Below are positions 1 through 64,000 of a DNA stretch of 64,000 nt, in pieces. The translations under genes were made by a program, and so were the position numbers. The stretch comes from a virus. The notes below the pieces were generated by a model that was not told the origin of the DNA, ran no database searches, and worked only from the letters and a program-made list of their open reading frames with translations. Position 1 is the first letter of the stretch. Every line of letters starts with the position of its first letter. The DNA lies in IMG/VR virus record IMGVR_UViG_3300032893_001402, positions 1 through 64,000 of that record; one strand, given 5' to 3'.

Positions 1-112
1 AAAGTATACGGCAGAGGACTCTTGCCGCTTGCGTACTCGTTCCCCCGCCTAGCGCATTGAGGGCTCCGGCGATTACTCCACCGACTAAGGCATGGTCAAG
101 GTCGCGTTTCAT
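1..112 (-). CDS. Partial protein, 5' end only (runs off the window)
   Basis: The ATG at 110-112 overlaps the stop of the upstream gene as ATGA, which points to translational coupling. The 37 visible residues begin MKRDLDHALVGGVIAGALNA, with a Gly/Ala-rich stretch that could be the start of a membrane segment or a small soluble domain. No stop is reached before the window ends. No family was recognised. Confidence 0.55.
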   Translation of the reverse strand, partial: MKRDLDHALVGGVIAGALNALGGGTSTQAARVLCRIL

Positions 113-402
113 ACCCAGCGCTCGTCTAACAGGCCTAAGTATCGTTTTGCCGCCAGCCAAAAATCCAAGTCTCTGCCCCAAGGCCCCCCTGCATCTGCCC
201 ATAGTCTACGGGCGACGCTCGCAATATTTTCGTGGTGCTGCGTCCAATCGACGGGTGGGGCATAGCTGAGCTGGTCGATCCATCGATAGCTACCATCGGC
301 TTCGACCTCTACAGGATCAAGCGGAAAATCGAGCTGGAACGTATCGGCAGGTGTCAGGCCGATCGTCGCGGAACTGTTTTTATGGTGTTTGTGGCTCATC
401 AT
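109..402 (-). CDS. DUF2934-like small protein with an N-terminal piece resembling the phage hub protein
   Basis: This 97-residue protein starts at the ATG pair 397-402, just after the tRNA-like element. The C-terminal half (RRLWADAGGPWGRDLDFWL) fits the DUF2934 pattern of aromatic, Gly/Pro and GRD-x-x-x-WL. The N-terminal half contains DGSYRWIDQLSYAP, which closely matches DGSYQWFDQLSYAP inside the large hub-like protein at 34465-36573. It therefore looks like a piece of a structural gene joined to a DUF2934 domain. DUF2934 has no firmly known function. The alternative is chance similarity in a short stretch, but 11 of 14 identical residues with matching flanks (PVEVEA and PVGIEEV) argues against this. 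Confidence 0.6.
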   Translation of the reverse strand: MMSHKHHKNSSATIGLTPADTFQLDFPLDPVEVEADGSYRWIDQLSYAPPVDWTQHHENIASVARRLWADAGGPWGRDLDFWLAAKRYLGLLDERWV

Positions 403-405
403 GCA

Positions 406-487
406 TGCGGGGCGAAGGACTCGAACCCTCTTCTCTGGACGCACCTGCCTTCTAGGTCCTACCAGATTGCTACCCAGCAAACCCCGC
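406..487 (-). tRNA. tRNA-like element, anticodon not assigned
   Basis: On the minus strand the 82 bases have a 7-bp acceptor stem (GCGGGGT with GCCCCGC, one G-U pair), a discriminator A, and a 5-bp T stem around TTCGAGT. No CCA is encoded. The D arm is weak. The best anticodon arm is only 4 bp (ACCT with AGGT) with an atypical loop, so no amino acid is assigned. The length would allow a long variable arm. It lies exactly between two coding genes. It could be a functional phage tRNA, a degenerate one, or a tRNA mimic. Confidence 0.5.
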
Positions 488-492
488 CGTGG

Positions 493-990
493 CTAACCGC
501 GCAATCTGAAAAAGCCGCCGAAAGGCCGGAACCATCCGAGAGGGCGCCAACTTCCGTAAGACGAGCAGCTGCCGCTCCCGCAACTAGATTGCGCTTGCCC
601 ACAAGCACATGAACTGCCGCATGCGCAATTCTGGGCCCGTGTTCCATGACCGTAGGCAATCGTCGGAGTCAGCGGCGGGAAGGTCTGGCCCGGCCGCACT
701 CGATAGCAATAGCCACCCTCGCATCGGCACCAGCAGACGCCGTCCCAGGTGTAGCGATGTCCGTCGGGCCAGTCGCAGCAATAGTCCGAGCCGACACGAT
801 AGACAGGTGGCGGAGCAGGAACCATTACGCCTCGGATGTGAAGCGAGCCGTTAGGATCTGTCCATTGTGAGATCGTCTGGCTCGATGAGAGCGGTTTAGG
901 CTCGCCTGAGGTAGCCCAAACATGCGGATCGAACATAGAAGCTGCTGCCAGAATCAACAGCGCGAGTGAAGTAACCGTAATACGTTCCAT
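493..990 (-). CDS. Secreted cysteine-rich protein
   Basis: The start at 990 is chosen because AAAGG lies just upstream and the predicted N-terminus (MERITVTSLALLILAAAS) is a good signal peptide. The mature part of about 140 residues is rich in Cys and Gly: CC, CWC and CEGGYC, then repeated CxCG clusters near the C-terminus. It would therefore be exported and probably disulphide-bonded or metal-binding. The next gene upstream has a membrane anchor and the two are only 16 bases apart. No family was recognised. Possible roles, by inference only, are an envelope-acting or superinfection-exclusion protein. Confidence 0.6.
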   Translation of the reverse strand: MERITVTSLALLILAAASMFDPHVWATSGEPKPLSSSQTISQWTDPNGSLHIRGVMVPAPPPVYRVGSDYCCDWPDGHRYTWDGVCWCRCEGGYCYRVRPGQTFPPLTPTIAYGHGTRAQNCACGSSCACGQAQSSCGSGSCSSYGSWRPLGWFRPFGGFFRLRG

Positions 991-1006
991 GGGTGGGCCT
1001 TTCATG

Positions 1007-1609
1007 TTATGGCGTTGTGGGCGGGGTCTGTCCTTTGACAACATCGTCGAGTTGTTCAAGATGGTGCTGTTGATCGGAGTTCTGATCTGAAAGCTTCTCT
1101 GTCCGGTTCGATAGCGCTGCTACTCTTGCGCCCAAAACTGCGACCTTATTTTCAGCCAAATTCGCCCGTAACTTGGCCTCAGTAGCGACGCTGTTGGCTT
1201 CCTTGATCCCACTCTTGAGAGCGTCAATCTCTCCCTGCTGAGCCTTCGACCGTTCCTCACACTCTTCGTGGAGATTGCTTAGCTTGACAGTTTCCTTTTG
1301 AAGCGCAAGAATCTGCCCCGCTTTCTCTTCTGAATCTTTGATCGCCTGGCGCCGATGCTCCTCAATATCCTGAGCCAAAGTTCGGTACTGAGAAATCACG
1401 GATGAAGCCTGTTCGGAGTCTTGTTTCTGTCTCTCGGATCTCTGGTCAAAGTCCTGTTTTTGTCTTTCGGCTTCCTGGCGTCTGCGAGTTTCGGCAGCAG
1501 CAGCGCGGGAATTGAGAATGCTGAGCACAAGGCCGCCTATTGCCGTGGCCGCTGTCGCAATGCCCCCCATAATCATCGCGATTTGTTCTGCCGTGAAACC
1601 CCACAACAT
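1007..1609 (-). CDS. Membrane-anchored coiled-coil protein
   Basis: This 200-residue protein starts at 1609 behind an almost perfect Shine-Dalgarno (AGGAGGT), which sits unusually close to the ATG. Residues about 8-32 form one transmembrane segment. The rest is charged, rich in Gln, Glu, Lys and Arg, with heptad-like spacing through about residue 185, so a long coiled coil is expected. The shape (one N-terminal anchor plus a long helix) is like an inner-membrane spanin, and a lipoprotein gene lies nearby at 2301-2594. There is no sequence proof of spanin function. Confidence 0.65.
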   Translation of the reverse strand: MLWGFTAEQIAMIMGGIATAATAIGGLVLSILNSRAAAAETRRRQEAERQKQDFDQRSERQKQDSEQASSVISQYRTLAQDIEEHRRQAIKDSEEKAGQILALQKETVKLSNLHEECEERSKAQQGEIDALKSGIKEANSVATEAKLRANLAENKVAVLGARVAALSNRTEKLSDQNSDQQHHLEQLDDVVKGQTPPTTP

Positions 1610-1633
1610 AACCTCCTAGGCGCAACGCGCCGC

Positions 1634-1999
1634 TTAACTTTGGCGGGCAGCCGTCAGTAACGCTCGATGGTCCCGATGTTCCAACCACCAACGAACCAAG
1701 GCCGAGACAATCCCGCTAATAATCGCGCCGAGAATAATAACCCAAATCACGAATCCGTATTTGTGCTCATAGGCCTTTCCGACGCTCTCGTAGAGTTCGT
1801 GTTCAAACTGCGCTACAGCCGTTCCGTCATTCACCAGCTTAAGCGCAGCGGTTTCATCCATCTCCGCCCAGTGCGGGTCAGCAATTGCCAGCTCCAAAAC
1901 CTGGCCGGCCTCAGCGGGATGCCCCACGCAGGCGAGTCTATAAAGACCCGTAACTTTGGACAAAACCTCGGACGAAATTTGCAGGCCGGCGGCGTTCAT
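1634..1999 (-). CDS. Small membrane protein, C-terminal transmembrane segment
   Basis: This protein has 121 residues. The ATG at 1999 overlaps the upstream stop (ATGA) and follows AAGGGAAAG, so translation is coupled. Residues 1-80 are soluble. One strongly hydrophobic segment (FVIWVIILGAIISGIVSALV) lies near residues 83-102, followed by a short basic tail. No family was recognised. It belongs to a tightly packed run of one-pass membrane proteins from 1.0 to 6.3 kb. Confidence 0.6.
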   Translation of the reverse strand: MNAAGLQISSEVLSKVTGLYRLACVGHPAEAGQVLELAIADPHWAEMDETAALKLVNDGTAVAQFEHELYESVGKAYEHKYGFVIWVIILGAIISGIVSALVRWWLEHRDHRALLTAARQS

Positions 2000-2304
2000 C
2001 TCTTTCCCTTGCGCTTTCTAGGACGAAGCTTGAATTTCGAGCCGAGCTTGGACTTGGCTTTTGGTTCGAGGTCGTAGATTCGGGCTTCAAGTGAGTTCGC
2101 TTGCCGCTGAACTTGGTTGCAACCGGCGGCAATTTCGCGCTTGAACGCATCGAAGTCGGCGGCTCTTACATCGCGTTCGTTCGTGAGTCCGGTAAGTTCC
2201 CGGCTGGCTTCGGCGTAAACTCCCCTTAGCCATTTGATCGCTATGCGCTGGGTGGTTACTACAACAGTCAGAAGCCCCAGCCAGACAAGAATCGTGATCA
2301 TCAT
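1996..2304 (-). CDS. Membrane-anchored protein with basic C-terminus
   Basis: The start at 2304 is preferred: AAGGG lies 8 bases upstream and the ATG overlaps the stop of the lipoprotein gene as ATGA. The 102-residue protein has an N-terminal transmembrane segment (MITILVWLGLLTVVVTT), a charged helical middle with coiled-coil character, and a strongly basic tail of Lys and Arg. The inside-positive tail could bind nucleic acid or fix membrane orientation. Function unknown. Confidence 0.6.
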   Translation of the reverse strand: MMITILVWLGLLTVVVTTQRIAIKWLRGVYAEASRELTGLTNERDVRAADFDAFKREIAAGCNQVQRQANSLEARIYDLEPKAKSKLGSKFKLRPRKRKGKR

Positions 2305-2594
2305 CGTGGGGTCCCTTGTTCGCCCGGAATAATGTATTTGGGCCCATAACCTAATAAGCGCTGCCACAAACCGAGTTGAGGATTCAGCCAATACTCTTGG
2401 CCCTCGGTTATAATGTGGCGGAAAGTGCCGTCCGATTGCTCTTTCCAGGCCGCCGCGCTATTAGGCGGTTGAAGCTGCTTATCGATCTCCCAAGCGTAGT
2501 GGTGCGGATGGTACGGATCGGGCTCGGGAGTCGGATAGAAGCATCCGCCTAGGAGCAGAGTCCCCGCCAGTAATATGAGATAGCGCGCTTTCAT
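2301..2594 (-). CDS. Predicted outer-membrane lipoprotein
   Basis: The 97 residues open with a lipoprotein signal (hydrophobic stretch, then LLGGC with Cys18 as lipidation site), so the mature protein should be lipid-anchored. It is Pro-rich just after the Cys. The C-terminus (LWQRLLGYGPKYIIPGEQ) resembles PWKRLEGDGPETIVPGEL in the membrane protein at 58194-58745, so both seem to carry the same small exported domain. A lipoprotein next to a coiled-coil membrane protein would fit a two-component spanin, but this one is longer than typical Rz1. Confidence 0.65.
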   Translation of the reverse strand: MKARYLILLAGTLLLGGCFYPTPEPDPYHPHHYAWEIDKQLQPPNSAAAWKEQSDGTFRHIITEGQEYWLNPQLGLWQRLLGYGPKYIIPGEQGTPR

Positions 2595-3068
2595 TTAAGG
2601 TTTCTCCGCCCCTAATCCTCTCTGGTCTTGTGGCGGCAAGCTGCCTTGTTCAGGCGGCGGGCTCGAACCAAGTCCGATCGATCCAAAATCCAGAGTTTCA
2701 TCGGCAGCCGGCGGCCAGCAGCGGAACCAGCCCCATTCTCCCTTGTTATTCGTGAACCAGCGCCAAGCTTCAGTACTGCGATCTCGACCGTCATAGACTG
2801 GCGGCGGCGCGACTCTGGCAAGTCTCCAACCGTGCGCTAGCGGAGAATCGACCTGGCGAGAGGGCGGATTCTGGTGGCCGATCGGAGCACAAAGCAGGAT
2901 TACAATGCCTACGAAACACATACCCAGGAATCCTAAAGACGCACCTACCACGAAAATCCAACCCATACCTAATGTTAGCCGAGGTTTCTGGGGCTGACTC
3001 CAACGGGCTACCTGCTCAGCGATAAGCTTTTCGATGCGCGGATCAAGGCTAGGGTCTTGGCTGCTCAT
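2595..3068 (-). CDS. Single-pass membrane protein
   Basis: The protein has 157 residues. The first 30 are charged and probably cytoplasmic. One long hydrophobic segment lies at about residues 36-62, followed by an exported Trp- and Pro-rich domain (WRWFTNNKGEWGWFRCWPP). It abuts the lipoprotein gene without a gap. The aromatic exported domain is similar in style to other exported proteins in this cluster. No family was recognised. Confidence 0.55.
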   Translation of the reverse strand: MSSQDPSLDPRIEKLIAEQVARWSQPQKPRLTLGMGWIFVVGASLGFLGMCFVGIVILLCAPIGHQNPPSRQVDSPLAHGWRLARVAPPPVYDGRDRSTEAWRWFTNNKGEWGWFRCWPPAADETLDFGSIGLGSSPPPEQGSLPPQDQRGLGAEKP

Positions 3069-3083
3069 AATGGGGCTCGCGAG

Positions 3084-3368
3084 TTATTGGAGATGCGTAA
3101 GGTCAGCCGGATAGCTGTTTGCTGCCGGGGCAGAAACGGGAGCCGAATACGGGAGAGTCTGCTGCCGATTGCCATGCCCGCGAACGAGCAGCAGCGTTAG
3201 CGCTGTTATCCCGCACAGGGCCCCGAACAGCGAGAATAGCGCCAGACAAACGAATCCGAAAATGATCTTGCCGGGGTGGTACAAAATCCAAGCCATCAGG
3301 TAGCTATCCCTTAAGAGTTCGAGGATTGAGAGATCGGGCAGCCCAATTCCCGGCGGTGTAGGGGGCAT
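3084..3368 (-). CDS. Small membrane protein
   Basis: These 94 residues follow a GGAG 9 bases before the ATG. One hydrophobic segment (KIIFGFVCLALFSLFGALCGITALTLLLV) spans about residues 33-62, long enough for one or two membrane passes. A Pro- and Ala-rich tail follows. Function unknown; it is part of the membrane-protein run. Confidence 0.5.
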   Translation of the reverse strand: MPPTPPGIGLPDLSILELLRDSYLMAWILYHPGKIIFGFVCLALFSLFGALCGITALTLLLVRGHGNRQQTLPYSAPVSAPAANSYPADLTHLQ

Positions 3369-3369
3369 G

Positions 3370-3570
3370 TTAGAGCACTCCGAAAATGTGAATCAGAAAC
3401 ACGAGGGCGACTACCACGACAGCCGCGTAGGCCAAAGGCCTCAATTTATTCGACAGGGGGAGCTTACGGGCGATGAACGTCATTACTGTTACGAGCGCCG
3501 CTAAGAGCATTAGCGAAAACAGTAACTCGAGCAAATGAACTTGATACATCGGAAGGGATTGGCGCAGCAT
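3370..3570 (-). CDS. Very small two-pass membrane protein
   Basis: Of 66 residues, two hydrophobic segments (about 11-33 and 46-65) are joined by a short basic loop. The ATG at 3570 lies 3 bases after the stop of the peptidase gene, so coupling is likely; the ATG at 3549 is an alternative start. Size, two passes and position beside a peptidase gene make it a holin candidate, but many small membrane proteins look alike. Confidence 0.5.
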   Translation of the reverse strand: MLRQSLPMYQVHLLELLFSLMLLAALVTVMTFIARKLPLSNKLRPLAYAAVVVVALVFLIHIFGVL

Positions 3571-3573
3571 CCG

Positions 3574-5421
3574 CTAGTTATAGCTCGCCGTAACTTGCAG
3601 CAGGTGGAATCCGCTATCCGGCGTACCGTGCCCCTCGCGATACACTGCGAATCCCGCGAACCCGAGGTCATTTTTGGCCCCCCACTCGCCCCAACTGTTC
3701 CTCACGCGCAGTCCGAAGCTGCCGGGTTCGATCTCTACGCCGTCACACATACACATAACGTGGCTCATCCAATTGTAGGCGAACGCGCCGGGTCGAGTCA
3801 GCAGGCACATGGCCATATACCGCTCAAAGACGCTCCCACAATCGACCCACTTAAGGGCTTTGTGCTTCGGTCGATCCGCGATTACTTCCGGCCTGTTTTG
3901 CAGGCTCCCGTCGCAAGAATAGTTGGGCCAAAGATCGGTCGAGACTCCCCCATGTTCGGCCGCATACTTAAGCGCGTTTCCTTCCCATCCCCCGCTGTGT
4001 CCGCCGGAGATAGGAACGGCAAAGCTCGCGGCGCTGATTTGCTTATGCGGTAAATGCTGGATGCGCCGCATTATCGTCATAGCCTGCGCAGGGCCATTAG
4101 CCCAACAGTTGCCGGAAATCAAAACAGAGCCATTCCGGCGCGTAATGAGAGTTCCGTTAGCCACCGAAGCGCAGTAAACAAACCCGTTATACCTATCCCA
4201 CTCGATATGCTTCTTACGGTCGAGGCAAAGGCTGTCCGTCCTGCTGGCATAGAGTCGGTAGCGCCTGGAGGGGCGTTCGTTCGTCTCTCCGCTGGGTAGA
4301 ATGTGGGGCTTTGGATCTTCAAAGAAGACGCCGCCCCGCTTTCCGAGGCGTAAGTGAAGCTCTTGCAGATCATCGATCATCCGCTTGCTGCTGCTATAGA
4401 AAACCTTTTCCCGGTCTTCGTCGTGCGATTGATCTCCAAAATAATCAAGGAAGATTTCAATCTGGCGCGGACAAGCCCAGCGTAGAAACTCTGGAGCTTT
4501 CTTGTTGAGCGCCCCCAACTCTCGCGACGTGTAGCAAGTTTCGCGTACCCAATCTGCCAGGGCTCCCGCGTCATATCTGACCCAGACTCCAGGCCGGCTA
4601 GGGAGTTCCCGGAACCCCAAACGTGCTGCAAGAAGCTCGACAAGCTTGCGCCGTTCGGGACGGAAGCAACAGAAGCCTACCCAGTTTTTGGTATTGGCCG
4701 TGCCCCCCGCATATCCATCCGAACAAACCATCCCCAAGAGGGCAATCAAGTCATCGCCTGCGTATACCCGATCTCCAGGTACTCCGAGCTTGACGAAGTT
4801 GGTTCCTCTCCAGCTTCGTGGGGCGTGCATTAGACCTACGTACCATCCCAAATCCTTAGCGAGCTGGAATGAGTATTGATCCGAGAGAGTCTTGCGCTTT
4901 TGGTCCCATCTCCGAACAAACATGCGATGGTTCGGAGTAACACCGAAATCGAGCCGTCGGTTCGAGCTGTAAATCATTTCCCCGCGGCGGCGATAGACAT
5001 GCTTCTGTAAGCACGGTTGGAACTCCAAGACGCCATTCTCGGGGTTGACCGTCGCCAGCAAATCTAACCAGTTATAATCGGGCCACGGAATCCAACCCCT
5101 TTCGGTCAGAACTTCGGTATCTTCCGTAGCGCATTGTGGAGTTCCGTCCTGATCGTAGGGGGGGAAATCGCAATAATCGCTGACTCGCGCTTTTCTTGCG
5201 ATCTGCTCTTTGAGCATCGCCGACCATTCATTACGCGGCGGGATAGGAATGCCGGCTACTTCCCACGGAACGCTAAAGGATCGGGGGTGGGGTTCATCTC
5301 CTAGCGGCGGTCGAGCAGCCAACAGCCGCCATTCTCCCCCGGCAAAGACGCGCGTACCGTCGCCGATCAGTTCGCGAAAATTCGACTCGTCATAGACTTT
5401 TTCACCCGCGTAAAGCATCAA
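3574..5421 (-). CDS. Papain-family (C1A) cysteine peptidase interrupted by an intein at the active-site Cys
   Basis: The 615-residue precursor contains two halves of a papain-like peptidase. The N-terminal extein runs to residue 96 and ends QDGTPQ. The C-terminal extein begins CWANGPAQA at residue 439, so the intein's +1 cysteine is also the catalytic Cys of the Q-x-C-W-A type motif. The catalytic His is probably in SHVMCMC and the Asn in RNSWGEWG, the classic NSWG box. The spliced enzyme would have 273 residues, typical for C1A. It lies in a cluster of membrane proteins, so roles in lysis, entry or processing of surface proteins are possible. The unspliced form should be inactive because the Cys is masked. 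Confidence 0.85.
   Translation of the reverse strand: MMLYAGEKVYDESNFRELIGDGTRVFAGGEWRLLAARPPLGDEPHPRSFSVPWEVAGIPIPPRNEWSAMLKEQIARKARVSDYCDFPPYDQDGTPQCATEDTEVLTERGWIPWPDYNWLDLLATVNPENGVLEFQPCLQKHVYRRRGEMIYSSNRRLDFGVTPNHRMFVRRWDQKRKTLSDQYSFQLAKDLGWYVGLMHAPRSWRGTNFVKLGVPGDRVYAGDDLIALLGMVCSDGYAGGTANTKNWVGFCCFRPERRKLVELLAARLGFRELPSRPGVWVRYDAGALADWVRETCYTSRELGALNKKAPEFLRWACPRQIEIFLDYFGDQSHDEDREKVFYSSSKRMIDDLQELHLRLGKRGGVFFEDPKPHILPSGETNERPSRRYRLYASRTDSLCLDRKKHIEWDRYNGFVYCASVANGTLITRRNGSVLISGNCWANGPAQAMTIMRRIQHLPHKQISAASFAVPISGGHSGGWEGNALKYAAEHGGVSTDLWPNYSCDGSLQNRPEVIADRPKHKALKWVDCGSVFERYMAMCLLTRPGAFAYNWMSHVMCMCDGVEIEPGSFGLRVRNSWGEWGAKNDLGFAGFAVYREGHGTPDSGFHLLQVTASYN
4108..5133 (-). other. Intein with LAGLIDADG-type homing endonuclease
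   Basis: Residues 97-438 of the precursor (342 residues) form the intein. It starts CATEDTEVLTERGW (block A, nucleophile Cys97). It has TPNHR at 162-166 (block B) and two DOD endonuclease motifs, LIALLGMVCSDGY at about 225-237 and IEIFLDYFGDQ at about 321-331. It ends in VLISGN (block G) before the extein Cys. The usual penultimate His is Gly here, as in some other splicing inteins. Block F reads VYCASVANGT. Length and blocks suggest a full homing intein rather than a mini-intein. Confidence 0.9.
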
Positions 5422-5432
5422 ATCCCCAACCT

Positions 5433-5912
5433 CTAATTGAGTTGATTGAGCATTCGGATTAGGGCCTGAGGGTCATTTGGTAGCGGTCCTTCGAATCCAG
5501 TACGGCCGTTGCTGGCGATGATCCACGGCAGGCTAGTTCTAGGCCGCTGCCAGGCGCGTTGCCAAATCGGATCATCGAACTTAAGGCCGTCGGGCTGGTC
5601 TTTGTCGAGCAATCGATAAGCAGGTTCGCTCTTAGCCGAACCGTGCGATTCCTGGATGCAATGCGCGTTTAACCACTCTCGCACTGACCCGGGCCCGGTC
5701 GAATTAAGAATCTCGAATTGCCCCGGGTAATCCTGCTGCATCTTCGCCATTGCAGCGGGCTCGGTGTCATAGACGATCATGCACCGAATTCCGTACTCCG
5801 GGATCGGAGCCGGGCCGAGTATCGCGCCGCTATCGAGGGCGAGATAGAGAAAGCAGAGAGCAACCGCAAAGACTGTTAGCGGCTTGCTCGGACCTTGAGG
5901 TTGTTGATTCAT
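5433..5912 (-). CDS. Membrane-anchored thioredoxin-fold-like protein
   Basis: The 159 residues have an N-terminal hydrophobic anchor (about 11-32) and then an exported domain. A beta strand with Cys (CMIVYD), a helix, and a late LPWIIASNG segment (possible cis-Pro loop) followed by a strand and C-terminal helix give a thioredoxin-like outline. No CxxC is present, so a redox role is doubtful. It is coupled by overlap to the preceding gene and ends 11 bases before the peptidase start. Confidence 0.45.
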   Translation of the reverse strand: MNQQPQGPSKPLTVFAVALCFLYLALDSGAILGPAPIPEYGIRCMIVYDTEPAAMAKMQQDYPGQFEILNSTGPGSVREWLNAHCIQESHGSAKSEPAYRLLDKDQPDGLKFDDPIWQRAWQRPRTSLPWIIASNGRTGFEGPLPNDPQALIRMLNQLN

Positions 5913-6271
5913 GCGGCACCCGGAGCGGCGTCCGCTGTCTTTCCTCCCGTGTCGCTAGGCAACTTCGGCATCAACAGGCCCGGCAAAAGCTGCTCAAGTA
6001 CCTTTAATCGTGCTATGTCTTTGCGCGCAACAAAGTGCCCACGCATAGCCTGGAATGCTTTCAACAAGCTCTCTTCGTCGGGCCGGTATTCGGGAGCCTG
6101 AGCTATGCCGACCTGCGAGGGAGTTGCGACATAGTAGGGCGGATTCTGCGGCGCGTATGGCTGAGGATTCTTACTTCTGGCAAACTGTACGACAAGAATC
6201 AGAACCAAGACCAGAATCGCGCAGACTACGATGAACTTGAAAACGAATCCTGCGAGCGTGAGAGGGTCCAT
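5909..6271 (-). CDS. Small membrane protein with cytoplasmic helical tail
   Basis: These 120 residues have a long N-terminal transmembrane segment (FKFIVVCAILVLVLILVVQF, about 11-30). A Pro/Tyr-rich linker and a helical region at about 60-105 follow. The stop overlaps the next start as ATGA. No family was recognised. Confidence 0.55.
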   Translation of the reverse strand: MDPLTLAGFVFKFIVVCAILVLVLILVVQFARSKNPQPYAPQNPPYYVATPSQVGIAQAPEYRPDEESLLKAFQAMRGHFVARKDIARLKVLEQLLPGLLMPKLPSDTGGKTADAAPGAA

Positions 6272-6287
6272 TTTGGGCCTTATGGGG

Positions 6288-6764
6288 TTAGGGCGCTATA
6301 GTTGCCGTCGTAGGGGCTGGAGTCTGGAATGACGCGGCAAGGGAGAGATTCAACGTTTGGAAAGTGGCTATTGCACCTTCAATCATGCCGTCGATAATGC
6401 CCGGTAGAAAATGGTTGACGAAGGCCTTGGCCGGGAGATCAAATAGCGAAACTCCCCCGGGTGCAGCCGAAAAAGCCATATCGACAATCGAATCGGCCGC
6501 TGTTAGAACGGCTGCCTTTTTCTGCGCTCCCGTCGAAGTTAGATCCTGTTCGGCCGCGATTACCAACTGGTCAACACCGTAGCGCAATACTCGGAATAGG
6601 ATCGCGTATTTGAATCCGCCGGCAAGCTGTTCTTTCGCGTAGGCCTCTGTTGCAGTAAGCGCCGAAACAAGCAAGGATTGCAAATTGGACGGGGTTGCTA
6701 CTACCGAAGCTGTTGCCGCCGCTGGAGTTATTGTTGTGGCTGGGGTTGTAGTAACACTGCTCAT
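6288..6764 (-). CDS. Hypothetical protein, first gene of the leftward membrane cluster
   Basis: The protein has 158 residues. The first 27 are rich in Thr, Ala and Val. A helical region (about 28-100) contains AAEQDLTSTGAQKKAAVL, faintly like LLH-type holins, but there is no convincing transmembrane segment, so I do not call it a holin. A second helical part is hydrophobic (PGIIDGMIEGAIATF) and may be membrane-associated. It is the first gene leftward of the divergent regulatory gap at 6.77-6.87 kb, so it likely sits behind the promoter of this operon. Confidence 0.5.
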   Translation of the reverse strand: MSSVTTTPATTITPAAATASVVATPSNLQSLLVSALTATEAYAKEQLAGGFKYAILFRVLRYGVDQLVIAAEQDLTSTGAQKKAAVLTAADSIVDMAFSAAPGGVSLFDLPAKAFVNHFLPGIIDGMIEGAIATFQTLNLSLAASFQTPAPTTATIAP

Positions 6765-6804
6765 GTCTAGGGCTCCCTTTCTCTCCGACTACGTGAAATT
6801 CTAT

Positions 6805-6831
6805 CCGGCAAGCTGTGCTATACTTTGCCGG
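6805..6831. promoter_or_regulatory. Operator-like inverted repeat between divergent genes
   Basis: CCGGCAA at 6805-6811 and TTGCCGG at 6825-6831 are perfect inverted arms, 13 bases apart. The spacer contains TATACT, a possible -10 element. It lies between the leftward gene at 6764 and the rightward winged-helix-like gene at 6871, the classic place for an autoregulated operator. Confidence 0.5.
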
Positions 6832-6870
6832 TTAATCTAGTTTTTTTCTTGTACACTTTTGGGGATTCGC

Positions 6871-7137
6871 ATGAGGCACATCGCCAGCAAAGAAAAGTCT
6901 CGTGTAACCCGGCGCGACATTGCCGAGGCAAGCGGAAACAAGCTCACGAATCACAATGTCAGCGAATTACTTTACATCTTACAGCACTTAGGCTTAGCTC
7001 GCCGCGTGGATCGAATCAAGGCCTCTTCTGGCGCAGGCCGACCGTCTGTAATTTGGGAGGTTCCGAAGTGGCTCAAGTTTCTCGCTCCTCCATCTCGCGC
7101 TGCCAAAAAGCCGAGGTCGAAGTCAAAAGTAGCCTAG
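6871..7137 (+). CDS. Small winged-helix DNA-binding protein
   Basis: The ATG at 6871 is chosen because GGGG precedes it. The 88 residues contain a helix-turn-helix (TRRDIAEASGNKLTNHNVSE), a recognition-like helix, and a beta hairpin (SGAGRPSVIWEV), a winged-helix outline common in small regulators. A basic C-terminal tail follows. It overlaps the start of the next gene by 70 bases. It probably acts on the inverted repeat just upstream, by inference from position. Confidence 0.6.
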   Translation: MRHIASKEKSRVTRRDIAEASGNKLTNHNVSELLYILQHLGLARRVDRIKASSGAGRPSVIWEVPKWLKFLAPPSRAAKKPRSKSKVA

Positions 7138-7574
7138 ACCTTTCGGCCATGCTCAAAGCCGCTATGGCCGCTTGTAAACGCTATGGGCATCCCGTCTCCG
7201 ACAGTGAGTACGGCAGCTCTATAGGAGATGCCGTCTGGCGCGCTGCTACGAGGTTTGACCCTTCCCGTGGCATCAAGCCTACGACGTTGGCTGTCACTTA
7301 CGCGCTTAGAGCTTGCTCACGCTTGAAACGGCGCTTGGCCCGTGAACGTACGCGCATCCCATCATTGATCGAGGCTGAGATTGAGCCTCTATCTCGCGAG
7401 GCCACAGCCTCGGCAAATCTCTCGCGCGTAGACTTCGAGCTGTTATCGTATGTCGCCGCGAAGGGTCTAGGAGTTCAAACTGCCAAGGATCTCGGCATGC
7501 GCCCTGACCAGCTTCGAGAGAGAATCGACCGAATAAAGCTGCGCGTAAAGCAAGCCCACATGGAAGCCGGTTAA
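7068..7574 (+). CDS. Sigma-factor-like regulator
   Basis: The start is a GTG at 7068, set by GGGAGG seven bases upstream; the longer frame back to 6825 has no such signal. The product has 168 residues. Residues about 30-95 (AVWRAATRFDPSRGIKPTT, then RACSRLKRRLARE) resemble region 2 of sigma-70 proteins, where A-x-x-F-D-P-x-R-G is typical. A C-terminal helix-turn-helix (AKDLGMRPDQLRERI) resembles region 4. It overlaps the winged-helix gene, so the two are co-translated. It may be a phage sigma factor switching late genes, or a shortened relative that only binds DNA. Confidence 0.6.
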   Translation: MAQVSRSSISRCQKAEVEVKSSLDLSAMLKAAMAACKRYGHPVSDSEYGSSIGDAVWRAATRFDPSRGIKPTTLAVTYALRACSRLKRRLARERTRIPSLIEAEIEPLSREATASANLSRVDFELLSYVAAKGLGVQTAKDLGMRPDQLRERIDRIKLRVKQAHMEAG

Positions 7575-7694
7575 CTCCTATCTAAATGTGAAGCTTGTTG
7601 CTGGGGTGAAGTCTGCGGGAGGGCCGTCCTAGTTCGATTTTCTGCTCCGGTGCTGAAGCCGTGACGAGTTATTTTCACAGATATAACTTGTAAG

Positions 7695-7880
7695 TTAAAT
7701 GTCGCCCTTCTCTACTCTTCTGGCGGCTTGCAAAAGAATCTCGCGAGCCCACGTTGACGATTGACCGTTAGCGGCTCGGTCGATCTCTTCGCGCTCTGCC
7801 TTCGTAAGACGGATTCGCAGGGGCTTTGCGCGGAGGGCTTCGGGCGGAAGTCGCGGGCGTCCCATCTTGGCGGCTGTCAT
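7695..7880 (-). CDS. Small ribbon-helix-helix-like DNA-binding protein
   Basis: Start at 7880, where GAGGA lies 8 bases upstream. The 61 residues include GRPRLPPEALRAKPLRIRLTK, a basic beta strand, then AEREEIDRAA and a second helix STWAREILLQAARR. This is the order of a ribbon-helix-helix repressor such as an antitoxin or Arc-type protein. No toxin partner is seen beside it, so a phage repressor is more likely. Confidence 0.6.
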   Translation of the reverse strand: MTAAKMGRPRLPPEALRAKPLRIRLTKAEREEIDRAANGQSSTWAREILLQAARRVEKGDI

Positions 7881-8039
7881 TGGATCGTCCTCTAAGTTAG
7901 GAGGGGGACCGGAATCGTACACCGGCTCTACGCACTTTATCCCGGGTCGTGGCTGGCCGTGTCACAGCCCTTTGGACTCAACCCAGGTGGCGTGTGCTGC
8001 AATTACACTAGCCCCCCATAAACTCCGCTAGCACCTATC

Positions 8040-8288
8040 CTACTCTTCTTCCGGTCGAAAAAACGGAGCGTTATACTCCATGTAACGTCTCAGCGCTGCA
8101 ACCGCTTCTTTGGCCGTAGTAAAGCAGGTTGCTTTTTCTTCACCTTTAAGCACTAGCGGATACGGCCCCACATAAAGCCACCATCCATCCAACCAAGTCA
8201 ACGAAATAGAGCCCCTAGGCCAACCGCGAGCAGCATTCAGATACTCTCGCAGCGCTTCGTATTCCGATTCGTAATCAATTTTCTCCAT
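8040..8288 (-). CDS. Hypothetical acidic small protein
   Basis: These 82 residues follow a clear AGGAG before the ATG at 8288. The sequence is Trp- and Tyr-rich (SLTWLDGWWLYVGPYPLVL) with a helical N-terminus and a C-terminal helix. It appears to be a compact single domain. No family was recognised. Confidence 0.6.
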   Translation of the reverse strand: MEKIDYESEYEALREYLNAARGWPRGSISLTWLDGWWLYVGPYPLVLKGEEKATCFTTAKEAVAALRRYMEYNAPFFRPEEE

Positions 8289-8320
8289 TTTCGACTCCTA
8301 GGTTTTAATCCGTAGACTGC

Positions 8321-8633
8321 TCAGGCCTGTTGAATCTTTGGCAAGCTCTTGTTGAGCCATTCGGCCATGTCGAGAGCTTCGTTAACGTCGTCGAAGCAGC
8401 ACCAATGCCGCGCGACGATCCTGTCGACAATAATCGGTACATACCGAAGTTCTCCAGTTCCTTACCTGCCATTGCGATCATCGTGCCACCACTTGCTGCT
8501 ACGTGTGGAACGAATACGCGGATCGTCTGGAAGTAATTGCGAAGGGCACGGGCGACATAGAAGGCCTTAGCTCTGGTGCATCGGGGCTCACGATAACAGC
8601 CACCGGCGCTAATCGCGGATCGACGTTTGGCAT
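8321..8633 (-). pseudogene. Probably frameshifted small gene (two -1 shifts)
   Basis: A GGAG sits 9 bases before the ATG at 8633, which opens MPNVDPRLAPVAVIVSPDAPEL. That frame becomes poor and stops near 8499. The good coding sense moves to a second frame (FYVARALRNYFQTIRVFVPHVAASGGTMIA split over the join) and then to a third (IIVDRIVARHWCCFDDVNEALD), ending at the TGA 8321-8323. Both jumps are -1. Read together they give about 105 sensible residues, so either two bases are lost (mutation or sequence error) or frameshifting is used. The part SGGTMIAMAG recalls the serine region of SDH-type peptidases, but this is weak. Confidence 0.45.
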
Positions 8634-8668
8634 GGTTGCTGTCTCCAGAGATCAAAACTCAGGGAATG

Positions 8669-8905
8669 TCATAGCGGCTCGCCGGGTTCAACATCGGTTT
8701 TGAGGCTCGTGTACGGCTTCCCGTTTTTAAGGGGATCCAAACCAGCACTCAAAAGCCCCTCGATACTACCGTCTTGCTCTGAACCATAGATGTCAAGAGA
8801 CATTGTGCGCTCATCGATAAGGACCAGTACATACAGACCAAGAGTTCTTCGATGAATCTCGTCTGTAATTTGATCCATCGTAGCCAGATGCAATTCGACG
8901 CTCAT
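8669..8905 (-). CDS. Hypothetical small protein
   Basis: These 78 residues begin at an ATG that overlaps the upstream stop as ATGA. A central strand-rich core (GLYVLVLIDERTMSLDIYG) is followed by a short acidic tail. It seems to be one of the short phage proteins of the early or middle region. No family was recognised. Confidence 0.55.
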   Translation of the reverse strand: MSVELHLATMDQITDEIHRRTLGLYVLVLIDERTMSLDIYGSEQDGSIEGLLSAGLDPLKNGKPYTSLKTDVEPGEPL

Positions 8906-9297
8906 ATTACATACTCCGCAAGAGCCGATAAAGAGTGCTGAGTGATCCCCGGCAGGTCAAGTACGCTCTCCCAATATGAGCTATCCCAACACCGACAAAG
9001 CTTTCGTAGCGTTCGGCTGCAACGGCTGGCGTAAGGAACTGTGTCGAGAGCCTCATACAAAGCCATTTCGTCAGCATGACCGAGGCCTCTAGCGTCGGGC
9101 CAGAAGCCTAGTAGCGTGCTAAGGATCTTCGGAAGGTCTTTTATCTCGGCCATATTCGAGCGCAGAACCCCGATTACTAGAATCCTCCAAGGACAGCCCC
9201 CCATACCAGCTTCGATCGGATCGGCGTCAAAGTTAGGAGGAATTGTTCGCGCCTTTTCGGTTGCGATTAGCGCCGCGCTTCTTTCCAAGTATGCCAC
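8902..9297 (-). CDS. HhH-GPD DNA glycosylase-like protein
   Basis: The start is GTG at 9297, with AGGAG seven bases upstream, lying inside the end of the previous gene. The 131 residues keep the endonuclease III/MBD4 outline: PWRILVIGVLRSN near 36-48, a helical middle with FWPDARGL, and a helix-hairpin-helix VLDLPGITQHSLSALAEYV at the end. Known enzymes have a catalytic Asp soon after the hairpin (and often Lys in it); neither is obvious here and the protein stops right after the hairpin. It may be a minimal phage form, a binding-only relative, or a truncation. Confidence 0.6.
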   Translation of the reverse strand: MAYLERSAALIATEKARTIPPNFDADPIEAGMGGCPWRILVIGVLRSNMAEIKDLPKILSTLLGFWPDARGLGHADEMALYEALDTVPYASRCSRTLRKLCRCWDSSYWESVLDLPGITQHSLSALAEYVI

Positions 9298-9718
9298 TTA
9301 GCTTCTCCTTTTCGAGCAACCGACGTAGTTGCTTCGACGTTAAGTGTGCCGGCTCGGGGTATATTTCGGCATAGGCCCGTCCGGCTCGATCCGCTCTCAC
9401 TCGGTCGTTAATTCGCTCTTGTTCGATTCGTTCCAGCTCAATCCAAAAGCTGTTACTCTTGGCGCGTTTTGTGACCTCGGCCAACTTTTCAAGGTAGCTT
9501 ACGAAGTCGGCCTTTAATTCTAACATGCGATTCCGTAGGGAATCCGGCAATCCCAATTGCTCATCAATCGCCAGCAACAAATCAAGTTCGACCTCGCTGA
9601 TTGCCAATCCTCGGTATTCGATCGGCCCCGACTGCTTGCGCAGACGTAAATGTTTGAGCTTAGCCGGAGCGGTTTTTCGCCGTTGGCGAGGCTGTTTGCG
9701 CTGGCGCCTAGGGATCAT
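9233..9718 (-). CDS. Hypothetical helical protein, basic N-terminus
   Basis: The ATG at 9718 is preferred over a TTG at 9811 that would overlap the methyltransferase. The 161 residues start with a Gln/Arg/Lys-rich stretch and continue as charged helices with coiled-coil character (LEKLAEVTKRAK, IELERIEQERIND). The 3' end overlaps the next gene by 65 bases in another frame. No family was recognised. Position after a methyltransferase and primase suggests a DNA-metabolism accessory role. Confidence 0.5.
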   Translation of the reverse strand: MIPRRQRKQPRQRRKTAPAKLKHLRLRKQSGPIEYRGLAISEVELDLLLAIDEQLGLPDSLRNRMLELKADFVSYLEKLAEVTKRAKSNSFWIELERIEQERINDRVRADRAGRAYAEIYPEPAHLTSKQLRRLLEKEKLSGILGKKRGANRNRKGANNSS

Positions 9719-9728
9719 AGCAAGGCTT

Positions 9729-10904
9729 TCATCTAGTAATTCGGTGCCTGGATTTTCCCGCCAGATGCGCCAGGGCTGGTCGGCTAAATAGCTCCCCTTC
9801 AATTCTGACAATTGCGTTATTGCGCAGATAGGAGTCCGAAAGGTCGATCCCCCAACATCGTCGGCCTAACCCGATTGCTACGGCGGCGGTTGTCCCCGAT
9901 CCGATAAACGGGTCGAGAATAATATCTCCCGGTTGTGATCCAGCTAAGATACAGGGCTCTACAATTGCCGTCGGAAACGTCGCGAAGTGACCCCCTCGAT
10001 AGGATTGTGCCGCCGCGGTCCAAACCGATCGGCGATTTGGCAAGTCGCCGCTTCTCATCACTGACCCCGGTATAGCGTTCCCTGACGGCTTTTTACCGGA
10101 CGCAATTGCCTGACCTAGTGATCCAGACTTTCCGCTAACTACTCGCTCACACGGCTCGGCAGGGGTCTTAATTGCTTCGGCGTCATAATAATATCCCATC
10201 GATTTGGCGAGCAAAAATATATACTCGTGCGACTTAGTACATCGATTCTGGACACTCTCCGGCATGGGGCTAGGCTTGTGCCAGATAATGTCTTGGCGCA
10301 GTACCCAACCATCCGACTGCAAAGCTAGAGCAACCCGCCAAGGTATTCCCACGAGGTTTCCACTCGGCAACTGGATCTTTTGGCGACGCGCCTCAAAAGA
10401 TCCAGCATTGCTCGACTGCATTGAATTCAAACTTCCCGGGGGGCCGCCGTTATATGTATCCCCTAGATTCAGCCAAATTGTTCCATTGTCCCTCAGTACG
10501 CGCCTCACTTCAGCGAAGACCGCGACTAGCTTAGCTACGAATTCCTCGGGTGTTCGCTCGATCCCGATTTGTTTATCTTCGACTCGAAGCGCCCCGCAAA
10601 TTCCACAGACGGCCCCAAACGGCGAATCTGGTTCGCCGTTATTCCCCTTATTCTTACCTTGCTTGACGTTGCCCCCTGTGGCTCTCGACATATGGTTACA
10701 AGTCTTGTTACCACCTTCCCAAGTGCCTGTTCTATAATCTCGCAGGCCCCAGTAGGGCGGACTTGTCACGACACACTGAACCGATTGACTCGGCAGGCGC
10801 CGAAGTACGTCGATAACGTCGCCGCAATAGAGTCGGCAAAGACTACCCCCGTCGGTAGTTTGCCAAAATGGGACAAGTGGATTAGTCTCTGGTCGCTTCG
10901 GCAT
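9729..10904 (-). CDS. DNA methyltransferase, N4-cytosine type likely
   Basis: 391 residues. Motif IV TSPPYWGLRDY lies at 47-57, and the SAM-binding DPFIGSGTT comes near the C-terminus, with ILDPF before it and RCWGIDLSDSYL after it. This order (catalytic first, SAM last) is the beta class. SPPY rather than NPPY favours N4-cytosine methylation, though N6-adenine is possible. The middle holds NLGDTYNGG and a Cys pair (CGICG) that may bind zinc. No restriction enzyme gene is beside it, so self-protection against host enzymes or a regulatory role is likely. It overlaps the primase gene by 23 bases. Confidence 0.85.
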   Translation of the reverse strand: MPKRPETNPLVPFWQTTDGGSLCRLYCGDVIDVLRRLPSQSVQCVVTSPPYWGLRDYRTGTWEGGNKTCNHMSRATGGNVKQGKNKGNNGEPDSPFGAVCGICGALRVEDKQIGIERTPEEFVAKLVAVFAEVRRVLRDNGTIWLNLGDTYNGGPPGSLNSMQSSNAGSFEARRQKIQLPSGNLVGIPWRVALALQSDGWVLRQDIIWHKPSPMPESVQNRCTKSHEYIFLLAKSMGYYYDAEAIKTPAEPCERVVSGKSGSLGQAIASGKKPSGNAIPGSVMRSGDLPNRRSVWTAAAQSYRGGHFATFPTAIVEPCILAGSQPGDIILDPFIGSGTTAAVAIGLGRRCWGIDLSDSYLRNNAIVRIEGELFSRPALAHLAGKSRHRITR

Positions 10905-13125
10905 CCGCTACAACCTCACGATAGAGTTCCCGCATTCGATCCGTTAGTTTCCAGGCCTTAGGCAGCTTAATTTCCTCTCCCCGCTTATTAGTCGCTACTG
11001 GCTGAAATGACTTGACTGCCCCGATCTGGCTCAAGAATCGCATCAAGACGCGCTCTTTTTCTTCGCTGTGACCTGTCTTGCTCGCCAACTGCCTTAATTG
11101 CATTCCCCCCTCGCCGGCCTCGTAGAGCAGTTTCGTTAGCTGGAGGGTTCGACCGCGAGCCGTATCGAGGGCAACGGCTCTCACTCGGCGCATGACAAGC
11201 GGGTCCGAGACGGCTTTCTTACCAAGCACTGCCGCCATACACTTCGCAAGCCTCACGAGCTGCGAAACGAGACGCGCGGCAAACTCTCGCTCGGCCGATT
11301 CTTCCTGGCTGGTTGAGGGCCTGCCTCGCATGTAGGCTACGAATTTTCCGAGTAGGATAATTCGCCGTTTGGATTCTTCATCCATCTCGACTTGGGCCAA
11401 CAGCTCCGAAGCGCTCTTACGCAGATAATCTATGTATCCACCAGTTAAGCGCATTGCCGTCGCAAGGTCGGGATCATATTGAGATTGTAGCTGGCCGTTC
11501 GCCTCGCGAGTCACATTCCGATCGGCTCTGCTCGCTACGCGCATTAAAATCTCTTCCTCCAATTCGTCGTCAATCCCGTCCATAATCACGCAATCAAGAA
11601 ACCTCTCTCCTAGCTCGCTACTGTCGAGCCTGCGTAAGCTGGATGTTCCGCAAAGAATCATCGTCATGCGTATTCCTTCGTGGTCACGACTCACGCTCTT
11701 TTTCCGGTAGCTACTGCGCGAAGTCGTATCGTACAGGTCGCGGGCTTCGCTGAGGATCTGACCAAGATTTGGAGATTGTAGCAAGGTATCGGCGTCTTTA
11801 ATCACGAGAGTCTTGCCGGCGATAGCCGTAATAAGGCTATGGTCCTCTCCACCGTCGCCCCAGCCCGAATGAAACCCGCGTAAGGTACTTTTAGCGATTA
11901 CGTACTCTTTATTGACGCTGAGAGCTTCGCAAAGCGTCGATTTTCCCGTGCTTGGAGGAGCAACAATCTTGACCCAAAGCTGATCCCCCAGAAGCGTAGT
12001 GCTCACGACCGAAGCCAACATTGTCGCTAATGCCCGCTCTAACCCCTCGGTCCATTTAAGGGCCCTGCGCCAAGCCTGGGTTAGCTCGCGCCAGTCTCGA
12101 CAAGACAAGCATGTTAGATCGTCCGAACCCCCCTTACCTTCGGAAGATTCTCCCTTCCACTCGTCGGGGACAGGATGGATTTTGCCTAAGAGAGTTTGCA
12201 GGCCGGCAATCCTATCGCGCAATCGGAGCCCATTAGCAGTCAACAAATCCCGCACGTCGTAGCCGTCGGATAAGCTCGGATCGTGTCCACCTTCTCCCCA
12301 ACTGAGATATTCGATTCCCGCCGGTCGCAACTCCGGCTTAGCCCCTAACAAGATTTTGGCTGTGCGCCGCATGCCGAGGTAGCCGGCTCCCAAGAGCTGC
12401 TTACCGTTTGGGTCGGTCTTCGGATGATCGTTATCGAATAGCAACACAACTTGTTTACCAGCAACAAGTTGTAGCCAATTCGCAGAGAAAGACGAGCAGC
12501 CTGGGATCGCAATCACGTTGGCTCTGGCTGCCAGGCTATGGGTAACGTCAGAGGTCAAAAGCAATTCCCCATCCCCGCCATACTTTACGCGCTTTAGCAC
12601 TTCGAGCAGAGCCACCCCATCCCATGGCCCCTCGCAAATGTAGAGGATAGGTTTGTCAGAATCGTATTCATTCACGCCGTACGGGTATGTGTGCAGTCCC
12701 GATGTAGCGCGCAGAATCGCTTTCTTATCGCCTGGACCCTGCGCGTATCGGTAAAGAGTTCCGATCTCGCCGTTGATCTGGTAGCCCGGCACAAGCGGCA
12801 CCCCAAGAGGAGAGATTCTGACCCCCCAGAGCTTTAAGACTTCCGAGCTGAGGAGCTTGCGTTCGGCCACCAAATGACTAAGAGGCACGGCATCTGCTGA
12901 ACACATTTCCCAAAGCTGCCGGATAAACGTAATAGCGTTTCCCGATGCCCCACATTTCAGACAGCGCCAACGGCCCGTAGCTACCTCAACCGAAAACTTG
13001 TCAGCGCGCCCGCAGATAAGACAATCACCGTAGACGTTTGCTTCGTTTTCGCGATAACGCAACTCCGCGCCGTGGAATTGGTAAGGTCGAAGCGTCTGCG
13101 GAATCTGTAGGGCTACTTTGGGCAT
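10882..13125 (-). CDS. Fused primase-ATPase (zinc finger, Toprim, P-loop)
   Basis: 747 residues. A CHC2-like zinc ribbon has Cys35, Cys38, Cys55 and Cys58 (CLICG and CLKCG). A Toprim-like part spans about 160-300 (ILYICEGPWDGVALLEVL, then VVLLFDND). An ATPase part has Walker A APPSTGKST near residue 390 and Walker B TLVIKDADT, plus an arginine-rich sensor region (GTSSLRRLDSSELGERFL). The last 150 residues hold a winged-helix-like segment. The layout is that of phage primase-helicases, here with an AAA-type motor rather than a DnaB fold. A GAGG lies 9 bases before the ATG. It should prime and unwind DNA at the fork together with the family A polymerase. Confidence 0.85.
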   Translation of the reverse strand: MPKVALQIPQTLRPYQFHGAELRYRENEANVYGDCLICGRADKFSVEVATGRWRCLKCGASGNAITFIRQLWEMCSADAVPLSHLVAERKLLSSEVLKLWGVRISPLGVPLVPGYQINGEIGTLYRYAQGPGDKKAILRATSGLHTYPYGVNEYDSDKPILYICEGPWDGVALLEVLKRVKYGGDGELLLTSDVTHSLAARANVIAIPGCSSFSANWLQLVAGKQVVLLFDNDHPKTDPNGKQLLGAGYLGMRRTAKILLGAKPELRPAGIEYLSWGEGGHDPSLSDGYDVRDLLTANGLRLRDRIAGLQTLLGKIHPVPDEWKGESSEGKGGSDDLTCLSCRDWRELTQAWRRALKWTEGLERALATMLASVVSTTLLGDQLWVKIVAPPSTGKSTLCEALSVNKEYVIAKSTLRGFHSGWGDGGEDHSLITAIAGKTLVIKDADTLLQSPNLGQILSEARDLYDTTSRSSYRKKSVSRDHEGIRMTMILCGTSSLRRLDSSELGERFLDCVIMDGIDDELEEEILMRVASRADRNVTREANGQLQSQYDPDLATAMRLTGGYIDYLRKSASELLAQVEMDEESKRRIILLGKFVAYMRGRPSTSQEESAEREFAARLVSQLVRLAKCMAAVLGKKAVSDPLVMRRVRAVALDTARGRTLQLTKLLYEAGEGGMQLRQLASKTGHSEEKERVLMRFLSQIGAVKSFQPVATNKRGEEIKLPKAWKLTDRMRELYREVVADAEATRD

Positions 13126-13180
13126 GGCGTTTTTACCTCGGATTTTATCGAAATTCCTCTGGCGCGATTGTTAAACGGCG

Positions 13181-13193
13181 CCTATACTATAGG
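13181..13193. promoter_or_regulatory. Perfect palindrome between divergent genes
   Basis: CCTATACTATAGG is a 13-base palindrome in the 119-bp gap between the primase gene (leftward) and the H1-like gene (rightward). It contains TATACT, which could be a -10 box, so it may be an operator over a promoter. Confidence 0.4.
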
Positions 13194-13244
13194 AAGTCGA
13201 GCGCCGTTGCTCGCCAGCCCAGTTTCTATCTAGGAGCCCTTATC

Positions 13245-13832
13245 ATGCCAAAAGAGAAAAAAGAAAGCGGTCGTATGCGTCTATTTAAGGTTTTGGCCAA
13301 GCTGCCGGAGCACTCGGACGGCATTAGTTTGCGCGAAATCTACAAGCGGTTGAATGTCCCCTACGGAAGCGGGCAGCCGCCAATTCTGCTACGCGGAGAA
13401 GTCACCGCCAAGCGAGTTCGCTGCCAACTCGACCCCGATACAGACGCCAAAGTATACCGTCTGACAGCCCTCGGCCGCGAGCACTTGAAAGCCGGTAAGG
13501 TCAATTCGTACAGCAGGGAAAAGCACTTGGTTGCCCTCGGCCGCCCGTGGGACTCCAATCCCGACGGGACACCTAAGAGTAGCAAACCAAAAAAGAAAAA
13601 CCCGCGGAGCAAGAAACCTGCCCCCAATAAAGTCAACAAAGCCGAGTCTCCGGCCAAGAAACCCAAGTCGTCCCCCAAGAAAAATCCCAAGGCAAAGCCC
13701 ACTCCCAAAGCAGTGAAAGCAACGAAGCCGGCCCCTAAGGCGAAGAAAAAGCCGCCGCCAACTCCTAAGCCGGTGCAAGAGCCTCAAGTCGCCGAAGCTG
13801 CCGAGGCCGCTCCCGCCGCTGCTGTAGCCTAG
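13245..13832 (+). CDS. Histone-H1-like protein: small N-terminal domain plus Lys/Pro/Ala-rich tail
   Basis: The start at 13245 follows AGGAG; the longer frame from 13038 runs through the promoter gap. The 195 residues split in two. Residues 1-98 look like a winged-helix domain (MRLFKVLAKLPEHSDGISLR, then VYRLTALGREHLKAG). Residues 105-195 are a low-complexity tail of Lys, Pro and Ala (AKKPKSSPKKNPKAKPTPKA and similar), as in histone H1 and bacterial H1-like proteins. It probably binds and packs DNA without strong sequence preference. It stands alone on the plus strand with its own terminator, so it is likely made in large amounts. Confidence 0.75.
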   Translation: MPKEKKESGRMRLFKVLAKLPEHSDGISLREIYKRLNVPYGSGQPPILLRGEVTAKRVRCQLDPDTDAKVYRLTALGREHLKAGKVNSYSREKHLVALGRPWDSNPDGTPKSSKPKKKNPRSKKPAPNKVNKAESPAKKPKSSPKKNPKAKPTPKAVKATKPAPKAKKKPPPTPKPVQEPQVAEAAEAAPAAAVA

Positions 13833-13854
13833 GCGATCCGCGTTCCTCTCATTG

Positions 13855-13890
13855 GCCGCCCGCGGGATTTTAGATCCGCGGGCGGCTTTT
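13855..13890 (+). terminator. Rho-independent terminator
   Basis: GCCGCCCGCGG and CCGCGGGCGGC form an 11-bp GC-rich stem with a short A/T-rich loop, followed directly by TTTT. It ends the rightward H1-like gene 22 bases after its stop. There is no T-run on the other strand, so it seems one-directional. Confidence 0.9.
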
Positions 13891-13912
13891 GGTTTACAGT
13901 AACTCGTGCCAC

Positions 13913-15994
13913 TCACGCGGCAATAGCGATCCCTTCTGCCCAGGTGTCGGGGTGGTATTCGATCCCTAACGGGGTCGGAACCGCGGGGACCAAATCTTCG
14001 CCGATTCTGTCAAGCTTTGTTTTCAAAGCAACGATCTTGTCGAGATTCCCTTGATTTGGGACCGCTGGAAAATCCAAGACCAGCTCATCATGGATTTGCA
14101 TGATGAGCCAATAGTTTTCCGCTCCCTCAGCGCGATTGAGTTCGGCCAGGTAGGCTTCGGTTGCCACCATCATGCGGCCGAGTACCCAACAGGCAGTCCC
14201 CTGCACATGATAATTTAGCGGGACCGTCGGTAGGATTCTTCCCCAATCACTGCGCGAGCACAAAAGGGGATAGCCTCGACTTGGGTCAACCGTCCGATCG
14301 GGAAGCGTTTCGACATAGCCGAACCTCTCCGCTTGCGCAATATAGTACTGGTTGAGCTTTTCTTTCTTCGCGAATCTGGATTTCAATCTCGCGTGGCTGC
14401 CAGGGCGTCCGAAAGTCCGGTCTGCCGTCCCGGCTCCGTCGGGTCTATCAACGGCACCATAGCCTACCGCGAAATCCCCGTTCTTACAGCGCTGGTACCA
14501 CGTTGAAGCGTACTTCTTTTTGATATGAGGTCCAACTTTCTCGATCCCTACGGCCGCAAGCTCCTCAGCCCAAATATCGGGGTAGACTGTAGAGAAGTTC
14601 AGCAGATGTTCGCTGCCATAGTAGGGTGGTTCATCGGCGCGCTCGAAGAGGTCAATCAGCTCTTGCTCTCCGCACTCGTAGGCAGGGATGCGTAGTTCGA
14701 TGTTTTTTGCGTCCAGGGACCACCACTCTCTACCGGGGGCAGGACCAAAGCCATGGCGTATGTTCGCCTCTGCCTTTTTGCCGATCTGCTGGGCATTCGG
14801 GTTTGAACACGACCAGCGTAGAGTATCGGTTCCTGTCGGGTTGAGCGAAGGATGGAGAACAAACCATTGCTTCGCTCTGTCAATTGGCAGCCAGTATTGC
14901 GCGTAACTATCGAGGTAGCCTAAAGCAGTCCCGAATGTCCGGCGCGCTGCCAGGGCCTTGATAAATTCATGGGGCACCGAGCCCGGTCGCAGTGTATCGA
15001 GGTAATAGGGTATAGCGTTCTTCGCGTCCAGGCTTGGCGCGTCTGTTTTAGCTTTCGGATTGCGAATCGGCTTAAGGCCTAAAGTATCAAAGACAAAAGT
15101 TCTCAGCGATTTATTAACGCTGGCTCCCTTTGGCAGAGAGAGTTCATAACCCCCGTGCGCGTAGGCAATCTTTTGCATTGTCGTGCCTAGCTCTGCGACG
15201 CGGTTTCCGAATTCCTTTCGTTGTTCGCTATGGCGCTTTTTACTGACCGTGATGCCACGATTCTCCATTCGATAGGCGATCGGTAATAGCTTAAGCCGTT
15301 CGGCATAGATTCGATCTAATCCTCGCCTCTTTAGCTCCTCTTTCTGTTTGATGTAGAGCGCGACTGTCGTAGAGCTATCCGCGTTCGCATAGTCTGATGT
15401 AACCGTATACCATTCATGGTCAGTAGGATAACCTTTAGCCGCTGCGAGAGCACTCGGAAGCCAGGCATCGTACTTCCAGGTTTTCTCTCTGGCTGAAGGC
15501 ATATCTTGCCGCCCTTTGGCCGCAAGTTGCCACCCTGGATAATCGCGCTCGGCTAATTTACGGGCCGCCCGACAGGCTTTTTCCAAGGCCTTTTCAAGCG
15601 GTTCAATATCGACGCCCAGATAAACCAGAGCCATCGACGTTAGATCGTGTGGCGCGTTACTGGCCAGCAAGTGACCCGCTAGGAGTGTATCGCGCACTTT
15701 GGGCCACGTTGCGTAATCTTCTCCCTCGCCCCATATCCCTATCGAGCGCAAAGCCGCAAAATCAAACTTGGGATTCTGCAAGACAAGCTGGTCGGCCGAT
15801 CGAATCAGCTCACGGATCTCTTCGAGATCGTCGGGCACAATCGAGGGCTCGCGGGTAAGAGGATCGACCGGCCATTCCCAATAGGCCAGATTCCCGCTCT
15901 CGTCGCAGGTCGTGACGAGATAAGGTTTTGCCCCGTGCCAGAGGTCAAGTCCCGTAGTTTCACAATCTAGCGCAACAAGCTTGGGTTGCGGCAT
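13913..15994 (-). CDS. Family A DNA polymerase with 3'-5' exonuclease domain
   Basis: The ATG at 15994 (GGAG five bases upstream) is preferred; an ATG at 16009 is possible. About 693 residues. The exonuclease begins DCETTGLDL near residue 9, with further sites QNPKFDF and the YANADSS region. The polymerase has RWSCSNPNAQQI, motif A WWSLDAKNIELRI, motif B RCKNGDFAVGYGA and motif C IHDELVLDF near 636. Motif A has A-K-N in place of the usual Y-S-Q. There is no 5' nuclease domain, as in T7-like phage enzymes. It would be the replicative polymerase and overlaps the HNH gene in a coupled arrangement. Confidence 0.92.
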   Translation of the reverse strand: MPQPKLVALDCETTGLDLWHGAKPYLVTTCDESGNLAYWEWPVDPLTREPSIVPDDLEEIRELIRSADQLVLQNPKFDFAALRSIGIWGEGEDYATWPKVRDTLLAGHLLASNAPHDLTSMALVYLGVDIEPLEKALEKACRAARKLAERDYPGWQLAAKGRQDMPSAREKTWKYDAWLPSALAAAKGYPTDHEWYTVTSDYANADSSTTVALYIKQKEELKRRGLDRIYAERLKLLPIAYRMENRGITVSKKRHSEQRKEFGNRVAELGTTMQKIAYAHGGYELSLPKGASVNKSLRTFVFDTLGLKPIRNPKAKTDAPSLDAKNAIPYYLDTLRPGSVPHEFIKALAARRTFGTALGYLDSYAQYWLPIDRAKQWFVLHPSLNPTGTDTLRWSCSNPNAQQIGKKAEANIRHGFGPAPGREWWSLDAKNIELRIPAYECGEQELIDLFERADEPPYYGSEHLLNFSTVYPDIWAEELAAVGIEKVGPHIKKKYASTWYQRCKNGDFAVGYGAVDRPDGAGTADRTFGRPGSHARLKSRFAKKEKLNQYYIAQAERFGYVETLPDRTVDPSRGYPLLCSRSDWGRILPTVPLNYHVQGTACWVLGRMMVATEAYLAELNRAEGAENYWLIMQIHDELVLDFPAVPNQGNLDKIVALKTKLDRIGEDLVPAVPTPLGIEYHPDTWAEGIAIAA

Positions 15995-15995
15995 G

Positions 15996-16592
15996 TCACT
16001 CCGTTCCATACTGCCAGTAGCGTTCCCACTCTTCGTAGCTTTGAAACCTAGGCGGATACTCTGCTTCTCCGATTACGAGCCGCCAATCCTGCCAGGCAGC
16101 CATCGGACCCGCGTAATAACCGAGTCGCGCTAATCCCGCAGAGTCCAGCACGTTTTGCCCGTGTCTTAGGGTGGCATCGTACTTAGATTGCGTACACTCT
16201 CCGCGTTCAAGTAGTGCCCCCAAGCGGCCGTCGTGAATGAAGTTGTGGCAGGCATGGCAGAGTGGAACCGTCTCCAGGTAAGTCGCCCGACCAAGAGCGT
16301 AATCAATCCTGTAAATTTCGTGGCCTTCGAGCCAGTGCCGAAAAAGCGCTCGATACTTCGACACTCCACAAGCTGTGCAATGAAAGTCCGTCGAAGCATA
16401 TGCGGCTCGACGTTCCTTGTTCCACCAGGTGGAGCCCAAGACAATACGCGGCGCGACTCCGTGCAGAGGCTTGGGAACATTCGGACAAAGTAGAATCTCG
16501 GGGCGAAGCTTCCAACTTCGCTGGCTCTCATCCCGAGCCCCGAGCCGCTTAAGCCGATCGCTGAGGCTTTCGCTTGATCTTCGCGAGGGCAT
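15996..16592 (-). CDS. HNH-type zinc-binding protein, possible nuclease
   Basis: 198 residues. FHCTACGVSKYRA supplies a first Cys pair, EGHEIYRIDY the central His/Glu/Asp, and ETVPLCHACHNFIHDGRL the second Cys pair with two His. This is the outline of an HNH (His-Me finger) nuclease around a zinc ribbon. It sits between the polymerase and the SSB-like gene, as HNH proteins often do in phages. It could be a free-standing homing enzyme or a phage-specific nuclease. Confidence 0.7.
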   Translation of the reverse strand: MPSRRSSESLSDRLKRLGARDESQRSWKLRPEILLCPNVPKPLHGVAPRIVLGSTWWNKERRAAYASTDFHCTACGVSKYRALFRHWLEGHEIYRIDYALGRATYLETVPLCHACHNFIHDGRLGALLERGECTQSKYDATLRHGQNVLDSAGLARLGYYAGPMAAWQDWRLVIGEAEYPPRFQSYEEWERYWQYGTE

Positions 16593-16672
16593 ATTAGCTC
16601 AACAAAAACGCGCCGAGTGGGGCTAGTTGTGGACGGACTAGACTCCCACCCGGCGCGGAGCAAAGAGCTTGC

Positions 16673-17749
16673 TTATTCTTTGCCGATCAAATCATCCCAC
16701 GAGACGGCCAGGGGCTTCTTATTCGCGCCTAACACGACCTTCCCGCTGTCGAAGTGTTTGAGTGTGACCGTCTTTGCTTCTGTGTTAACCGACAGAACTT
16801 CGTGGTCGGACTCCTTTCCTGGCTTGCCGTTGCTGCCCTTCGGCTTGTAGCCGTAGACTTCCTTAACGGCCGGCTCCCACTCGTCTTCTTCACTCTCGCT
16901 CGTTTCGGCTGAAAGCCAGCCTGCGACCGTACCCCAATCCTTGGCCCCGTCGATCTTCTTTTGCGAGATTCCGGCCTCAAGTGCCAAGTCATTTAGCCTG
17001 GTTCCCGCGTCTGCGTCCCCCCCGTCGGCGGCCTCGGCTAGAGCCGTAGGATCGTCCCCAGGGGACTCGACGGCGTCTTGGGGCTCCTCCTCAGTAGCCT
17101 CGGCTAGAGGCCCTGTATCGTCCTGTACGGCCTCAGCTTCAGGTTCTCCGCCCTGTTCGACATCTTTGGTTCCGTACCAGTTTTCCCATACCCTCTGAGT
17201 GGGGTATTGGGCCGTAGGATCTCCGCTGGTCGAGGTGCCGAATTTGAATCGGGGGGCCGCTTCCTTGAGTGTCGCGAGCAATGCGATAAGATCCTCTTCC
17301 GTCTCAACGTCGGCCGTGCATTCCTCTCCGCCCAACTTGCGCAGCTCGTTCAGAGCGCGCTTGACATGCTCGTCATAATCCGTGACTTCGCCAGCAGCGT
17401 TTTTCGTGTCGCACAGAGGAATCATAACCGAGGTCCTTAGGCCTCGGACCCTCTTTTCGACCGGTGGCGCGATTCTGACTCCACCCTTGCCGCCGGCAAG
17501 CGAGGCGTCCCACGACTTGACCTGCTCGACTACGGATATGGGTTCAATCACTGTGCCAGCCAGGTACAAAAACTTTTGGCCGATATTCGGACCTTTGGCA
17601 TAAACACTGAGCTTGGCCTCGACCAATTCGGCAATTCCGTTCGTGATTCCGGCCGGAAGCCGCGACAGATCGACGCCGTAATCGGTTTCGTCCTTCGCGT
17701 GCTTTTTCAAGGACTTGCTGAGGTCAACCTTTGACTTCGTTGCGGGCAT
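16673..17749 (-). CDS. Probable single-strand DNA-binding protein (by context)
   Basis: 358 residues. The N-terminal 150 look folded, with strands (KLSVYAKGPNIGQKFLYLAGTV) that would suit an OB fold. A long acidic low-complexity region (about 190-250, rich in Glu, Asp, Ala) follows, then a small C-terminal domain that ends in strands. An acidic segment is common in phage SSBs. The next gene encodes a Sak4-like ATPase and then a RecB-like nuclease, a set that usually comes with an SSB. No direct SSB motif was recognised. Confidence 0.5.
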   Translation of the reverse strand: MPATKSKVDLSKSLKKHAKDETDYGVDLSRLPAGITNGIAELVEAKLSVYAKGPNIGQKFLYLAGTVIEPISVVEQVKSWDASLAGGKGGVRIAPPVEKRVRGLRTSVMIPLCDTKNAAGEVTDYDEHVKRALNELRKLGGEECTADVETEEDLIALLATLKEAAPRFKFGTSTSGDPTAQYPTQRVWENWYGTKDVEQGGEPEAEAVQDDTGPLAEATEEEPQDAVESPGDDPTALAEAADGGDADAGTRLNDLALEAGISQKKIDGAKDWGTVAGWLSAETSESEEDEWEPAVKEVYGYKPKGSNGKPGKESDHEVLSVNTEAKTVTLKHFDSGKVVLGANKKPLAVSWDDLIGKE

Positions 17750-17770
17750 GGACTTTGCTCCAAAATTGGG

Positions 17771-18622
17771 TTAGGGACTTTGGTATCGACCTTCAATCAC
17801 GGCTAGCACTTTCGAGTAATCAGGGTCAACGATTTCCTCGGGAAGCGGAGAGCCTTTGGGCAGGCGAAACTTGGTCATCATCACGTCATGTGGCCCGGTG
17901 CGCAGGCAGTATTCTACCCCCTTTCCGCGCTGTCTTTGAACGGTTTTCTTGCCGCCGATAGAAACCGCTTTTTCGATCATTACGGGGCGCTTGAACGTCT
18001 GGACAACGTAATCACAAGCCGGATTAAGCCAGCCTGTAACCGAGGGAATCAGAGCCGCCCCAACGGTTGGAGTGATTGAATCAGCCACCCCCTGTTCGTC
18101 GCCACCGCCAAAGATTCGTTCCTGGGCAATAATGACGACATTCCCCGGCAGATTCAAGAGGGCTCGAAAACATTCCTTGCACCGTAGAGCTACCTCGCCC
18201 CATTGCTGCTGTTGGGCGATTCCCCACTGTTTCTGAGCGGGTAGCGAGTCGATGCCTAAAACTTCGCGCAAATGGAGATCGGCCAGACCGCTGGCGTGGT
18301 CGAGCACCGTAGTAGCGTATTCGCCGGTATCTGATTCGAGGCTAGCGCGCAAGTCGTCACTATTGCGAATGATCGTAGGATGAATTTTCTTGCGGTACTC
18401 TGGAGTGTTGATCGATCGCAGCTCGCCCGGCTTATCCCCACCAGAGCAAATAAACCAGCGGATAGGCCCTGGAAAAGTCGCCGCGAAAGTCGTCTTGCCT
18501 GTTCCGCTCTGTCCATAGAGCAGCATCCGAACGCAGTCCACCAGATCCCATGCCGAAGCTTGATCCGTTGGACGTTTCGCTGCCGGAGCGCGATTGCTTT
18601 GCTTGTTCCCTACCGTGGGCAT
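17771..18622 (-). CDS. Sak4-like RecA-family ATPase (phage recombination)
   Basis: 283 residues. Walker A GQSGTGKTT lies at 37-45, with the usual phage context MLLYGQSGTGKTTFAATFPG. A Walker B-like strand (EYATTVLDHASGL) and NVVIIAQERI complete a RecA core. Length and order fit Sak4-type single-strand annealing or recombination ATPases, which act with an SSB. The neighbours on each side (SSB-like and PD-(D/E)xK genes) fit this role. Confidence 0.8.
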   Translation of the reverse strand: MPTVGNKQSNRAPAAKRPTDQASAWDLVDCVRMLLYGQSGTGKTTFAATFPGPIRWFICSGGDKPGELRSINTPEYRKKIHPTIIRNSDDLRASLESDTGEYATTVLDHASGLADLHLREVLGIDSLPAQKQWGIAQQQQWGEVALRCKECFRALLNLPGNVVIIAQERIFGGGDEQGVADSITPTVGAALIPSVTGWLNPACDYVVQTFKRPVMIEKAVSIGGKKTVQRQRGKGVEYCLRTGPHDVMMTKFRLPKGSPLPEEIVDPDYSKVLAVIEGRYQSP

Positions 18623-18623
18623 G

Positions 18624-19769
18624 TTAGGCTAGCTCCTCAAAGAGTATATCCGTTACGCGCAGCCCTACTGTCGAACCCGATTCGAGGTAGCTGTCAACGT
18701 CGCTACTGCCACCTTCGTCGAGCGGATTAAAAACTCCGAACGGATGGCGCCAATGGACAGCCCTATAAGGATCTTCACGCGGCGCTCTAAACACATCGGA
18801 CGGATTACTCAGTATCCAATCGTACCACTCGCACAGTTGCTCTAGAATCGGGTCTAAAAATTCGCGCCAGAATCTTGTTATGTCCGCTCCCGAGACTCCA
18901 ACAGGCCAGCGCGCAAAGTAGGTTTCGGGGGATTCGGCGATTATACCAGCCAGTCTAGCGTAGAATTCTTCCGCCGATTCCCCTTGGGGGTTTTTCTTGG
19001 TCGGCTGGTGGCGGACGATTGTGCCTTTGCCACCGCTAAGTGGACGGCGCACAACGTTGTAGCGGACTCCCTTCAGGCCTAAGTTACGACCGAACGATAG
19101 GGCTCGGCAAATATCTGGAATGTGAGATTCGAGCGCCACCAAATAAAACATCGTCTGGAGATCGAATGTCAGTTGGCGCTTGATTTGTTGCTCGTTAATG
19201 TCCCCCCGCGTTTTGTGCTCGAAGAGGTAGATTCCAGCCTCTTTCCCCTTTTTGATAAGCTCTACTCTGTCCCATTTGCCGCGCAATCTAACTATGCGCT
19301 TCGATGGCAAGATATAAGGTACGTCAAAAGTCTGCTCGCTCAATAGCGTAGTCCGCTGCTCTGTCTCGGGGTGCTGAGCCCAATAACGGACGTAGATCGG
19401 AAATTGCGCTTGGCAGACACTATACCAGTGCAAAATCTGCTCTTGCTGGAGTGGATAGCGCTTGCACTGAGTTTCGACATAACTGCGAAGAGGCTCCAGA
19501 CTCTGAGATTCTTCGCAAATGTGCCACATATTGCCGTAGCCTAGTCGATGATTCCAGGTATCAGCGGGGCGCAGTCCTTTTACCGCGTAGAGTCGGAATC
19601 GCTCCCGACAGACAAGGAATCTGCTCAAGAGGCCTTGGGTTACTCCCCCGTTAGGTCCTGCGCCGCTAGGACCACTCCAGAGAGGAGCCGTGTCCATCGA
19701 TGGGCACTTTTGCTTGGCGCGCTTAATCGCTGCCGCGAGATTGCTTGTTTTCTTGGCTACTCTCTGCAT
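18624..19769 (-). CDS. PD-(D/E)xK nuclease, Cas4/RecB-like
   Basis: 381 residues. The core is RLRGKWDRVELI followed by GIYLFEHKTRGD, giving the D and E-x-K of the PD-(D/E)xK fold, then QLTFDLQTMFYLVAL, the usual QxxxY-type helix. Cys residues near the N-terminus and middle are too scattered to claim an Fe-S cluster. Its start overlaps csrA by 47 bases; a later start is possible. It likely trims DNA ends in recombination with the Sak4-like protein. Confidence 0.75.
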   Translation of the reverse strand: MQRVAKKTSNLAAAIKRAKQKCPSMDTAPLWSGPSGAGPNGGVTQGLLSRFLVCRERFRLYAVKGLRPADTWNHRLGYGNMWHICEESQSLEPLRSYVETQCKRYPLQQEQILHWYSVCQAQFPIYVRYWAQHPETEQRTTLLSEQTFDVPYILPSKRIVRLRGKWDRVELIKKGKEAGIYLFEHKTRGDINEQQIKRQLTFDLQTMFYLVALESHIPDICRALSFGRNLGLKGVRYNVVRRPLSGGKGTIVRHQPTKKNPQGESAEEFYARLAGIIAESPETYFARWPVGVSGADITRFWREFLDPILEQLCEWYDWILSNPSDVFRAPREDPYRAVHWRHPFGVFNPLDEGGSSDVDSYLESGSTVGLRVTDILFEELA

Positions 19770-19959
19770 TACTCTTTTCCTTTGCTCTTGAGGTTTCGCG
19801 GTTGATTGCGTCTTGGACTTCGCGCCGATGCACGGAGATTTCCGGCGGGGCTTCGATTCCGAGCCGAACCTTATCTCCTCGGATCTCGACCACCTCGATT
19901 ACGATTCGACCGCCATCAATCACGAGGGATTCGTTTTTCTTCCTTGAAAGCACCAGCAT
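19723..19959 (-). CDS. csrA: CsrA-family post-transcriptional regulator
   Basis: 78 residues. The first 55 are a clear CsrA: MLVLSRKKNESLVI, then VRLGIEAPPEISVHRREV. Leu4, Arg6 and the Arg of VHRR (Arg45 here, Arg44 in E. coli) that contact RNA are present. A 23-residue charged tail follows, absent from E. coli CsrA. CsrA dimers bind GGA motifs in hairpin loops and control translation or RNA stability. A phage copy could redirect host mRNAs or tune phage genes. Its stop overlaps the nuclease gene start. Confidence 0.95.
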   Translation of the reverse strand: MLVLSRKKNESLVIDGGRIVIEVVEIRGDKVRLGIEAPPEISVHRREVQDAINRETSRAKEKSNAESSQENKQSRGSD

Positions 19960-19961
19960 GG

Positions 19962-20525
19962 CTAGGACCTTTCAAAATGGTAAAACGCGCTTGCCAACAC
20001 GACTTCGCAGCGTTGAGCCAGCAGCCCACGGCTTACAACAGGGGCCCGTAGTATAGCCGCCGGATGCACGATATTTACCGTATGGCAGTCCACGTAGGTC
20101 GGGCTCAACAGTTTCGGCAACCAATTCTCGGCTAGCTTACCGACTCCGATGATGATTTTCGGGTCCGCGATCTGCACAAGCTCGTTTAGTCGATCCGCAC
20201 AAGCTCGGATCGCTTTAGGCGGCGGTTCAGCGGCTTTGTCGGCTCCATCCCGGGGGATACAGGCTACCAAATTTGTTAGCGCAATCCTAGGCCGTGCCTC
20301 AGAGCCCTCTAGCGCACGCTCGATAATCAAATCAAGCAAATGCCCCGCCGGACCTCGAAAGGGCGAACCCAACACATCTTCGCTCTCGCCTGGGGCCTCG
20401 CCGACAAAAAGCGTATCGCAGGGGAGCCGCCCACGTACCAAGACGACGTGCTTTCTAGTATCGCATAAAGGGCAGAGCTTGCAGGCTTGCCAATGAAGAA
20501 CATGGCTCTCATACGGAGTTCTCAT
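19962..20525 (-). CDS. Family 4 uracil-DNA glycosylase
   Basis: 187 residues. The N-terminal HWQACKLCPLC supplies Fe-S cysteines (Cys15, Cys18 and possibly 21). GEAPGE at 42-47 is the active-site loop, followed by SPFRGPAGHLLD, ALTNLVACIPRD and VHPAAIL, all typical of family 4 enzymes. It would remove uracil from DNA during replication or repair. It lies 2 bases from csrA. An alternative is a relaxed-specificity relative, as families 4 and 5 are similar. Confidence 0.85.
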   Translation of the reverse strand: MRTPYESHVLHWQACKLCPLCDTRKHVVLVRGRLPCDTLFVGEAPGESEDVLGSPFRGPAGHLLDLIIERALEGSEARPRIALTNLVACIPRDGADKAAEPPPKAIRACADRLNELVQIADPKIIIGVGKLAENWLPKLLSPTYVDCHTVNIVHPAAILRAPVVSRGLLAQRCEVVLASAFYHFERS

Positions 20526-20734
20526 TCCAGGTTTCCAGGTTCTCTGAGTCGTGCGGCGAGCATCGTATCTGCATAGAAGTATGCAGCGCTTGTTAGGTTT
20601 TTGTCCACCCGAATAGTCGCCTCGTTGGCGGCGCTAAAACGGCTAGCAATTATCCCACATAACGCCTGTCCGGCAAACCAGTCTCGGAGTGTAAGCGTCA
20701 TAGGAACAGAAAGCGCAGGATTGTTATTGTCCAT
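20522..20734 (-). CDS. Small phage protein of unknown role
   Basis: The ATG at 20734 follows GAGGGGG. The 70 residues include LTLRDWFAGQALCG and AAYFYADTMLAARL, a pattern I recognise from many short phage proteins with no known function. The stop overlaps the glycosylase start. It is probably helical. Confidence 0.65.
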   Translation of the reverse strand: MDNNNPALSVPMTLTLRDWFAGQALCGIIASRFSAANEATIRVDKNLTSAAYFYADTMLAARLREPGNLE

Positions 20735-20735
20735 C

Positions 20736-21308
20736 TTATCCCCCTCGGTGTGTGCGGCGGCAATACTCCGCAATCAGCAGAGCGTCGGCTGTCGCTAGTG
20801 TGATATTCTGTGAAGGAAATAGCTGCTGGGCTCGCGCCTTCAGCCGATTTTTGTACTTGCTCTTGGACTCGTTCGGCTTACGCGCAGGAATACCTAAGGT
20901 CCTCTGCCATTTTTGCGGAGTTACGAGTTCGTAGGGCGCTCCAAGCGCAATAACGAGGCCTTCCAGGATTCCCGCGGATTTCCCGAAATTAAACATCGCG
21001 GAGCCCGGCAGCTTGCTCCCTTGGATAAATCCGCCAACGCGCTCGATACAGACAAAACCGGGCCTATTAACCCTATTAACAAGGTTTGGCCCTAGAATTT
21101 TCGCGCTCCCCTTTAGACAGTCCCAAACGTCTTTGTCTGTCAGCGAGCCGAGGGGGGCTAGAACAACAGCGTCTGTTCCCGAGAAAACCCACGCGATTCC
21201 TCCACTCTTGCCGGGGTCGATTCCGACATACCACCTCGAGTTAGATACTGCTACTGATTGAGCCAGGCGAGATCGTTCCAGATGGCTAGGGCTAGGACGT
21301 TTTGGCAT
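20736..21308 (-). CDS. RuvC-like Holliday junction nuclease
   Basis: 190 residues. VGIDPGKSGGIAWV holds the first catalytic Asp, FVCIERVGG the Glu, and TADALLIAEY the late Asp. NFGKSAGILEG and the TPQKWQRTLG region are typical of phage RuvC-like resolvases. It lies 9 bases downstream of the Transposase_20 gene. The likely role is branch resolution before packaging. The pairing with the neighbour is discussed in the findings. Confidence 0.85.
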   Translation of the reverse strand: MPKRPSPSHLERSRLAQSVAVSNSRWYVGIDPGKSGGIAWVFSGTDAVVLAPLGSLTDKDVWDCLKGSAKILGPNLVNRVNRPGFVCIERVGGFIQGSKLPGSAMFNFGKSAGILEGLVIALGAPYELVTPQKWQRTLGIPARKPNESKSKYKNRLKARAQQLFPSQNITLATADALLIAEYCRRTHRGG

Positions 21309-21317
21309 TCGGCTTCC

Positions 21318-22406
21318 TTAGTTGGCCAATCCACGCAGAGGCTTACCGCCGTAATCGTGGGGCCAGAGTGGAGGGTCGATCAAGTGCCGATGGTCCCCTA
21401 GCTCGGGATGTTGAAAAATGAACGGCGCGGGCGGTTCTGTGCCGTGGTAGTCTACATACATAACTCGATGCAGGTGCGAGAGAAAAAGCTTGACCGCCCA
21501 GCGTCGAGCCCTCTCGTGGACTTGCAATGGACGGAGCTTACCTTCCTTCCAATGCCCCCAGGTTGGACTCCCTTTCATTCTGCGCCGTTCTTTCATGTAT
21601 TGCGCTGCAAGCTCCCGATACTCGCCGGCTTCATTCCTCGCGGTTAGCTCGGCCTTTTTCTTCGCGTAGAGTTGGCCGTAGAAGCACTCATCGCGCCCCG
21701 AGAATTTTACGAAACACTCGCCCATACGATAGGCGCAAATTGCTTTGAGCTTGGCATTGTAAGGTCTCACGGAGAGCCAGGAAATTAGCCCTTCAGCGCC
21801 TTTCTTTAACGTAGTCGATTCCCGATCGAACGAACGGAATCCCTCGTTAAAGACGCGCACCGCGTTGACTTCGTGTTGGCCGCTAGCTGCTTTGATAGCC
21901 GTTGCCATGTCTTGGGTGAGAGTTTTTGAATCTCCGACTACCGACTTGACTAATTCTTCAGCTGCGGTTTTCCCCAGCCATTTGCAGGTCGGGTCGAGTC
22001 CGGCAAAGCGCCACATGTGCCCCACGGTCGGGGCTTTGGCAATGTCGAAGTGGCTCAAGAGCCCCGCCGAGATAACAGGGCCGATTCCGTACTGAGCTTG
22101 GAGCCAGCGGCCGACCGCGTAGGCCTTTGCGAATTCTCCGAGAGCGCTCTTTAAGCCCGACTCGAATTGGCGCATCGATGTAAAAATCCATTCGACTAAA
22201 CGATAGGGCTCGCCCCCTTCGGCTGACGCTCTCTTCTGTCCGGCGGCGCGAATTCGTTCATCTTGCAAGCAGTAATACATATCAACGACCCACCTGGCAT
22301 GCCTGCGCGTGAGACCCGCGGCGCTCTGCTGAATATCCTTTCGGAGCTTGGTGAAGAGTTCGATTGTAACGTCATCGATTTCGTTTGAGACTTCTAGGGC
22401 TGGCAC
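21318..22406 (-). CDS. Transposase_20 (IS110-type C-terminal domain) protein without its nuclease domain
   Basis: The GTG at 22406 with GGAG upstream is chosen over an upstream TTG. 362 residues. YGIGPVISAGLLSHFDI followed by VGHMWRFAGLDP matches the Transposase_20 domain of IS110-family enzymes, which contains a helix-hairpin-helix. The usual DEDD RuvC-like N-terminus is missing, and the residues after AGLDP (TCKWLGK) lack the Ser-Gly pattern of the catalytic serine. So it is probably not an active recombinase by itself. It may be a domesticated DNA-binding protein. Confidence 0.7.
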   Translation of the reverse strand: MPALEVSNEIDDVTIELFTKLRKDIQQSAAGLTRRHARWVVDMYYCLQDERIRAAGQKRASAEGGEPYRLVEWIFTSMRQFESGLKSALGEFAKAYAVGRWLQAQYGIGPVISAGLLSHFDIAKAPTVGHMWRFAGLDPTCKWLGKTAAEELVKSVVGDSKTLTQDMATAIKAASGQHEVNAVRVFNEGFRSFDRESTTLKKGAEGLISWLSVRPYNAKLKAICAYRMGECFVKFSGRDECFYGQLYAKKKAELTARNEAGEYRELAAQYMKERRRMKGSPTWGHWKEGKLRPLQVHERARRWAVKLFLSHLHRVMYVDYHGTEPPAPFIFQHPELGDHRHLIDPPLWPHDYGGKPLRGLAN

Positions 22407-22454
22407 ACTTTGCTCCAATACAAAAAGGTAAAACAACGCTCCATAGTCACAAAT

Positions 22455-22757
22455 AGTCGCAGGCTTCGGCTACACTCAACGTTTGCAGATAATCAGCCGC
22501 TTCGGTTGTACTCGCGCCATTCAAACAATCACATGTTACGGTTGCACTTACGGCCTTCAAATAATCTTACATTCCGGTTGTACTCACACCCTTCAAATAA
22601 TCACACATCACGGTTGCACTCACCGTTGCTAGACGATCTCGCTTTTCGGTTGCGCCCTGAGTGTCCAAATAATCCTGCCGACCGGCTACTCGTATGGATC
22701 GAATAATCCTGCATCACGATTGCGCTCCTCTGTTACAAACGATCTGCCATTCCGGCT
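22455..22757 (-). repeat. Degenerate 36-bp tandem repeat, about 8.5 units
   Basis: On the minus strand the core GAT-TAT-TTG recurs every 36 bases (one unit is 34), with a second conserved part near AGTRCAACCG. In one frame each unit reads as 12 residues of the form DYL-x-x-VSATxx-C. That frame has stop codons in at least three units, so the tract is not a single open gene. It fills the 349-bp gap between the Transposase_20 gene and the coiled-coil gene. A short ORF behind GAGGAG (GTGATG near 22717) could exist inside it. It may be a decayed repeat protein gene or a regulatory repeat. Confidence 0.75.
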
Positions 22758-23109
22758 ACTCCCACGCCTCGGCCGCCGCGCGGTTAGCCTCGATAGCTTG
22801 GCAAATCTCTGGCACCGTAGCGTCGAGATTGCCAATGGCCTTACGAATTGGCGCCATTGCGCCTTCGTGGACCGCGGACCAATTACTATCGAGCTGCCGA
22901 TAGCCTGCCTGAACCTCAGCAAGCTCCGCTTTCAGCCGCTCGACTTCCGCCGCATGGGCGGCGCGCTCGGCAGCGAACGCATCAAGCACGTCCCGGCTTT
23001 CAATCAACAGATCGCGAACCTCTACATGGTCTGCCATTTCGAGATTGAACAATGCGCCCGATTGCAGGTACGCCCTGATGCGCTCTGCCACTTGTTCTGC
23101 TGGGGTCAT
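22756..23109 (-). CDS. Coiled-coil small protein
   Basis: 117 residues. The middle (about 45-75) is an Ala/Glu-rich coiled coil (AAERAAHAAEVERLKAELAEV). The N-terminus starts MTPAEQVAERIRAYL. Its codon use, with many GC-ending codons, looks different from the polymerase-region genes. It probably forms one transcript with the next two small genes. Function unknown. Confidence 0.55.
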   Translation of the reverse strand: MTPAEQVAERIRAYLQSGALFNLEMADHVEVRDLLIESRDVLDAFAAERAAHAAEVERLKAELAEVQAGYRQLDSNWSAVHEGAMAPIRKAIGNLDATVPEICQAIEANRAAAEAWE

Positions 23110-23112
23110 GTG

Positions 23113-23367
23113 TCAATTCCCTTCCGCGTATTCGGCTATGAGGCGACGCAGGAACTCGCGACACTCGTCCTGCCGCGCATCAAGGAACGCCTCGCCCTCG
23201 GCCTCGGATACGTGCGGCTCGCCGATTTCCTCCAGGGCCGCGAACAGCGACCAGTAGCCAGCGAAGAACGCTTTTTTCATTTCCCGCCGTTGAACTTCGC
23301 TGGCCGGCGTTCCCTTGAACACCATCTCGGAAAACGACTGCCATTCTTTTTCGATTGAGTTCAGCAT
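23113..23367 (-). CDS. Small phage protein of unknown role
   Basis: 84 residues. The N-terminal EKEWQSFSEMVF and REMKKAFFAGYWSLFAAL form two helices in a pattern I have seen in short phage proteins of unknown function; the rest is acidic and helical. It lies 3 bases before the next gene's start. Confidence 0.6.
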   Translation of the reverse strand: MLNSIEKEWQSFSEMVFKGTPASEVQRREMKKAFFAGYWSLFAALEEIGEPHVSEAEGEAFLDARQDECREFLRRLIAEYAEGN

Positions 23368-23480
23368 GTGTTACTCCAGCCAGCTCGGCGGAAGCACATA
23401 GCAGTCGGATGCCGACGCCGCAGGCGATCTCGCCAGGATGTAGGGGCAGGTACGCAATAGCAATTCATGTGGTCATCCAT
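23361..23480 (-). CDS. Tiny protein, possibly frameshifted at its end
   Basis: An ATG at 23480 follows GAGGAG. The 39 residues read MDDHMNCYCVPAPTSWRDRL and then a poor tail that overlaps the next gene. Another frame over the same bases reads ASDCYVLPPSWLE and stops just before the next start, a better fit, so a one-base loss may have occurred. It is the first gene of this leftward group. Confidence 0.4.
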   Translation of the reverse strand: MDDHMNCYCVPAPTSWRDRLRRRHPTAMCFRRAGWSNTC

Positions 23481-23783
23481 CGCAGTCGCTCCTCTTATTG
23501 ATCTACCTCGTATCGCCGCGTCGCTTCCCGTTTCTGCTCGTGCGTCCTGTTGGCGGCCTCGAACTCCCGCTCGATGATCCGCGGATCTCGGCTTCATTCC
23601 GTAATCTACCGACAGGGCTCATCATTTCGTACTCCCTTCCTGTGTTATTCCCGGGGTGTAATATAACGTCCGATACTGACCCCTGCTAGGTGAGGTTAGC
23701 TGGCTTCCTTCTCTCTGAAATTTCTTGGTCTTCGACCCCTTGCGTAGTCAAGTAGATTATATTACAATGTACACCGGACCACC
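23481..23783. other. Non-coding stretch, promoter region likely
   Basis: No convincing gene is seen on either strand. The region becomes A/T-rich towards 23,750 (TAGATTATATTACAATG), which may hold promoters for the leftward small genes and the rightward genes. I could not fix a -35 and -10 pair. Confidence 0.4.
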
Positions 23784-23821
23784 CTACTACTACACACTAC
23801 ATAGTAGTGTATATGTAGTAG
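23784..23821. promoter_or_regulatory. A/T-rich inverted repeat
   Basis: ACACTAC-ATA-GTAGTGT is a perfect 7-bp inverted repeat. It is flanked by CTACTAC on the left (23784-23790) and GTAGTAG on the right (23815-23821), giving a nested palindrome of 38 bases. It lies just before three hairpins and could be an operator or the start of a structured RNA. Confidence 0.55.
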
Positions 23822-23830
23822 AAGAGTAAT

Positions 23831-23927
23831 GGAGATAAGAGCTTACGGAGTTCTTGTCTCCAAGGCTATCCTCTCTCGATAGCCCTTCTCAGCCAAACTT
23901 TTCCTAGAAAAGTTTTCTCTCGCTGAG
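23831..23927 (+). ncRNA. Candidate structured RNA: three consecutive hairpins
   Basis: Hairpin A (23831-23861) pairs GGAGATAAGAGC with GTTCTTGTCTCC, 12 bp with two wobbles, loop TTACGGA. Hairpin B (23864-23884) pairs GGCTATC with GATAGCC. Hairpin C (23888-23927) closes with CTCAGC/GCTGAG and holds a perfect 9-bp stem AAACTTTTC/GAAAAGTTT. The region has no gene. The GGA in loop A is where CsrA usually binds, and this phage encodes CsrA; that only works for a plus-strand RNA. It could be a small RNA, a leader, or DNA cruciforms. Confidence 0.45.
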
Positions 23928-24025
23928 TCAAAAGATTCTGGGCTTTACAGCTCTCTAGCCGATCTTATAATCATCCCTGTTACGGATGCCCTACCTAAAA
24001 GCGCCATGTGAGAGGAGCAAACACA

Positions 24026-24289
24026 ATGGCCCCAATTGCTGCTAGCGGAGTCTACCCGCCGATCTCCCGCCCTACCTCTGGACCTGTCGCGATGATCTCG
24101 CCAGGCTTTCCTACACTCTGTCCTGTCTGTCACGCCCCACGAACCGGCTTGATCGCCGGGGGAGCCCAGACGGCTAAACGCTGTGTCTATGCTTGCGGGG
24201 GCGGTTACGGCTTCGGCAGGGTCACATCGATAGGGGACCGAGTTGTATGGGTCGGCCGGTGTGGATCGCCCCAGAAGCCGGCTTCCTAA
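24026..24289 (+). CDS. Small zinc-ribbon-like protein
   Basis: The ATG at 24026 follows AGGAG with an 8-base gap. 87 residues. LCPVCHAPRTG gives one Cys pair, and further Cys residues (KRCVYACGG and GRCG) could complete a zinc site. The middle is Gly-rich. It opens the rightward operon. No family was recognised. Confidence 0.55.
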   Translation: MAPIAASGVYPPISRPTSGPVAMISPGFPTLCPVCHAPRTGLIAGGAQTAKRCVYACGGGYGFGRVTSIGDRVVWVGRCGSPQKPAS

Positions 24290-24575
24290 GCCATTTTTGT
24301 CGGCGCTTTTAGCGAAAATCTGCCCTAATCTCTGTCTCGCCGCGGCAATCGGAGACACGGGCGAAGACGGGACAAGAGCCCGGATTACTCTTCTTATTCC
24401 CCACGGAGCAAGCGCCGTTGACGCATCTAGAGGTAGAGGTATCCCTGTCCTCGGGGCCGGCGGTTGTTTTGGTACGTTGATGCCAGTAACCGAGACCAAA
24501 AGCTTCTCAACACTAGCCGAAGAATACGACCGATTAGTTACAGACTACGCGGCGGCGCGAAATTCCCAAAAATAG
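24243..24575 (+). CDS. Hypothetical protein, start uncertain
   Basis: 110 residues from a TTG at 24243; a GTG at 24261 is possible. It overlaps the previous gene by 47 bases. The C-terminal part (TETKSFSTLAEEYDRLVTDY) looks like a real helix, while the N-terminal part is less convincing. No family was recognised. Confidence 0.4.
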   Translation: MYGSAGVDRPRSRLPKPFLSALLAKICPNLCLAAAIGDTGEDGTRARITLLIPHGASAVDASRGRGIPVLGAGGCFGTLMPVTETKSFSTLAEEYDRLVTDYAAARNSQK

Positions 24576-24667
24576 CCCTAACCTCTTATTCTAGCAAGAC
24601 TTAAAGTGCGGTAATGGTTGCCGTACGAACTCCGTTTGATGGCTCGAACGTGGAAAGGATTGTGAGA

Positions 24668-26107
24668 ATGGCCCCTAAACTCGCGGATCTCCGCAAGCCC
24701 AAAACTGCCCAACAGGCTCCCGATACTGAACAGCGCGAAATTGTCTATCCTGAGCCTCAAGTCTTTATCCGTTCTGACTTTACAGCCGCCGATGCAAAGG
24801 AACTTTTGGGGTGGGAAGAGGAAACCGAGGCCGTAAAGTTCTCCAAGGGTGGCTACTTATTAACTGACCGCCATGGAAAGCGCTGCCGCTGTGTCGCTAA
24901 TACCAGAAACCGGGATTTCAGCCTGGCTCTCGCCGAATGCTGGCGACAAGAAATGCTCCGTCGCCGATGGCAGCTAAACGGCGAGACGATCATCCTTGAT
25001 AAGTACGGCGAGATCGTAAGCGGTCAGCATCGACTAATCGGGTTGATCCTTGCCGAGCAGGACCGCGGGCTAAACGAGTCTTGGTCAGCTGAATGGCCCT
25101 CGCCTGTCTCAATCCCGATCATTCTGGTCGTAGGGATCGACGATGCCGACGATGTAGTCAATACGGTCGATACCGCTAAGCGCCGCGAGCTGGCCGATGT
25201 ATTTTTCCGTTCGGGACACTTCGCCGAAAAGAACACTACAGATCGGCGCGTTATTTCCAGAATCGCGAGCTGGGGCTTGCGAGTACTTTGGAATCGGACT
25301 CAGGCCGGTAGTAATTCATTTGAGCCGGAGTTTCTGCAACGCTCTCACGCTGAGGCAATGGACTTCTGGGCGCGCCATCCTCGGCTGAAAGCCTGTGTTA
25401 CCCACATTTTTGAGGAGAACACGGGAGACCGGATCTCAACCCACATTTCGCCAGGCTTGGCAGCCGGCATTATGTATTTGATGGGCTGCTCAACCACGAA
25501 GGACCCGAGCCGATACCACGAACTAGGAGCTTCGGCCGATGAAAGTCTGCTTACTTGGGATTGCTGGTCGCGCGCTCAAGACTTCTGGGCAGAGTTTGCG
25601 GGCGGCTCGGAAAGTGTTTCAGCAGTGCGCGAAGCCATCGCCAATCTAGCCGAAGGGGGCACGACCGCCGAAAAGCTTGCCATCGTTGCCAAAGGCTGGA
25701 ATGCCTACTGGAGAAATGAAGCGGTAAGCCTATCCGACGTAAGACTCTCTTACAGCAAAGACGAAGCCGATATATCCCGGCTTGATGAACTCGTAACCCT
25801 CGGTGGGATCGATCTCGGAGAATCCAGGCGAGATCCGATCGAAGTCGTTCCCTCGGCTCAAGAGATCGCACAACGTAAGGCCGAGGTTGATGCGGCCCGC
25901 GAGAAAGCGAACGCCGAAGCCGCCAAGAAACCCGCCAGAGGCTCGAAAATAGGCTCCAGTAAATCTCCTACTAGACCGAAGAAACCTGAGAGGCGCGCTG
26001 CCAAAGCCGAGGCTGAGGTAGAGTATATCGAGTTCAAAAACGAGCAAGGGGACGATTGCATAGCTATTGCTCCTAAGAAAAAGCGCCCAAAGAGAAAAAA
26101 GTCCTAG
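24668..26107 (+). CDS. ParB/Srx-type nuclease-like protein
   Basis: About 479 residues from the ATG at 24668 (AAAGGA upstream); an ATG at 24614 is also in frame. The motif GEIVSGQHRLIGLIL, preceded by an acidic strand, matches the ParB-type box G-x-x-x-x-G-x-H-R. Before it comes RNRDFSLALAECWRQEMLRRRWQLNG, typical of phage ParB-like proteins. The last 90 residues are Lys-, Ala- and Pro-rich and probably disordered. Possible roles are DNA binding, nicking, or regulation. No ParA is beside it, so partition is unlikely. Confidence 0.65.
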   Translation: MAPKLADLRKPKTAQQAPDTEQREIVYPEPQVFIRSDFTAADAKELLGWEEETEAVKFSKGGYLLTDRHGKRCRCVANTRNRDFSLALAECWRQEMLRRRWQLNGETIILDKYGEIVSGQHRLIGLILAEQDRGLNESWSAEWPSPVSIPIILVVGIDDADDVVNTVDTAKRRELADVFFRSGHFAEKNTTDRRVISRIASWGLRVLWNRTQAGSNSFEPEFLQRSHAEAMDFWARHPRLKACVTHIFEENTGDRISTHISPGLAAGIMYLMGCSTTKDPSRYHELGASADESLLTWDCWSRAQDFWAEFAGGSESVSAVREAIANLAEGGTTAEKLAIVAKGWNAYWRNEAVSLSDVRLSYSKDEADISRLDELVTLGGIDLGESRRDPIEVVPSAQEIAQRKAEVDAAREKANAEAAKKPARGSKIGSSKSPTRPKKPERRAAKAEAEVEYIEFKNEQGDDCIAIAPKKKRPKRKKS

Positions 26108-26136
26108 ACCTAAACCCTTAGCCTGTTAGCTCTTAT

Positions 26137-26197
26137 GCGGCGCGAATAATAATTTCTCTGCAAAATCAGTTGCGTTATTCGCGCCGCTATGTATAAT
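26137..26197 (+). promoter_or_regulatory. Inverted repeat followed by a promoter-like sequence
   Basis: GCGGCGCGAATAA (26137-26149) and TTATTCGCGCCGC (26175-26187) are perfect 13-base inverted arms. TTGCGT at 26170-26175 and TATAAT at 26192-26197, 16 bases apart, form a plausible promoter partly inside the right arm, so a protein or hairpin there could block it. TTATGCGGCG occurs before and again after it. Confidence 0.55.
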
Positions 26198-26252
26198 TGT
26201 ATTATGCGGCGTTAAGAAGAATCACGACACACTTTAACTAAGAGAGAAAACG

Positions 26253-26357
26253 ATGACTAATAGAGGTGACCCCCTAACCGCCACTCCCCCGCGCTCGCCG
26301 TGGCCGGCCAAGCCACTCCGTGATGCCGTTAGGCGTTGGCGGGCGCGGGGCCTTTGA
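26253..26357 (+). CDS. Tiny Pro/Arg-rich protein
   Basis: An ATG at 26253 follows AGAGAG. The 34 residues start MTNRGDPLTATPPRSPWPAK and end RRWRARGL. It lies about 55 bases after the promoter-like sequence. Its size and place suggest a leader peptide or a small basic protein. Confidence is limited because no family is known. Confidence 0.4.
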   Translation: MTNRGDPLTATPPRSPWPAKPLRDAVRRWRARGL

Positions 26358-26386
26358 TCGGCGATTTATTGCAACAACGACATTCG

Positions 26387-26412
26387 CCGGCCTCGGCCGG
26401 CCCCATTGAAGG
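26387..26412 (+). repeat. Leader motif copy 1 (hairpin plus CCCCATTGAAGG)
   Basis: CCGGCC-TC-GGCCGG is followed at once by CCCCATTGAAGG. The same motif recurs at 26666-26677 and, as CTCCATCGAAGG, at 26759-26770, each directly after a G/C-rich arm. Here it lies just before the ribosome site of the gene at 26429. Confidence 0.6.
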
Positions 26413-26428
26413 AGAAAAGGAGAAGAAG

Positions 26429-26626
26429 ATGAAGACGGTCGAAGAATTGCGCAGTGAGATGCGATCGGAAAACTTTTTCGCCGCCTTTTACGCCGCCAAG
26501 GAACTCCAGTCGCGCGCCGCCCTGTCGGACGTGGACTTCGTCGGCACGGTCATTTCGCGCGAATCGCTGACGAGTCCAGAGCTGGATAGCTGGGACCGCA
26601 TGTGCCGCGCGTCGGGCCGTCAATGA
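26429..26626 (+). CDS. Small protein sharing its start with the next gene
   Basis: 65 residues starting MKTVEELRSEM behind AAGGAG. The rest (NFFAAFYAAKELQSRAALSD) is helical. The first seven residues and their codons almost match the gene at 26847, which suggests copied leader-plus-start cassettes. No family was recognised. Confidence 0.6.
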   Translation: MKTVEELRSEMRSENFFAAFYAAKELQSRAALSDVDFVGTVISRESLTSPELDSWDRMCRASGRQ

Positions 26627-26653
26627 CTTCCGCAGCCAGAGGAATGTTCTTCC

Positions 26654-26734
26654 GGGCCGGCGCGGCCCCATTGAAGGTAGTACGGTTTCTGAAACGGTGA
26701 TATTACCGTACGATTTCCGCGCCGGCCCCTTTTT
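26654..26734 (+). terminator. Nested hairpin with terminator-like end, leader motif copy 2
   Basis: GGGCCGGCGCGG (26654-26665) and CCGCGCCGGCCC (26717-26728) are perfect 12-base arms, followed by CTTTTT. The loop holds CCCCATTGAAGG right after the left arm and an inner stem GTACGGT/ACCGTAC. It follows the 65-residue gene, so it may end that transcript or act as an attenuator. Confidence 0.6.
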
Positions 26735-26743
26735 GCGTCCTTT

Positions 26744-26825
26744 CGCCGCGCTGTGCGGCTCCATCGAAGGTTGAATGGGTGCGTTGAACAGCCGCCATTT
26801 GACAGTCATTCCGCACAGCGCGGCG
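26744..26825 (+). repeat. Long-arm inverted repeat, leader motif copy 3
   Basis: CGCCGCGCTGTGCGG (26744-26758) and CCGCACAGCGCGGCG (26811-26825) are perfect 15-base arms around a 52-base loop. The loop begins with CTCCATCGAAGG. The right arm ends 21 bases before the start codon at 26847 and shortly before its AAGGAG. This could fold as a leader that controls the next gene. Confidence 0.65.
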
Positions 26826-26846
26826 CTGAAATAAGGAGAGACGAAG

Positions 26847-27479
26847 ATGAAGACCGTCGAAGAGCTAATCGTTGGATTGCGTGCCCTGCTGGAAACCGAA
26901 GGCTGTGACGAGGCTATCCGCGTCGTAGCGGCGGCCATCAAAGCCGCTGGAGCGAGCGCCGAAATCGAGACGGATGATGAATCGCCGGACGGCCTCAATA
27001 GCGACGATGCGCTTTGGGTCACATCCACCCACCGTCTGTTGATCGACGGTGAGCAGATCGCAGAGTGGACGCGCTGCGCGATGGGCTGTTATGGCGAGGC
27101 CGGCCGTCAATGCTCTGAGGACGATTGGTGCGTGTCCGAGGACACCAATGGCGGCGATGAGCTGCCCGAGAATATCGGCGTCGTACTGGAGGCACTGTCC
27201 CTGAAGGATGAAATTCCCGACGTACCCGAGCCCGAGAAGGCCACGGAGATCCACGACACCGACACTGATGGAGAGTGGGCAGTCTATTGGGAGACGGTTG
27301 GTGACGATGCCCATGTCTGTCAGCGCTATAGCACGCGGGAGGCTGCTGAAGCCGTGCGCAATCAGCGGAATCGCGAGTTCAGCGCGGCCAATCCGAGCGG
27401 AGGAGGCACGTCATACCTGTGCGGCTATGGCGTCAGAATGCTGGTAGATGGCAAGTGGGTAGCTAGCGAGTGCGAATAG
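26847..27479 (+). CDS. Hypothetical acidic protein
   Basis: 210 residues starting MKTVEEL behind AAGGAGAG. The N-terminal 40 are helical. An acidic middle contains several Cys (CAMGCYGEAGRQCSEDDWC), and a C-terminal strand-rich part has GEWAVYWETVGD and a helix. It is GC-rich in third positions compared with the helicase gene nearby. The Cys cluster may bind metal. No family was recognised. Confidence 0.6.
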   Translation: MKTVEELIVGLRALLETEGCDEAIRVVAAAIKAAGASAEIETDDESPDGLNSDDALWVTSTHRLLIDGEQIAEWTRCAMGCYGEAGRQCSEDDWCVSEDTNGGDELPENIGVVLEALSLKDEIPDVPEPEKATEIHDTDTDGEWAVYWETVGDDAHVCQRYSTREAAEAVRNQRNREFSAANPSGGGTSYLCGYGVRMLVDGKWVASECE

Positions 27480-27767
27480 ATGCGTTGGTACATTTCCGCT
27501 GCCGCGGTCAAGCAGTACATGGCCATCATGGGCTACGCGCCAGACGACGACGGTCCCGGCTTCGATCGCGCGGCGAAAGAGCTGGAGTCGCTAGCCTCCG
27601 AAGCGCGGCTGGCCAAAGATGTGGGCCCTGGCCAGCATTCGCAGCAGTGGCGGGTCAAAACTACCGTGCGCGGCAAGCGCACTCGGCTGGAGCTAGTCGT
27701 CTCACTGGGCGAGCGGCTCGAAGGCGAGCTGCCGCAGTTGATCGCTGTCCGAAACAAGGGAGCATAA
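27480..27767 (+). CDS. Hypothetical small protein
   Basis: 95 residues. The ATG at 27480 directly follows the stop of the previous gene (TAG-ATG), so translation is probably coupled. It starts MRWYISAAAVKQYMAIMGY; a helical middle and a strand-rich end (RLELVVSLG) follow. The pattern is known to me from short phage proteins of unknown function. Confidence 0.6.
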   Translation: MRWYISAAAVKQYMAIMGYAPDDDGPGFDRAAKELESLASEARLAKDVGPGQHSQQWRVKTTVRGKRTRLELVVSLGERLEGELPQLIAVRNKGA

Positions 27768-27768
27768 C

Positions 27769-27855
27769 ATGCGATTCCGCATCATTAGCTTTGACGGACA
27801 ACCGGACTTCGCTACCGAGGCGGAAGCGGAGGCCCACGGCAGCGGAGATCGCTGA
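27769..27855 (+). pseudogene. Truncated small gene
   Basis: The ATG at 27769 begins MRFRIISFDGQPDFATEAEA and stops after 28 residues. A different frame over the following bases gives RPTAAEIAEWERLDRE with a stop near 27880, which looks like the true end. One frameshift or small deletion would join them. Confidence 0.4.
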
Positions 27856-27963
27856 ATGGGAGCGCCTCGACCGAGAATAGTTTGGGTGTGATTGGTTTGT
27901 GGGCAGCATTTTCGCTGCCAGGCCGCCGGGCCGATCCGGCCACATACTTCAAAGGTAGTTTCT

Positions 27964-28266
27964 ATGGGTAGATTAACAAAACATACAGCGGGGACATGGC
28001 AGGTTGCCCCTGGCGATGCCCGTCGTGTCGTAGTCCCCGGGGTCGCCAAAACGATCGACTGCGGCAACCGAGCCAACGCTAGACTAGTTGCAACCGCGCC
28101 GGAGCTACTAGCGGCTTGTCTTTATGCAATTGAGACGTGGCCGGAATACGACTGCGAGGAAGAGGAGGAAACTTCTGAGTCGTCTAGAGCGAGAAACGAA
28201 GCTGTGCGAGTATATGCCAGGCTCAAGGCAGCGGTCGCTAAAGCGCAGGGGGTGCGATATGAGTAA
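27964..28266 (+). CDS. Small phage protein (ANARLVATAPELLAA family)
   Basis: 100 residues from the ATG at 27964, after AAAGG. An N-terminal strand-rich part (TAGTWQVAPGDARRVVV) leads to ANARLVATAPELLAACLYAIE, a motif found in many short phage proteins of unknown function. An acidic run and a helix close it. The stop overlaps the next start (ATGA). It shares its plan with the next gene. Confidence 0.65.
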   Translation: MGRLTKHTAGTWQVAPGDARRVVVPGVAKTIDCGNRANARLVATAPELLAACLYAIETWPEYDCEEEEETSESSRARNEAVRVYARLKAAVAKAQGVRYE

Positions 28267-28621
28267 GCATACCTTAGGGCCCTGGTATGCCGTCCATCAC
28301 GACGCGCGGCAATCGGATATGCAGCCGGAGTATTGGACGATCGAAACTTTGATGCTGCTCACGAAAAGTGGTATAGTCGCCGACACGCTCAACTGTGACT
28401 CAACAATCTCCCCAGACGAGATGCGAGCTAACGCGCAACTACTGGCCGCTGCCCCGGACTTATTGGGCGCTTGCCGCCAACTACTCAGAGTCGAAACCAG
28501 CGGCAGCCGATCCGCGTCGAGGCTGAAGTGTTCGTATTGCTCTGGCAATCCGTGTTGGGGCGGCTGCCCGGTGGAAGCTGCGCGAGTTGCCGTTGCCAGG
28601 GCGGAAGGGGTAGGAGTATAG
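28259..28621 (+). CDS. Small phage protein, paralogue of the preceding gene, with Cys cluster
   Basis: 120 residues from the ATG at 28259. SKHTLGPWYAVHHD at the start and RANAQLLAAAPDLLGACRQLL match the plan of the previous protein (KHTAGTWQVA, then the ANARL block). The C-terminal part has CSYCSGNPCWGGCP, a four-Cys group that may hold zinc. Function unknown. Confidence 0.65.
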   Translation: MSKHTLGPWYAVHHDARQSDMQPEYWTIETLMLLTKSGIVADTLNCDSTISPDEMRANAQLLAAAPDLLGACRQLLRVETSGSRSASRLKCSYCSGNPCWGGCPVEAARVAVARAEGVGV

Positions 28622-28681
28622 ACCGCCGACCGTGAGGCAATAAGCGATTGATTCAAGTCCGTCTAGTTTGGAGTCCTAGTC

Positions 28682-30580
28682 ATGTCCCCACGTCGCCCTA
28701 CTCCTACCCCTAAACCAAAATCCCCTAGCCAAGCTCCGCAGACGAGCCCTGTCGCCTCTGGGCCGGCTGAGGCTATTCCTCCCCGTTCCAAACAGGAAGG
28801 CCCTGAGGAGCGTTCTACGGGCTCTAGCAATGCTAGTAATAATGGGGGAGAAGCCATCCGGTTAGGGGGTACGCCTCTGGTCCGCCCCAAGCCTAAAGAC
28901 GCGCCGCATGTGCTGGTAGAAGCCTATGCGGGAACCGGGAAAACTTTTACTGAGATTGTCGGAGTAGGTTGGGCATTCGCGCCTAGTCTGTGGACTCAAA
29001 TCCAGGCCGAGATTACTCGACGCGCCGGATTACCTGAGGGTACTCCGATAGTCCCTAGCCCAGAGCAGCAAGCCGTATGGGATGCTCTGCGGCAAAGCTC
29101 TGGCATAAAAACTATCGCCTATTGCGCGTTTAATGTTTCGATTGTCAAAGAGTTTAGTACAAAGTGGGGCTGGCTGGTCGAGCTACTAAAAACTGTCGGC
29201 GTCAATCTCCAGTTTGCGACAGTCAATGGGCTTGGGAATCGTTCGGTTTATGCGACGTACGGCCGTTGCCAGGTGGTCGATTGGCATACAGAGACTTTAC
29301 TAGGTCGGTTATTAGGGCGCGATACTCGCGATCTAAAGAGGCAAGACGCCGTTTTCGTCAAAGCCTGCTGTGAGTTGGTGGCTCTCTGTAAGCTGACGCT
29401 CGCTGGCTGGAGTGAGCGAAACGGATTCGACTCCGAAGCCGTGACAGACGAAGTTCTGGACGAGATTTCCGCCCATTACGACCTTGAGTTCAACGGTAGT
29501 CGGGAGCGCGTTTATCGAGCTGTTCCACAACTCCTAGGAGCGAGCCAGGATGTAGCGGCAACGCACGAGATCGATTTCAACGATCAAAATTGGCTCCCCG
29601 TAGTTAATGACTTGCCGGTCTTGAGGCTGGATCTTGTATTAGCGGATGAGGTCCAGGATCTCCCCCGAGCCAAGCAAGAGTTTTTGCGCAAGCTCGGCCG
29701 GCGGCTCGTCATGGTTGGCGATACTTACCAGGCTATTTACGGTTTTTGCGGGGCGGATACCGAGAGTATGGGTAGGCTAAGGACTCTTCTAAGTCCCACG
29801 GCCGATCGACCCATCGAGCCCCTACGGCTGACTGAGACTCGCCGCTGTGGGCGAGCGATCGTAGCCGAAGCCCAACGCGACGTGCCGGATTTTCGCGCCC
29901 ACGAATCTAACCCCTCGGGAAGAGTCGGCCGGATAGAGGCGGCCAAATATATGACTCAAGTCCAAGACGGGGATATGATTCTCTGCCGGGTAAACGCCCC
30001 GCTCATTAGCCACGCGCTAAGGTTCATCAAGGCTGGGCGAAAAGCTGTCGTTAGGGGCCGAGACTTTGGTAAACAGTTGCTTGACTTTGTCGCGAAAATG
30101 CGGGCCTTGACTGTGCCGGGGCTCGTCAGTGCTACGGGGGAGTGGTTGGAACGGGAATGCGCGAAAGAGAATGCCAAGAAAAATCCGAGCGAGGCGCGAC
30201 TACTGACGCTACAAGACAGGCATGACTGCATCTTGGCTTTCTGCGAGGGGGCTACGGATCTTGCGGCGGTCGAAGAGAAGATGCAGCATGTTTTTGCCGG
30301 CAAGCAGTGCCCTCAATGCCAAAAACATTTTAACGAGTCTAGCGAGGAGTGCTTCAGCTGCAAGTGCCGTTTGATTCAGCCTAAGGGAGTAGTTTTCTCG
30401 TCGATCCATCGTGCTAAAGGGTTGGAGTCTCGCCGGGTCTTTATTCTGAGGCCGGATTTGCTCCCTCATCCCTCGGCAAAAAGCCCTTGGCAGCAGCAAC
30501 AGGAAAGGAATTGCCGATATATCGCTGTTACGCGCGCAATTGAGGAGCTAACCTACGTTATAGAGCCGCCGAAGGAATAA
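28682..30580 (+). CDS. UvrD/PcrA-like SF1 helicase
   Basis: 632 residues, ATG after GGAG. About 70 residues of Pro/Ser-rich linker come first. Motif I is AYAGTGKT at 81-88, and motif II is LADEVQDLP. Motif III is VGDTYQAIYGFCGA, motif V-like HRAKGLESRRVFIL, and motif VI VTRAIEELTYV. A zinc-ribbon-like insert (CPQC and CFSC) lies near 540-560, just before motif V. It would unwind DNA 3' to 5' in repair, recombination or replication. The insert is not usual for UvrD itself. Confidence 0.88.
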   Translation: MSPRRPTPTPKPKSPSQAPQTSPVASGPAEAIPPRSKQEGPEERSTGSSNASNNGGEAIRLGGTPLVRPKPKDAPHVLVEAYAGTGKTFTEIVGVGWAFAPSLWTQIQAEITRRAGLPEGTPIVPSPEQQAVWDALRQSSGIKTIAYCAFNVSIVKEFSTKWGWLVELLKTVGVNLQFATVNGLGNRSVYATYGRCQVVDWHTETLLGRLLGRDTRDLKRQDAVFVKACCELVALCKLTLAGWSERNGFDSEAVTDEVLDEISAHYDLEFNGSRERVYRAVPQLLGASQDVAATHEIDFNDQNWLPVVNDLPVLRLDLVLADEVQDLPRAKQEFLRKLGRRLVMVGDTYQAIYGFCGADTESMGRLRTLLSPTADRPIEPLRLTETRRCGRAIVAEAQRDVPDFRAHESNPSGRVGRIEAAKYMTQVQDGDMILCRVNAPLISHALRFIKAGRKAVVRGRDFGKQLLDFVAKMRALTVPGLVSATGEWLERECAKENAKKNPSEARLLTLQDRHDCILAFCEGATDLAAVEEKMQHVFAGKQCPQCQKHFNESSEECFSCKCRLIQPKGVVFSSIHRAKGLESRRVFILRPDLLPHPSAKSPWQQQQERNCRYIAVTRAIEELTYVIEPPKE

Positions 30581-30719
30581 TTCTGCCTCAGGTAGAATAT
30601 AATCGGTGATGGAACAGTCTGGAGGGTAGAAAACAGACCAACGATGAAGCGCCGGAGATACTGCTAGTGAAGCTTTAGGAAACTGGTTCCCAATACGATC
30701 AAAACACAAGGGATTTAGC
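30581..30719. other. Short intergenic gap with a promoter-like element
   Basis: AATATAATCGG near 30597 holds TATAAT, but a good -35 box is not clear. The 139 bases before the next gene show no open frame. It may supply transcription for the paralogue pair. Confidence 0.3.
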
Positions 30720-31592
30720 ATGATTATGTTAGCTTTTCATAACGATTCGGCCATCAAAGCGAAGTATCTTGCGCGGGTGCAAGAGCATCGCAAAGCAGAC
30801 GAGATACTACAGCATTACGGCTATTGGAACGAAGCGGCCGGTAAGGGTTGTGCCGTCGGTTGTACCCTACATTCCGCGGCGCCCCATGCGGGATACGAGA
30901 CTGAATTAGGGATTCCCCAAATAATTGCACGTCTCGAAGATGCTATCTTCGAGGGTCTACCCCAGGCTCGCTCGAAGACATGGCCAGAAGAATTCTTGGC
31001 AGCTATTCGGCCTGGCGCGGACCTCACCGGAATATGGCCTAAATTTGCTCTTTGGCTGTTGCGAGATTCGGGGTTGTTAACTGTTACCGAGCTAAATCGA
31101 GAGGCTATCGATAGGGTCATAGGCCTTTACGATCGTTGGGTATCCGGCGATAGGCCGTCACGGAAAGAGTTTGAATCGGCGGTGGAGTCGGCGAGGTCGG
31201 CGGCGGAGTCGGCGGCGGAGTCGGCGGCGTGGGCGGCGAGGTCGGCGAGGTCGGCGGAGTGGGCGGCGAGGTCGGCGAGGTCGGCGGCGAGGTCGGCGAG
31301 GTCGGCGGCGTGGGCGGCGTGGGCGGCGAGGTCGGCGGAGTGGGCGGCGGCGGAGTCGGCGGAGTGGGCGGCGGAGTCGGCGGCGTGGGCGGAGTCGGCG
31401 GCGTGGGCGGCGGAGTCGGCGAGGTCGGCGGAGTGGGCGGCGGAGTCGGCGGCGTGGGCGAGGTCGGCGGCGTGGGCGGCGGAGTCGGCGAGGTCGGCGG
31501 AGTGGGCGGCGGAGTCGGCGGAGTCGGCGGCGGAGTCGGTGGCGTGGGAAAAGATGGCCAACAAATTGCTTGAACTACTCGCGGCGGCTTAG
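30720..31592 (+). CDS. MLAFHND-family protein with long Ala-rich repeat tail
   Basis: 290 residues. Residues 1-145 form a conserved globular part: MLAFHNDSAIKAKYLARV, GKGCAVGCTLH and YETELGIPQIIARLED. This family occurs in phages and bacteria without known function; the Cys pair and His may bind metal. Residues about 150-278 are a low-complexity run of Ala with Ser, Arg, Glu and Trp (units like AARSAEWA), expected to be one long helix. It ends KMANKLLELLAAA. A shorter paralogue without the run follows. Confidence 0.7.
   Translation: MIMLAFHNDSAIKAKYLARVQEHRKADEILQHYGYWNEAAGKGCAVGCTLHSAAPHAGYETELGIPQIIARLEDAIFEGLPQARSKTWPEEFLAAIRPGADLTGIWPKFALWLLRDSGLLTVTELNREAIDRVIGLYDRWVSGDRPSRKEFESAVESARSAAESAAESAAWAARSARSAEWAARSARSAARSARSAAWAAWAARSAEWAAAESAEWAAESAAWAESAAWAAESARSAEWAAESAAWARSAAWAAESARSAEWAAESAESAAESVAWEKMANKLLELLAAA
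31171..31553 (+). repeat. Low-complexity G/C-rich repeat tract inside a gene
   Basis: The tract is made almost only of GGCGGMG, AGGTCGGC and GAGTGGGC blocks in changing order. Because its units are multiples of three and avoid stops, several frames on both strands stay open, which yields false Pro- and Arg-rich ORFs. Slippage here would change the length of the helix. Confidence 0.9.
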
Positions 31593-31633
31593 ACATCAAC
31601 TGTGAAATTTGCTTTTCATTAAAGAGAGTCAAC

Positions 31634-32053
31634 ATGCTAGCTTTTCATTCTAACCCGAACATCAAGTCCACGTATCTTGCGCGTGTCCGTCGGCATCGCG
31701 AGTGGGATGAGATTTTGCAGGGCTATGGCTATTGGTCCGACTCCGACGGCAAGGGCTGTGGAGTCGGATGCACTGTGCATACTTCCGAAAACCCACACAA
31801 AGCCTACGAGATTGAACTTGGTATTCCGGCCGTACTCGCGTATTTGGAGGATGTGACTTTCGAGAAGCTTCCGGCCAAAGAGGCTCGATTATGGCCAGTG
31901 TGCCGAGAGGCGCCCTTGGGGAATACCCAGGATCAGGAATTCTTGACCCCAGCCGAGAAAGAGCTTGAGAACTCTGGTCCGTCGAACGAGGAGCTATTGG
32001 CGTACGCCAAAACGAATCGCGCTCCACAAGAATGGTACAACGAAAAGATTTAA
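31634..32053 (+). CDS. MLAFH-family protein, short paralogue
   Basis: 139 residues starting MLAFHSNPNIKSTYLARVRR. It keeps GKGCGVGCTVH, then YEIELGIPAVLAYLED, aligned with the previous gene. After residue about 85 it has a different, short tail. Both genes begin in the same way, so a tandem duplication followed by divergence is likely. Confidence 0.7.
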   Translation: MLAFHSNPNIKSTYLARVRRHREWDEILQGYGYWSDSDGKGCGVGCTVHTSENPHKAYEIELGIPAVLAYLEDVTFEKLPAKEARLWPVCREAPLGNTQDQEFLTPAEKELENSGPSNEELLAYAKTNRAPQEWYNEKI

Positions 32054-32074
32054 CATCCACTCGGTAAAACCTCT

Positions 32075-32545
32075 ATGGTATTCCAAACCCTACTCGCAAT
32101 ACTCGGATGCGCTACATTCGCACTAGCGCTCGCCGTCACATTCAATCTCGGTAAACTACAAGGTCAAAAATTCGCGCAGAAAGCCCCTAAGGTGAAAGGG
32201 ATCTGTGACCTCAATTTTGCAGCTTGGGAAGCGGCTTTAGACAAGAAAGTCCAAGTCTTTTGGGTCCGTACACGCGAGGGCGCAACCCTCGAATTCGCAG
32301 GCCGGTCATGGGAAGAGGCAGGCTTCGGTATGAACGAGGCCGGCGAGCCGATGAACGATGTAGACAAGGAAGGTTTTGTCGGATTCGGAATCGAAAACCC
32401 CGATCCGTTTAATAGCGCCCACGTCGATCTAGTAAACGAATGGTGGGGAAGCTATGCCATTAAGCTCCATAGGGAAAGCGCCGATTCAGATTGTCTTTTC
32501 GCTGATTACAGCCCCCGCAAGGCTGAATCCCAAGAAAAGTCGTGA
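32075..32545 (+). CDS. Membrane-anchored hypothetical protein
   Basis: 156 residues. One N-terminal transmembrane segment (LLAILGCATFALALAVTF) is followed by a soluble domain with DLNFAAWEAALDKKVQVFWV and an acidic C-terminal part. The 3' end overlaps the convergent gene at 32460-32822 by 86 bases. No family was recognised. Confidence 0.5.
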   Translation: MVFQTLLAILGCATFALALAVTFNLGKLQGQKFAQKAPKVKGICDLNFAAWEAALDKKVQVFWVRTREGATLEFAGRSWEEAGFGMNEAGEPMNDVDKEGFVGFGIENPDPFNSAHVDLVNEWWGSYAIKLHRESADSDCLFADYSPRKAESQEKS

Positions 32546-32822
32546 CTTTAGCGATCGTATCGCCTAGCCCGCGACTCGGGGAAGAGAGTATAGCCCTGCG
32601 AGCTTCCGCCTTTTGTGAGGCTTCCGCCGCGGCTATCTCATGGAGAGAAATTACGGGGAGAGGTCGCAAGCCCTTCATGGGCTCGCTGTGGGGGTACTTA
32701 CATTGCTTGCACGTCGCCAGATGGACAAGGGGGTTGCTGACGCGCAAATCGAGGCAATAAAGAATCTTGCCGTCTACGATCCGGTTTGGGCAATCCGCTA
32801 AGTGTGAACTGTTATCGAGCAT
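32460..32822 (-). CDS. Phage protein with C-terminal Cys motif (GLGDTxAK)
   Basis: 120 residues. LADCPNRIVDGKILYCLDL and CKQCKYPH give possible zinc cysteines in the N-terminal half. The end, GLGDTIAKVTTFLGIQPCGGC followed by NQRKDNLN, is a motif I know from phage and bacterial proteins of unknown role. It starts inside the end of the fibre-like gene at 32798 and is the last gene of the leftward virion block. Confidence 0.65.
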   Translation of the reverse strand: MLDNSSHLADCPNRIVDGKILYCLDLRVSNPLVHLATCKQCKYPHSEPMKGLRPLPVISLHEIAAAEASQKAEARRAILSSPSRGLGDTIAKVTTFLGIQPCGGCNQRKDNLNRRFPYGA

Positions 32823-33781
32823 CCGGCGCCGCTCGCGTCACACGTATCGGGGCAGCTCGGTCCACCGAGCCCAGTAAAGGGGACTGACCTCGTTCCTATC
32901 TGCCAAGCTTCCAGCAGACTGCCTACGACAAGTTGGAAGCCCCCCGCGCACGAACCATCCCCTACGCTCGCCTGAATCGTCGTGGTCTGCGCCGCGTAGT
33001 TGTAGGCAATCGAATAGCTGACGGACCCTGGCGTACCAATGACAAATGTTCCTGCGCAAGTCGCAAGGCCGTGATTATTGTAGGTTCCGTTGAGGTCCGA
33101 ACACGATCCCCCGAACCCGCTGAAAACAATGTCGAGTTCATAGCCGACCATCGAGCAACTGGGCGGATAGCACGGGCAATCGCCCCCTCTCCCACCACTA
33201 CCGACATCCGCCCCCGAGGTTGTCGAGATCGTCAGATTTGAGAATTGCACGCTGCCCGACACTGCTCCCGTACCTAAGATAACGTGTGTATTCGATTGGG
33301 TAGGCGCGAATGCTACCAGACTTGGAGAGAACGAACTAACAAACCCACTGGCAATAACGAGGCCACCCAGGTCATCCGTCACACATATGGTTACAGTGAG
33401 TGAAGTAGCGTCATTCTCTTGGGACGCTACCAGATTGCCCCCGTGGCTGAATTCGATCTTGCCCCCGCTTCCAAACGTGATTTTGACTTCGTAGTCTCCG
33501 TTTTCGACGGCCAACGTCGCTACGTCTCCGGCGCTTCCCTCTACCGTGACTAAAACGGAATACCCGGATGCACCAGAGGGCTTTCCCGAGTTTACGGTAA
33601 CGCTGGCGCTGCTGCTGGACGTGGTGAGCGGAGTATTCGCGGAGATCGTCCACGATCCGTTGTTGATCGTGTAGCCGCTGCCGAGATCGCTCCTCCCGGT
33701 AAGCGAATCGCTGACATACGTTCCGCAAGTGAGGCAATCGCAGCAACCGGCCGGCGAAAATGGGAAGCTAGAGACGGGCAT
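32798..33781 (-). CDS. Virion surface or tail-tip protein, Cys- and Gly-rich
   Basis: 327 residues. The N-terminus has CCDCLTCGTYV; residues about 35-190 are strand-rich with Ser/Thr/Val repeats and resemble a jelly-roll lectin-like domain. The C-terminal half has several Cys (DCPCYPPSC, CSDLNGTY, CPDTCDASGAGC). It lies at the distal end of the tail genes, where receptor-binding proteins are usual. No specific family was recognised. Confidence 0.55.
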   Translation of the reverse strand: MPVSSFPFSPAGCCDCLTCGTYVSDSLTGRSDLGSGYTINNGSWTISANTPLTTSSSSASVTVNSGKPSGASGYSVLVTVEGSAGDVATLAVENGDYEVKITFGSGGKIEFSHGGNLVASQENDATSLTVTICVTDDLGGLVIASGFVSSFSPSLVAFAPTQSNTHVILGTGAVSGSVQFSNLTISTTSGADVGSGGRGGDCPCYPPSCSMVGYELDIVFSGFGGSCSDLNGTYNNHGLATCAGTFVIGTPGSVSYSIAYNYAAQTTTIQASVGDGSCAGGFQLVVGSLLEAWQIGTRSVPFTGLGGPSCPDTCDASGAGCSITVHT

Positions 33782-33793
33782 ATCTTATTTCGC

Positions 33794-34465
33794 TTAACTG
33801 GCAACCGGGCAAGCCCCGGCTTCGACCACGTACCAATATCCGTGTAACCAACGGCAGATAACCCACGAACCAGAAGGAATCTTGTTGCCCGTCGAAAGCA
33901 AGCGATCGTAAGCAGTGATCGTCATGCCTGTATCCGTTTCGTCTTCTCCGCCTAGATCGTAGGGCTGGCCCGCATAGAGATTGACCCCCGCCGCGCCATG
34001 ATAACTAAGATCGTCAGTCAGTTGGCCCATAACCTCATTGATGGGATAGGGGTCGAAAATCGCGATCCAACTATCGTCGCCAAAGACATTCTCGTCTTTT
34101 TGCGCTGCTCCACCTAAGCAGCGAAAGCCGTAGTAATTCTTACGCAGCTTAAAACTGCTGGGCTCGACTCCCCACTCATCGCCGTACTCGGCCTCTCCAT
34201 CATCATCGTGGTCGAATAAAATATAGGCGTAGTGTCCCTCGGAGCAGACTCCATAGTCGCCTTTAGCAATCAGAGTCGGCCCGTTGACGTAGTAGATGCG
34301 ATCGAATTCGTCGTCCGGCTGCTCCATCAATAGGTAGATAATAGCGCCGTCAACATCGGAGCCCGTACAGACCATAACGGCAAATGGGGGAATCGATTGT
34401 TCGCCGACGTTTTTGAACGGTATCGAGCCCGGGAAAATCCGCGGCAGTTTGGGGATATTTGCCAT
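33794..34465 (-). CDS. Tail-associated structural protein, unknown
   Basis: 223 residues. A Pro-rich start (IPKLPRIFPGSIPFKNVG) leads into a strand-rich fold with acidic patches (DHDDDGEAEYGDEWG). It touches the next gene with a one-base overlap. Gene order suggests a tail-tip or baseplate-like part. No family was recognised. Confidence 0.5.
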   Translation of the reverse strand: MANIPKLPRIFPGSIPFKNVGEQSIPPFAVMVCTGSDVDGAIIYLLMEQPDDEFDRIYYVNGPTLIAKGDYGVCSEGHYAYILFDHDDDGEAEYGDEWGVEPSSFKLRKNYYGFRCLGGAAQKDENVFGDDSWIAIFDPYPINEVMGQLTDDLSYHGAAGVNLYAGQPYDLGGEDETDTGMTITAYDRLLSTGNKIPSGSWVICRWLHGYWYVVEAGACPVAS

Positions 34466-36573
34466 TACGGGGGTCTGCGAAAGACTTCCTGGGTTGTAAC
34501 TTGTACGCCTGGAGCTAGACGTTCTAGCAAGCTGCTTACTCCGCGCAGCATCTTAAGTTGGCGATAACTGATAATCGCCGGATGCGTCTCGTTGTTGCGG
34601 CTGACCTCGGTCGTAGCGCCCTGCGGTCCGACGTGCCAAATAACCTGCTGAATAGCCCCATCGGGTTCGATCGGATGCAGGCCGATATAAGTCGCCTGCT
34701 GAGGGTTCGGGCGCTGGTACTGCTTTAGTACAGCGTTGGCAATAACTCCCGCCTCGGTATCGCACAGGTCTTGATTATCGGTTGGGGGGCCGCCGGAGCT
34801 GGACGGCTGACCTGTCAGCGGGTCAATATCTTCGGTTGAAGGATTCCCGTCGTTAAGCGCCAAACCGATCTGCTTTCCGTTGGGCCCCTGGGTTGTTGTC
34901 GCGGTAGTTCCGCTGGAGTTATAGCCTAGCCCATACCAAGCCGATCGCTTGTGTACGATCTCGGGGCGATTGATAATGCGCTCATTAGTTTGTAGTAGTT
35001 CCTGCCCGATCGGATTGCCGATTCGAGTCAAGCGGTACTGACTCCGGTAAAACGTAGTCGGATCTCGCGGAGAGCACGCGCAACGTAATACGAGCAGCGC
35101 GGGGACATAGATTGGGCCTCCTTCTCCGTAGTGATTCTCTCCCTTTACGATGCGATAGACAGGCTCGCTAAAGTGAACAATGCCTCTTTCTTGGTCAAGG
35201 TTCCAACCGGCTTGATTAAACTCGCTACCTATGTCGTGCGCGGCGGCCAGCCAGGGCATATAGTTAGAGACGCCGTAAATGATTTGACGCGCTTCATTGG
35301 TTCCGATTCCTCCTAGAGCTTCTGGAGGATCAAGCGTCTGTGCATTGTTGTAGCCGCCGCGCGTATTGTGAAAGATCCCAAAAACCCAAGCCGGGATATT
35401 CACTAACCCGCGATAATCGGCCTGGTCAACGCGGTCGATGTTGGGTTTCATCTCATCGACTTGCTCGACTTCCAGAGGCAAAAACAAGTCGAGGGTTGTA
35501 GCCTTAACTCCCCAGAAAGTTTTTTGGGATTGCGAGCGGGGAATCTTCGGCTTGTATGGGCTACCATCTCCGAGAAAGGCATTTAGCGCGGCCGTGGTTA
35601 GAGGGGAATCGTCCGTAAAGACGCAGAGCCCGTCGGGCCCAAATACTCCCATAGGGCGGTACATTCTCCAGATAGTGTTTCGCGCCAACCACTCTAGCCG
35701 TTCATCTCTGCCGCTAGGGCCGTCTCCGCCGAAGATCGGAGCTGGGTAGTTGGGATCGTAGAATTCCCATCCCCCATAAGCGCCTGGCAAGTGCGGGGCA
35801 TAACTAAGCTGGTCAAACCATTGATAGCTACCGTCTACTTCCTCAATGCCTACGGGATAGAGTAGAAAATCATATTGGAGCCGGTCCTGTCCGCCGAGAA
35901 TTACGGTCAAGTCGGGGCATTCTGGGCTGTCGATGGTATCCGCAAAGTTGATGCAGGGAATTTCGTCTGGAGTCGGGATGTTCGCGCCAATACCGACCGG
36001 CTCGATACTCAAGTTGCCGGCGATCTTGAGGATGATCCGACAGCCGTAGAGGTCTACAAGATTCTGGAGTTCGAGAGCCGGGTTCGAGCCTTGCCAATCG
36101 ACCTGGGGATAGTTCTGCGCCGGGTTAAATCCCGAGGTATCCGCGTCCCGCTCGCCCATCGCTTGGAGGATCTGCTGTACAAGATCCGTTGGAGAAAGCT
36201 TTGTCGGATTCCAGATGATGTTATCTGCGCGCCGGACGTTGTAATTTCCGTCCAAACTCCCGAATTGGAATCGCCAGCGTCGATCAAGTAGCGAGATATA
36301 CCATGTAAAGCCGTCCGACCCGCGCGTCTGCCGCACGTCCGCGACCTTGAAGTCGTAAAGCTGAATTACGTTGCCGCTGATCCCATCGACTAGGGCCAAG
36401 TCCCCAGTTATTTCCGGCAGAGAATCCATCGGCCAGGTTGTAATTACGGCCGTACCCGGAGTGATTCCGTGACAAAGCGAGTAATGCGCCGCCTTGATTG
36501 GTATATAGCCGGCTCCCGAGTATAAGAAGTAGCTAGGGCCCGCTCCGCCAGTAGGATTGTTAGCGATAGACAT
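34465..36573 (-). CDS. Large tail-tip or hub-like protein
   Basis: 702 residues. The N-terminal 130 include VIQLYDFKVADVRQTRGSDG and WYISLLDRRWRFQFG, similar in plan to phage tail hub proteins. A central part holds ECPDLTVILGGQDRLQYDFL and the DGSYQWFDQLSYAP segment that recurs in the small gene at 109-402. The C-terminal 120 are Pro- and Gln-rich, then helical. Position after the tape measure and two tail genes fits the tail-tip complex. Confidence 0.6.
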   Translation of the reverse strand: MSIANNPTGGAGPSYFLYSGAGYIPIKAAHYSLCHGITPGTAVITTWPMDSLPEITGDLALVDGISGNVIQLYDFKVADVRQTRGSDGFTWYISLLDRRWRFQFGSLDGNYNVRRADNIIWNPTKLSPTDLVQQILQAMGERDADTSGFNPAQNYPQVDWQGSNPALELQNLVDLYGCRIILKIAGNLSIEPVGIGANIPTPDEIPCINFADTIDSPECPDLTVILGGQDRLQYDFLLYPVGIEEVDGSYQWFDQLSYAPHLPGAYGGWEFYDPNYPAPIFGGDGPSGRDERLEWLARNTIWRMYRPMGVFGPDGLCVFTDDSPLTTAALNAFLGDGSPYKPKIPRSQSQKTFWGVKATTLDLFLPLEVEQVDEMKPNIDRVDQADYRGLVNIPAWVFGIFHNTRGGYNNAQTLDPPEALGGIGTNEARQIIYGVSNYMPWLAAAHDIGSEFNQAGWNLDQERGIVHFSEPVYRIVKGENHYGEGGPIYVPALLVLRCACSPRDPTTFYRSQYRLTRIGNPIGQELLQTNERIINRPEIVHKRSAWYGLGYNSSGTTATTTQGPNGKQIGLALNDGNPSTEDIDPLTGQPSSSGGPPTDNQDLCDTEAGVIANAVLKQYQRPNPQQATYIGLHPIEPDGAIQQVIWHVGPQGATTEVSRNNETHPAIISYRQLKMLRGVSSLLERLAPGVQVTTQEVFRRPP

Positions 36574-36636
36574 GCTTAGGATTTGTGTTCCATGGCTCTT
36601 GAGTCAAATTACAACGAGCAATCGCTGCCGCGCAAG

Positions 36637-37944
36637 TTACATCGTGATTGCGTCGCCCGTACGTCCTCGATTGATTGTTGTAGTTTGATCTCCGTCCACT
36701 TCCGTAACTGTGCAGTTATGCGCCGTAGCGTTGGGGTCCCAAAAGAAGCTCCCCGCCGACAAATGGATTGCCATTCCACCGAGGTCTTTTCGACGGGGAT
36801 CTTGAGAAAAGTCGAGTTTACCCGACGGGTAGACGACTAGCGGGCCGCTAGCCAAAGTCGCGCCGGGACATTGAAACACGACAACAGCTTGCCCCAGGCT
36901 CTGTCCGCGATTGCCTACGGTTAGCGAATTAAGAGCAACAGCACTGTCGCCGTAAATCGTCAATGTGCCGCCGGTCACAACGGCCGAGCAAGGGGAGTTT
37001 GAGAGTGAGAAAACCGGAGCCAACAACGTCCCGCCCTCTTGATTGATGGCCGCGACAATCGAAGTGGTGCCAATCTCGACGTTGCTCGCGATGTTGGCAT
37101 TGGCCGGATTGAGCAGGTTGAGCGTTGCGGCAACCGCCGAAGTACCTGGCAAGGTCCCGAGCCCTACATCGCCCTGCAAGACGCTTACAACGTTATTAAC
37201 GTTCGTTCCGGCAAAGTTGACCGCATGCTGCCCTGTCGCCGGAGTGCCTGTATTCCAGACCGTGAGCGCAGTTTGGACCGTAAGATTGTCGAGATTGATT
37301 CGCGTACTGCCATTGCCAGGTCCGGCGCCGATGTCGATCGTTGTCGAGGGGAGTTGAAGCGAAAGGGGACGGTATTCGATATAACCGCCACCTTGGTTGC
37401 TTGCTGAATTAGTATAAGGCAATCCGATCTGACCGCTGAAATTGTTGAGAATATTCAGCGCTGCTGGCCGCACCCCCGACAATCCCGTCAAGTCATAGAG
37501 CAGACTGGGGACACTTCCCTGTACGATAACTGTCGAACCATTCGTAGGAAGTGATCCCGTAGACCAGTTCGACGCCTGATCGACTACGTTTGGCCCGGCA
37601 TTAGCTACCGTAATCGAGCTACTAAGCGTCCCCGATCCCCCGGAAGTTCCGTTGGAGATCGTACCGGGACGCCCGGCTTGGGTTGCCGTGGCAATGACAA
37701 GTGGGGAGCTAGCGTTCGCTCCCGGATTCGACCAAGTGAATTCCTGAAACTCCGTAATCGGGCTTGCGGTTAAATCAGCAGCAGCATCCGTCGCCGTTTG
37801 GTCGGCGCTTGTATCGCCAGGAACAGCAACCGTCTTACTGTTGATCGTGATATTGTAAGTCGTATTTACATCATACGCCGTCACATCTAGCGTATTGACT
37901 TGCGCGACTGCAACCGAATTGCCAGTGTAATAGATTGTAGTCAT
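36637..37944 (-). CDS. Repetitive strand-rich tail protein
   Basis: 435 residues. The first 75 (QVNTLDVTAYDVNTTYNITI) look like a small tail module that also occurs, in other words, in the gene at 43179. The rest is Asn-, Thr-, Gly-rich with regular strands and is likely a beta-helix or beta-sandwich. There are few charged residues, as in fibres. It is probably a tail fibre or tip part. Confidence 0.5.
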   Translation of the reverse strand: MTTIYYTGNSVAVAQVNTLDVTAYDVNTTYNITINSKTVAVPGDTSADQTATDAAADLTASPITEFQEFTWSNPGANASSPLVIATATQAGRPGTISNGTSGGSGTLSSSITVANAGPNVVDQASNWSTGSLPTNGSTVIVQGSVPSLLYDLTGLSGVRPAALNILNNFSGQIGLPYTNSASNQGGGYIEYRPLSLQLPSTTIDIGAGPGNGSTRINLDNLTVQTALTVWNTGTPATGQHAVNFAGTNVNNVVSVLQGDVGLGTLPGTSAVAATLNLLNPANANIASNVEIGTTSIVAAINQEGGTLLAPVFSLSNSPCSAVVTGGTLTIYGDSAVALNSLTVGNRGQSLGQAVVVFQCPGATLASGPLVVYPSGKLDFSQDPRRKDLGGMAIHLSAGSFFWDPNATAHNCTVTEVDGDQTTTINRGRTGDAITM

Positions 37945-37954
37945 GGCCTAAGCC

Positions 37955-38707
37955 TTAGTAGGGAACCGATGGGGTAGCAATGATTGGGCCCGCACTTTCC
38001 ATTTCATAATGCCAGGCAACACCGTAATCGATATATCCCGCGTTGGGAGATTGTCCGATCAATTTTGGACCGATCTCCCGCACGTTTCTCAAGTGTCGAT
38101 GCTCGAATTGCGGCGCTGCTGGAGGGGGCGGAATCGGATAGGAGCCGGGTTGCTGAGCTTGCCCCTCTTGTGTGAGTCGATAGGGGGTCTGAGCGTAAAT
38201 GAGCTGATATTGCGGGGGAAAATTGCCCAAAGCCGGCGTTAGCGTCCAGAGTGGGCCGCCCCCGCTGAAAGTAAGCGTCTCGTTCCAATCCGTGATAATT
38301 CCCCACCCCGAGCCCTGCGTCATCCACTCGACTACGACCGAGTAAGTTACATAGGTCGTGTATTCGGCTCCCGTGTTACCGGGATAGTTGGGACGCATCC
38401 GTACGCGCACTCCGCCAATAACTCCCGCTTGGCTCGGGGAGACGGCCCAGGCTGTTTTGCTCCCGGTGGCGCTGTCATAAACGGCGAAGGCCTGATTAGG
38501 AATCGCATAGGCTGCTTCAAGAGCTGCTAGAGCCGTTGTGAGAGCAGAGATATTAGCCGCTTGGAGAATCCCTTCTAACGTAATGCGATGAATCACAGAG
38601 CGCTCATTCATCGCGGGCCCAAAGTCGCCTTCGCACGCTACCTTAACCGATACCTCTCCGATGGCGTGCTTGTAGTTGCCGTACTGTGCGTAGAGTCCGA
38701 CAGGCAT
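37955..38707 (-). CDS. Distal-tail-like protein
   Basis: 250 residues, the first gene after the tape measure, the usual place for a distal tail protein. The start MPVGLYAQYGNYKHAIGEVS and strands throughout fit a tail-ring fold. A Pro-rich piece (YPIPPPPAAP) comes late. No motif proves the call, which rests on order. Confidence 0.45.
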   Translation of the reverse strand: MPVGLYAQYGNYKHAIGEVSVKVACEGDFGPAMNERSVIHRITLEGILQAANISALTTALAALEAAYAIPNQAFAVYDSATGSKTAWAVSPSQAGVIGGVRVRMRPNYPGNTGAEYTTYVTYSVVVEWMTQGSGWGIITDWNETLTFSGGGPLWTLTPALGNFPPQYQLIYAQTPYRLTQEGQAQQPGSYPIPPPPAAPQFEHRHLRNVREIGPKLIGQSPNAGYIDYGVAWHYEMESAGPIIATPSVPY

Positions 38708-38710
38708 GGC

Positions 38711-40510
38711 CTAAAAACCACCCGCAATAGCCGCATTCTGGTCTGAGACGCGCTTCAAGATTTGCATATTCTGTTCGACGTTCGGATTGCCTAGCGGAAT
38801 CGCGCCTTTACCGATGGCTTCGAGCAGACTTATAATTACTGCCAAGCGGCTATCGACTTTCTCGACAGCCTCTTTACTTGTCAGACCTTTTTCCGTCGTG
38901 GTTCCTAGAGCCGAGGTAAGCTGCTCGCCCTGCTTGCCGAGCTGGGCTTGAATCTGCGCCATGTTTTGCAGGACGGTCCCTAGTGGACCTTCGAGGTTGC
39001 CGCCGTTCTCCGAAACCCCGGATAGCTGCTCAAGTTCGCGTTGCTGCAACCCCTGCGCTATTTCGTCTCCGCCTTCCATCGCCCGACGGCGGTTAAGATT
39101 ATCGAGCTGGTTCCGTAGCTGATTGGGCATCGCCCAGCGCAGCCCCTGAGCCTGGGCAATCTCTTCCGGCAGCAGGTTTTCGGGATGGTTTTTGAGTTGG
39201 CTGAGGATGTAGTTGGCGTGAAGACGCTGGCCGGAGTTCATCCCCGCCGCGGTTGCATGGCCGCCTTGCTCGGCCCTCAATCCAGCTGCCTGCGTTTGGG
39301 CAACGCCCATGGCAACTTGGCTTGCTCGCTGCACTACGTCGAGTTCATCGTGTCGAGCCTTAAGGATTCGCTCTTGGATGCGTTCGATTTCTAAGGCGTT
39401 CCTTAGCGCTGCCTCACCATCCATATCTCCCCGCCCGCGTTGATCGGCGATTCTTCCAGCCAGATTTTCATCCGAGCTGATCTGACTGCGGATTCTGGTC
39501 AAATCTCTACCAAGAGCAAACTGCTCCCGCTGCCCTGCTCGTAGGGCTCCCGTGTGCGCATCCCAAAACTCTCCGGTAGTGGGCTGGATGGCTCCAATAG
39601 CCCGAAACCGATTGGCTTGGGATTCGATCGCATTAGTTGCCTCGCGTCGGCGCGACTCCTGATTGAATTGCAGAGCGGTAGGCATATCGGCTCTACGGGC
39701 TCTTTCGATCTCTCCGGCTTCGATACGAAGCTGGTCCGCCTGGCGGTGCCTACGCTCGTAGTTGCGCGCTGCCTGATCGTCGAACCCTAATCCGTGGCTA
39801 GCCCATTCGTCAAAGCGTTGGAAAGCCGTATCGATAGGATAAGGATTGATGCCCATCGCTCGAAGTCGGCGCATATGATCTGCGCTTCCGGCCGGACCCC
39901 CGCCTAAGCCTGGAGTATGAGTGTAGGGGTTGAGTTGCCAGCGGTTACTTGCCTCGATAGCGCCGGCTGTCCCTAATCCGACTAAAGCCCCTGTCCCTAA
40001 GCCGCCTAGGGCTCCCCCCATAAGACCCGTACCGAGCAGACCATGGAGGGATCTCCCCCCATGAACCAAAGCCTCGATGCCGGCGAGGGCTTGCAGACCC
40101 CCTAAGATGCCACCCCCGCCGCTAGCAATCGAGCCCATCGAAAGGGCCCTAGCGAGATCGGTAGCCGACCCGACTACACCACCAAGTCCAGGCCTTCCTT
40201 GAGGTTGCTGGGGCCCCTGAGGCTGCTGTCGCGATCTAGCAGCATGCTCCAGGCCGGCTCCGTGGTAATGTGTTCCTTCTGAGTATCCCTGGGGGAGAGT
40301 AGCCCCAGCCGAGGAACTACTACTTACGGGTGGCGGAGTAACCCCTAATCCCCCCGTTGGGCTACCTAAGCTTACTGGGATATTGAACCGCTGGCGAAGA
40401 TCCTCGGACATTCGTACGAGGCTATCGTACACTGCGCGATTCTTCGACTCTTGCGCTTCGAGCCCTACCCGATAGAGTAGGTCGCGTTCGTCTCCGCCGC
40501 CGGTACTCAT
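38711..40510 (-). CDS. Tape measure protein
   Basis: 599 residues. A helical N-terminus is followed by a Gly-rich hydrophobic centre (about 110-190, GGGILGGLQALAGIEALVHGG), then long charged helices. Position directly after the G/GT frameshift pair fits a tape measure. At about 1.5 angstrom per residue this would set a tail near 90 nm. The protein is short for the type but not extreme. Confidence 0.7.
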   Translation of the reverse strand: MSTGGGDERDLLYRVGLEAQESKNRAVYDSLVRMSEDLRQRFNIPVSLGSPTGGLGVTPPPVSSSSSAGATLPQGYSEGTHYHGAGLEHAARSRQQPQGPQQPQGRPGLGGVVGSATDLARALSMGSIASGGGGILGGLQALAGIEALVHGGRSLHGLLGTGLMGGALGGLGTGALVGLGTAGAIEASNRWQLNPYTHTPGLGGGPAGSADHMRRLRAMGINPYPIDTAFQRFDEWASHGLGFDDQAARNYERRHRQADQLRIEAGEIERARRADMPTALQFNQESRRREATNAIESQANRFRAIGAIQPTTGEFWDAHTGALRAGQREQFALGRDLTRIRSQISSDENLAGRIADQRGRGDMDGEAALRNALEIERIQERILKARHDELDVVQRASQVAMGVAQTQAAGLRAEQGGHATAAGMNSGQRLHANYILSQLKNHPENLLPEEIAQAQGLRWAMPNQLRNQLDNLNRRRAMEGGDEIAQGLQQRELEQLSGVSENGGNLEGPLGTVLQNMAQIQAQLGKQGEQLTSALGTTTEKGLTSKEAVEKVDSRLAVIISLLEAIGKGAIPLGNPNVEQNMQILKRVSDQNAAIAGGF

Positions 40511-40527
40511 TTAGTCTTTAGTCTGGG

Positions 40528-41028
40528 CTAAGATTTGGACAGAATTGAGGACAAGAATTGCTTCAGACGCTCATTGCCGGCCGTAACCGAATTGGCTAGC
40601 TCTGCGCGTCTTAAAATCGGATCGACGATACCGAGATTCCGACGTACGATAGCGTCGGCCCAGGATGGAAGCTGTCCCGTGGCTCGAACCTCAAAATAGG
40701 TCAGCAAGCAGACGATCGCCCTTCTCAGTACCTTCTCGCACTTCAAGCCGGATTTTTTGAGGGCCGGCAGATTCGCTACGGAGCGCTCGATTGTGGGATG
40801 CAAGAGCAGGGCTTTCGGGCAGCGGTAGCATGGGGTAGGGGCTCCCTGGCGAGAAAGATAACGCATTCTGCCGCCGCGCTTCCAACTCGGGTGCTTCAGT
40901 TTCTCTCCGCTAAAGACGAGCGTTCCGATATGGTCATCGTCGTGTTCGTAGACGAATTTCGCGCATTCTTCGCAGGTACGATTGACTAACCCGGGGTAGG
41001 TACAGAGCAGGTCTACCCCGGCCGCTAG
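40528..41028 (-). CDS. Tail assembly chaperone extension (GT part), made by -1 frameshift
   Basis: This frame has no good start of its own: the first ATG is at 40866, yet sensible coding continues upstream to 41028 (NRTCEECAKFVYEHDDDHIG). It joins gene G by -1 slippage at AAAAAAC. The extension of 166 residues has a zinc ribbon (CEEC and CYRC) and a helical end. The full G-GT product would have about 328 residues. G and GT bind the tape measure and guide tail-tube assembly; the T part usually contacts the tube protein. Confidence 0.75.
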   Translation of the reverse strand, partial: LAAGVDLLCTYPGLVNRTCEECAKFVYEHDDDHIGTLVFSGEKLKHPSWKRGGRMRYLSRQGAPTPCYRCPKALLLHPTIERSVANLPALKKSGLKCEKVLRRAIVCLLTYFEVRATGQLPSWADAIVRRNLGIVDPILRRAELANSVTAGNERLKQFLSSILSKS

Positions 41029-41034
41029 TTTTTT
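40991..41034 (-). promoter_or_regulatory. Programmed -1 frameshift signal
   Basis: On the minus strand the slippery heptamer A-AAA-AAC (41028-41034) ends directly before the G stop codon TAG. After six bases comes a perfect 9-bp stem, CCGGGGTAG with CTACCCCGG, loop 13 bases (40991-41021). Slippery site, spacer length and stem match the textbook layout. Confidence 0.85.
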
Positions 41035-41513
41035 ACCGCTTCCTCCTCACGAACGATTCCGGGGGCCTTCCGTTGTACGCTGGCGGCATAGTTGGCAACG
41101 CTTTCATCGCGCTGTTTTTCCTTTGACCAGAGAGGGTCGAGGTCGCTTGCTTCGCGCCCATAGATGATATATTGGAGCCGGACGAATAGCGCGTAACGAA
41201 TAATCTTGATTCGATCGGGCTCGATGTCAGCCGCTTGGCCGTCCGCTTCCGTGAGGGACCAGCTTTGCAGATGGTCGGCCATAAACTGCGCGGTTGCGTC
41301 CATATGTTTCGTAAGGGGCTGGAATTGAAATGATCGCAACCATTCCTCAGTCTCAATCCCCAGCGCCGGCCGGTAGCTGAAACGCAGCTCGGGATGGAGC
41401 CCTGGCACTTCGCGGATAAAACCGGGCTCCGTGTAGCCATCGCGGATAATTCCGCACATGGCAGGCTTTTGGACATTGGTTTGAGTAGGACTAGGGTTAG
41501 GGCGAGGGTACAT
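41025..41513 (-). CDS. Tail assembly chaperone G-like protein
   Basis: The ATG at 41513, after GGAGA, is preferred to a GTG at 41552. 162 residues, mainly helical after residue 60 (EEWLRSFQFQPLTKHMDATA). It stops at the TAG in the frameshift site. The order tube protein, G/GT, tape measure is the same as in lambda and many siphoviruses. No clear sequence similarity to lambda G is seen. Confidence 0.7.
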   Translation of the reverse strand: MYPRPNPSPTQTNVQKPAMCGIIRDGYTEPGFIREVPGLHPELRFSYRPALGIETEEWLRSFQFQPLTKHMDATAQFMADHLQSWSLTEADGQAADIEPDRIKIIRYALFVRLQYIIYGREASDLDPLWSKEKQRDESVANYAASVQRKAPGIVREEEAVKN

Positions 41514-41572
41514 AGCGCGAATCTCCAGAACGTTAAGTAGGAATTTGAGCACTACGGCATGGCTAGAAAGAA

Positions 41573-41642
41573 CTACCGCGAGCGAACACGCAATTCCCGG
41601 TTGCTTAAAAGGAATTGGTGGGTATGTATCCGCTCGCGGTAG
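41573..41642 (-). terminator. Nested hairpin after the major tail protein gene
   Basis: CTACCGCGAGCG and CGCTCGCGGTAG are perfect 12-base arms; inside lies CAATTCC/GGAATTG. On the minus strand the outer stem is followed by TTCTTTC. It sits between the abundant tube protein gene and G, so it may lower downstream transcription or protect the upstream mRNA. Confidence 0.6.
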
Positions 41643-41667
41643 GTTTATTGCGCAAGACTAGGGAAGG

Positions 41668-42546
41668 TCAGGATAGAGCCAGAGTCGCCCCTATATCGGG
41701 AACACTTCCCCCTAAATTACGCCTGGCAATCGCTTCTACCGGCAAAAGGATCTCGGTACGGCCGTTTACAGTCGGATCTCTGGGGGGAAATTGCAGAGCC
41801 CCGAACGTGAATGTGAGAACTTTCGCGCCGTAATTGAGTTGCAGGCTGGCTCCCGCGTCTGTATTACTAGCCCCGGCGTTGGAAACCATGTCGATCTCAG
41901 CCGAAGTAAAGGGAGATGTGAGACGGAGCGTAACATTGCGATCCGTAGGCATAATTTGCGACGGGTCTTGGTTCTGACGGTACTTAACTTCGAGCGCGTT
42001 GCTTATCGATAACTCAAAGTCCTCAATATTGCGGTTGCTGCTGAGGATCGAAAGCACAGTTCCGAAGATCATCAAGCTGGCGGTGTTCTGATAGGTGACT
42101 TCGGGGAAATTTCCCGCGTTGGCTACTGTCTCTCCGCTAGCCACTAAGTCAAGCGCCAAGCGCATCGGACTTCCCGATGAGCAGCTAAAGCGCGCTGTAT
42201 CGACATATACACCGCTGTAGGTATAGACCTTTGTAACTTTGTCGATCGTAAGGTAGCGGCTCTGGAGAGTTTCCGAAGTCGCGTAGTTGTTCCCGCTGGC
42301 GTTTGCTCCGAGAATCCAGGGTAAGAGGTAGGTCAATTCTTCGGGGGAGGGCTGCATCGAGAGCGTGCCGCGGTAGGTATTGATACCGTCCCGGGTGCGA
42401 GTGTCCATGTGCTGTCGAGTTCCGCGCAAGCCTGTCGTATCAACGATCGTGCCCGCTTTCTGCATTGAGCAGTTATCGAACTCGAATCCGTAGCGCACTG
42501 TCGATTGAGTATCGATCCCTAGTTGGGATTGAAAGCCTTGGGACAT
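41668..42546 (-). CDS. Major tail tube protein
   Basis: 292 residues. A strand-rich fold with a helix in the middle, few Cys, and a start (MSQGFQSQLGIDTQSTVRYG) of tube-protein style. The order just before G/GT and the hairpin after it fit a highly expressed tube protein. No strict motif exists for this family, so the call rests on order and fold outline. Confidence 0.6.
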   Translation of the reverse strand: MSQGFQSQLGIDTQSTVRYGFEFDNCSMQKAGTIVDTTGLRGTRQHMDTRTRDGINTYRGTLSMQPSPEELTYLLPWILGANASGNNYATSETLQSRYLTIDKVTKVYTYSGVYVDTARFSCSSGSPMRLALDLVASGETVANAGNFPEVTYQNTASLMIFGTVLSILSSNRNIEDFELSISNALEVKYRQNQDPSQIMPTDRNVTLRLTSPFTSAEIDMVSNAGASNTDAGASLQLNYGAKVLTFTFGALQFPPRDPTVNGRTEILLPVEAIARRNLGGSVPDIGATLALS

Positions 42547-42567
42547 TGAACTAGCTCCTAAGCAGGC

Positions 42568-43176
42568 TTAATTAGAGGGTTGTCGGTAGGTGGATTGCCC
42601 GGCTCCGCGCACTTCGCGGCAAATGAACCGCACGATGAAAGAAGAAACCCAGGCATTTCCCACAAACTCGCCGGGAATTGCGATTGAATTGGGCTCTACC
42701 GTCACGGTCATAACCTCGGGAACGGCCGCAAAAGGCTGATTCCTCAAGGATCGACTGAGTATTTCGCGCCAAAGCAAGTAGCGATTGAGAGATTTTGTCT
42801 CGTCTCCATTGGCTCCGGGATCAAGCCGCGTATCGGGCGATTGGACGAACGAGACAAGACAGGGATAGCCGACATCATCCCGTCGATTGAGAGTCTGGCC
42901 TACAGGCATAGATTCCTGAGCCCAAGGGCAGACCAGAATCATGGGATAGCTATAGCTGTAAGGTTCACCTTGTAAGCGTACTACCCAAGGGAATTTGACG
43001 AGCGCGATGTTGGCCGAGTTGATCCCTGGAAAATAAATACCTTGCAGGTACGTTACGAGATTCGCCAGGCAGGACGTGTGAACAGCCGGCGGATCATCCT
43101 CAATGAGCCATTGGCCGTCGTCTGTCTCCAGCTCGAAAAAGCCGGAAGAATCTTCGAGTTCAAAAAAGTTAGGCAT
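42568..43176 (-). CDS. Tail terminator-like protein
   Basis: The ATG at 43176 lies just after the previous stop. 202 residues. It opens with a short internal repeat (FFELEDSSGFFELETDDG). Then comes a helix and strand domain of about 170 residues with SCLANLVTYLQGIYFPGI and LNRYLLWREILSRSL. Position before the tube protein is that of lambda U. Family similarity was not certain. Confidence 0.5.
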   Translation of the reverse strand: MPNFFELEDSSGFFELETDDGQWLIEDDPPAVHTSCLANLVTYLQGIYFPGINSANIALVKFPWVVRLQGEPYSYSYPMILVCPWAQESMPVGQTLNRRDDVGYPCLVSFVQSPDTRLDPGANGDETKSLNRYLLWREILSRSLRNQPFAAVPEVMTVTVEPNSIAIPGEFVGNAWVSSFIVRFICREVRGAGQSTYRQPSN

Positions 43177-43178
43177 CG

Positions 43179-44408
43179 TTAGACGAACATCAAGAAAGCC
43201 GCTCCGCTTGTTGCGCCAGTATCGCCGCTGAGCGTCCCAGCATCGCCGCTGAGCGTATCGGTGTAGGTAGCCGTCTCGACCACCGTATAAACCTTGCTCG
43301 CAGCTCCGGCCGAGCCGCTGGTGATTGTCACACTGGCGACGTTGTAGTTGTTCCCGCTGAAACCGCTGTTGAGCGCCGTCTTGAGATTGGCGGCCGATTC
43401 GTTCCAAGGGATCGCGATCGGGTTGGCGCCGGTCGTGTCATTCAAGTTCCAATCGCCGCTTGTGCCAACGACGGCAACGGTGTAGGTCTGATCCAGCCCA
43501 TCGGCAAACGTCGCCCCGGGGCTCCAAAGCTGATTGCCGGCATTGGAGACAGTCAAGCCGCTGAAGTCGAGACTGCTCGTTGGATCGGAAGCGCTCGTTG
43601 TGTCGTGCGAAGCCACAAGCGCGGTGCCGCTGCTGACTGCGGCAGCCAGGCTTTTGTTCAGGGTCCAAGCCCCGACAGTCGTGTCGGTCGGTCCAGGCGT
43701 GTTGCCATCGAATGCCCAGGTGCCTCCATCCGGCGCGACGGTCCCGATGGCGAAGGGACTCCCGGAAGATAGCGAAAGCGTAAATGTCGCCGGCGCTCCA
43801 TCAACAAATCCTGTTGCAGCGGGGTTATTGCCTGTGCCTGGATCGAAACCGCTCACGGACGGCGTGGAGCCAAACGATTCATTTGCTACGCTTGTCCAGG
43901 TTTCTGTTCCCGCTGGCGTTGCCGGCGGTGTCCAATTGCCGCCAGTCATCCATAATCCAGTGTCGCCGTCGATGTAGTAAGTGTCACTACCGATACTTAT
44001 ATAGGCATAATTTCCCATCCCGTCGGAACTCGGGGGAGTAGAGCCATCGCCCCATTTAATCGTCAGCACGGCTTGCGAGCCGGCAGAATAGCTCGACGAA
44101 TTCACGCTGCCCGCCCACCCGATGGTCAAAGCCGTAAGGTCATAGCTCAGGCTTTGACCGCTGCCAAGCGTGTTGCAGGTCCACACGAGATTCGATCCGG
44201 CGCTGACGGCCGAGGCCACGTCGGCGCCGGTCGTTTCCGTATAACCGCTGGGCGTTGGTGCCGTCGCCTGGTCAACAGTCGAATCGCCGATCGTGATTGA
44301 GCCACCTGTCGGCACCGTTCCGGCCGTGAGCGCAGAGGTGCAGACAGGCACCAGCGTAAGCGTCGCGTAGGTCGGCGAGACAGTTTCGGTTATGGTCAGA
44401 GAGGCCAT
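43179..44408 (-). CDS. Fibre- or decoration-like protein
   Basis: The ATG at 44408 is chosen since it overlaps the preceding stop. 409 residues, very rich in Thr, Ser, Gly and Ala with few charges, and strands throughout. A short repeat LSGDAGTLSGDTG lies near the end. Third-position G/C looks higher than in the tube gene. It stands between tail completion and terminator genes, an odd place for a fibre. It could be an outer decoration. Confidence 0.5.
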   Translation of the reverse strand: MASLTITETVSPTYATLTLVPVCTSALTAGTVPTGGSITIGDSTVDQATAPTPSGYTETTGADVASAVSAGSNLVWTCNTLGSGQSLSYDLTALTIGWAGSVNSSSYSAGSQAVLTIKWGDGSTPPSSDGMGNYAYISIGSDTYYIDGDTGLWMTGGNWTPPATPAGTETWTSVANESFGSTPSVSGFDPGTGNNPAATGFVDGAPATFTLSLSSGSPFAIGTVAPDGGTWAFDGNTPGPTDTTVGAWTLNKSLAAAVSSGTALVASHDTTSASDPTSSLDFSGLTVSNAGNQLWSPGATFADGLDQTYTVAVVGTSGDWNLNDTTGANPIAIPWNESAANLKTALNSGFSGNNYNVASVTITSGSAGAASKVYTVVETATYTDTLSGDAGTLSGDTGATSGAAFLMFV

Positions 44409-46309
44409 TAGTGAATATCCTGACCACACACAAAGCCGTCAAAGGCGCCGCCGGCCGTGCAGAGAAAACCAAATAGGTCGGCATGGCCTGCCGTGGTAGA
44501 AAGAGTGGGCGCCGAGCCGCCGGCCCAGGTAATTCCGCTCCACCACGTCACGGTATGCGAGCCGCCCGAACCTTGTGTAATGCGAATCAGGAATCGTTGC
44601 CCGACATAGTTGTTTGCAAGTGCAAGTGTACGGTCGGCCGCGATGGTCGCTGCATGAACGCTATTTACCGACAAATCAAATGTAATCGTTGAGGCATCGC
44701 TATCGGTTGTTATCCCGCCAGCCCCGCCCCGCAACACGGCAAGACTTCCGCTTGAAATGTTGCTCGCATTTGTAGTGTCGGTCGTCGCGCTGGCGGCTAG
44801 TCCGCTGGTTGAAATCGTCAGGATGTTCGACGAATAGACGCAACTGATGTTGGTGCCGTTGGTGATCTGCCGAAACGCGCCGTCATCGGCAAGGAAGTAG
44901 GGCGGACTGTGAGATGAAGCGCCAGGATCGGGAACATACCCAACGGCATGACTCGCGCCGGCCTGGACGAAAGCTATTGGTGTGTTCCAAGTACCGTCGC
45001 CGCGTAGCCATTGAGTAGTGCTATTGGGCGCTTTGGGAGCAAATCCGTGGGCGCTGGTGCTGACGTTACCGGTAGTCACATCCGATAGCGATAGCCCACC
45101 CTCGGCTAGCGCGGCATAGTGCGGAGCATTGTTCGCGCCCTGGCTTACCAGCGGCAAGCCGGACGTGCCTGGGGAAATTGCTACTAGAGCGTTTGTGCCG
45201 TTGCCGCTGAGGACCGAGCCAGTTGAAATATTGGCAAGTCCTGTACCTCCCGCGGCAACTCCGGCTATTCCCGAAATATCGCTGAACGAAAGAACTACGT
45301 TCCCCGTACGACCCGCAACCGAGAGGACTTGAGCGGCCTGGCCATCGATTTTGCGCCATACAGAACCGTCAAAAACGGCCCAATCCGCGGCATTCCAGCT
45401 CGAAATGCCATCGAGCGTAGTTGTGCCAGCGGTCGAGACAACGTAGACGTTTCCTTTCGTACCCGTGCTGCTGGCGAGAGTCGGACTATTCGTATTGGCG
45501 TTCCAGGTCCCCTGAAACTCCAGCCCGTTGACGATTGCCGAGGGGAGTTGCGCTGTCGGAACATGACCGCCGCTGTCGAGTGTTGCCACTCCGTTATTCG
45601 CCCCGGCTGCCGAAGAGAGGATATTGAGGCTGGCCGCCCCAACTACGCTTCCATTAAGTACCCCCGAGATCGTGATATTGCCGTTGCGGTCGATCGTTGT
45701 AACCGCATTGCCGGATGTGTCGGCAATCTCTAAACCGGCGCTTAAGTCGAACTTGAGCCCATAGACGGCATTCGGTACATCATAGATTTGAAAGTATCCG
45801 CTGGCGTCGAATCCGATACGGCTTGTACCTGTTCCTGAGATATAAGATTCCAGATAAACATTTCCAGCGCTATCCGTGACGACGGTTGCATGGTTCGTCG
45901 AATTCGTGGCGATCGTTGTCGAATTCGAGACATTCAGCGGTATGACGTGGCTGGTAGCGATAGGACTCGGGAAGTCGGCCGAGACTATTGCGCGCAATCC
46001 GAGAGGGCCGCTTGCTCCGTTGGGGGTTGCCAAAAACAGGTTTTGAGTCTGTCCACCCGCAAAAGATAGGGCGAGAGTCCCGCTGTTCGTGATCGGCGAA
46101 CCCCCGACGTTAAATACCGAGGGCGCGGACATGGCGACACTTGATACCGACCCATTTCCGCTGCCACCAGATTGCAACCAACGGTCATCAAGTTCTTCGA
46201 CCGTAATCTGACTGTTCACGCCGTTGTGAACGAGCGGAAAAATATCCGCGTCTTGCAAGTCCGTTTGGGCGACGGATTGCATCTGGCTAACTGCTAAGTT
46301 TCCGCTCAT
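44408..46309 (-). CDS. Tail fibre-like protein
   Basis: 633 residues. An N-terminal attachment-like part with LQDADIFPLVHNGVNSQITV is followed by long Thr/Ser/Gly/Asn repeats. SVAGRTGNVVLSFSDISG is a common fibre motif, and GDGTWNTP also occurs in fibres. The end (HADLFGFLCTAGGAFDGFV) may be the tip. It probably forms trimers and touches the host surface. The next gene is closely linked. Confidence 0.7.
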   Translation of the reverse strand: MSGNLAVSQMQSVAQTDLQDADIFPLVHNGVNSQITVEELDDRWLQSGGSGNGSVSSVAMSAPSVFNVGGSPITNSGTLALSFAGGQTQNLFLATPNGASGPLGLRAIVSADFPSPIATSHVIPLNVSNSTTIATNSTNHATVVTDSAGNVYLESYISGTGTSRIGFDASGYFQIYDVPNAVYGLKFDLSAGLEIADTSGNAVTTIDRNGNITISGVLNGSVVGAASLNILSSAAGANNGVATLDSGGHVPTAQLPSAIVNGLEFQGTWNANTNSPTLASSTGTKGNVYVVSTAGTTTLDGISSWNAADWAVFDGSVWRKIDGQAAQVLSVAGRTGNVVLSFSDISGIAGVAAGGTGLANISTGSVLSGNGTNALVAISPGTSGLPLVSQGANNAPHYAALAEGGLSLSDVTTGNVSTSAHGFAPKAPNSTTQWLRGDGTWNTPIAFVQAGASHAVGYVPDPGASSHSPPYFLADDGAFRQITNGTNISCVYSSNILTISTSGLAASATTDTTNASNISSGSLAVLRGGAGGITTDSDASTITFDLSVNSVHAATIAADRTLALANNYVGQRFLIRITQGSGGSHTVTWWSGITWAGGSAPTLSTTAGHADLFGFLCTAGGAFDGFVCGQDIH

Positions 46310-46833
46310 GGTCGTTGCGCTTTTAGTTGAGTATCGAGTTCATCCATAATCAGACTCGCGCCAAGCTGTTTGCTCCGCTCCGTCAAGCCCAGGTAGGGTC
46401 GAGCAGGAAGATTGCCGTAGCCCTTCTGCTGGGCCCTGGCATAGATCAGCGTTTGACCTTCTTTGGCCGTAGGATCAAGGCGGCCGCTGTAATTGATTCG
46501 CTGTTGGCTCATGTTTACGCCGAAAGCCAGAGAGCGGCTTTCGATGCTCGCGATATGGCCGGAGCTTCCATCCCCTGTAGCCGCCATTTGAAGGGCTTCC
46601 CAAAGCCTCAAGAGAGGATGGGTCTTGAGCGTACCGTCGGGCCACTTATTGATCTTCCGAGGGGGCCAGCTTTCTCCGTCTGGGCTGGTAGCCGTCTCAA
46701 AAGCTTGCTCCGTATCCTTTCTCCCTAGCTCGTGTATTTTCGACAGGGCTCGGCCGACGTTGCCGCTGTTGATGATCGCCAGACGGTTCTCAACGTGTCG
46801 GGGGAAGTCTTCGGCGTAAATTGGAGTGCCCAT
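46306..46833 (-). CDS. Tail completion protein (virion morphogenesis, Phage_tail_S-like)
   Basis: The ATG at 46833 shares a base with the previous stop (TAATG). 175 residues. DGESWPPRKINKWPDG and LPARPYLGLTERS match the plan of virion morphogenesis proteins: W-x-P at the start of a helical part and AR-x-[FY]-LGL near the end. It would finish the tail or join it to the head. Confidence 0.7.
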   Translation of the reverse strand: MGTPIYAEDFPRHVENRLAIINSGNVGRALSKIHELGRKDTEQAFETATSPDGESWPPRKINKWPDGTLKTHPLLRLWEALQMAATGDGSSGHIASIESRSLAFGVNMSQQRINYSGRLDPTAKEGQTLIYARAQQKGYGNLPARPYLGLTERSKQLGASLIMDELDTQLKAQRP

Positions 46834-47162
46834 TAGTTTGCGCTTAGCTGGGCCTGGCAAGTGCAGAGATAACGAACACCCGTCGTGCGCAGGTCGGCAA
46901 TCAGAATAATCCAGTTGTCGGACCCGTCGTTAAGAATATCCCCGTTCTTAGGGACGATACCGCTTAGATTGGGTACGGGTAAGCTAAAGTTGCGCGTTCT
47001 CTTGTCCTCTCCAACGATCCCCGCCGCCTCGATTTGATTGCGGGTTAACGGGCTGATCGTACAGTTAGCGACTGTTTGGGTAATTCCCGCCGCTGTCGTC
47101 AGCGTGAGAGTTACTGTACGGTCGAAAATTCGGTAGTCGTTAATGGGGTTAAACGTCGGCAC
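46833..47162 (-). CDS. Head-tail connector-like protein
   Basis: 109 residues with strands (TVTLTLTTAAGITQTVANCT) and a late acidic loop (PKNGDILNDGSDNWIIL). Size, fold outline and order between the capsid and tail completion genes fit a head closure or stopper protein. No strict motif was seen. Confidence 0.55.
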   Translation of the reverse strand: MPTFNPINDYRIFDRTVTLTLTTAAGITQTVANCTISPLTRNQIEAAGIVGEDKRTRNFSLPVPNLSGIVPKNGDILNDGSDNWIILIADLRTTGVRYLCTCQAQLSAN

Positions 47163-47164
47163 AG

Positions 47165-47380
47165 CTAATCACTCTGCGCGGGGCAATTGTTCTGCCAAGG
47201 TATTAGCGCAATTTGAGCGTTGATCTTGTCGAGGCTAGCCCAAAGAGAATCATAGAGCGACTGCCATTGAACACTTTGGCCATCAACCGAGTAATTCGGC
47301 TGAGGGTTCTCAATCATTTCATCGAGCTGGGCGGAGATGTTATCGCGCCTGGCGACCAGCTGTGCCAACGTTTGAGCCAT
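47165..47380 (-). CDS. Small head-tail joining protein (gpW-like outline)
   Basis: 71 residues. Two helices, LAQLVARRDNISAQLDEMI and LYDSLWASLDKINAQI, are joined by a short hairpin (YSVDGQSVQW). This plan is common for small connector proteins coded near the capsid gene. Family membership is not proven. Confidence 0.55.
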   Translation of the reverse strand: MAQTLAQLVARRDNISAQLDEMIENPQPNYSVDGQSVQWQSLYDSLWASLDKINAQIALIPWQNNCPAQSD

Positions 47381-47387
47381 ATGCGCC

Positions 47388-47846
47388 TCACGAAGTTGGA
47401 GTCAACGTGCTGCCGGCCGGAGTGTGCTGTACAAGGCCCTTGGATGCATCGCTACCCCGAGCAATCGCAACCGGATCATGTTGCCGATACCGACCGTTGG
47501 GAGTTAGCTTGTCAGGCGGGCACTCTCCGAGGTCTTGAGCCGAGCATTGCGATTCGTCAACCGGAGCGTGGCGAATTCCGACAACGCGCTTGTACTCAGC
47601 ATAGGCGTCTTCCTTCGTGCCGGTCCAAGCCGTGGTAACTTTGCGCTCCGCCGAAGATTTGATCTTTACAGACCATAACCGACGGCGCTTGGCGGGATCG
47701 GGTTCCAAAAACTTGACCGGAGCCGAGGTCGAAGTCGAATCTGCTCCGGTTGGGGTTTCGGTTCCTGCTGCTTCCGGCGGACTTGCCGAGGGGATAGCAG
47801 CGTTCGCGGACGCTTTGGAACTGCCGGGTTCGAGTTTGGGGGGCAT
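47388..47846 (-). CDS. Hypothetical protein, head region
   Basis: 152 residues. The first 45 are Pro-, Ser- and Thr-rich and disordered. RLWSVKIKSSAERKVTTAWT begins a small domain. The tail (LTPNGRYRQHDPVAIA) is polar. Order suggests a capsid-associated role. No family was recognised. Confidence 0.45.
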   Translation of the reverse strand: MPPKLEPGSSKASANAAIPSASPPEAAGTETPTGADSTSTSAPVKFLEPDPAKRRRLWSVKIKSSAERKVTTAWTGTKEDAYAEYKRVVGIRHAPVDESQCSAQDLGECPPDKLTPNGRYRQHDPVAIARGSDASKGLVQHTPAGSTLTPTS

Positions 47847-47895
47847 TCGTTGGATCTCCTAACAGGTTTGAGGGTAAGAACTTAGGGAGAAGAAA

Positions 47896-47939
47896 GCGGC
47901 CCCGCTTGAAATGGGATAAGCACTCCAAGCGAGGGCCGC
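47896..47939 (-). terminator. Terminator-like hairpin after the capsid gene
   Basis: GCGGCCC-CGCTTG and CAAGCG-a-GGGCCGC form a 13-bp stem with one bulge. On the minus strand the stem is followed by TTTCTTC. It lies 60 bases after the capsid stop and before the next gene, so it could cut or stabilise the capsid mRNA. Confidence 0.65.
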
Positions 47940-48004
47940 CCCGTAGCACAAGAGCCCGCGCCCTAGAACGGGTCTGCGCATCGGTTTCCGCGACGCAGGG
48001 CTGA

Positions 48005-49360
48005 TTACTGGTCAGACGGAATCGTGCTCGGCCAATGCCGCTGGACCTTGCGCGGCTCTTTGACGAACGGAACTCCCATTTCGTCCACAAAAATCGAAGC
48101 CACAAGCCGCCGATCGGCCATCGTGTAGCTATCGGGAGTGGCGCGCGTCGTGGTGAAGGGGATGTTTTCGAGGTAGCCAAACGCGCCTTTGAAGTCTCCG
48201 TACCACCAAAGACCATTCGCGGTAGTTGCCGCGTCGGCAGAGTCCTGACTACCGTAAGCCGAAGTTTCCATCATGGCTTGCGCTTGCCGCCAAAACCATT
48301 GGCTAGACATCGGATCGCCGATACCCATCTTCACCAGCGGATTATCGCCAAACATACGATACGTCGAAGTCTGGGTTAGCCGCTCTACGGTTGTCGTGCG
48401 CAACGTGTGCAAAGTTGTCGCGAGGTTGATCGGCGCTACAAGCAGTTGGCGATTGGGGCCGATTGAAACGGGCAATCCCGTCTCTTGATCGGTCATCTGA
48501 GTGGCGAGGTAAATCGCCGTGTTGATGTTCGTGTAGTCGGCCAGCGCGTTGCTTGCCGCTTCGTTTACCCAATTGCCGCCGCTGCTGACGTACGTGTTGT
48601 AGGTCACGCCGTCATATGTGTAAGTATTCACATTTCCGACAAATACGTCGGCCATGCGGATCTCTTTACGGATGCGCAGCGTTTCGACCACCTTCTCTGC
48701 GTTGGCCAGCACTTGGCCGGTACGATCGAACAAGACGGCTTCGACCGTCACGTCAACGGCCGTACCGAAGTTCGTAGTATCGGGAGTCGTGACGTAGCGT
48801 TCCGTGAGCTGCATCCGCGCGTGCTGCTCGCCAGACTTGCGTTCCATAGCCACGTCGCCGGGAATCGAAACCCCGATAAACTTCTGAGCCCGCAAATCGC
48901 TGTTGATCGTTTCGGCTACTGAGTCGGCAATAAAGTCCGGCCGGTTCCAAACGTCCAACATCCGCGCTTCGAGCAGCCCTAGCGCAGCCGAATTGTACGG
49001 GGAGATGTCCCCAAACTGTGAAGGAACCATCGGAGCAGCCCCGGCGGCTTCCATCGCATGGACTTGAGTGGTTATCCCGCCGACAAGAATCCGGCGCAAC
49101 TCTTCGTCCGACGGATCGCCGAAGAAAGCCCTAGCCAGCCCCTTAAAGCTGACTTCCTCGGGGCGCACCCGGCCGCCGGGAATCCCCTCGTAACTCTCCA
49201 ATACCGGAGTCGTCCCCAGGTCCCCCGTCATGCGACGGCGCAGCGATTTGGTAGCCGGATCGTATTTTCCAAGCCCCAGAATCCCTTGAAGTTTGAGGCT
49301 GGCGACATGCGGCCCCTCTTTTCGCACAACGTCTCTCAAAGAACCCCAATCGAATGGCAT
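48005..49360 (-). CDS. Major capsid protein (HK97 fold likely)
   Basis: The ATG at 49360, after AAGGAA, is preferred to the upstream frame. 451 residues. ARMQLTERYVTTPDTTNFG, then TVEAVLFDRTGQVLANAEKV suit the E-loop and P-domain outline, and the late region (LLVAPINLATTLHTLR, ASIFVDEMGVPFV) suits the A-domain. Size and place after the protease gene and a decoration-like gene fit. Hairpins lie on each side of the gene. Confidence 0.75.
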   Translation of the reverse strand: MPFDWGSLRDVVRKEGPHVASLKLQGILGLGKYDPATKSLRRRMTGDLGTTPVLESYEGIPGGRVRPEEVSFKGLARAFFGDPSDEELRRILVGGITTQVHAMEAAGAAPMVPSQFGDISPYNSAALGLLEARMLDVWNRPDFIADSVAETINSDLRAQKFIGVSIPGDVAMERKSGEQHARMQLTERYVTTPDTTNFGTAVDVTVEAVLFDRTGQVLANAEKVVETLRIRKEIRMADVFVGNVNTYTYDGVTYNTYVSSGGNWVNEAASNALADYTNINTAIYLATQMTDQETGLPVSIGPNRQLLVAPINLATTLHTLRTTTVERLTQTSTYRMFGDNPLVKMGIGDPMSSQWFWRQAQAMMETSAYGSQDSADAATTANGLWWYGDFKGAFGYLENIPFTTTRATPDSYTMADRRLVASIFVDEMGVPFVKEPRKVQRHWPSTIPSDQ

Positions 49361-49383
49361 GAATAAATTCCTTATGCTGTAGT

Positions 49384-49431
49384 GCTGTCGCACTTGCCTG
49401 ATAGTGCGCTGCGCGGCAACGTGCCGACAGC
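49384..49431 (-). promoter_or_regulatory. Leader hairpin before the capsid gene
   Basis: GCTGTCG and CGACAGC are outer arms with further pairing of CAC-TTGCC and GGCAA-CGTG inside. It ends 23 bases before the capsid start codon. It could shield the mRNA 5' end or mark a processing site. Confidence 0.5.
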
Positions 49432-49460
49432 GTTACATACGAGAGCGGCCAGAGTGCCGC

Positions 49461-50276
49461 TTACTTGGCGAACCAAGAGCCAACGTAGACTTCGCTGGCA
49501 ATCAGAAGGGAAATCGAGTTATTGTTGATCGTGACGGCGCCATTAGCAGCACCGCCATTGATCGAAGCGCCGGCTTGCGGATAGATTTTGCCGACGTTGG
49601 TAGGATCGGAATTGACGAACTCGATTTGCATACCGGGCACTGCGACCGGCAACTGTACGCCTTGATTCTGCCCCGTCAAAAGCAGCTCAACTACCCCGCT
49701 CGTTACCGTGACAGCCGCCGCATTGCCAATTGCGCTTCCCGTGGCGGTCAGCTTGACCGGCGCTAGCGGAGCATTCGACAGCCCCAGAATAAGCCGGCTG
49801 CGCACAATGCACTGTACCGAAGTCACGGAGCTGGCGTACTTTTGGGTAACGATGGCGATGGCTAGCGCCGGATCAGTCGTCTTTTCGAGCAACTGATTAT
49901 CGAGCGTATAGACTCCGCCAGCGTTGCCGGGGTTGGGAGAAAACGTGAGCATATCGCCCACGTTAAACGTGCCGCTGACTACCGTACGGGTTTGAACACC
50001 AGTATCGAGCCAGCAATTCACGCTCCCCGCCGGAGTCGTACCGCTGAGGTTCGTCCCCGGTTTGTATTCGCGGGATACTCCCGCGAAGAGTTTGACGGCC
50101 GCAATCTGGTTGGCGACCTTACTGCCGAGGTCAGCCGCGTCACCCGCTGAATAGCAATCGCTACCCGTGGCAAGTACCAGATCGTTGATGTTGACCGTAT
50201 TCCCATTGCCGCCGTAGACAAAGTCGAAATCGACCAGCGGCGGGGGATACAGGGTTGATGTCCCTGCCTGTGCCAT
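49461..50276 (-). CDS. Capsid decoration-like protein
   Basis: 271 residues, strand-rich, Val/Thr/Gly/Asn-rich, with few charges. GNTVNINDLVLATGS and PGTNLSGTTPAGSVN recall head-decoration or virion surface proteins. It lies directly between the protease/scaffold and the capsid gene, the usual place for decoration proteins. Confidence 0.5.
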   Translation of the reverse strand: MAQAGTSTLYPPPLVDFDFVYGGNGNTVNINDLVLATGSDCYSAGDAADLGSKVANQIAAVKLFAGVSREYKPGTNLSGTTPAGSVNCWLDTGVQTRTVVSGTFNVGDMLTFSPNPGNAGGVYTLDNQLLEKTTDPALAIAIVTQKYASSVTSVQCIVRSRLILGLSNAPLAPVKLTATGSAIGNAAAVTVTSGVVELLLTGQNQGVQLPVAVPGMQIEFVNSDPTNVGKIYPQAGASINGGAANGAVTINNNSISLLIASEVYVGSWFAK

Positions 50277-50328
50277 AATGGTTCACCTTTCGGTTGCTTG
50301 GAGGAAGAAAAGTAGAAGTCGCGGACAA

Positions 50329-51720
50329 CTAAATCATCGACCGGCTACGCAAGCTACTCGCGAAGTCGGCCGGATCGAACGAAGCGCTTTTGTCGTTAGC
50401 CCCCGGCTTGGCGCTTTCCGTAACGGAAGAGGCCGGGACACTCTTCGGCCGAGCGACAGGAATCGCCTTCTTCTGGCCCTGCGCTTGGGTCGGATCGGCA
50501 TTGGATTCCTTGACGGCGATCCAAGTGCTCACCAATTCCTCGGCAACGGCCTTGCTCTCGACAACGGCCGCCAGAGCCCTGACTTGAGACGGCTTTGGAT
50601 TACCGATGCCTTTTTCGGCCAGCATGTTGCGAGCCAGAAGCTCTTGCTTCAACCCGCGTACTTCGGCTTGCAGAGCCGCAATCCGGTCGGGTTTGGCTTT
50701 GCCCTTGCTCTCTTCCTCGGAATCCGTTGAAGCCGAATCGTTCGTATCGTCGGCCGCGCCTTCGCCTGACTGAGCCGAACCCGTCTGGCCGCTCAAGTCT
50801 TTGTGTTCCAGAGCGCTGGCCAGCAGCTCGCTGAACTGCTTGACCTTTTCTCCGTTGTCCATATCCGAGGAATAAAGCTTGCAGAGCTTTTCCGCCAGGT
50901 CGGCAAACAGCGGATCGCTACTGCACATCTCGGCCACCGGCGATTGCTCCATAACATTCGCCGCGTCGTCATTGGTTGTTGCAGTTGCGGCGTTCGGGTT
51001 TACAGCCCCCGCCGGATCGCTCTCGTATCCAGGTCCCGTACTCATGTTATTGCCTTTCATTCCGCGAGGACTCCAGGGATTAAAAAGCGCTCCCTGATTG
51101 CGCTGGTTAACGATTTGCCAGTAGTTGTCTGGATTAACGCTCTCAAAAATCCCCTGGGTCGTAGCGGGGTCCGAGACGAGATCCACCGAACGTACTACCT
51201 CGATTGCTTCAACGATAATTCGCCCGTCTTGGATGCGTTGGCGCTGTAATGCGTTGTGAGACAGGCCGAGTTTGGTGGGGAATCTTTCGCAGTTTTCGCA
51301 GACCTGTTCGGCCCGGGGATGGCTCTTGGTGAAATGCAAATCTGCATACAACCCGTCTTCGCAAACTATGACGTTACGGAGTTCTCCAAACCCATCCTCA
51401 AGTTTGCGCTCTACCGTAGCATCCGTCTTGCTGATCGGCTTGCCGGCCCCAGGATGATCGAGATAGACGCGAGCCCCTTCGTAGAGATTCTTGGCCGCTT
51501 CAAGCACGGCTAGAGGATAAATACGATTGTTGCGGCTCTTGAGGCCGATGATCTTGACCCCATGAATCACGCCGTTTTCCCGATCGACGCGCGATGCAAT
51601 GGCGCCTCTTGGGGGCGGTTGAAGATCCTCGAAGACCCAGGCGATACCGCGCTCTTGCCGGGATTGCGCTTGTCTTGCCGAGTCTGATTGCTTTGCTTGT
51701 TTTGTTGCCGTGCTCATCAT
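50329..51720 (-). CDS. Prohead protease fused to scaffold
   Basis: The ATG at 51720 shares bases with the previous stop. 463 residues. KIIGLKSRNNRIYPLAVLEA, YLDHPGAG (likely catalytic His), EDGLYADLHF, LGLSHNA (likely catalytic Ser) and VRSVDLVSDPATT are typical of phage capsid maturation proteases. From about residue 215 the protein turns acidic, then coiled-coil (IAALQAEVRGLKQELLARNM) and ends like a scaffold. It should cut itself and the capsid precursors during maturation. Confidence 0.85.
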   Translation of the reverse strand: MMSTATKQAKQSDSARQAQSRQERGIAWVFEDLQPPPRGAIASRVDRENGVIHGVKIIGLKSRNNRIYPLAVLEAAKNLYEGARVYLDHPGAGKPISKTDATVERKLEDGFGELRNVIVCEDGLYADLHFTKSHPRAEQVCENCERFPTKLGLSHNALQRQRIQDGRIIVEAIEVVRSVDLVSDPATTQGIFESVNPDNYWQIVNQRNQGALFNPWSPRGMKGNNMSTGPGYESDPAGAVNPNAATATTNDDAANVMEQSPVAEMCSSDPLFADLAEKLCKLYSSDMDNGEKVKQFSELLASALEHKDLSGQTGSAQSGEGAADDTNDSASTDSEEESKGKAKPDRIAALQAEVRGLKQELLARNMLAEKGIGNPKPSQVRALAAVVESKAVAEELVSTWIAVKESNADPTQAQGQKKAIPVARPKSVPASSVTESAKPGANDKSASFDPADFASSLRSRSMI

Positions 51721-52508
51721 CAATTTCCATAATCCGAATATTCGAGCCAACATCTGCAATTAGGATGCGCCGGAGGTCCCTCGGGGAATTCTTCGGCCCA
51801 TTCTTCGCTGGGCTTCTGATTCAGAGGTCTGCAAATAGGACAGACCTTGTCATCCTCGCTCGTATTCCAAATCCAGATACCCGTTGCGAACATCGCAAAG
51901 GGCACTTCGTCGGGAGAGATTTCCTTAGCGATAGGAATCTCATCTACAAGAATCGGCTTGCCGTAGCCCCCGAGTGGGATGGGCTTTAGAAGCCCTCGGC
52001 TAGCCGCGATTGCCGATCGCTGGCCCGCTGTATGGGCTCCCGTAATCGACGTGACGGCGAGCGTGGTAGCTCGATTAGGACCGAATAAGCGATCGAGGCC
52101 GGGCGGTGCGAGTCTTGATACGGGTGGCCGCTCGTAGGGCCTGAGCAGCAGATAGGCAGCAGCTAATTCGGCGTCATGCTGCTGTTTAAGTTTGCCGTAC
52201 GCTTCACGGTCTTTTGCCGTGGCTTCGTCGGCAATCTTTAAGGCGCGTTTTACCGCCCACTCGCGGGCGTTTCGCCGATTCGTCGCAATATCGCCATAGA
52301 GGGCATTGGCAGAAACTTCATAGACAGGGGCAAGTGAAAGGGCTAAAGCCGACGCTAGTTCGTCGCGGTTGCGCTTCCAATATTCGTCTGTGACAGTTTG
52401 ATTTGAGGCGACAAGGTCTAGTAGCCTGCGATGCTGCTTTTGTTGAAGAAGGAAAAGCGTGCCTGCAATAACCCGTTCATACGGGTAACGGTTAGCAAGG
52501 TCCGGCAC
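51720..52508 (-). CDS. MuF-like minor head protein
   Basis: 262 residues, helical for the first 180. The last part, NTSEDDKVCPICRPLNQK followed by PPAHPNCRCWLEY, is the Cys/His end of the Mu F (gp7-like) head morphogenesis family. It probably sits inside the head near the portal. It shares its stop with the protease start. Confidence 0.85.
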   Translation of the reverse strand: MPDLANRYPYERVIAGTLFLLQQKQHRRLLDLVASNQTVTDEYWKRNRDELASALALSLAPVYEVSANALYGDIATNRRNAREWAVKRALKIADEATAKDREAYGKLKQQHDAELAAAYLLLRPYERPPVSRLAPPGLDRLFGPNRATTLAVTSITGAHTAGQRSAIAASRGLLKPIPLGGYGKPILVDEIPIAKEISPDEVPFAMFATGIWIWNTSEDDKVCPICRPLNQKPSEEWAEEFPEGPPAHPNCRCWLEYSDYGN

Positions 52509-52526
52509 TAGGTTTCAAGGTTGGCG

Positions 52527-52557
52527 TTACAAATCTGGTCACGGTTTCTGGTATAAT
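52527..52557 (+). promoter_or_regulatory. Promoter for the antisense metallohydrolase gene
   Basis: TATAAT at 52552-52557 is a perfect -10. TTACAA at 52527-52532 is a fair -35 with a 19-base gap. The start codon ATG at 52565 lies 8 bases after the -10, so transcription would start at or very near the ATG, giving a leaderless mRNA. Confidence 0.55.
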
Positions 52558-52564
52558 GCGTGCC

Positions 52565-53161
52565 ATGGGCATTCCAGATTTTCCAGGCTGGCAATTGCTT
52601 GGGGCTTTCCCGGACGGCGAGTCCGACGATGTCGGAAGCTGGCTGCTAGCGGACGGCCGCGAAGCCATGCTCTTGGAAGTCCCACCCGGCCTGACTCCAA
52701 GCTACGTGCTTTTTGCTCTTGAGCGCGCCAATGCGAAGCTGTGCTTCGTGACAGCATCGCATGACCACGAAGACCACCTTGACGCGGACGCCTGGCGTGC
52801 CTTGGAAGTGGCGTTCCCACGAACGAGATTTATCCATCCACAAGAGGTTGATAGATTATTCACGCGCGGCGACTTGAGGCTAACCATCGGAAGCGAGCCT
52901 CTTTGGCTCGTCAAAGCGCCCAAGCATTCGCGCACGGACATAGTGACGGTGTTTCGAGGTGTCGCCATGACCGGCGACATCGAACTAGGAACGCTGGACT
53001 CAGTCAACCGCGAAGTCCCCAAAAAAACCAAAGCCAAGAGCATGGAATGGCTGGCGGCCTTCCAAGATCGTACGGGATACCTCATCCATTTCATTGTCAG
53101 CGCCCACCTGAACGATTTTCGATTGTCAGTTGATTGGCCTGCCCTCTTTCGCGTTTCGTAA
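52565..53161 (+). CDS. Metallo-beta-lactamase-fold hydrolase
   Basis: 198 residues. SHDHEDHLD at 65-73 is the H-x-H-x-D-H zinc site (His66, His68, Asp70, His71). AMTGDIELG provides a later Asp, and FIVSAHLNDF a last His. The gene runs against all nearby virion genes, with its own promoter, and fits the idea of a cargo gene (moron). Substrate is unknown: RNA, nucleotides, signals and small esters are all possible for this fold. Its end overlaps the next gene by 65 bases. Confidence 0.8.
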   Translation: MGIPDFPGWQLLGAFPDGESDDVGSWLLADGREAMLLEVPPGLTPSYVLFALERANAKLCFVTASHDHEDHLDADAWRALEVAFPRTRFIHPQEVDRLFTRGDLRLTIGSEPLWLVKAPKHSRTDIVTVFRGVAMTGDIELGTLDSVNREVPKKTKAKSMEWLAAFQDRTGYLIHFIVSAHLNDFRLSVDWPALFRVS

Positions 53162-55025
53162 GCATGCTGCGAATAAACCGCACATGCGCCGGATCTTGGC
53201 CGGTAAGGTGCGATACGTAAGAATCGATGGTGAATGGATTGTCCGTCAAATATCCGGACTGGCCACTGTCGTTGGACGGATTGGCCTCGACAACGCGATA
53301 GCCCTTGTCGGTTTTCATCACGTCCGGCGCATAAATCTGCCCTTGCCGCTCTGAGGCCGGAAGGGCATTGATTGCATCGACGGCTGCTTTGGCCATGGCC
53401 CTGGTGTCATCATTCTCGAATACCACCGGCAGCGGCGCATTCTTGATCCAAGTTGCGTGCGGTACAATCGAGGCGACTCCGTTTTGGGTGGTGATATGCA
53501 CCCTGCCCTCTCCCGGAGCTATTGTTTTGCCGGCCGCACGATCGGCGTCCGATACGCCTACCGCCGCAAAAGCTGGCTGGGCCATGAATTCCTTTCCGCC
53601 GCCAGGAAGCTCCGCGCCATGTTCGTTTTGTGCCGCCTCGGCCGCACGATCTGCTAACTCGCGCGCGTGTCCGAAAATCGTGTTCGCGTAGCTCCGGCTG
53701 CCAAACTTGTACTGCGTGCCGTCGGAACCTTTCAGGCCAGCAAGCCTGCCATCCTTGTCGCGGTAGAGTGATAGGCCGTACTGCGACAATTCCTTGTCGG
53801 CGTGGTGGATCGTGGATTGCGCGTCACGTTCGATTTGTTCGGCGTACTGCGGGAAAAAGATCCCGTAACCGGCAGCAGCTTCGTTGCCGTACGCTTTTAC
53901 AATCCACCGACCCGCCCCATATTTATCGTCCAGCTTCTTGCGCACATCGGGCGAGAGATGCGTAACTTCGTGGCCGGCGATCTTGTTGATGTCTTCGCTG
54001 GATTCGAGCCCTGGCAGCTTTTTGGCTTCGTCCAATTTGTTGACAAGGTTGGGTTCGGCAGATTGGAAGTCGCCAGGCTTATCGGCCTCGTAACCGCGGA
54101 ACTCTTTGGGCTCGGATGAAATGCTGCGCTTCCCCTCGATGCGCCTGCTCGACCTGTTGAGCGTAATCCCGGTGCGCTCCAAATACTTTTGAGCGAATTC
54201 AGCGGCCGGTAAACCGCCAGTGAAATCCTCGGGTGCCGCTGCACCTTGATACTGCACGTCCTGCTTGCCGCCGCCCCTACTCTCCCCAAGAGCCTCAAGA
54301 GCGGCCTCAACGCCCACATCGTTGACATGCGACTTCACCTTGTCGAGCCAGGCGGCTTGTTCGTGTTGGCCGTTTTTGCGGAACAAGCTCGCCACCCGAT
54401 CAAGCTTTTCGTTTACTCGATGGATTTCGGCGGGTAGAGCCTTAGGAGTTCCTGAACGTGCGGGCTGACGCTCACCCTCCCCGCCTTGACTAGCTGCTGC
54501 ATCGTGGGATGCGCCAGACGCTCGCGCCACTGGTCCGCCGTCTTGCGGAGTGTCGCTTCGGCCGCTTGGACCTCCTTTTCCTCCTCGCTTGTCAGTGTCA
54601 CTTTTGCCACCTCCTAGCTTCGATTTCAGCAGGTCTTTAAGGGCTCGAAACGCATGGCCAAGATGCTTGATACTGACGCCGCGCATGGATGGCGGAATAC
54701 TTCCGCCGACGATCTTCCCATCGCGATCCAGCAGAACTTTGTGGCCACCCCCTTCATCGTCGCCATGAATCGTAATCCAGTGCTCGCCAGATGATTCAAG
54801 CGCTGCGCCGTCAAATGACTCGGCTATCGCAGCTTCGCCATCGTCCGACCCAAGTTCTTTCGGATCGAATCCAAGGATGGCGGTCACGTCTTCCGGTGTT
54901 TCCGGCAACTCTTCGTCGTCTGGATCTTCGTCCACGACGGAGTGCAGCCCTGCCCTCCAGTCAATTGGCGCGCTTTTGGCATCGCCAAAATGAACATCGG
55001 CTGGCAGATCAAAAACGCGGCTCAT
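53097..55025 (-). CDS. Virion-region protein with ATP-grasp-like C-terminal domain
   Basis: 642 residues. The N-terminal 130 carry HWITIHGDDEGGGHKVLLDR and GKIVGGSIPPSM, a small module I know from phage head proteins. A Gly/Ser-rich linker with Lys follows (about 135-200). The C-terminal half looks like ATP-grasp: RWIVKAYGNEAAAGYG near 378 (Lys and glycine loop) and YRVVEANPS at 576-584, where Glu580 and Asn582 would bind Mg. ATP-grasp enzymes join carboxylates to amines or thiols. It is coupled to the portal gene by a 4-base overlap. The ATP-grasp call is by eye only. Confidence 0.55.
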   Translation of the reverse strand: MSRVFDLPADVHFGDAKSAPIDWRAGLHSVVDEDPDDEELPETPEDVTAILGFDPKELGSDDGEAAIAESFDGAALESSGEHWITIHGDDEGGGHKVLLDRDGKIVGGSIPPSMRGVSIKHLGHAFRALKDLLKSKLGGGKSDTDKRGGKGGPSGRSDTPQDGGPVARASGASHDAAASQGGEGERQPARSGTPKALPAEIHRVNEKLDRVASLFRKNGQHEQAAWLDKVKSHVNDVGVEAALEALGESRGGGKQDVQYQGAAAPEDFTGGLPAAEFAQKYLERTGITLNRSSRRIEGKRSISSEPKEFRGYEADKPGDFQSAEPNLVNKLDEAKKLPGLESSEDINKIAGHEVTHLSPDVRKKLDDKYGAGRWIVKAYGNEAAAGYGIFFPQYAEQIERDAQSTIHHADKELSQYGLSLYRDKDGRLAGLKGSDGTQYKFGSRSYANTIFGHARELADRAAEAAQNEHGAELPGGGKEFMAQPAFAAVGVSDADRAAGKTIAPGEGRVHITTQNGVASIVPHATWIKNAPLPVVFENDDTRAMAKAAVDAINALPASERQGQIYAPDVMKTDKGYRVVEANPSNDSGQSGYLTDNPFTIDSYVSHLTGQDPAHVRFIRSMLTKRERGQANQLTIENRSGGR

Positions 55026-57922
55026 GTGCTCTGACTCCAGGTGGCAAACACCGTCGGATCGATGTAGCTCTGTAGCGCCACGGTTGGCGTATTGCCCAGC
55101 GCCTTGCTAACGACCGTGGCCACCCGCTTCACCGTCTGCTTGTATTCCTTAGGATTCTTGCAGCAAGCGCCAACCTTTTTGATTTCATCGATCGCAAGCG
55201 ACGTGCCTCGCAGCGTCCGAAAATCCTTGGGCTTGAAACTGCCGCCGTCAAGCGTGTGTGCATATTTGCGAAGCTCGGAATCGCTGACGCTGAACAAGCG
55301 ACCGTCGCCAACGACTTGCTTCCGCTCGCGGAGCATCGAAGCAACTTTTGGGTCCGTGACAGGCAGGTCAAGCTTGACCCCCTTCTTCCCGGTAAATTGC
55401 AGCCGCACGCCATCTGGCGTCTCGATTACGTGGCTGCCGCGCAATGTCGTCGCTCCGTATGCCTGGGCCTTGGCTTGCGTGTCACGCTCGCTGCCAGGCC
55501 GAAGGCCCATCGACTGAATCAACGCCAAGACGGTTGCAGCCTCGCGCGTTTTTGGATCCCCGCTTTCCATGTCGCGTGAGATTTCAGCTGCAATCCTTTT
55601 TTGCTTCTCCATCAGTTCGCTGATCCGAGCAAACTTGATAGCCGCCTGGCGTGTGGCGTGCGTATCGCTATAGATCGATTGCCGCCGCCCCTTCTCGTCA
55701 TATCCGGTCGCCAGAAGATCGCCTTTAGGATCGGGGTTGATCTTCACCCCCGTCCAGGCCGGTGGAATCTTCAAGGCCGCGATATGCGCCGGCAGAGCCT
55801 TCCCGCCAACATGCCGCTGCGCGTCTTTGAGGTGCTTGCCCTCGGCATCCTTGGGATGGTCCGACGCATCGAGCGTTGGTGTCGATTTTGATGAACCAGA
55901 CCCTCCCTTTGAAACAAACTGCCCGCCGCCAGGCCCCTTGCCCTTGTGTTCGTGCCCACTAGCGTCCTCGGCTTCTAGGACGCACCGCAAGCTCTCCAGG
56001 GCATTGCTGACGGCCTCTTGGATTGATTCCCCAGGATCTTCGCCCGTAACCCCTTGTAGGCCTTGCGGAGGGCCCTGAGGAGGGCTTTGGCCGTCCGGTG
56101 GATTACCACCATTGGGGGGAGTGTCATCATTAGGCTTCCCCCCCGCTTGAACTATTTTAGCAATTGGGGGGAGTCCTACTGCCTTGCGCTTTTCTTGCTG
56201 GGTGTCGTAATCCAGCTCCTCTCGCCCCGACCATTCCTGAGGAGAAAGAATCCCGGCGTCCGAGAGGGTTTTATTGCGCGCCGTGGCCTTATCTTCGTCG
56301 CGTACCCTGACACTCGGGGGAATGACTGTGATTTCCAGTACAGCGCGAATAATTCCCCAAGGTAGAATATCCGGGTTGCCGAACTCTCCACATTGCCAGG
56401 CGAACCAAAGAACGCGCAGCAAGAGTCTCTGCCAGCTCTCCACATGCAGACCTTGACGAGACTCGCATTCGTTAACAAAAGGATCGCCTGCTACAAGCAG
56501 GGACGCAAAGTTATTGTTGCTCGCGTCTCCCGTGAGCATGTTTTCGGGCATCGACCAGACTTGCGCCGCCGATCTCAGGCAGGTATCGCGGATGGCGATA
56601 AATTCGTTGGCGAACTCTCCGACCGGAGCGGGCTTGAATTGCTTTGCGCCGTTGGTTTGAAGGATCGTAGACGAACGATAACGAAAGCTCGTCTCGTTCG
56701 GATTGTTGCGGCTAGGCCTGGCGCCGGGTTGAAGGTTATTCGAGGAAACAACGTCGCTTTGGAGCACGCCAGGCGCATACTCTTCAATCCAAGCGATGGC
56801 CGATTGAACGCTACCGACTCGGCCGATATTGAGTAGGAGCTTATGGGCAAGGTCAATGGCAATCTGCGAGCAGAATAGATCGCTGATCCCCCGCTTGACA
56901 TTGGCATCCGTATTGCGCTTTATGTGCTCGCACCAAGCCGCCGCACCTTCATCCGGCGGAAGAATCGGATTCACTCCTCCGGGGATATAGCTCCAACTCG
57001 TGTCGGCGCTGTGCCATTGGAAGTAATAGCCGTGGACTCCGGCAATATCGTCCTGAGGGCAATGCACTCCGAATGTCCAACTTGATCGGGGCATGCCGTT
57101 CTCTAGCGGCTCGATGCCCAACCAGTTGTCCAGGTGTAAAGTGTTATAGGGCTGTGTGTTCTGCTCTGGTTCGGCAAAGCGGAGAGAGCAACGGCCCTCG
57201 CCGATATGCCATAAGGTCAAGTAACTCTCGCCGTCTCTTCCTAGCCGCAACTCGCTTTCACGCTGCATTTCGCTAGCGCGATTCTCGCCACAAAAATCCT
57301 CGATAATCGATTGCGCTCTGTTGACGAGCTTTGTGCCAGTCTCGGAATCGATAAGCCCCCGAGATGAGCGCTTTAGACTCACCTGGGGCTTGAATCCGCG
57401 AGGCCCGACAACATAGTTCTGAAGCTTGGCAAAAGCCCCCTTTGCCGTATCGTTATAAGCCGCTAGAACCCGCGCCATGCCTCGGATTAAGTGCAGGTCG
57501 GCCTCTGTATAAAAGATCGGCCGATTGCGACCCTCTTGGCGATCGCTGCGAGTCGTGGGGTAGGTGCCCCAACCGTAGTATCCGTAGCCCTTATCGGCCG
57601 TGAGATACTGCCAGATATTGACGACTTCGGAGCCCTCGTTGTCGCACACGCTTTCGAGGGCTCGTTCTATCGAAGCCCCGCCCTCCAGGACATTAGCCAG
57701 GCCGAGTCTGGAATCTGGATCGACGGGAGCTGTCCCCGTCATTTGACGGCGCATATTCTCCCGTACCAGACGATTCGACTCTTTGACCGCTTCGGCGCTC
57801 TCGCCTAGGCTCTGAGAGAGTAGATCGCGCTGAGCTGCAATTTTGATTAGCAGAGCGTTCTTACGTTCGATCGCTTCGAGCCGAGATAACTCGGGATCGT
57901 GGGTAGTAGCTTGGTCGATCAA
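55022..57922 (-). CDS. Portal protein fused to a type IB DNA topoisomerase domain
   Basis: 966 residues, about twice a portal. Residues 1-575 look like a portal: NDTAKGAFAKLQNYVVGP, the SSNNLQPG region, and QVWSMPENMLTGDASNNNFA. A Pro/Gly-rich linker (about 590-625) and GPGGGQF at 663-669 follow. Residues 700-966 are a TopIB domain: IPPAWTGVKINPDPKG at 719-734, GLRPGSE (Arg808), GKKG (Lys846/847), DFRTLRGT (Arg902), LGNTP (Asn944) and SYIDP (Tyr953, nucleophile). Asn in place of His is usual in bacterial TopIB. TopIB relaxes supercoils by a 3'-phosphotyrosine. The fusion would place it at the DNA entry vertex. Confidence 0.85.
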   Translation of the reverse strand: MIDQATTHDPELSRLEAIERKNALLIKIAAQRDLLSQSLGESAEAVKESNRLVRENMRRQMTGTAPVDPDSRLGLANVLEGGASIERALESVCDNEGSEVVNIWQYLTADKGYGYYGWGTYPTTRSDRQEGRNRPIFYTEADLHLIRGMARVLAAYNDTAKGAFAKLQNYVVGPRGFKPQVSLKRSSRGLIDSETGTKLVNRAQSIIEDFCGENRASEMQRESELRLGRDGESYLTLWHIGEGRCSLRFAEPEQNTQPYNTLHLDNWLGIEPLENGMPRSSWTFGVHCPQDDIAGVHGYYFQWHSADTSWSYIPGGVNPILPPDEGAAAWCEHIKRNTDANVKRGISDLFCSQIAIDLAHKLLLNIGRVGSVQSAIAWIEEYAPGVLQSDVVSSNNLQPGARPSRNNPNETSFRYRSSTILQTNGAKQFKPAPVGEFANEFIAIRDTCLRSAAQVWSMPENMLTGDASNNNFASLLVAGDPFVNECESRQGLHVESWQRLLLRVLWFAWQCGEFGNPDILPWGIIRAVLEITVIPPSVRVRDEDKATARNKTLSDAGILSPQEWSGREELDYDTQQEKRKAVGLPPIAKIVQAGGKPNDDTPPNGGNPPDGQSPPQGPPQGLQGVTGEDPGESIQEAVSNALESLRCVLEAEDASGHEHKGKGPGGGQFVSKGGSGSSKSTPTLDASDHPKDAEGKHLKDAQRHVGGKALPAHIAALKIPPAWTGVKINPDPKGDLLATGYDEKGRRQSIYSDTHATRQAAIKFARISELMEKQKRIAAEISRDMESGDPKTREAATVLALIQSMGLRPGSERDTQAKAQAYGATTLRGSHVIETPDGVRLQFTGKKGVKLDLPVTDPKVASMLRERKQVVGDGRLFSVSDSELRKYAHTLDGGSFKPKDFRTLRGTSLAIDEIKKVGACCKNPKEYKQTVKRVATVVSKALGNTPTVALQSYIDPTVFATWSQST

Positions 57923-58188
57923 GTTGCGTTAATCGTCTTAGGAGGACGGATTCTACGCGGGCCTCGATAATTGAAAATATCGTTGGCCGTGAGGTTCATC
58001 AAGGGTCGATACTTCGCATCGAGCCAGCCTAAAAACCATTGAGTACGGGCTCTTTTGTAGGAAGCCTTCGCGCCGATAACAATCGGATAGGGAGTATCAT
58101 TAAAGGCCATTCCTGCGCGATAAGCTTCTGCTCCGGCATTCCAGGCGTAGGATTTGGAATCGTCGTCAATCAAGTTGGGTTTTGTCAT
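57919..58188 (-). CDS. Small protein of ribosome-modulation-factor-like type
   Basis: The ATG at 58188 gives 89 residues. AWNAGAEAYRAGMAFNDTPY and RARTQWFLGWLDAKY follow the pattern of RMF and CrpP proteins: G-x-x-A-x-x-x-G, NPY-like, then R-x-x-W-x-x-GW. RMF binds ribosomes; phage relatives are of unknown use. A basic tail (GPRRIRPPK) is added. The stop overlaps the portal start. Confidence 0.55.
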   Translation of the reverse strand: MTKPNLIDDDSKSYAWNAGAEAYRAGMAFNDTPYPIVIGAKASYKRARTQWFLGWLDAKYRPLMNLTANDIFNYRGPRRIRPPKTINAT

Positions 58189-58193
58189 GCTAT

Positions 58194-58745
58194 TTATGGC
58201 GCTGGCCAGAAAGAAACTCTGGGCTGAACGGGCGGATTCCAATCGAAAAAGAAGTCTCGTTGGCGTCGATCTTCCTCGCGGATAAGCTCGTCTCTCCATA
58301 GCGCCAGTTCCGCGGATAATTCTAAATCGCGCTTTGGATCGGGCTGCCATTCATCCAAGATGCGCCAATCTTGCCGAGGAAGAGGGGGGCGCGGATCGGG
58401 TTTCCAGATCGGGCTGTCGAGTTCGCCAGGAACGATCGTCTCTGGGCCATCGCCTTCGAGTCTCTTCCAGGGTCCAGCCAGCGCGTTCGTGAGTTCGTAG
58501 AGCCAATTGCGGCGCGTTTCTTTGGCATAGTGGTGCCAGCGGCCGGCAATAATGTCCGTCTCTCGCCAGGATCTCCACTCGTAGCCTTGGGGCTTAGGCT
58601 CGACAATTGCGGGCTCCGGTTTGGACTCACGGGAGTTTCTTAATCGAAAATCGAAGAAAGCCGTTAGAACAATAGCGCATCCAACAACAACAATTGCGCC
58701 AAAATCAAGCAAAGACGGTTGGGGCCTATCTGATTTATTGGTCAT
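58194..58745 (-). CDS. Single-pass membrane protein with exported Trp-rich domain
   Basis: 183 residues. A transmembrane segment (LDFGAIVVVGCAIVLTAFF) lies at about 13-31. The exported part has EWRSWRETDIIAGRWHHYAK and PWKRLEGDGPETIVPGEL, which resembles LWQRLLGYGPKYIIPGEQ in the lipoprotein at 2301-2594. The C-terminal 60 are charged and aromatic. Function unknown. Confidence 0.55.
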   Translation of the reverse strand: MTNKSDRPQPSLLDFGAIVVVGCAIVLTAFFDFRLRNSRESKPEPAIVEPKPQGYEWRSWRETDIIAGRWHHYAKETRRNWLYELTNALAGPWKRLEGDGPETIVPGELDSPIWKPDPRPPLPRQDWRILDEWQPDPKRDLELSAELALWRDELIREEDRRQRDFFFDWNPPVQPRVSFWPAP

Positions 58746-58996
58746 GCGATACTCGCCCTAATACGGCGCCAGACTCAAATAACTTAACGAGCAAGTTGCG
58801 CATTGCTAGAGATTCACGACTCCCATAGCTCGGCAGCTATCGCGGATTTCCTTACGCAGCCGCTTAGCGCTGAGCCGTTTTCCTTGTCCGACGGCCTGGG
58901 CGATAACCATCCCTCGAACCGCCCGGCGAATTTTGGGCAGACGTTGTTTCCTTTGGTTGGGTATTGATATACTTGACTCACCAAGGCCCCCGATGA

Positions 58997-59143
58997 TTAC
59001 TTCTTACGTTTGCCTGCCTTTTTCCGGGCAGCCTTCTTCCTTTTGTCTTTCTCGATTTCGCGGTCGAGTTCTGCTTTTGGCACTTGCGTTAGCTTGCCTA
59101 GCAGGTTTTGGAAGTCGCCAATCCGTTCGCGCTTCGTGGTCAT
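58997..59143 (-). CDS. Small Lys-rich protein carried by the element
   Basis: The ATG at 59143 overlaps the previous stop as ATGA. 48 residues starting MTTKRERIGDFQNLLGKLTQ and ending in a run of Lys, Arg and Ala. It may bind nucleic acid. It lies next to the left end of the element. Confidence 0.5.
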   Translation of the reverse strand: MTTKRERIGDFQNLLGKLTQVPKAELDREIEKDKRKKAARKKAGKRKK

Positions 59144-59397
59144 CGCCGAACCCCGTTTCGTTCGACCAGGGCAAAGCGTGTGGGCCACCAGCCGTATTCG
59201 TCCTTGTCGAGAAACAGGTAGCCGCAGTCAACGTCCGTTACGGTGTATTGCTCTCCCTCGTTGACCTCATGTTCCGACGTGCCGCCACCTTCGCCGGGCA
59301 GACATTCCACAACGTCGCCGACTTCTGGCATTTCGCCGGTGCTGTAGTTCCCTTCGTTACTTACGTACTGTCCGCAAACGATAACTGGCCGAGCCAT
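59140..59397 (-). CDS. Hypothetical passenger protein
   Basis: 85 residues. MARPVIVCGQYVSNEGNYST is followed by an acidic strand-rich middle (VGDVVECLPGEGG, EQYTVTDVDCGYLFL) and WWPTRFALV. The plan is of a small beta-barrel-like domain. It starts one base after the stop of the transposase remnant. Function unknown. Confidence 0.55.
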   Translation of the reverse strand: MARPVIVCGQYVSNEGNYSTGEMPEVGDVVECLPGEGGGTSEHEVNEGEQYTVTDVDCGYLFLDKDEYGWWPTRFALVERNGVRR

Positions 59398-59938
59398 TTA
59401 CTTGATCCCCATAAAGCCCGCGTCCCCGGTAGCCGTGAGCACGCGGTAAGTGATGCGCTTGCCGACCACCTTGGCCAGCAAGCGCTGAAATCGAACCCCG
59501 TCGGTGCATATTGCGGGCCTTCCCGCCGATGAACGTTTCGTCTACCTCGACTTCGCCGGCCAGCTTGTGGAAGCTCGTGGTCTGCATCGCCAAGCGGATT
59601 CGGTGGAGCATAAACCACGCGCTCTTCTGGGTTATCCCCAGGCCGCGAGCCATTTCATAGCTGCTGATCCCGTTTTTGGCGTTGGCGATACACCAGACGG
59701 CGACCATCCAACTGGACAACGGCAGCGGGCTATCCTCGAAAATCGTGCCGACTTTGCAAGAGAACTGCTTACGGCAGCCCTTGGCGTTGCAGCGGAGCAT
59801 GGAACGGGTAGCGATCGTGCCGACCTTTTCGCTACCGCACTGAGGGCAGACGATCGTGCCATCGGGCCATTTGGCTCCAATCATCGCCTTGAAGCACGCG
59901 GCCGGATCGGAAAAGTATTTGACGGCTTCGACCATGGC
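59398..59938 (-). pseudogene. IS1595-type transposase, internally deleted and frameshifted
   Basis: The ATG at 59938 opens MVEAVKYFSDPAACFKAMIG. A zinc ribbon (CPQCG, then CNAKGC), the helix-turn-helix ISSYEMARGLGITQKSAWFM and the catalytic segment VEVDETFIGGKARN are intact. Right after, a +1 frame gives RFQRLLAKVVGKRITYRVLT and ends at 59398. In full enzymes that last piece is the true C-terminus, after roughly 100 more residues that hold the second catalytic Asp and others. So an internal part is lost and the join shifts frame. Confidence 0.8.
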
Positions 59939-60171
59939 TTTCTCAAGGTGTCGGTCATGGCAAATCCTCAAAATCCAGTCATTGCGTGCGAATGTCCCCA
60001 CTGGAACAAAGCCCAAAACAAAAGAGCAAATCCTGGAATGACTATGGCGATTTGCAAGCAGAGCCAATGCCAGTCTTCGTCCATCATGTTCATTCTCCAA
60101 AAGCCTGCCGGCGGCTTTCTGCTTGTGCAGGCGGGGTGATTAGGCCCGCACCGCCGGCAGGGGAGATCGTG

Positions 60172-60867
60172 TTATGGTTGAACCCCAAGAGCCAGCAGGC
60201 CACTTCCGGCGACACGCGCGAGCGTGTTTTCGATTTGGTCAGAATCGAGAAGCTTTCCCAGTCGTCTGTAGAGCGTTTCAATGTTGTCGGCGATCGCTTC
60301 AAGTGCCACCCTGTTCTCAGGTGTATCTGGAATCATGGCCTTGATTCTGGGGTATCCGCGACGGTCCGCAATTGTGCCCACCTCTGGCCATCCCTCGGTG
60401 CCTTGATTCCAAACTTCGCGAGGACGTTCTTTTTGCAATCCTGGCCCCCACGGCTTGTAGTAGTTGTTGAACGTTCTCGACAACTTTTGCTTGCCAAAGG
60501 TAGCGATCTGGACGCGATGCCAGGACACGCCCAGCGACCCATCGCCGCTATATTCTGTGTCCATCGTATCCGGCTTCTTGCGCTTGTCGAAAAGCCTGTG
60601 CCGAGCGCATTCGACTTCCACGACAAGCATCGACCTCCACTTAATTGACAACTGCTCTTTTATCTTGGCGAAGACAGTTTGCCGGAGCCGGTTGATGTCA
60701 GTGTCTTGCTCGTTGATCTCCGGTTCTTCCATCTTGACGGAGAAGTATACCTCCTTGGCGGTGTGGTTGTGGTCGGTATCGTCGACTACATGCACCGGCA
60801 CCAAAAGCTTTACCTCTCGATCACGGAATTCCCACGTGGTGAACTTTTTTCGTCCCTTGCGTCCCAT
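60172..60867 (-). CDS. Hypothetical passenger protein
   Basis: 231 residues. MGRKGRKKFTTWEFRDREVK begins it; the first half is strand-rich with VKLLVPVHVVDDTDH and later MLVVEVECARH. The second half is helical (RVALEAIADNIETLYRRLGK). No transposition or resistance family was recognised. It may be a phage-derived gene picked up by the element. Confidence 0.55.
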   Translation of the reverse strand: MGRKGRKKFTTWEFRDREVKLLVPVHVVDDTDHNHTAKEVYFSVKMEEPEINEQDTDINRLRQTVFAKIKEQLSIKWRSMLVVEVECARHRLFDKRKKPDTMDTEYSGDGSLGVSWHRVQIATFGKQKLSRTFNNYYKPWGPGLQKERPREVWNQGTEGWPEVGTIADRRGYPRIKAMIPDTPENRVALEAIADNIETLYRRLGKLLDSDQIENTLARVAGSGLLALGVQP

Positions 60868-61044
60868 TGCAATCTCCCTCGGGAATCACCCCGAACTGCC
60901 GGATCGGCCCGGCGACCTTGCAGCGGAATTTGCTGCTCATAAACCAATCATACCCGAACTAGCGTGGTGAGTCAAGTATATTAGTACCTTTGGTTGTATA
61001 CCGCAAAAGCCGCCGCCGCATTTCGATGAGCAGCAGCACGAACC

Positions 61045-61176
61045 TTACGCAACTTCCGGGGCTTCATAGGGCTCCTCAAGATCGGCTTGACGATAGCCAA
61101 ACCAGCAGACTTGCGCCATTAGGTTCAGCAATCGTAGGGCGAGCATTAAAAAGTCAAGGGCTTCACTGTCGAACAT
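61045..61176 (-). CDS. Tiny hydrophobic protein
   Basis: The ATG at 61176, 15 bases after the terminase stop, opens MFDSEALDFLMLALRLLNLM; 43 residues end EEPYEAPEVA. The first half could be an amphipathic or membrane helix. It overlaps the interrupted small gene by 23 bases. No clear ribosome site is seen, so the call is moderate. Confidence 0.4.
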   Translation of the reverse strand: MFDSEALDFLMLALRLLNLMAQVCWFGYRQADLEEPYEAPEVA

Positions 61177-61190
61177 CTTAAACGCGCGTA

Positions 61191-62669
61191 TCACAAACTA
61201 GGGATCTGCTCCGTCACGCTTCCCCCATCGTTATTGTTACGATCGGCGAGGAAATTGATGCTTCTTAGTGCCATCTCCATCGCATCGGGTCCATCGTCGT
61301 GCAATCCGAGAGGAAAATTCTTCAATTGATCGACCAGAATTCTAGTCCCTGGAGTATCGCGAAAACTGACGGCGCGTTGTCTAAACCATGGATCAAGTCT
61401 GCGGATTCGATTCTCTTTCGCCACGCTGTTATTGACCAAGAGCCCTTCACAATCGAGGATTCCCGCGGCTTTTAATTGGCGAACGAACTCAGCCCCTAAC
61501 AGGTCTTGCCAGGCGTTTCCTTCCGTAGCCAAAGCCTGAGGCTTGAAGCGGCGAACCAGCTCGACACCGTCGGCAACGATCTTTCCTGGCGATCTGCGAG
61601 CTAAGTCGGCTTCGACCCAGAGGTGGCCCGTTTCGTTCCAGGCCATTAGAATAAACGCGCTATAATCGCTATGGCGCGTACGACCCTTGCTAGGATCAAG
61701 GGCAATCACTCGCAAGGGCATATCCCGCGGCCAATCCCTGAACCAGAGGTCGTCTCCCTCGAAGTATTCGGGCGGCCACTCGACGCCAATACCTTGCGTC
61801 GGATTCTGCTGGTAAAGAGCCTGCCACCAGTAAAGGGGCATGCCGTTGCGGATCGTTTCTAATCCGCGCCGCAATAATCTGCCGTCCGGCGAGCGCAGAT
61901 CGTGCAGGGGATAGCGGTCGGGCCAAAGGGCTTCTCCGAATACTCTCCCGAGGCTGTCGGATTCCGTGGCTATAGCCGGGAAGGACAGGACTCCCCAAGG
62001 TCGATCGCTTTCGGCTCGGAGCCTTCCCGCCAGGTCTTCCCGGTGCCAACGGGTCATGTTGACAATCACGCTTCCACCGGGCTCCAGCCGCGTCATCGCC
62101 GTGGAATGAAACCACTCCCAGCACGTCTCGCGCTTTACTTCGCTGGCGGCTTCCTGGGCATTCTTGATCGGATCATCGATAATCAGCAGATGAGCCCCTT
62201 TCCCCGTCAAGGGACCGCCGATACCTGCCGTTTCCATCCCCCCTTCGTGTCCGATCAAATTCCATTCATTTGCAGCAAAGCTCCGATTGTCAATTGCTAA
62301 GACTTCGCCATGGTACTGCGCGAATAGTCTAGGGTCGAGCTGGTTGAACACATTGCGGGATAGTCTGCCATAGCGGCGCGCCTGGCGAGCTTCGTAGCTG
62401 ACGTAGATTACTCGCCGATCTGGCCAACGTCCGAGATACCAGCAAGGAAGATACTGGCCGAGATACCAGCTCTTGCCATGCCGCGGGGGCATCTCGCAGA
62501 TTAACCCAGGCAACCTACCTGTGACTAGATCCGTTACGCCCCGGTCCAATCTCAACAGATGCTTCGCCGGCTGCCAACGCCCCTGGCTCGCATACCTGGC
62601 AAACGTCGCCGGAGTCAGCGTGTACCTTAAAGAGTCGATCCCGCTCGAATTCGAGGTAGTTCGGATCAT
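61191..62669 (-). CDS. Terminase large subunit
   Basis: 492 residues. Walker A-like PPRHGKS at 61-67, Walker B HLLIIDDP near 165, the coupling motif VNMTRWHRED, and a nuclease domain starting RVIALDPSKG near 328 with later acidic residues (LATEGNAW, HDDGPDAME) are all present. It cuts and pumps DNA into the head through the portal. Its start lies 155 bases inside the small-subunit gene. Confidence 0.92.
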   Translation of the reverse strand: MIRTTSNSSGIDSLRYTLTPATFARYASQGRWQPAKHLLRLDRGVTDLVTGRLPGLICEMPPRHGKSWYLGQYLPCWYLGRWPDRRVIYVSYEARQARRYGRLSRNVFNQLDPRLFAQYHGEVLAIDNRSFAANEWNLIGHEGGMETAGIGGPLTGKGAHLLIIDDPIKNAQEAASEVKRETCWEWFHSTAMTRLEPGGSVIVNMTRWHREDLAGRLRAESDRPWGVLSFPAIATESDSLGRVFGEALWPDRYPLHDLRSPDGRLLRRGLETIRNGMPLYWWQALYQQNPTQGIGVEWPPEYFEGDDLWFRDWPRDMPLRVIALDPSKGRTRHSDYSAFILMAWNETGHLWVEADLARRSPGKIVADGVELVRRFKPQALATEGNAWQDLLGAEFVRQLKAAGILDCEGLLVNNSVAKENRIRRLDPWFRQRAVSFRDTPGTRILVDQLKNFPLGLHDDGPDAMEMALRSINFLADRNNNDGGSVTEQIPSL

Positions 62670-63105
62670 TCAGCAACTCATCGGCTGCTGTTCGATAGGC
62701 CGCAACAAGCGCATTGTTTTGGTTGTACTGATCTCCGGCAACATTATTGATCGTCGTGGGCTTTAGCTGGTCGAGCTGATTGGCCGCTTCCAGCGAAAGC
62801 GCCGTACGTTGGGCTGCCTCGATACTCCGGGGATCGCCTTGGTCGAGTAGATCGTAAACCGACTTGGCGATTGCCTCGATGATCGTTGGCCCCTCCGGTT
62901 TGACCTGAGCCGCTTCTAAAAGCGATCTAGGAACCCGCGTAGGCCAACGCTGGCCTCGATTCCACTTGACGGAGCGCTCAAGTAACTCGGCCTCTTGAAT
63001 CGCCGTTAACCCGGATTGCAATCTCCGGCTACGGATCGGCTTGGCTCGTCGCGTCTTTGGCCGGGGTTTGGGCTCATCTTTCGCGGATTTTGGGCGCCGG
63101 GGCAT
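62515..63105 (-). CDS. Terminase small subunit-like protein
   Basis: 196 residues. A basic N-terminus (about 35 residues) and helices with TAIQEAELLERSVKWNRGQRW may bind DNA. AQRTALSLEAANQLDQLKPT and DPNYLEFERDRLF are typical of small subunits. The position before the large subunit supports the call. The last 50 residues overlap the large-subunit gene in another frame. Confidence 0.65.
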   Translation of the reverse strand: MPRRPKSAKDEPKPRPKTRRAKPIRSRRLQSGLTAIQEAELLERSVKWNRGQRWPTRVPRSLLEAAQVKPEGPTIIEAIAKSVYDLLDQGDPRSIEAAQRTALSLEAANQLDQLKPTTINNVAGDQYNQNNALVAAYRTAADELLNDPNYLEFERDRLFKVHADSGDVCQVCEPGALAAGEASVEIGPGRNGSSHR

Positions 63106-63677
63106 TAGACTTCATCGTCGAGTAAATCATTGGCGCGAGACAGATCATCTGCAACCCAGGCCGGAATCCGGCGAATACTCGGGTTGTTTTCCCGTTCGAG
63201 CTGGCGCCGTCTGATCTTGACCCCTCGCCGAGTTTCCGAAGCCTCTACTCCCTCGAACGCTCTTAAATCCTCTGGATGGAAAATTGCTTCTCCCGAAGCT
63301 ACACGGCGAGCATACTCTTGGATTCGATCGTAAGTTCCCGGAATCGTCCGCGTCGGCTCGGCCGGGTTTGGGGGCTCATAGTGTGGATCGATAATGGTGT
63401 TAGCGCGATCGCCACGGGTTTCGTACTTACGAGGTTCGGCGCGTCCAGTGCAGAGTGGGCAAGGCACTTCCCATACGAGGTTATGGCAGGTCTGGCATCT
63501 AAGTCCCTTGGTCAGATCGTATTGTCTGGACTCTCCGCTTGGGTCGGGAATCGAGCCGTTGATGATCTGCGTTGCTAAGCGGCGCTCTTTTCCCCAGCTC
63601 CGAATTCCGGCAATGACCCGTGAAATGACCGAGTCATAAAGCTCTTGATCGATTTCAACCGTCTTGCTAAGTCTCAT
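63105..63677 (-). CDS. Zinc-finger protein next to terminase
   Basis: 190 residues. RCQTCHNLVWEVPCPLC gives two Cys pairs for a zinc ribbon. The N-terminus is helical and basic; the C-terminus has EYARRVASGEAIFHPEDLRA. The stop shares a base with the next start. It may help DNA recognition for packaging, by context. Confidence 0.6.
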   Translation of the reverse strand: MRLSKTVEIDQELYDSVISRVIAGIRSWGKERRLATQIINGSIPDPSGESRQYDLTKGLRCQTCHNLVWEVPCPLCTGRAEPRKYETRGDRANTIIDPHYEPPNPAEPTRTIPGTYDRIQEYARRVASGEAIFHPEDLRAFEGVEASETRRGVKIRRRQLERENNPSIRRIPAWVADDLSRANDLLDDEV

Positions 63678-63683
63678 TCGTTA

Positions 63684-63923
63684 TTACCTGCGCATGGGTC
63701 GGCCGCACGAATCGGGCGGATTGCATTGGGCGGTATCGGCAAGAGCATTGTTCAGTAGCCAATACAAACCCCAACCGATCGGATGCCAGGCTAGCATAAC
63801 ACCCCACACGACGCGAATAACATGCGTGGGGACGCCATAGCCCAAATCGTAACTCCACTCGCTCAATCCGCTGCAAATTCCCAAGAGCAGGCCCGTATGA
63901 GTATTCTTACGAAGCGCTGCCAT
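63684..63923 (-). CDS. PspC-like small membrane protein
   Basis: 79 residues. RKNTHTGLLLGICSGLSEWS is followed by THVIRVVWGVMLAW and GWGLYWLLNN. This resembles the PspC domain (a G-x-C-x-G-L-A/S-E box, then one or two membrane helices). PspC senses envelope stress in bacteria. The start overlaps the previous stop (TAATG). Confidence 0.6.
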   Translation of the reverse strand: MAALRKNTHTGLLLGICSGLSEWSYDLGYGVPTHVIRVVWGVMLAWHPIGWGLYWLLNNALADTAQCNPPDSCGRPMRR

Positions 63924-64000
63924 TAGCGTTGAATCGAGCTAGGAGCCGCGGGCAGGCATAGCCAAAGCACGATGTAGACGATGAACCCGAAATGCCAGGC
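63923..64000 (-). CDS. Partial membrane protein, C-terminal end only
   Basis: The visible 25 residues (WHFGFIVYIVLWLCLPAAPS) end in a transmembrane segment and a stop at 63923-63925. The end is similar to that of PspC-like proteins, so two such genes may lie in tandem. The gene starts beyond the window. Confidence 0.5.
   Translation of the reverse strand, partial: AWHFGFIVYIVLWLCLPAAPSSIQR

Follow-up and report, generated by a model that had tools for sequence, protein, structure and literature searches.

In the window, the whole 64-kb stretch of a linear IMG/VR record analysed here, we found a single open reading frame on the minus strand (55022-57922, 966 aa) that joins a phage portal, a linker, and a type IB topoisomerase (TopIB). 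We somewhat favor the view that the TopIB is virion cargo, which would be loaded by any available head protein and would act on the DNA at ejection, with a small acidic module encoded downstream (LGFDP) as its dedicated partner. Both the delivery and the activity of the enzyme are inferred.

The portal part is of lambda type and spans residues 139-603 (56114-57508, minus strand). Over those residues, the PHROG_21 portal profile matched clearly (E 1.2e-23), and Phage_portal_2 (PF05136) matched residues 141-490 with an E-value of 8e-8 and 32.2 bits, 0.7 bits below the curated cut-off of 32.9. The gene also sits where a lambda-family portal is expected, in a head cluster near the terminase and MuF. 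This portal is 31% identical to that of L003, a contig with a related TopIB. It gave no match against 50,697 phage records and none against viral contigs as a single-sequence query; combined with L003 as a profile, it matched only L003's own contig and L154 among viral contigs. In the AlphaFold2 model of the whole fusion protein, the portal part was poorly modelled because of the few related portals, and Foldseek with this model, of low confidence in the portal part, gave no portal match.

The frame runs without interruption from a TTG start at 57922 to a TGA stop at 55022, and the start overlaps, in TTGA (57919-57922), with the stop of the gene that precedes it. Between the portal and the TopIB lies a Pro/Gly-rich linker with GKGPGGGQFVSKGGSGSS (residues 590-706, 55805-56155, minus strand). 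AlphaFold2 gave mostly pLDDT < 50 from about residue 604 to 706, indicating disorder, and the relatives have linkers of the same kind. We rejected a separately translated TopIB inside the frame: the only in-frame candidates were TTG645, with poor spacing, and TTG717, which is already within the domain.

Judged by sequence and model, the C-terminal portion is a complete type IB topoisomerase with predicted activity. The bacterial TopIB N-terminal domain (PF21338, Top1B_N_bact, E 1.7e-9) covers residues 711-742 (55697-55792, minus strand). The catalytic core (PF01028, Topoisom_I, E 5.6e-22) covers residues 761-949 (55076-55642, minus strand) and contains R808, K846, R902, and N944; the Tyr953 codon (55064-55066, minus strand) is just past the end of the PF01028 match. 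The Arg-Lys-Arg-His/Asn-Tyr set is found in order within a TopIB fold. The closest PDB sequence match to the fusion was the Deinococcus radiodurans TopIB (2f4q, E 2.3e-20), and the TopIB part of the AlphaFold2 model had mostly pLDDT 87-98. With Foldseek, the top matches were 3m4a, 2f4q, and variola 3igc, and only TopIB structures reached significant E-values. R808, K846, R902, and Y953 were each identical in 88 of 88 aligned TopIB domains, which is what selection on catalysis would produce, and N944 was kept in 87, with His in the other one.

The first-pass annotation had described one frame joining a portal-like N-terminus to a TopIB with all its catalytic residues. PHROG_21, Pfam, the PDB search, and AlphaFold bear out the joined frame, the profile searches place each end in its family (the portal end with the Pfam match just below cut-off), and the catalytic set is intact. 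Its catalytic "Lys846/847" holds for K846, which is invariant, and not for K847, which was present in only 80 of the 88 domains.

When we scanned viral contigs, the window TopIB domain retrieved 15 loci, and the TopIB alignment retrieved the best 80 of 129 relatives. Across 84,980 genomes of bacterial and archaeal species, only 5 TopIB loci were retrieved, all on MAG contigs. The 50,697 phage records held no close member of this family, only TopIBs 25-31% identical to the window domain, from jumbo phages (Lu11, HRDY3, and Rhizobium phages) and one Bacteroides phage (BS162P1). Since the relatives are in viral contigs, with few in cellular genomes and only distant ones in phage records, we take the family to be an environmental phage clade. 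We counted about 99 distinct TopIBs, window included, among the contigs examined.

Several head proteins carry these TopIBs. Forty of the 99 are fused to a portal (from four Pfam families) or to MuF: 28 to PF06381-type portals, three to PF05136-type (window, L003, and L022), two to PF04860-type, one to a PF06074-type, and six to MuF, with carriers called by profiles built in this analysis and Pfam assigned for representatives. Portals are the commonest recognised carrier (34/99). L059 has its TopIB on a DUF2213 (prohead-protease) domain, and the DUF2213 N-terminus of L059 also aligns with L133 and L147. The remaining TopIBs are joined to NUDIX, ADP-ribosyltransferase, or unidentified domains, or are nearly alone; about a third of the family occurs free or behind a short leader, with no recognised head-protein fusion. 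A portal, MuF, or terminase was located within 8 kb of the TopIB in 43 of the 49 loci having flanks on both sides.

Across the TopIB tree, we counted at least 43 switches of carrier label, compared with 54 for shuffled labels; this count is approximate, coming from a quick tree with many weak forks, and some "solo" labels are contigs cut at the 5' end. It is lower than for the shuffles but far higher than one origin per carrier, which argues for a cargo that is kept while its carrier changes.

Some of these loci present further features. In L009 (5619-8771), an intein-like insert (PF14890) splits the MuF gene ahead of the TopIB, and in L036 (4875-8786) the portal has intein-like matches to unrelated enzyme families. 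L012 and L014 encode long chains in which NUDIX, a stretch that looks HipA/kinase-like by eye, and the TopIB are set apart by repeated HPRxxDGKFGSGGG linkers.

The gene after the fusion begins with the acidic LGFDP module (DVHFG...DWR...DEDPDDEEL.ETP.DV.AILGFDP; 54843-55004, minus strand). The start of this gene overlaps the fusion stop (ATGA, 55022-55025, minus strand), with GGAG upstream. The gene encodes a 642-aa protein (53097-55025, minus strand) whose remainder has no family match and which may be a second cargo protein. The module is ~45 aa long, with about 14 acidic and three basic residues, and its conserved positions are FG, DWR, DD, TP, and LGFDP. It had no match in the 50,697 phage records and no family match.

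Of the 93 cases with enough sequence, 87 have LGFDP downstream of the TopIB in the same orientation, at a median distance of 30 nt. Among 78 separate pairs, the likely LGFDP start was at -4 from the TopIB stop in 28, at -8 in 12, at -14 in 10, and at -11 in 8, and a GGAG-type site often lies within the final TopIB codons. The module is often a free small protein. It also shares one ORF with the TopIB (L059, L062, L078, L130, L133, L143, and L147; weakly L049) and can open proteins with DUF2213, MuF, or NUDIX domains. In a module-only scan, a TopIB was present in 57 of 63 LGFDP loci, many of them from TopIB-set contigs and hence not independent. We left out one alignment that combined TopIB with free LGFDP rows, as its short rows were misplaced. 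In the model of the L130 TopIB-LGFDP protein, the helix TPRSVIDMLGFDP had pLDDT about 79-88. That LGFDP might be a general head gene with no tie to TopIB was ruled out by the reciprocal scan and by the absence of the module from the cassette-free L154.

Further head genes in the window are a MuF-like head protein (51720-52508, minus strand; PF04233 E 2.4e-6, just below cut-off; PHROG head morphogenesis) and the terminase large subunit (61191-62669, minus strand; PHROG_38 E 2e-87). A probable prohead protease or scaffold (50329-51759, minus strand) is a guess from its position and H/S motifs; it matched no named family, and comparison with DUF2213 gave no support. Between terminase and portal there is an apparently truncated IS1595/ISXO2-type transposase piece (59357-60100, minus strand). 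On the opposite strand, an ORF located between the genes for the LGFDP protein and MuF (52556-53161, plus strand) has a metallo-beta-lactamase-like HDHEDH by eye and no Pfam match. Elsewhere, a 615-aa ORF (3574-5421, minus strand) weakly matches a thymidylate-synthase PHROG along 90 residues and perhaps contains an intein.

The cassette of TopIB and LGFDP is mobile. L154 is a sister of L003, with 77% nucleotide identity in the portal, and has neither TopIB nor LGFDP; its portal has a short C-terminal tail (LSPVDQGAIVGAM...RNYP). L003 has a copy of this L154-type portal tail ~2.1 kb downstream, past the TopIB and the LGFDP gene. In addition, a linker-coding 95-nt direct repeat, 95% identical, is found in L003 before the TopIB (7890-7984) and after LGFDP (9097-9191), so that the linkers, from this one locus, look like possible recombination points. 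The window has no such repeat. In four contigs (L091, L092, L094, and L144), the TopIB or its core is gone in frame and LGFDP is kept as a portal tail; these are either natural deletions or assembly artefacts. Because they keep LGFDP without the TopIB, either the enzyme would be dispensable in some phages or LGFDP would have an additional role.

The recognised carriers are all parts of the prohead: as established for these families in general, MuF and prohead proteases are inside it, and portal C-termini face inwards. Since the carriers share this membership and the TopIB stays conserved from one carrier to the next, the simplest account has the phage requiring a TopIB inside its particle. The flexible linker would tether the TopIB to the portal C-terminus, inside the head, and in relatives to other portals, MuF, or a prohead protease. 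Thus tethered, the enzyme would be built into the prohead next to the DNA and be present in the virion. It would act on the genome within the particle, or just after ejection following linker cleavage, relaxing the torsion of the incoming DNA. Portals are thought to remain in the virion, so injection of a portal-borne TopIB would require cleavage of the linker. The translationally coupled acidic LGFDP would be the dedicated partner, probably as a DNA-mimic brake or a docking tag: a brake would hold the TopIB off the DNA until packaging or ejection, and a tag would place it.

The NUDIX and ADP-ribosyltransferase domains co-carried with TopIBs of this family are in line with cargo, since both have been proposed as injected head cargo (PMC9503650). 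Counting against cargo are the third or so of relatives with no recognised head-protein fusion and the four contigs with LGFDP but no TopIB, besides the linker cleavage that injection would require. More tentatively, and with some doubt on our side, TopIB and LGFDP might form a new portable two-component virion-loading system. In such a system, the TopIB could be placed on any inward-facing head protein, the co-translated acidic LGFDP (a DNA-mimic brake and/or docking tag) could itself ride head proteins, and exchange would occur by recombination at Gly-rich linkers.

Relief of torsion in packaging, at the portal channel, was one of the uses suggested in the first-pass annotation. A TopIB that remains on the portal and relaxes the DNA being packaged or exiting would be right at the DNA channel, and portals are the commonest recognised carrier. 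However, the MuF, protease, NUDIX-type, and nearly free TopIBs of the same clade need no channel position, and the carrier changed repeatedly. With four portal families, MuF, DUF2213, and about a third of the TopIBs free or on a short leader, the suggestion is weakened; such torsion relief is possible but does not account for the other carriers, and we consider it unlikely. Another suggested use, a virion-loaded or co-injected enzyme, gained support because the carrier pattern fits loading into the head on any carrier. The nearly universal LGFDP partner just downstream had been overlooked. An even less likely reading makes the TopIB a host-directed effector or toxin that upsets chromosome supercoiling, with LGFDP inhibiting it or conferring immunity, on the model of MuF polymorphic toxins. 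An enzyme followed by a small, strongly acidic, overlapping gene would suit it, and so would a C-terminal domain exchangeable on head proteins and the co-carried ADP-ribosyltransferase domains. LGFDP, however, is itself fused to TopIB or head proteins and is kept where the TopIB is deleted, unlike a free immunity protein, and TopIB by itself is not known as a potent toxin.

TopIBs and tyrosine recombinases share a fold, and weak recombinase matches ranked behind the TopIBs in Foldseek, which could suggest a strand-transfer enzyme acting on the genome ends after ejection (circularisation, end joining, or recombination). We regard this as very improbable: profiles, PDB search, and Foldseek all place the domain nearer to TopIB than to a tyrosine recombinase or integrase, with all sequence and structure matches favoring TopIB by many orders of magnitude, and no end structure or site emerged. 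As for an error of assembly or read-through from one gene into its neighbor, the window is a single metagenomic contig and no close relative of its portal was found. Nevertheless, such fusions turn up, on different portals, in dozens of independent contigs, which rules this explanation out for the family and leaves it extremely improbable for the window; moreover, the linker contains neither a stop nor a plausible internal start, and composition is even across the join.

Head-fused and polyvalent phage proteins that are presumed to be injected are already known (PMC5512222, PMC9503650). They have enzymatic domains on the portal, MuF, or capsid serine peptidase, or among head genes, as found here for the TopIB, and include the NUDIX and ADP-ribosyltransferase cargo that also accompanies this family. 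In contrast, neither paper yielded a TopIB as cargo, the text consulted describes no LGFDP partner, and the jumbo-phage work (PMC7824862) does not mention TopIB as head cargo. The first-pass annotation knew of no portal-TopIB fusion, and we likewise found neither such a fusion nor TopIB cargo in the open-access literature searched, where absence is no proof. Thus, the class of architecture is known, and neither the 50,697 phage records nor the literature searched showed TopIB as its cargo or LGFDP.

MuF polymorphic toxins (PMC5576092) likewise place an exchangeable C-terminal domain on a head protein and have a small partner gene next in line. They differ in having a MuF N-terminal domain on the effector protein, whereas the window carrier is a portal, the carriers of this family are not MuF only, the enzyme is a topoisomerase, and its partner may also ride on head proteins as a fusion. 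The jumbo phages and BS162P1 encode TopIBs too, as free genes; those of Lu11 and similar jumbo phages have been described with DNA-metabolism functions (PMC7824862), and the neighbor in BS162P1 is not LGFDP. The D. radiodurans TopIB (2f4q/3m4a) shares domain order, fold, and catalytic residues, including Asn replacing His, but is a free enzyme and about 26% identical. In vaccinia, TopIB is packaged into the virion (PMC6336343). The poxvirus enzymes have the same fold, but they belong to eukaryotic viruses, have no portal fusion, and with about 20% identity are related at the TopIB-family level only, so the parallel may be drawn for function only.

If the cargo reading is true, tailed-phage particles would contain a topology enzyme, as those of poxviruses do, and an active-site mutant would allow direct tests of the torsional state of phage DNA, both packaged and just ejected. 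The LGFDP module would be a small candidate regulator of a TopIB. With no close member in the 50,697 phage records, work on isolates would not have revealed this TopIB family.
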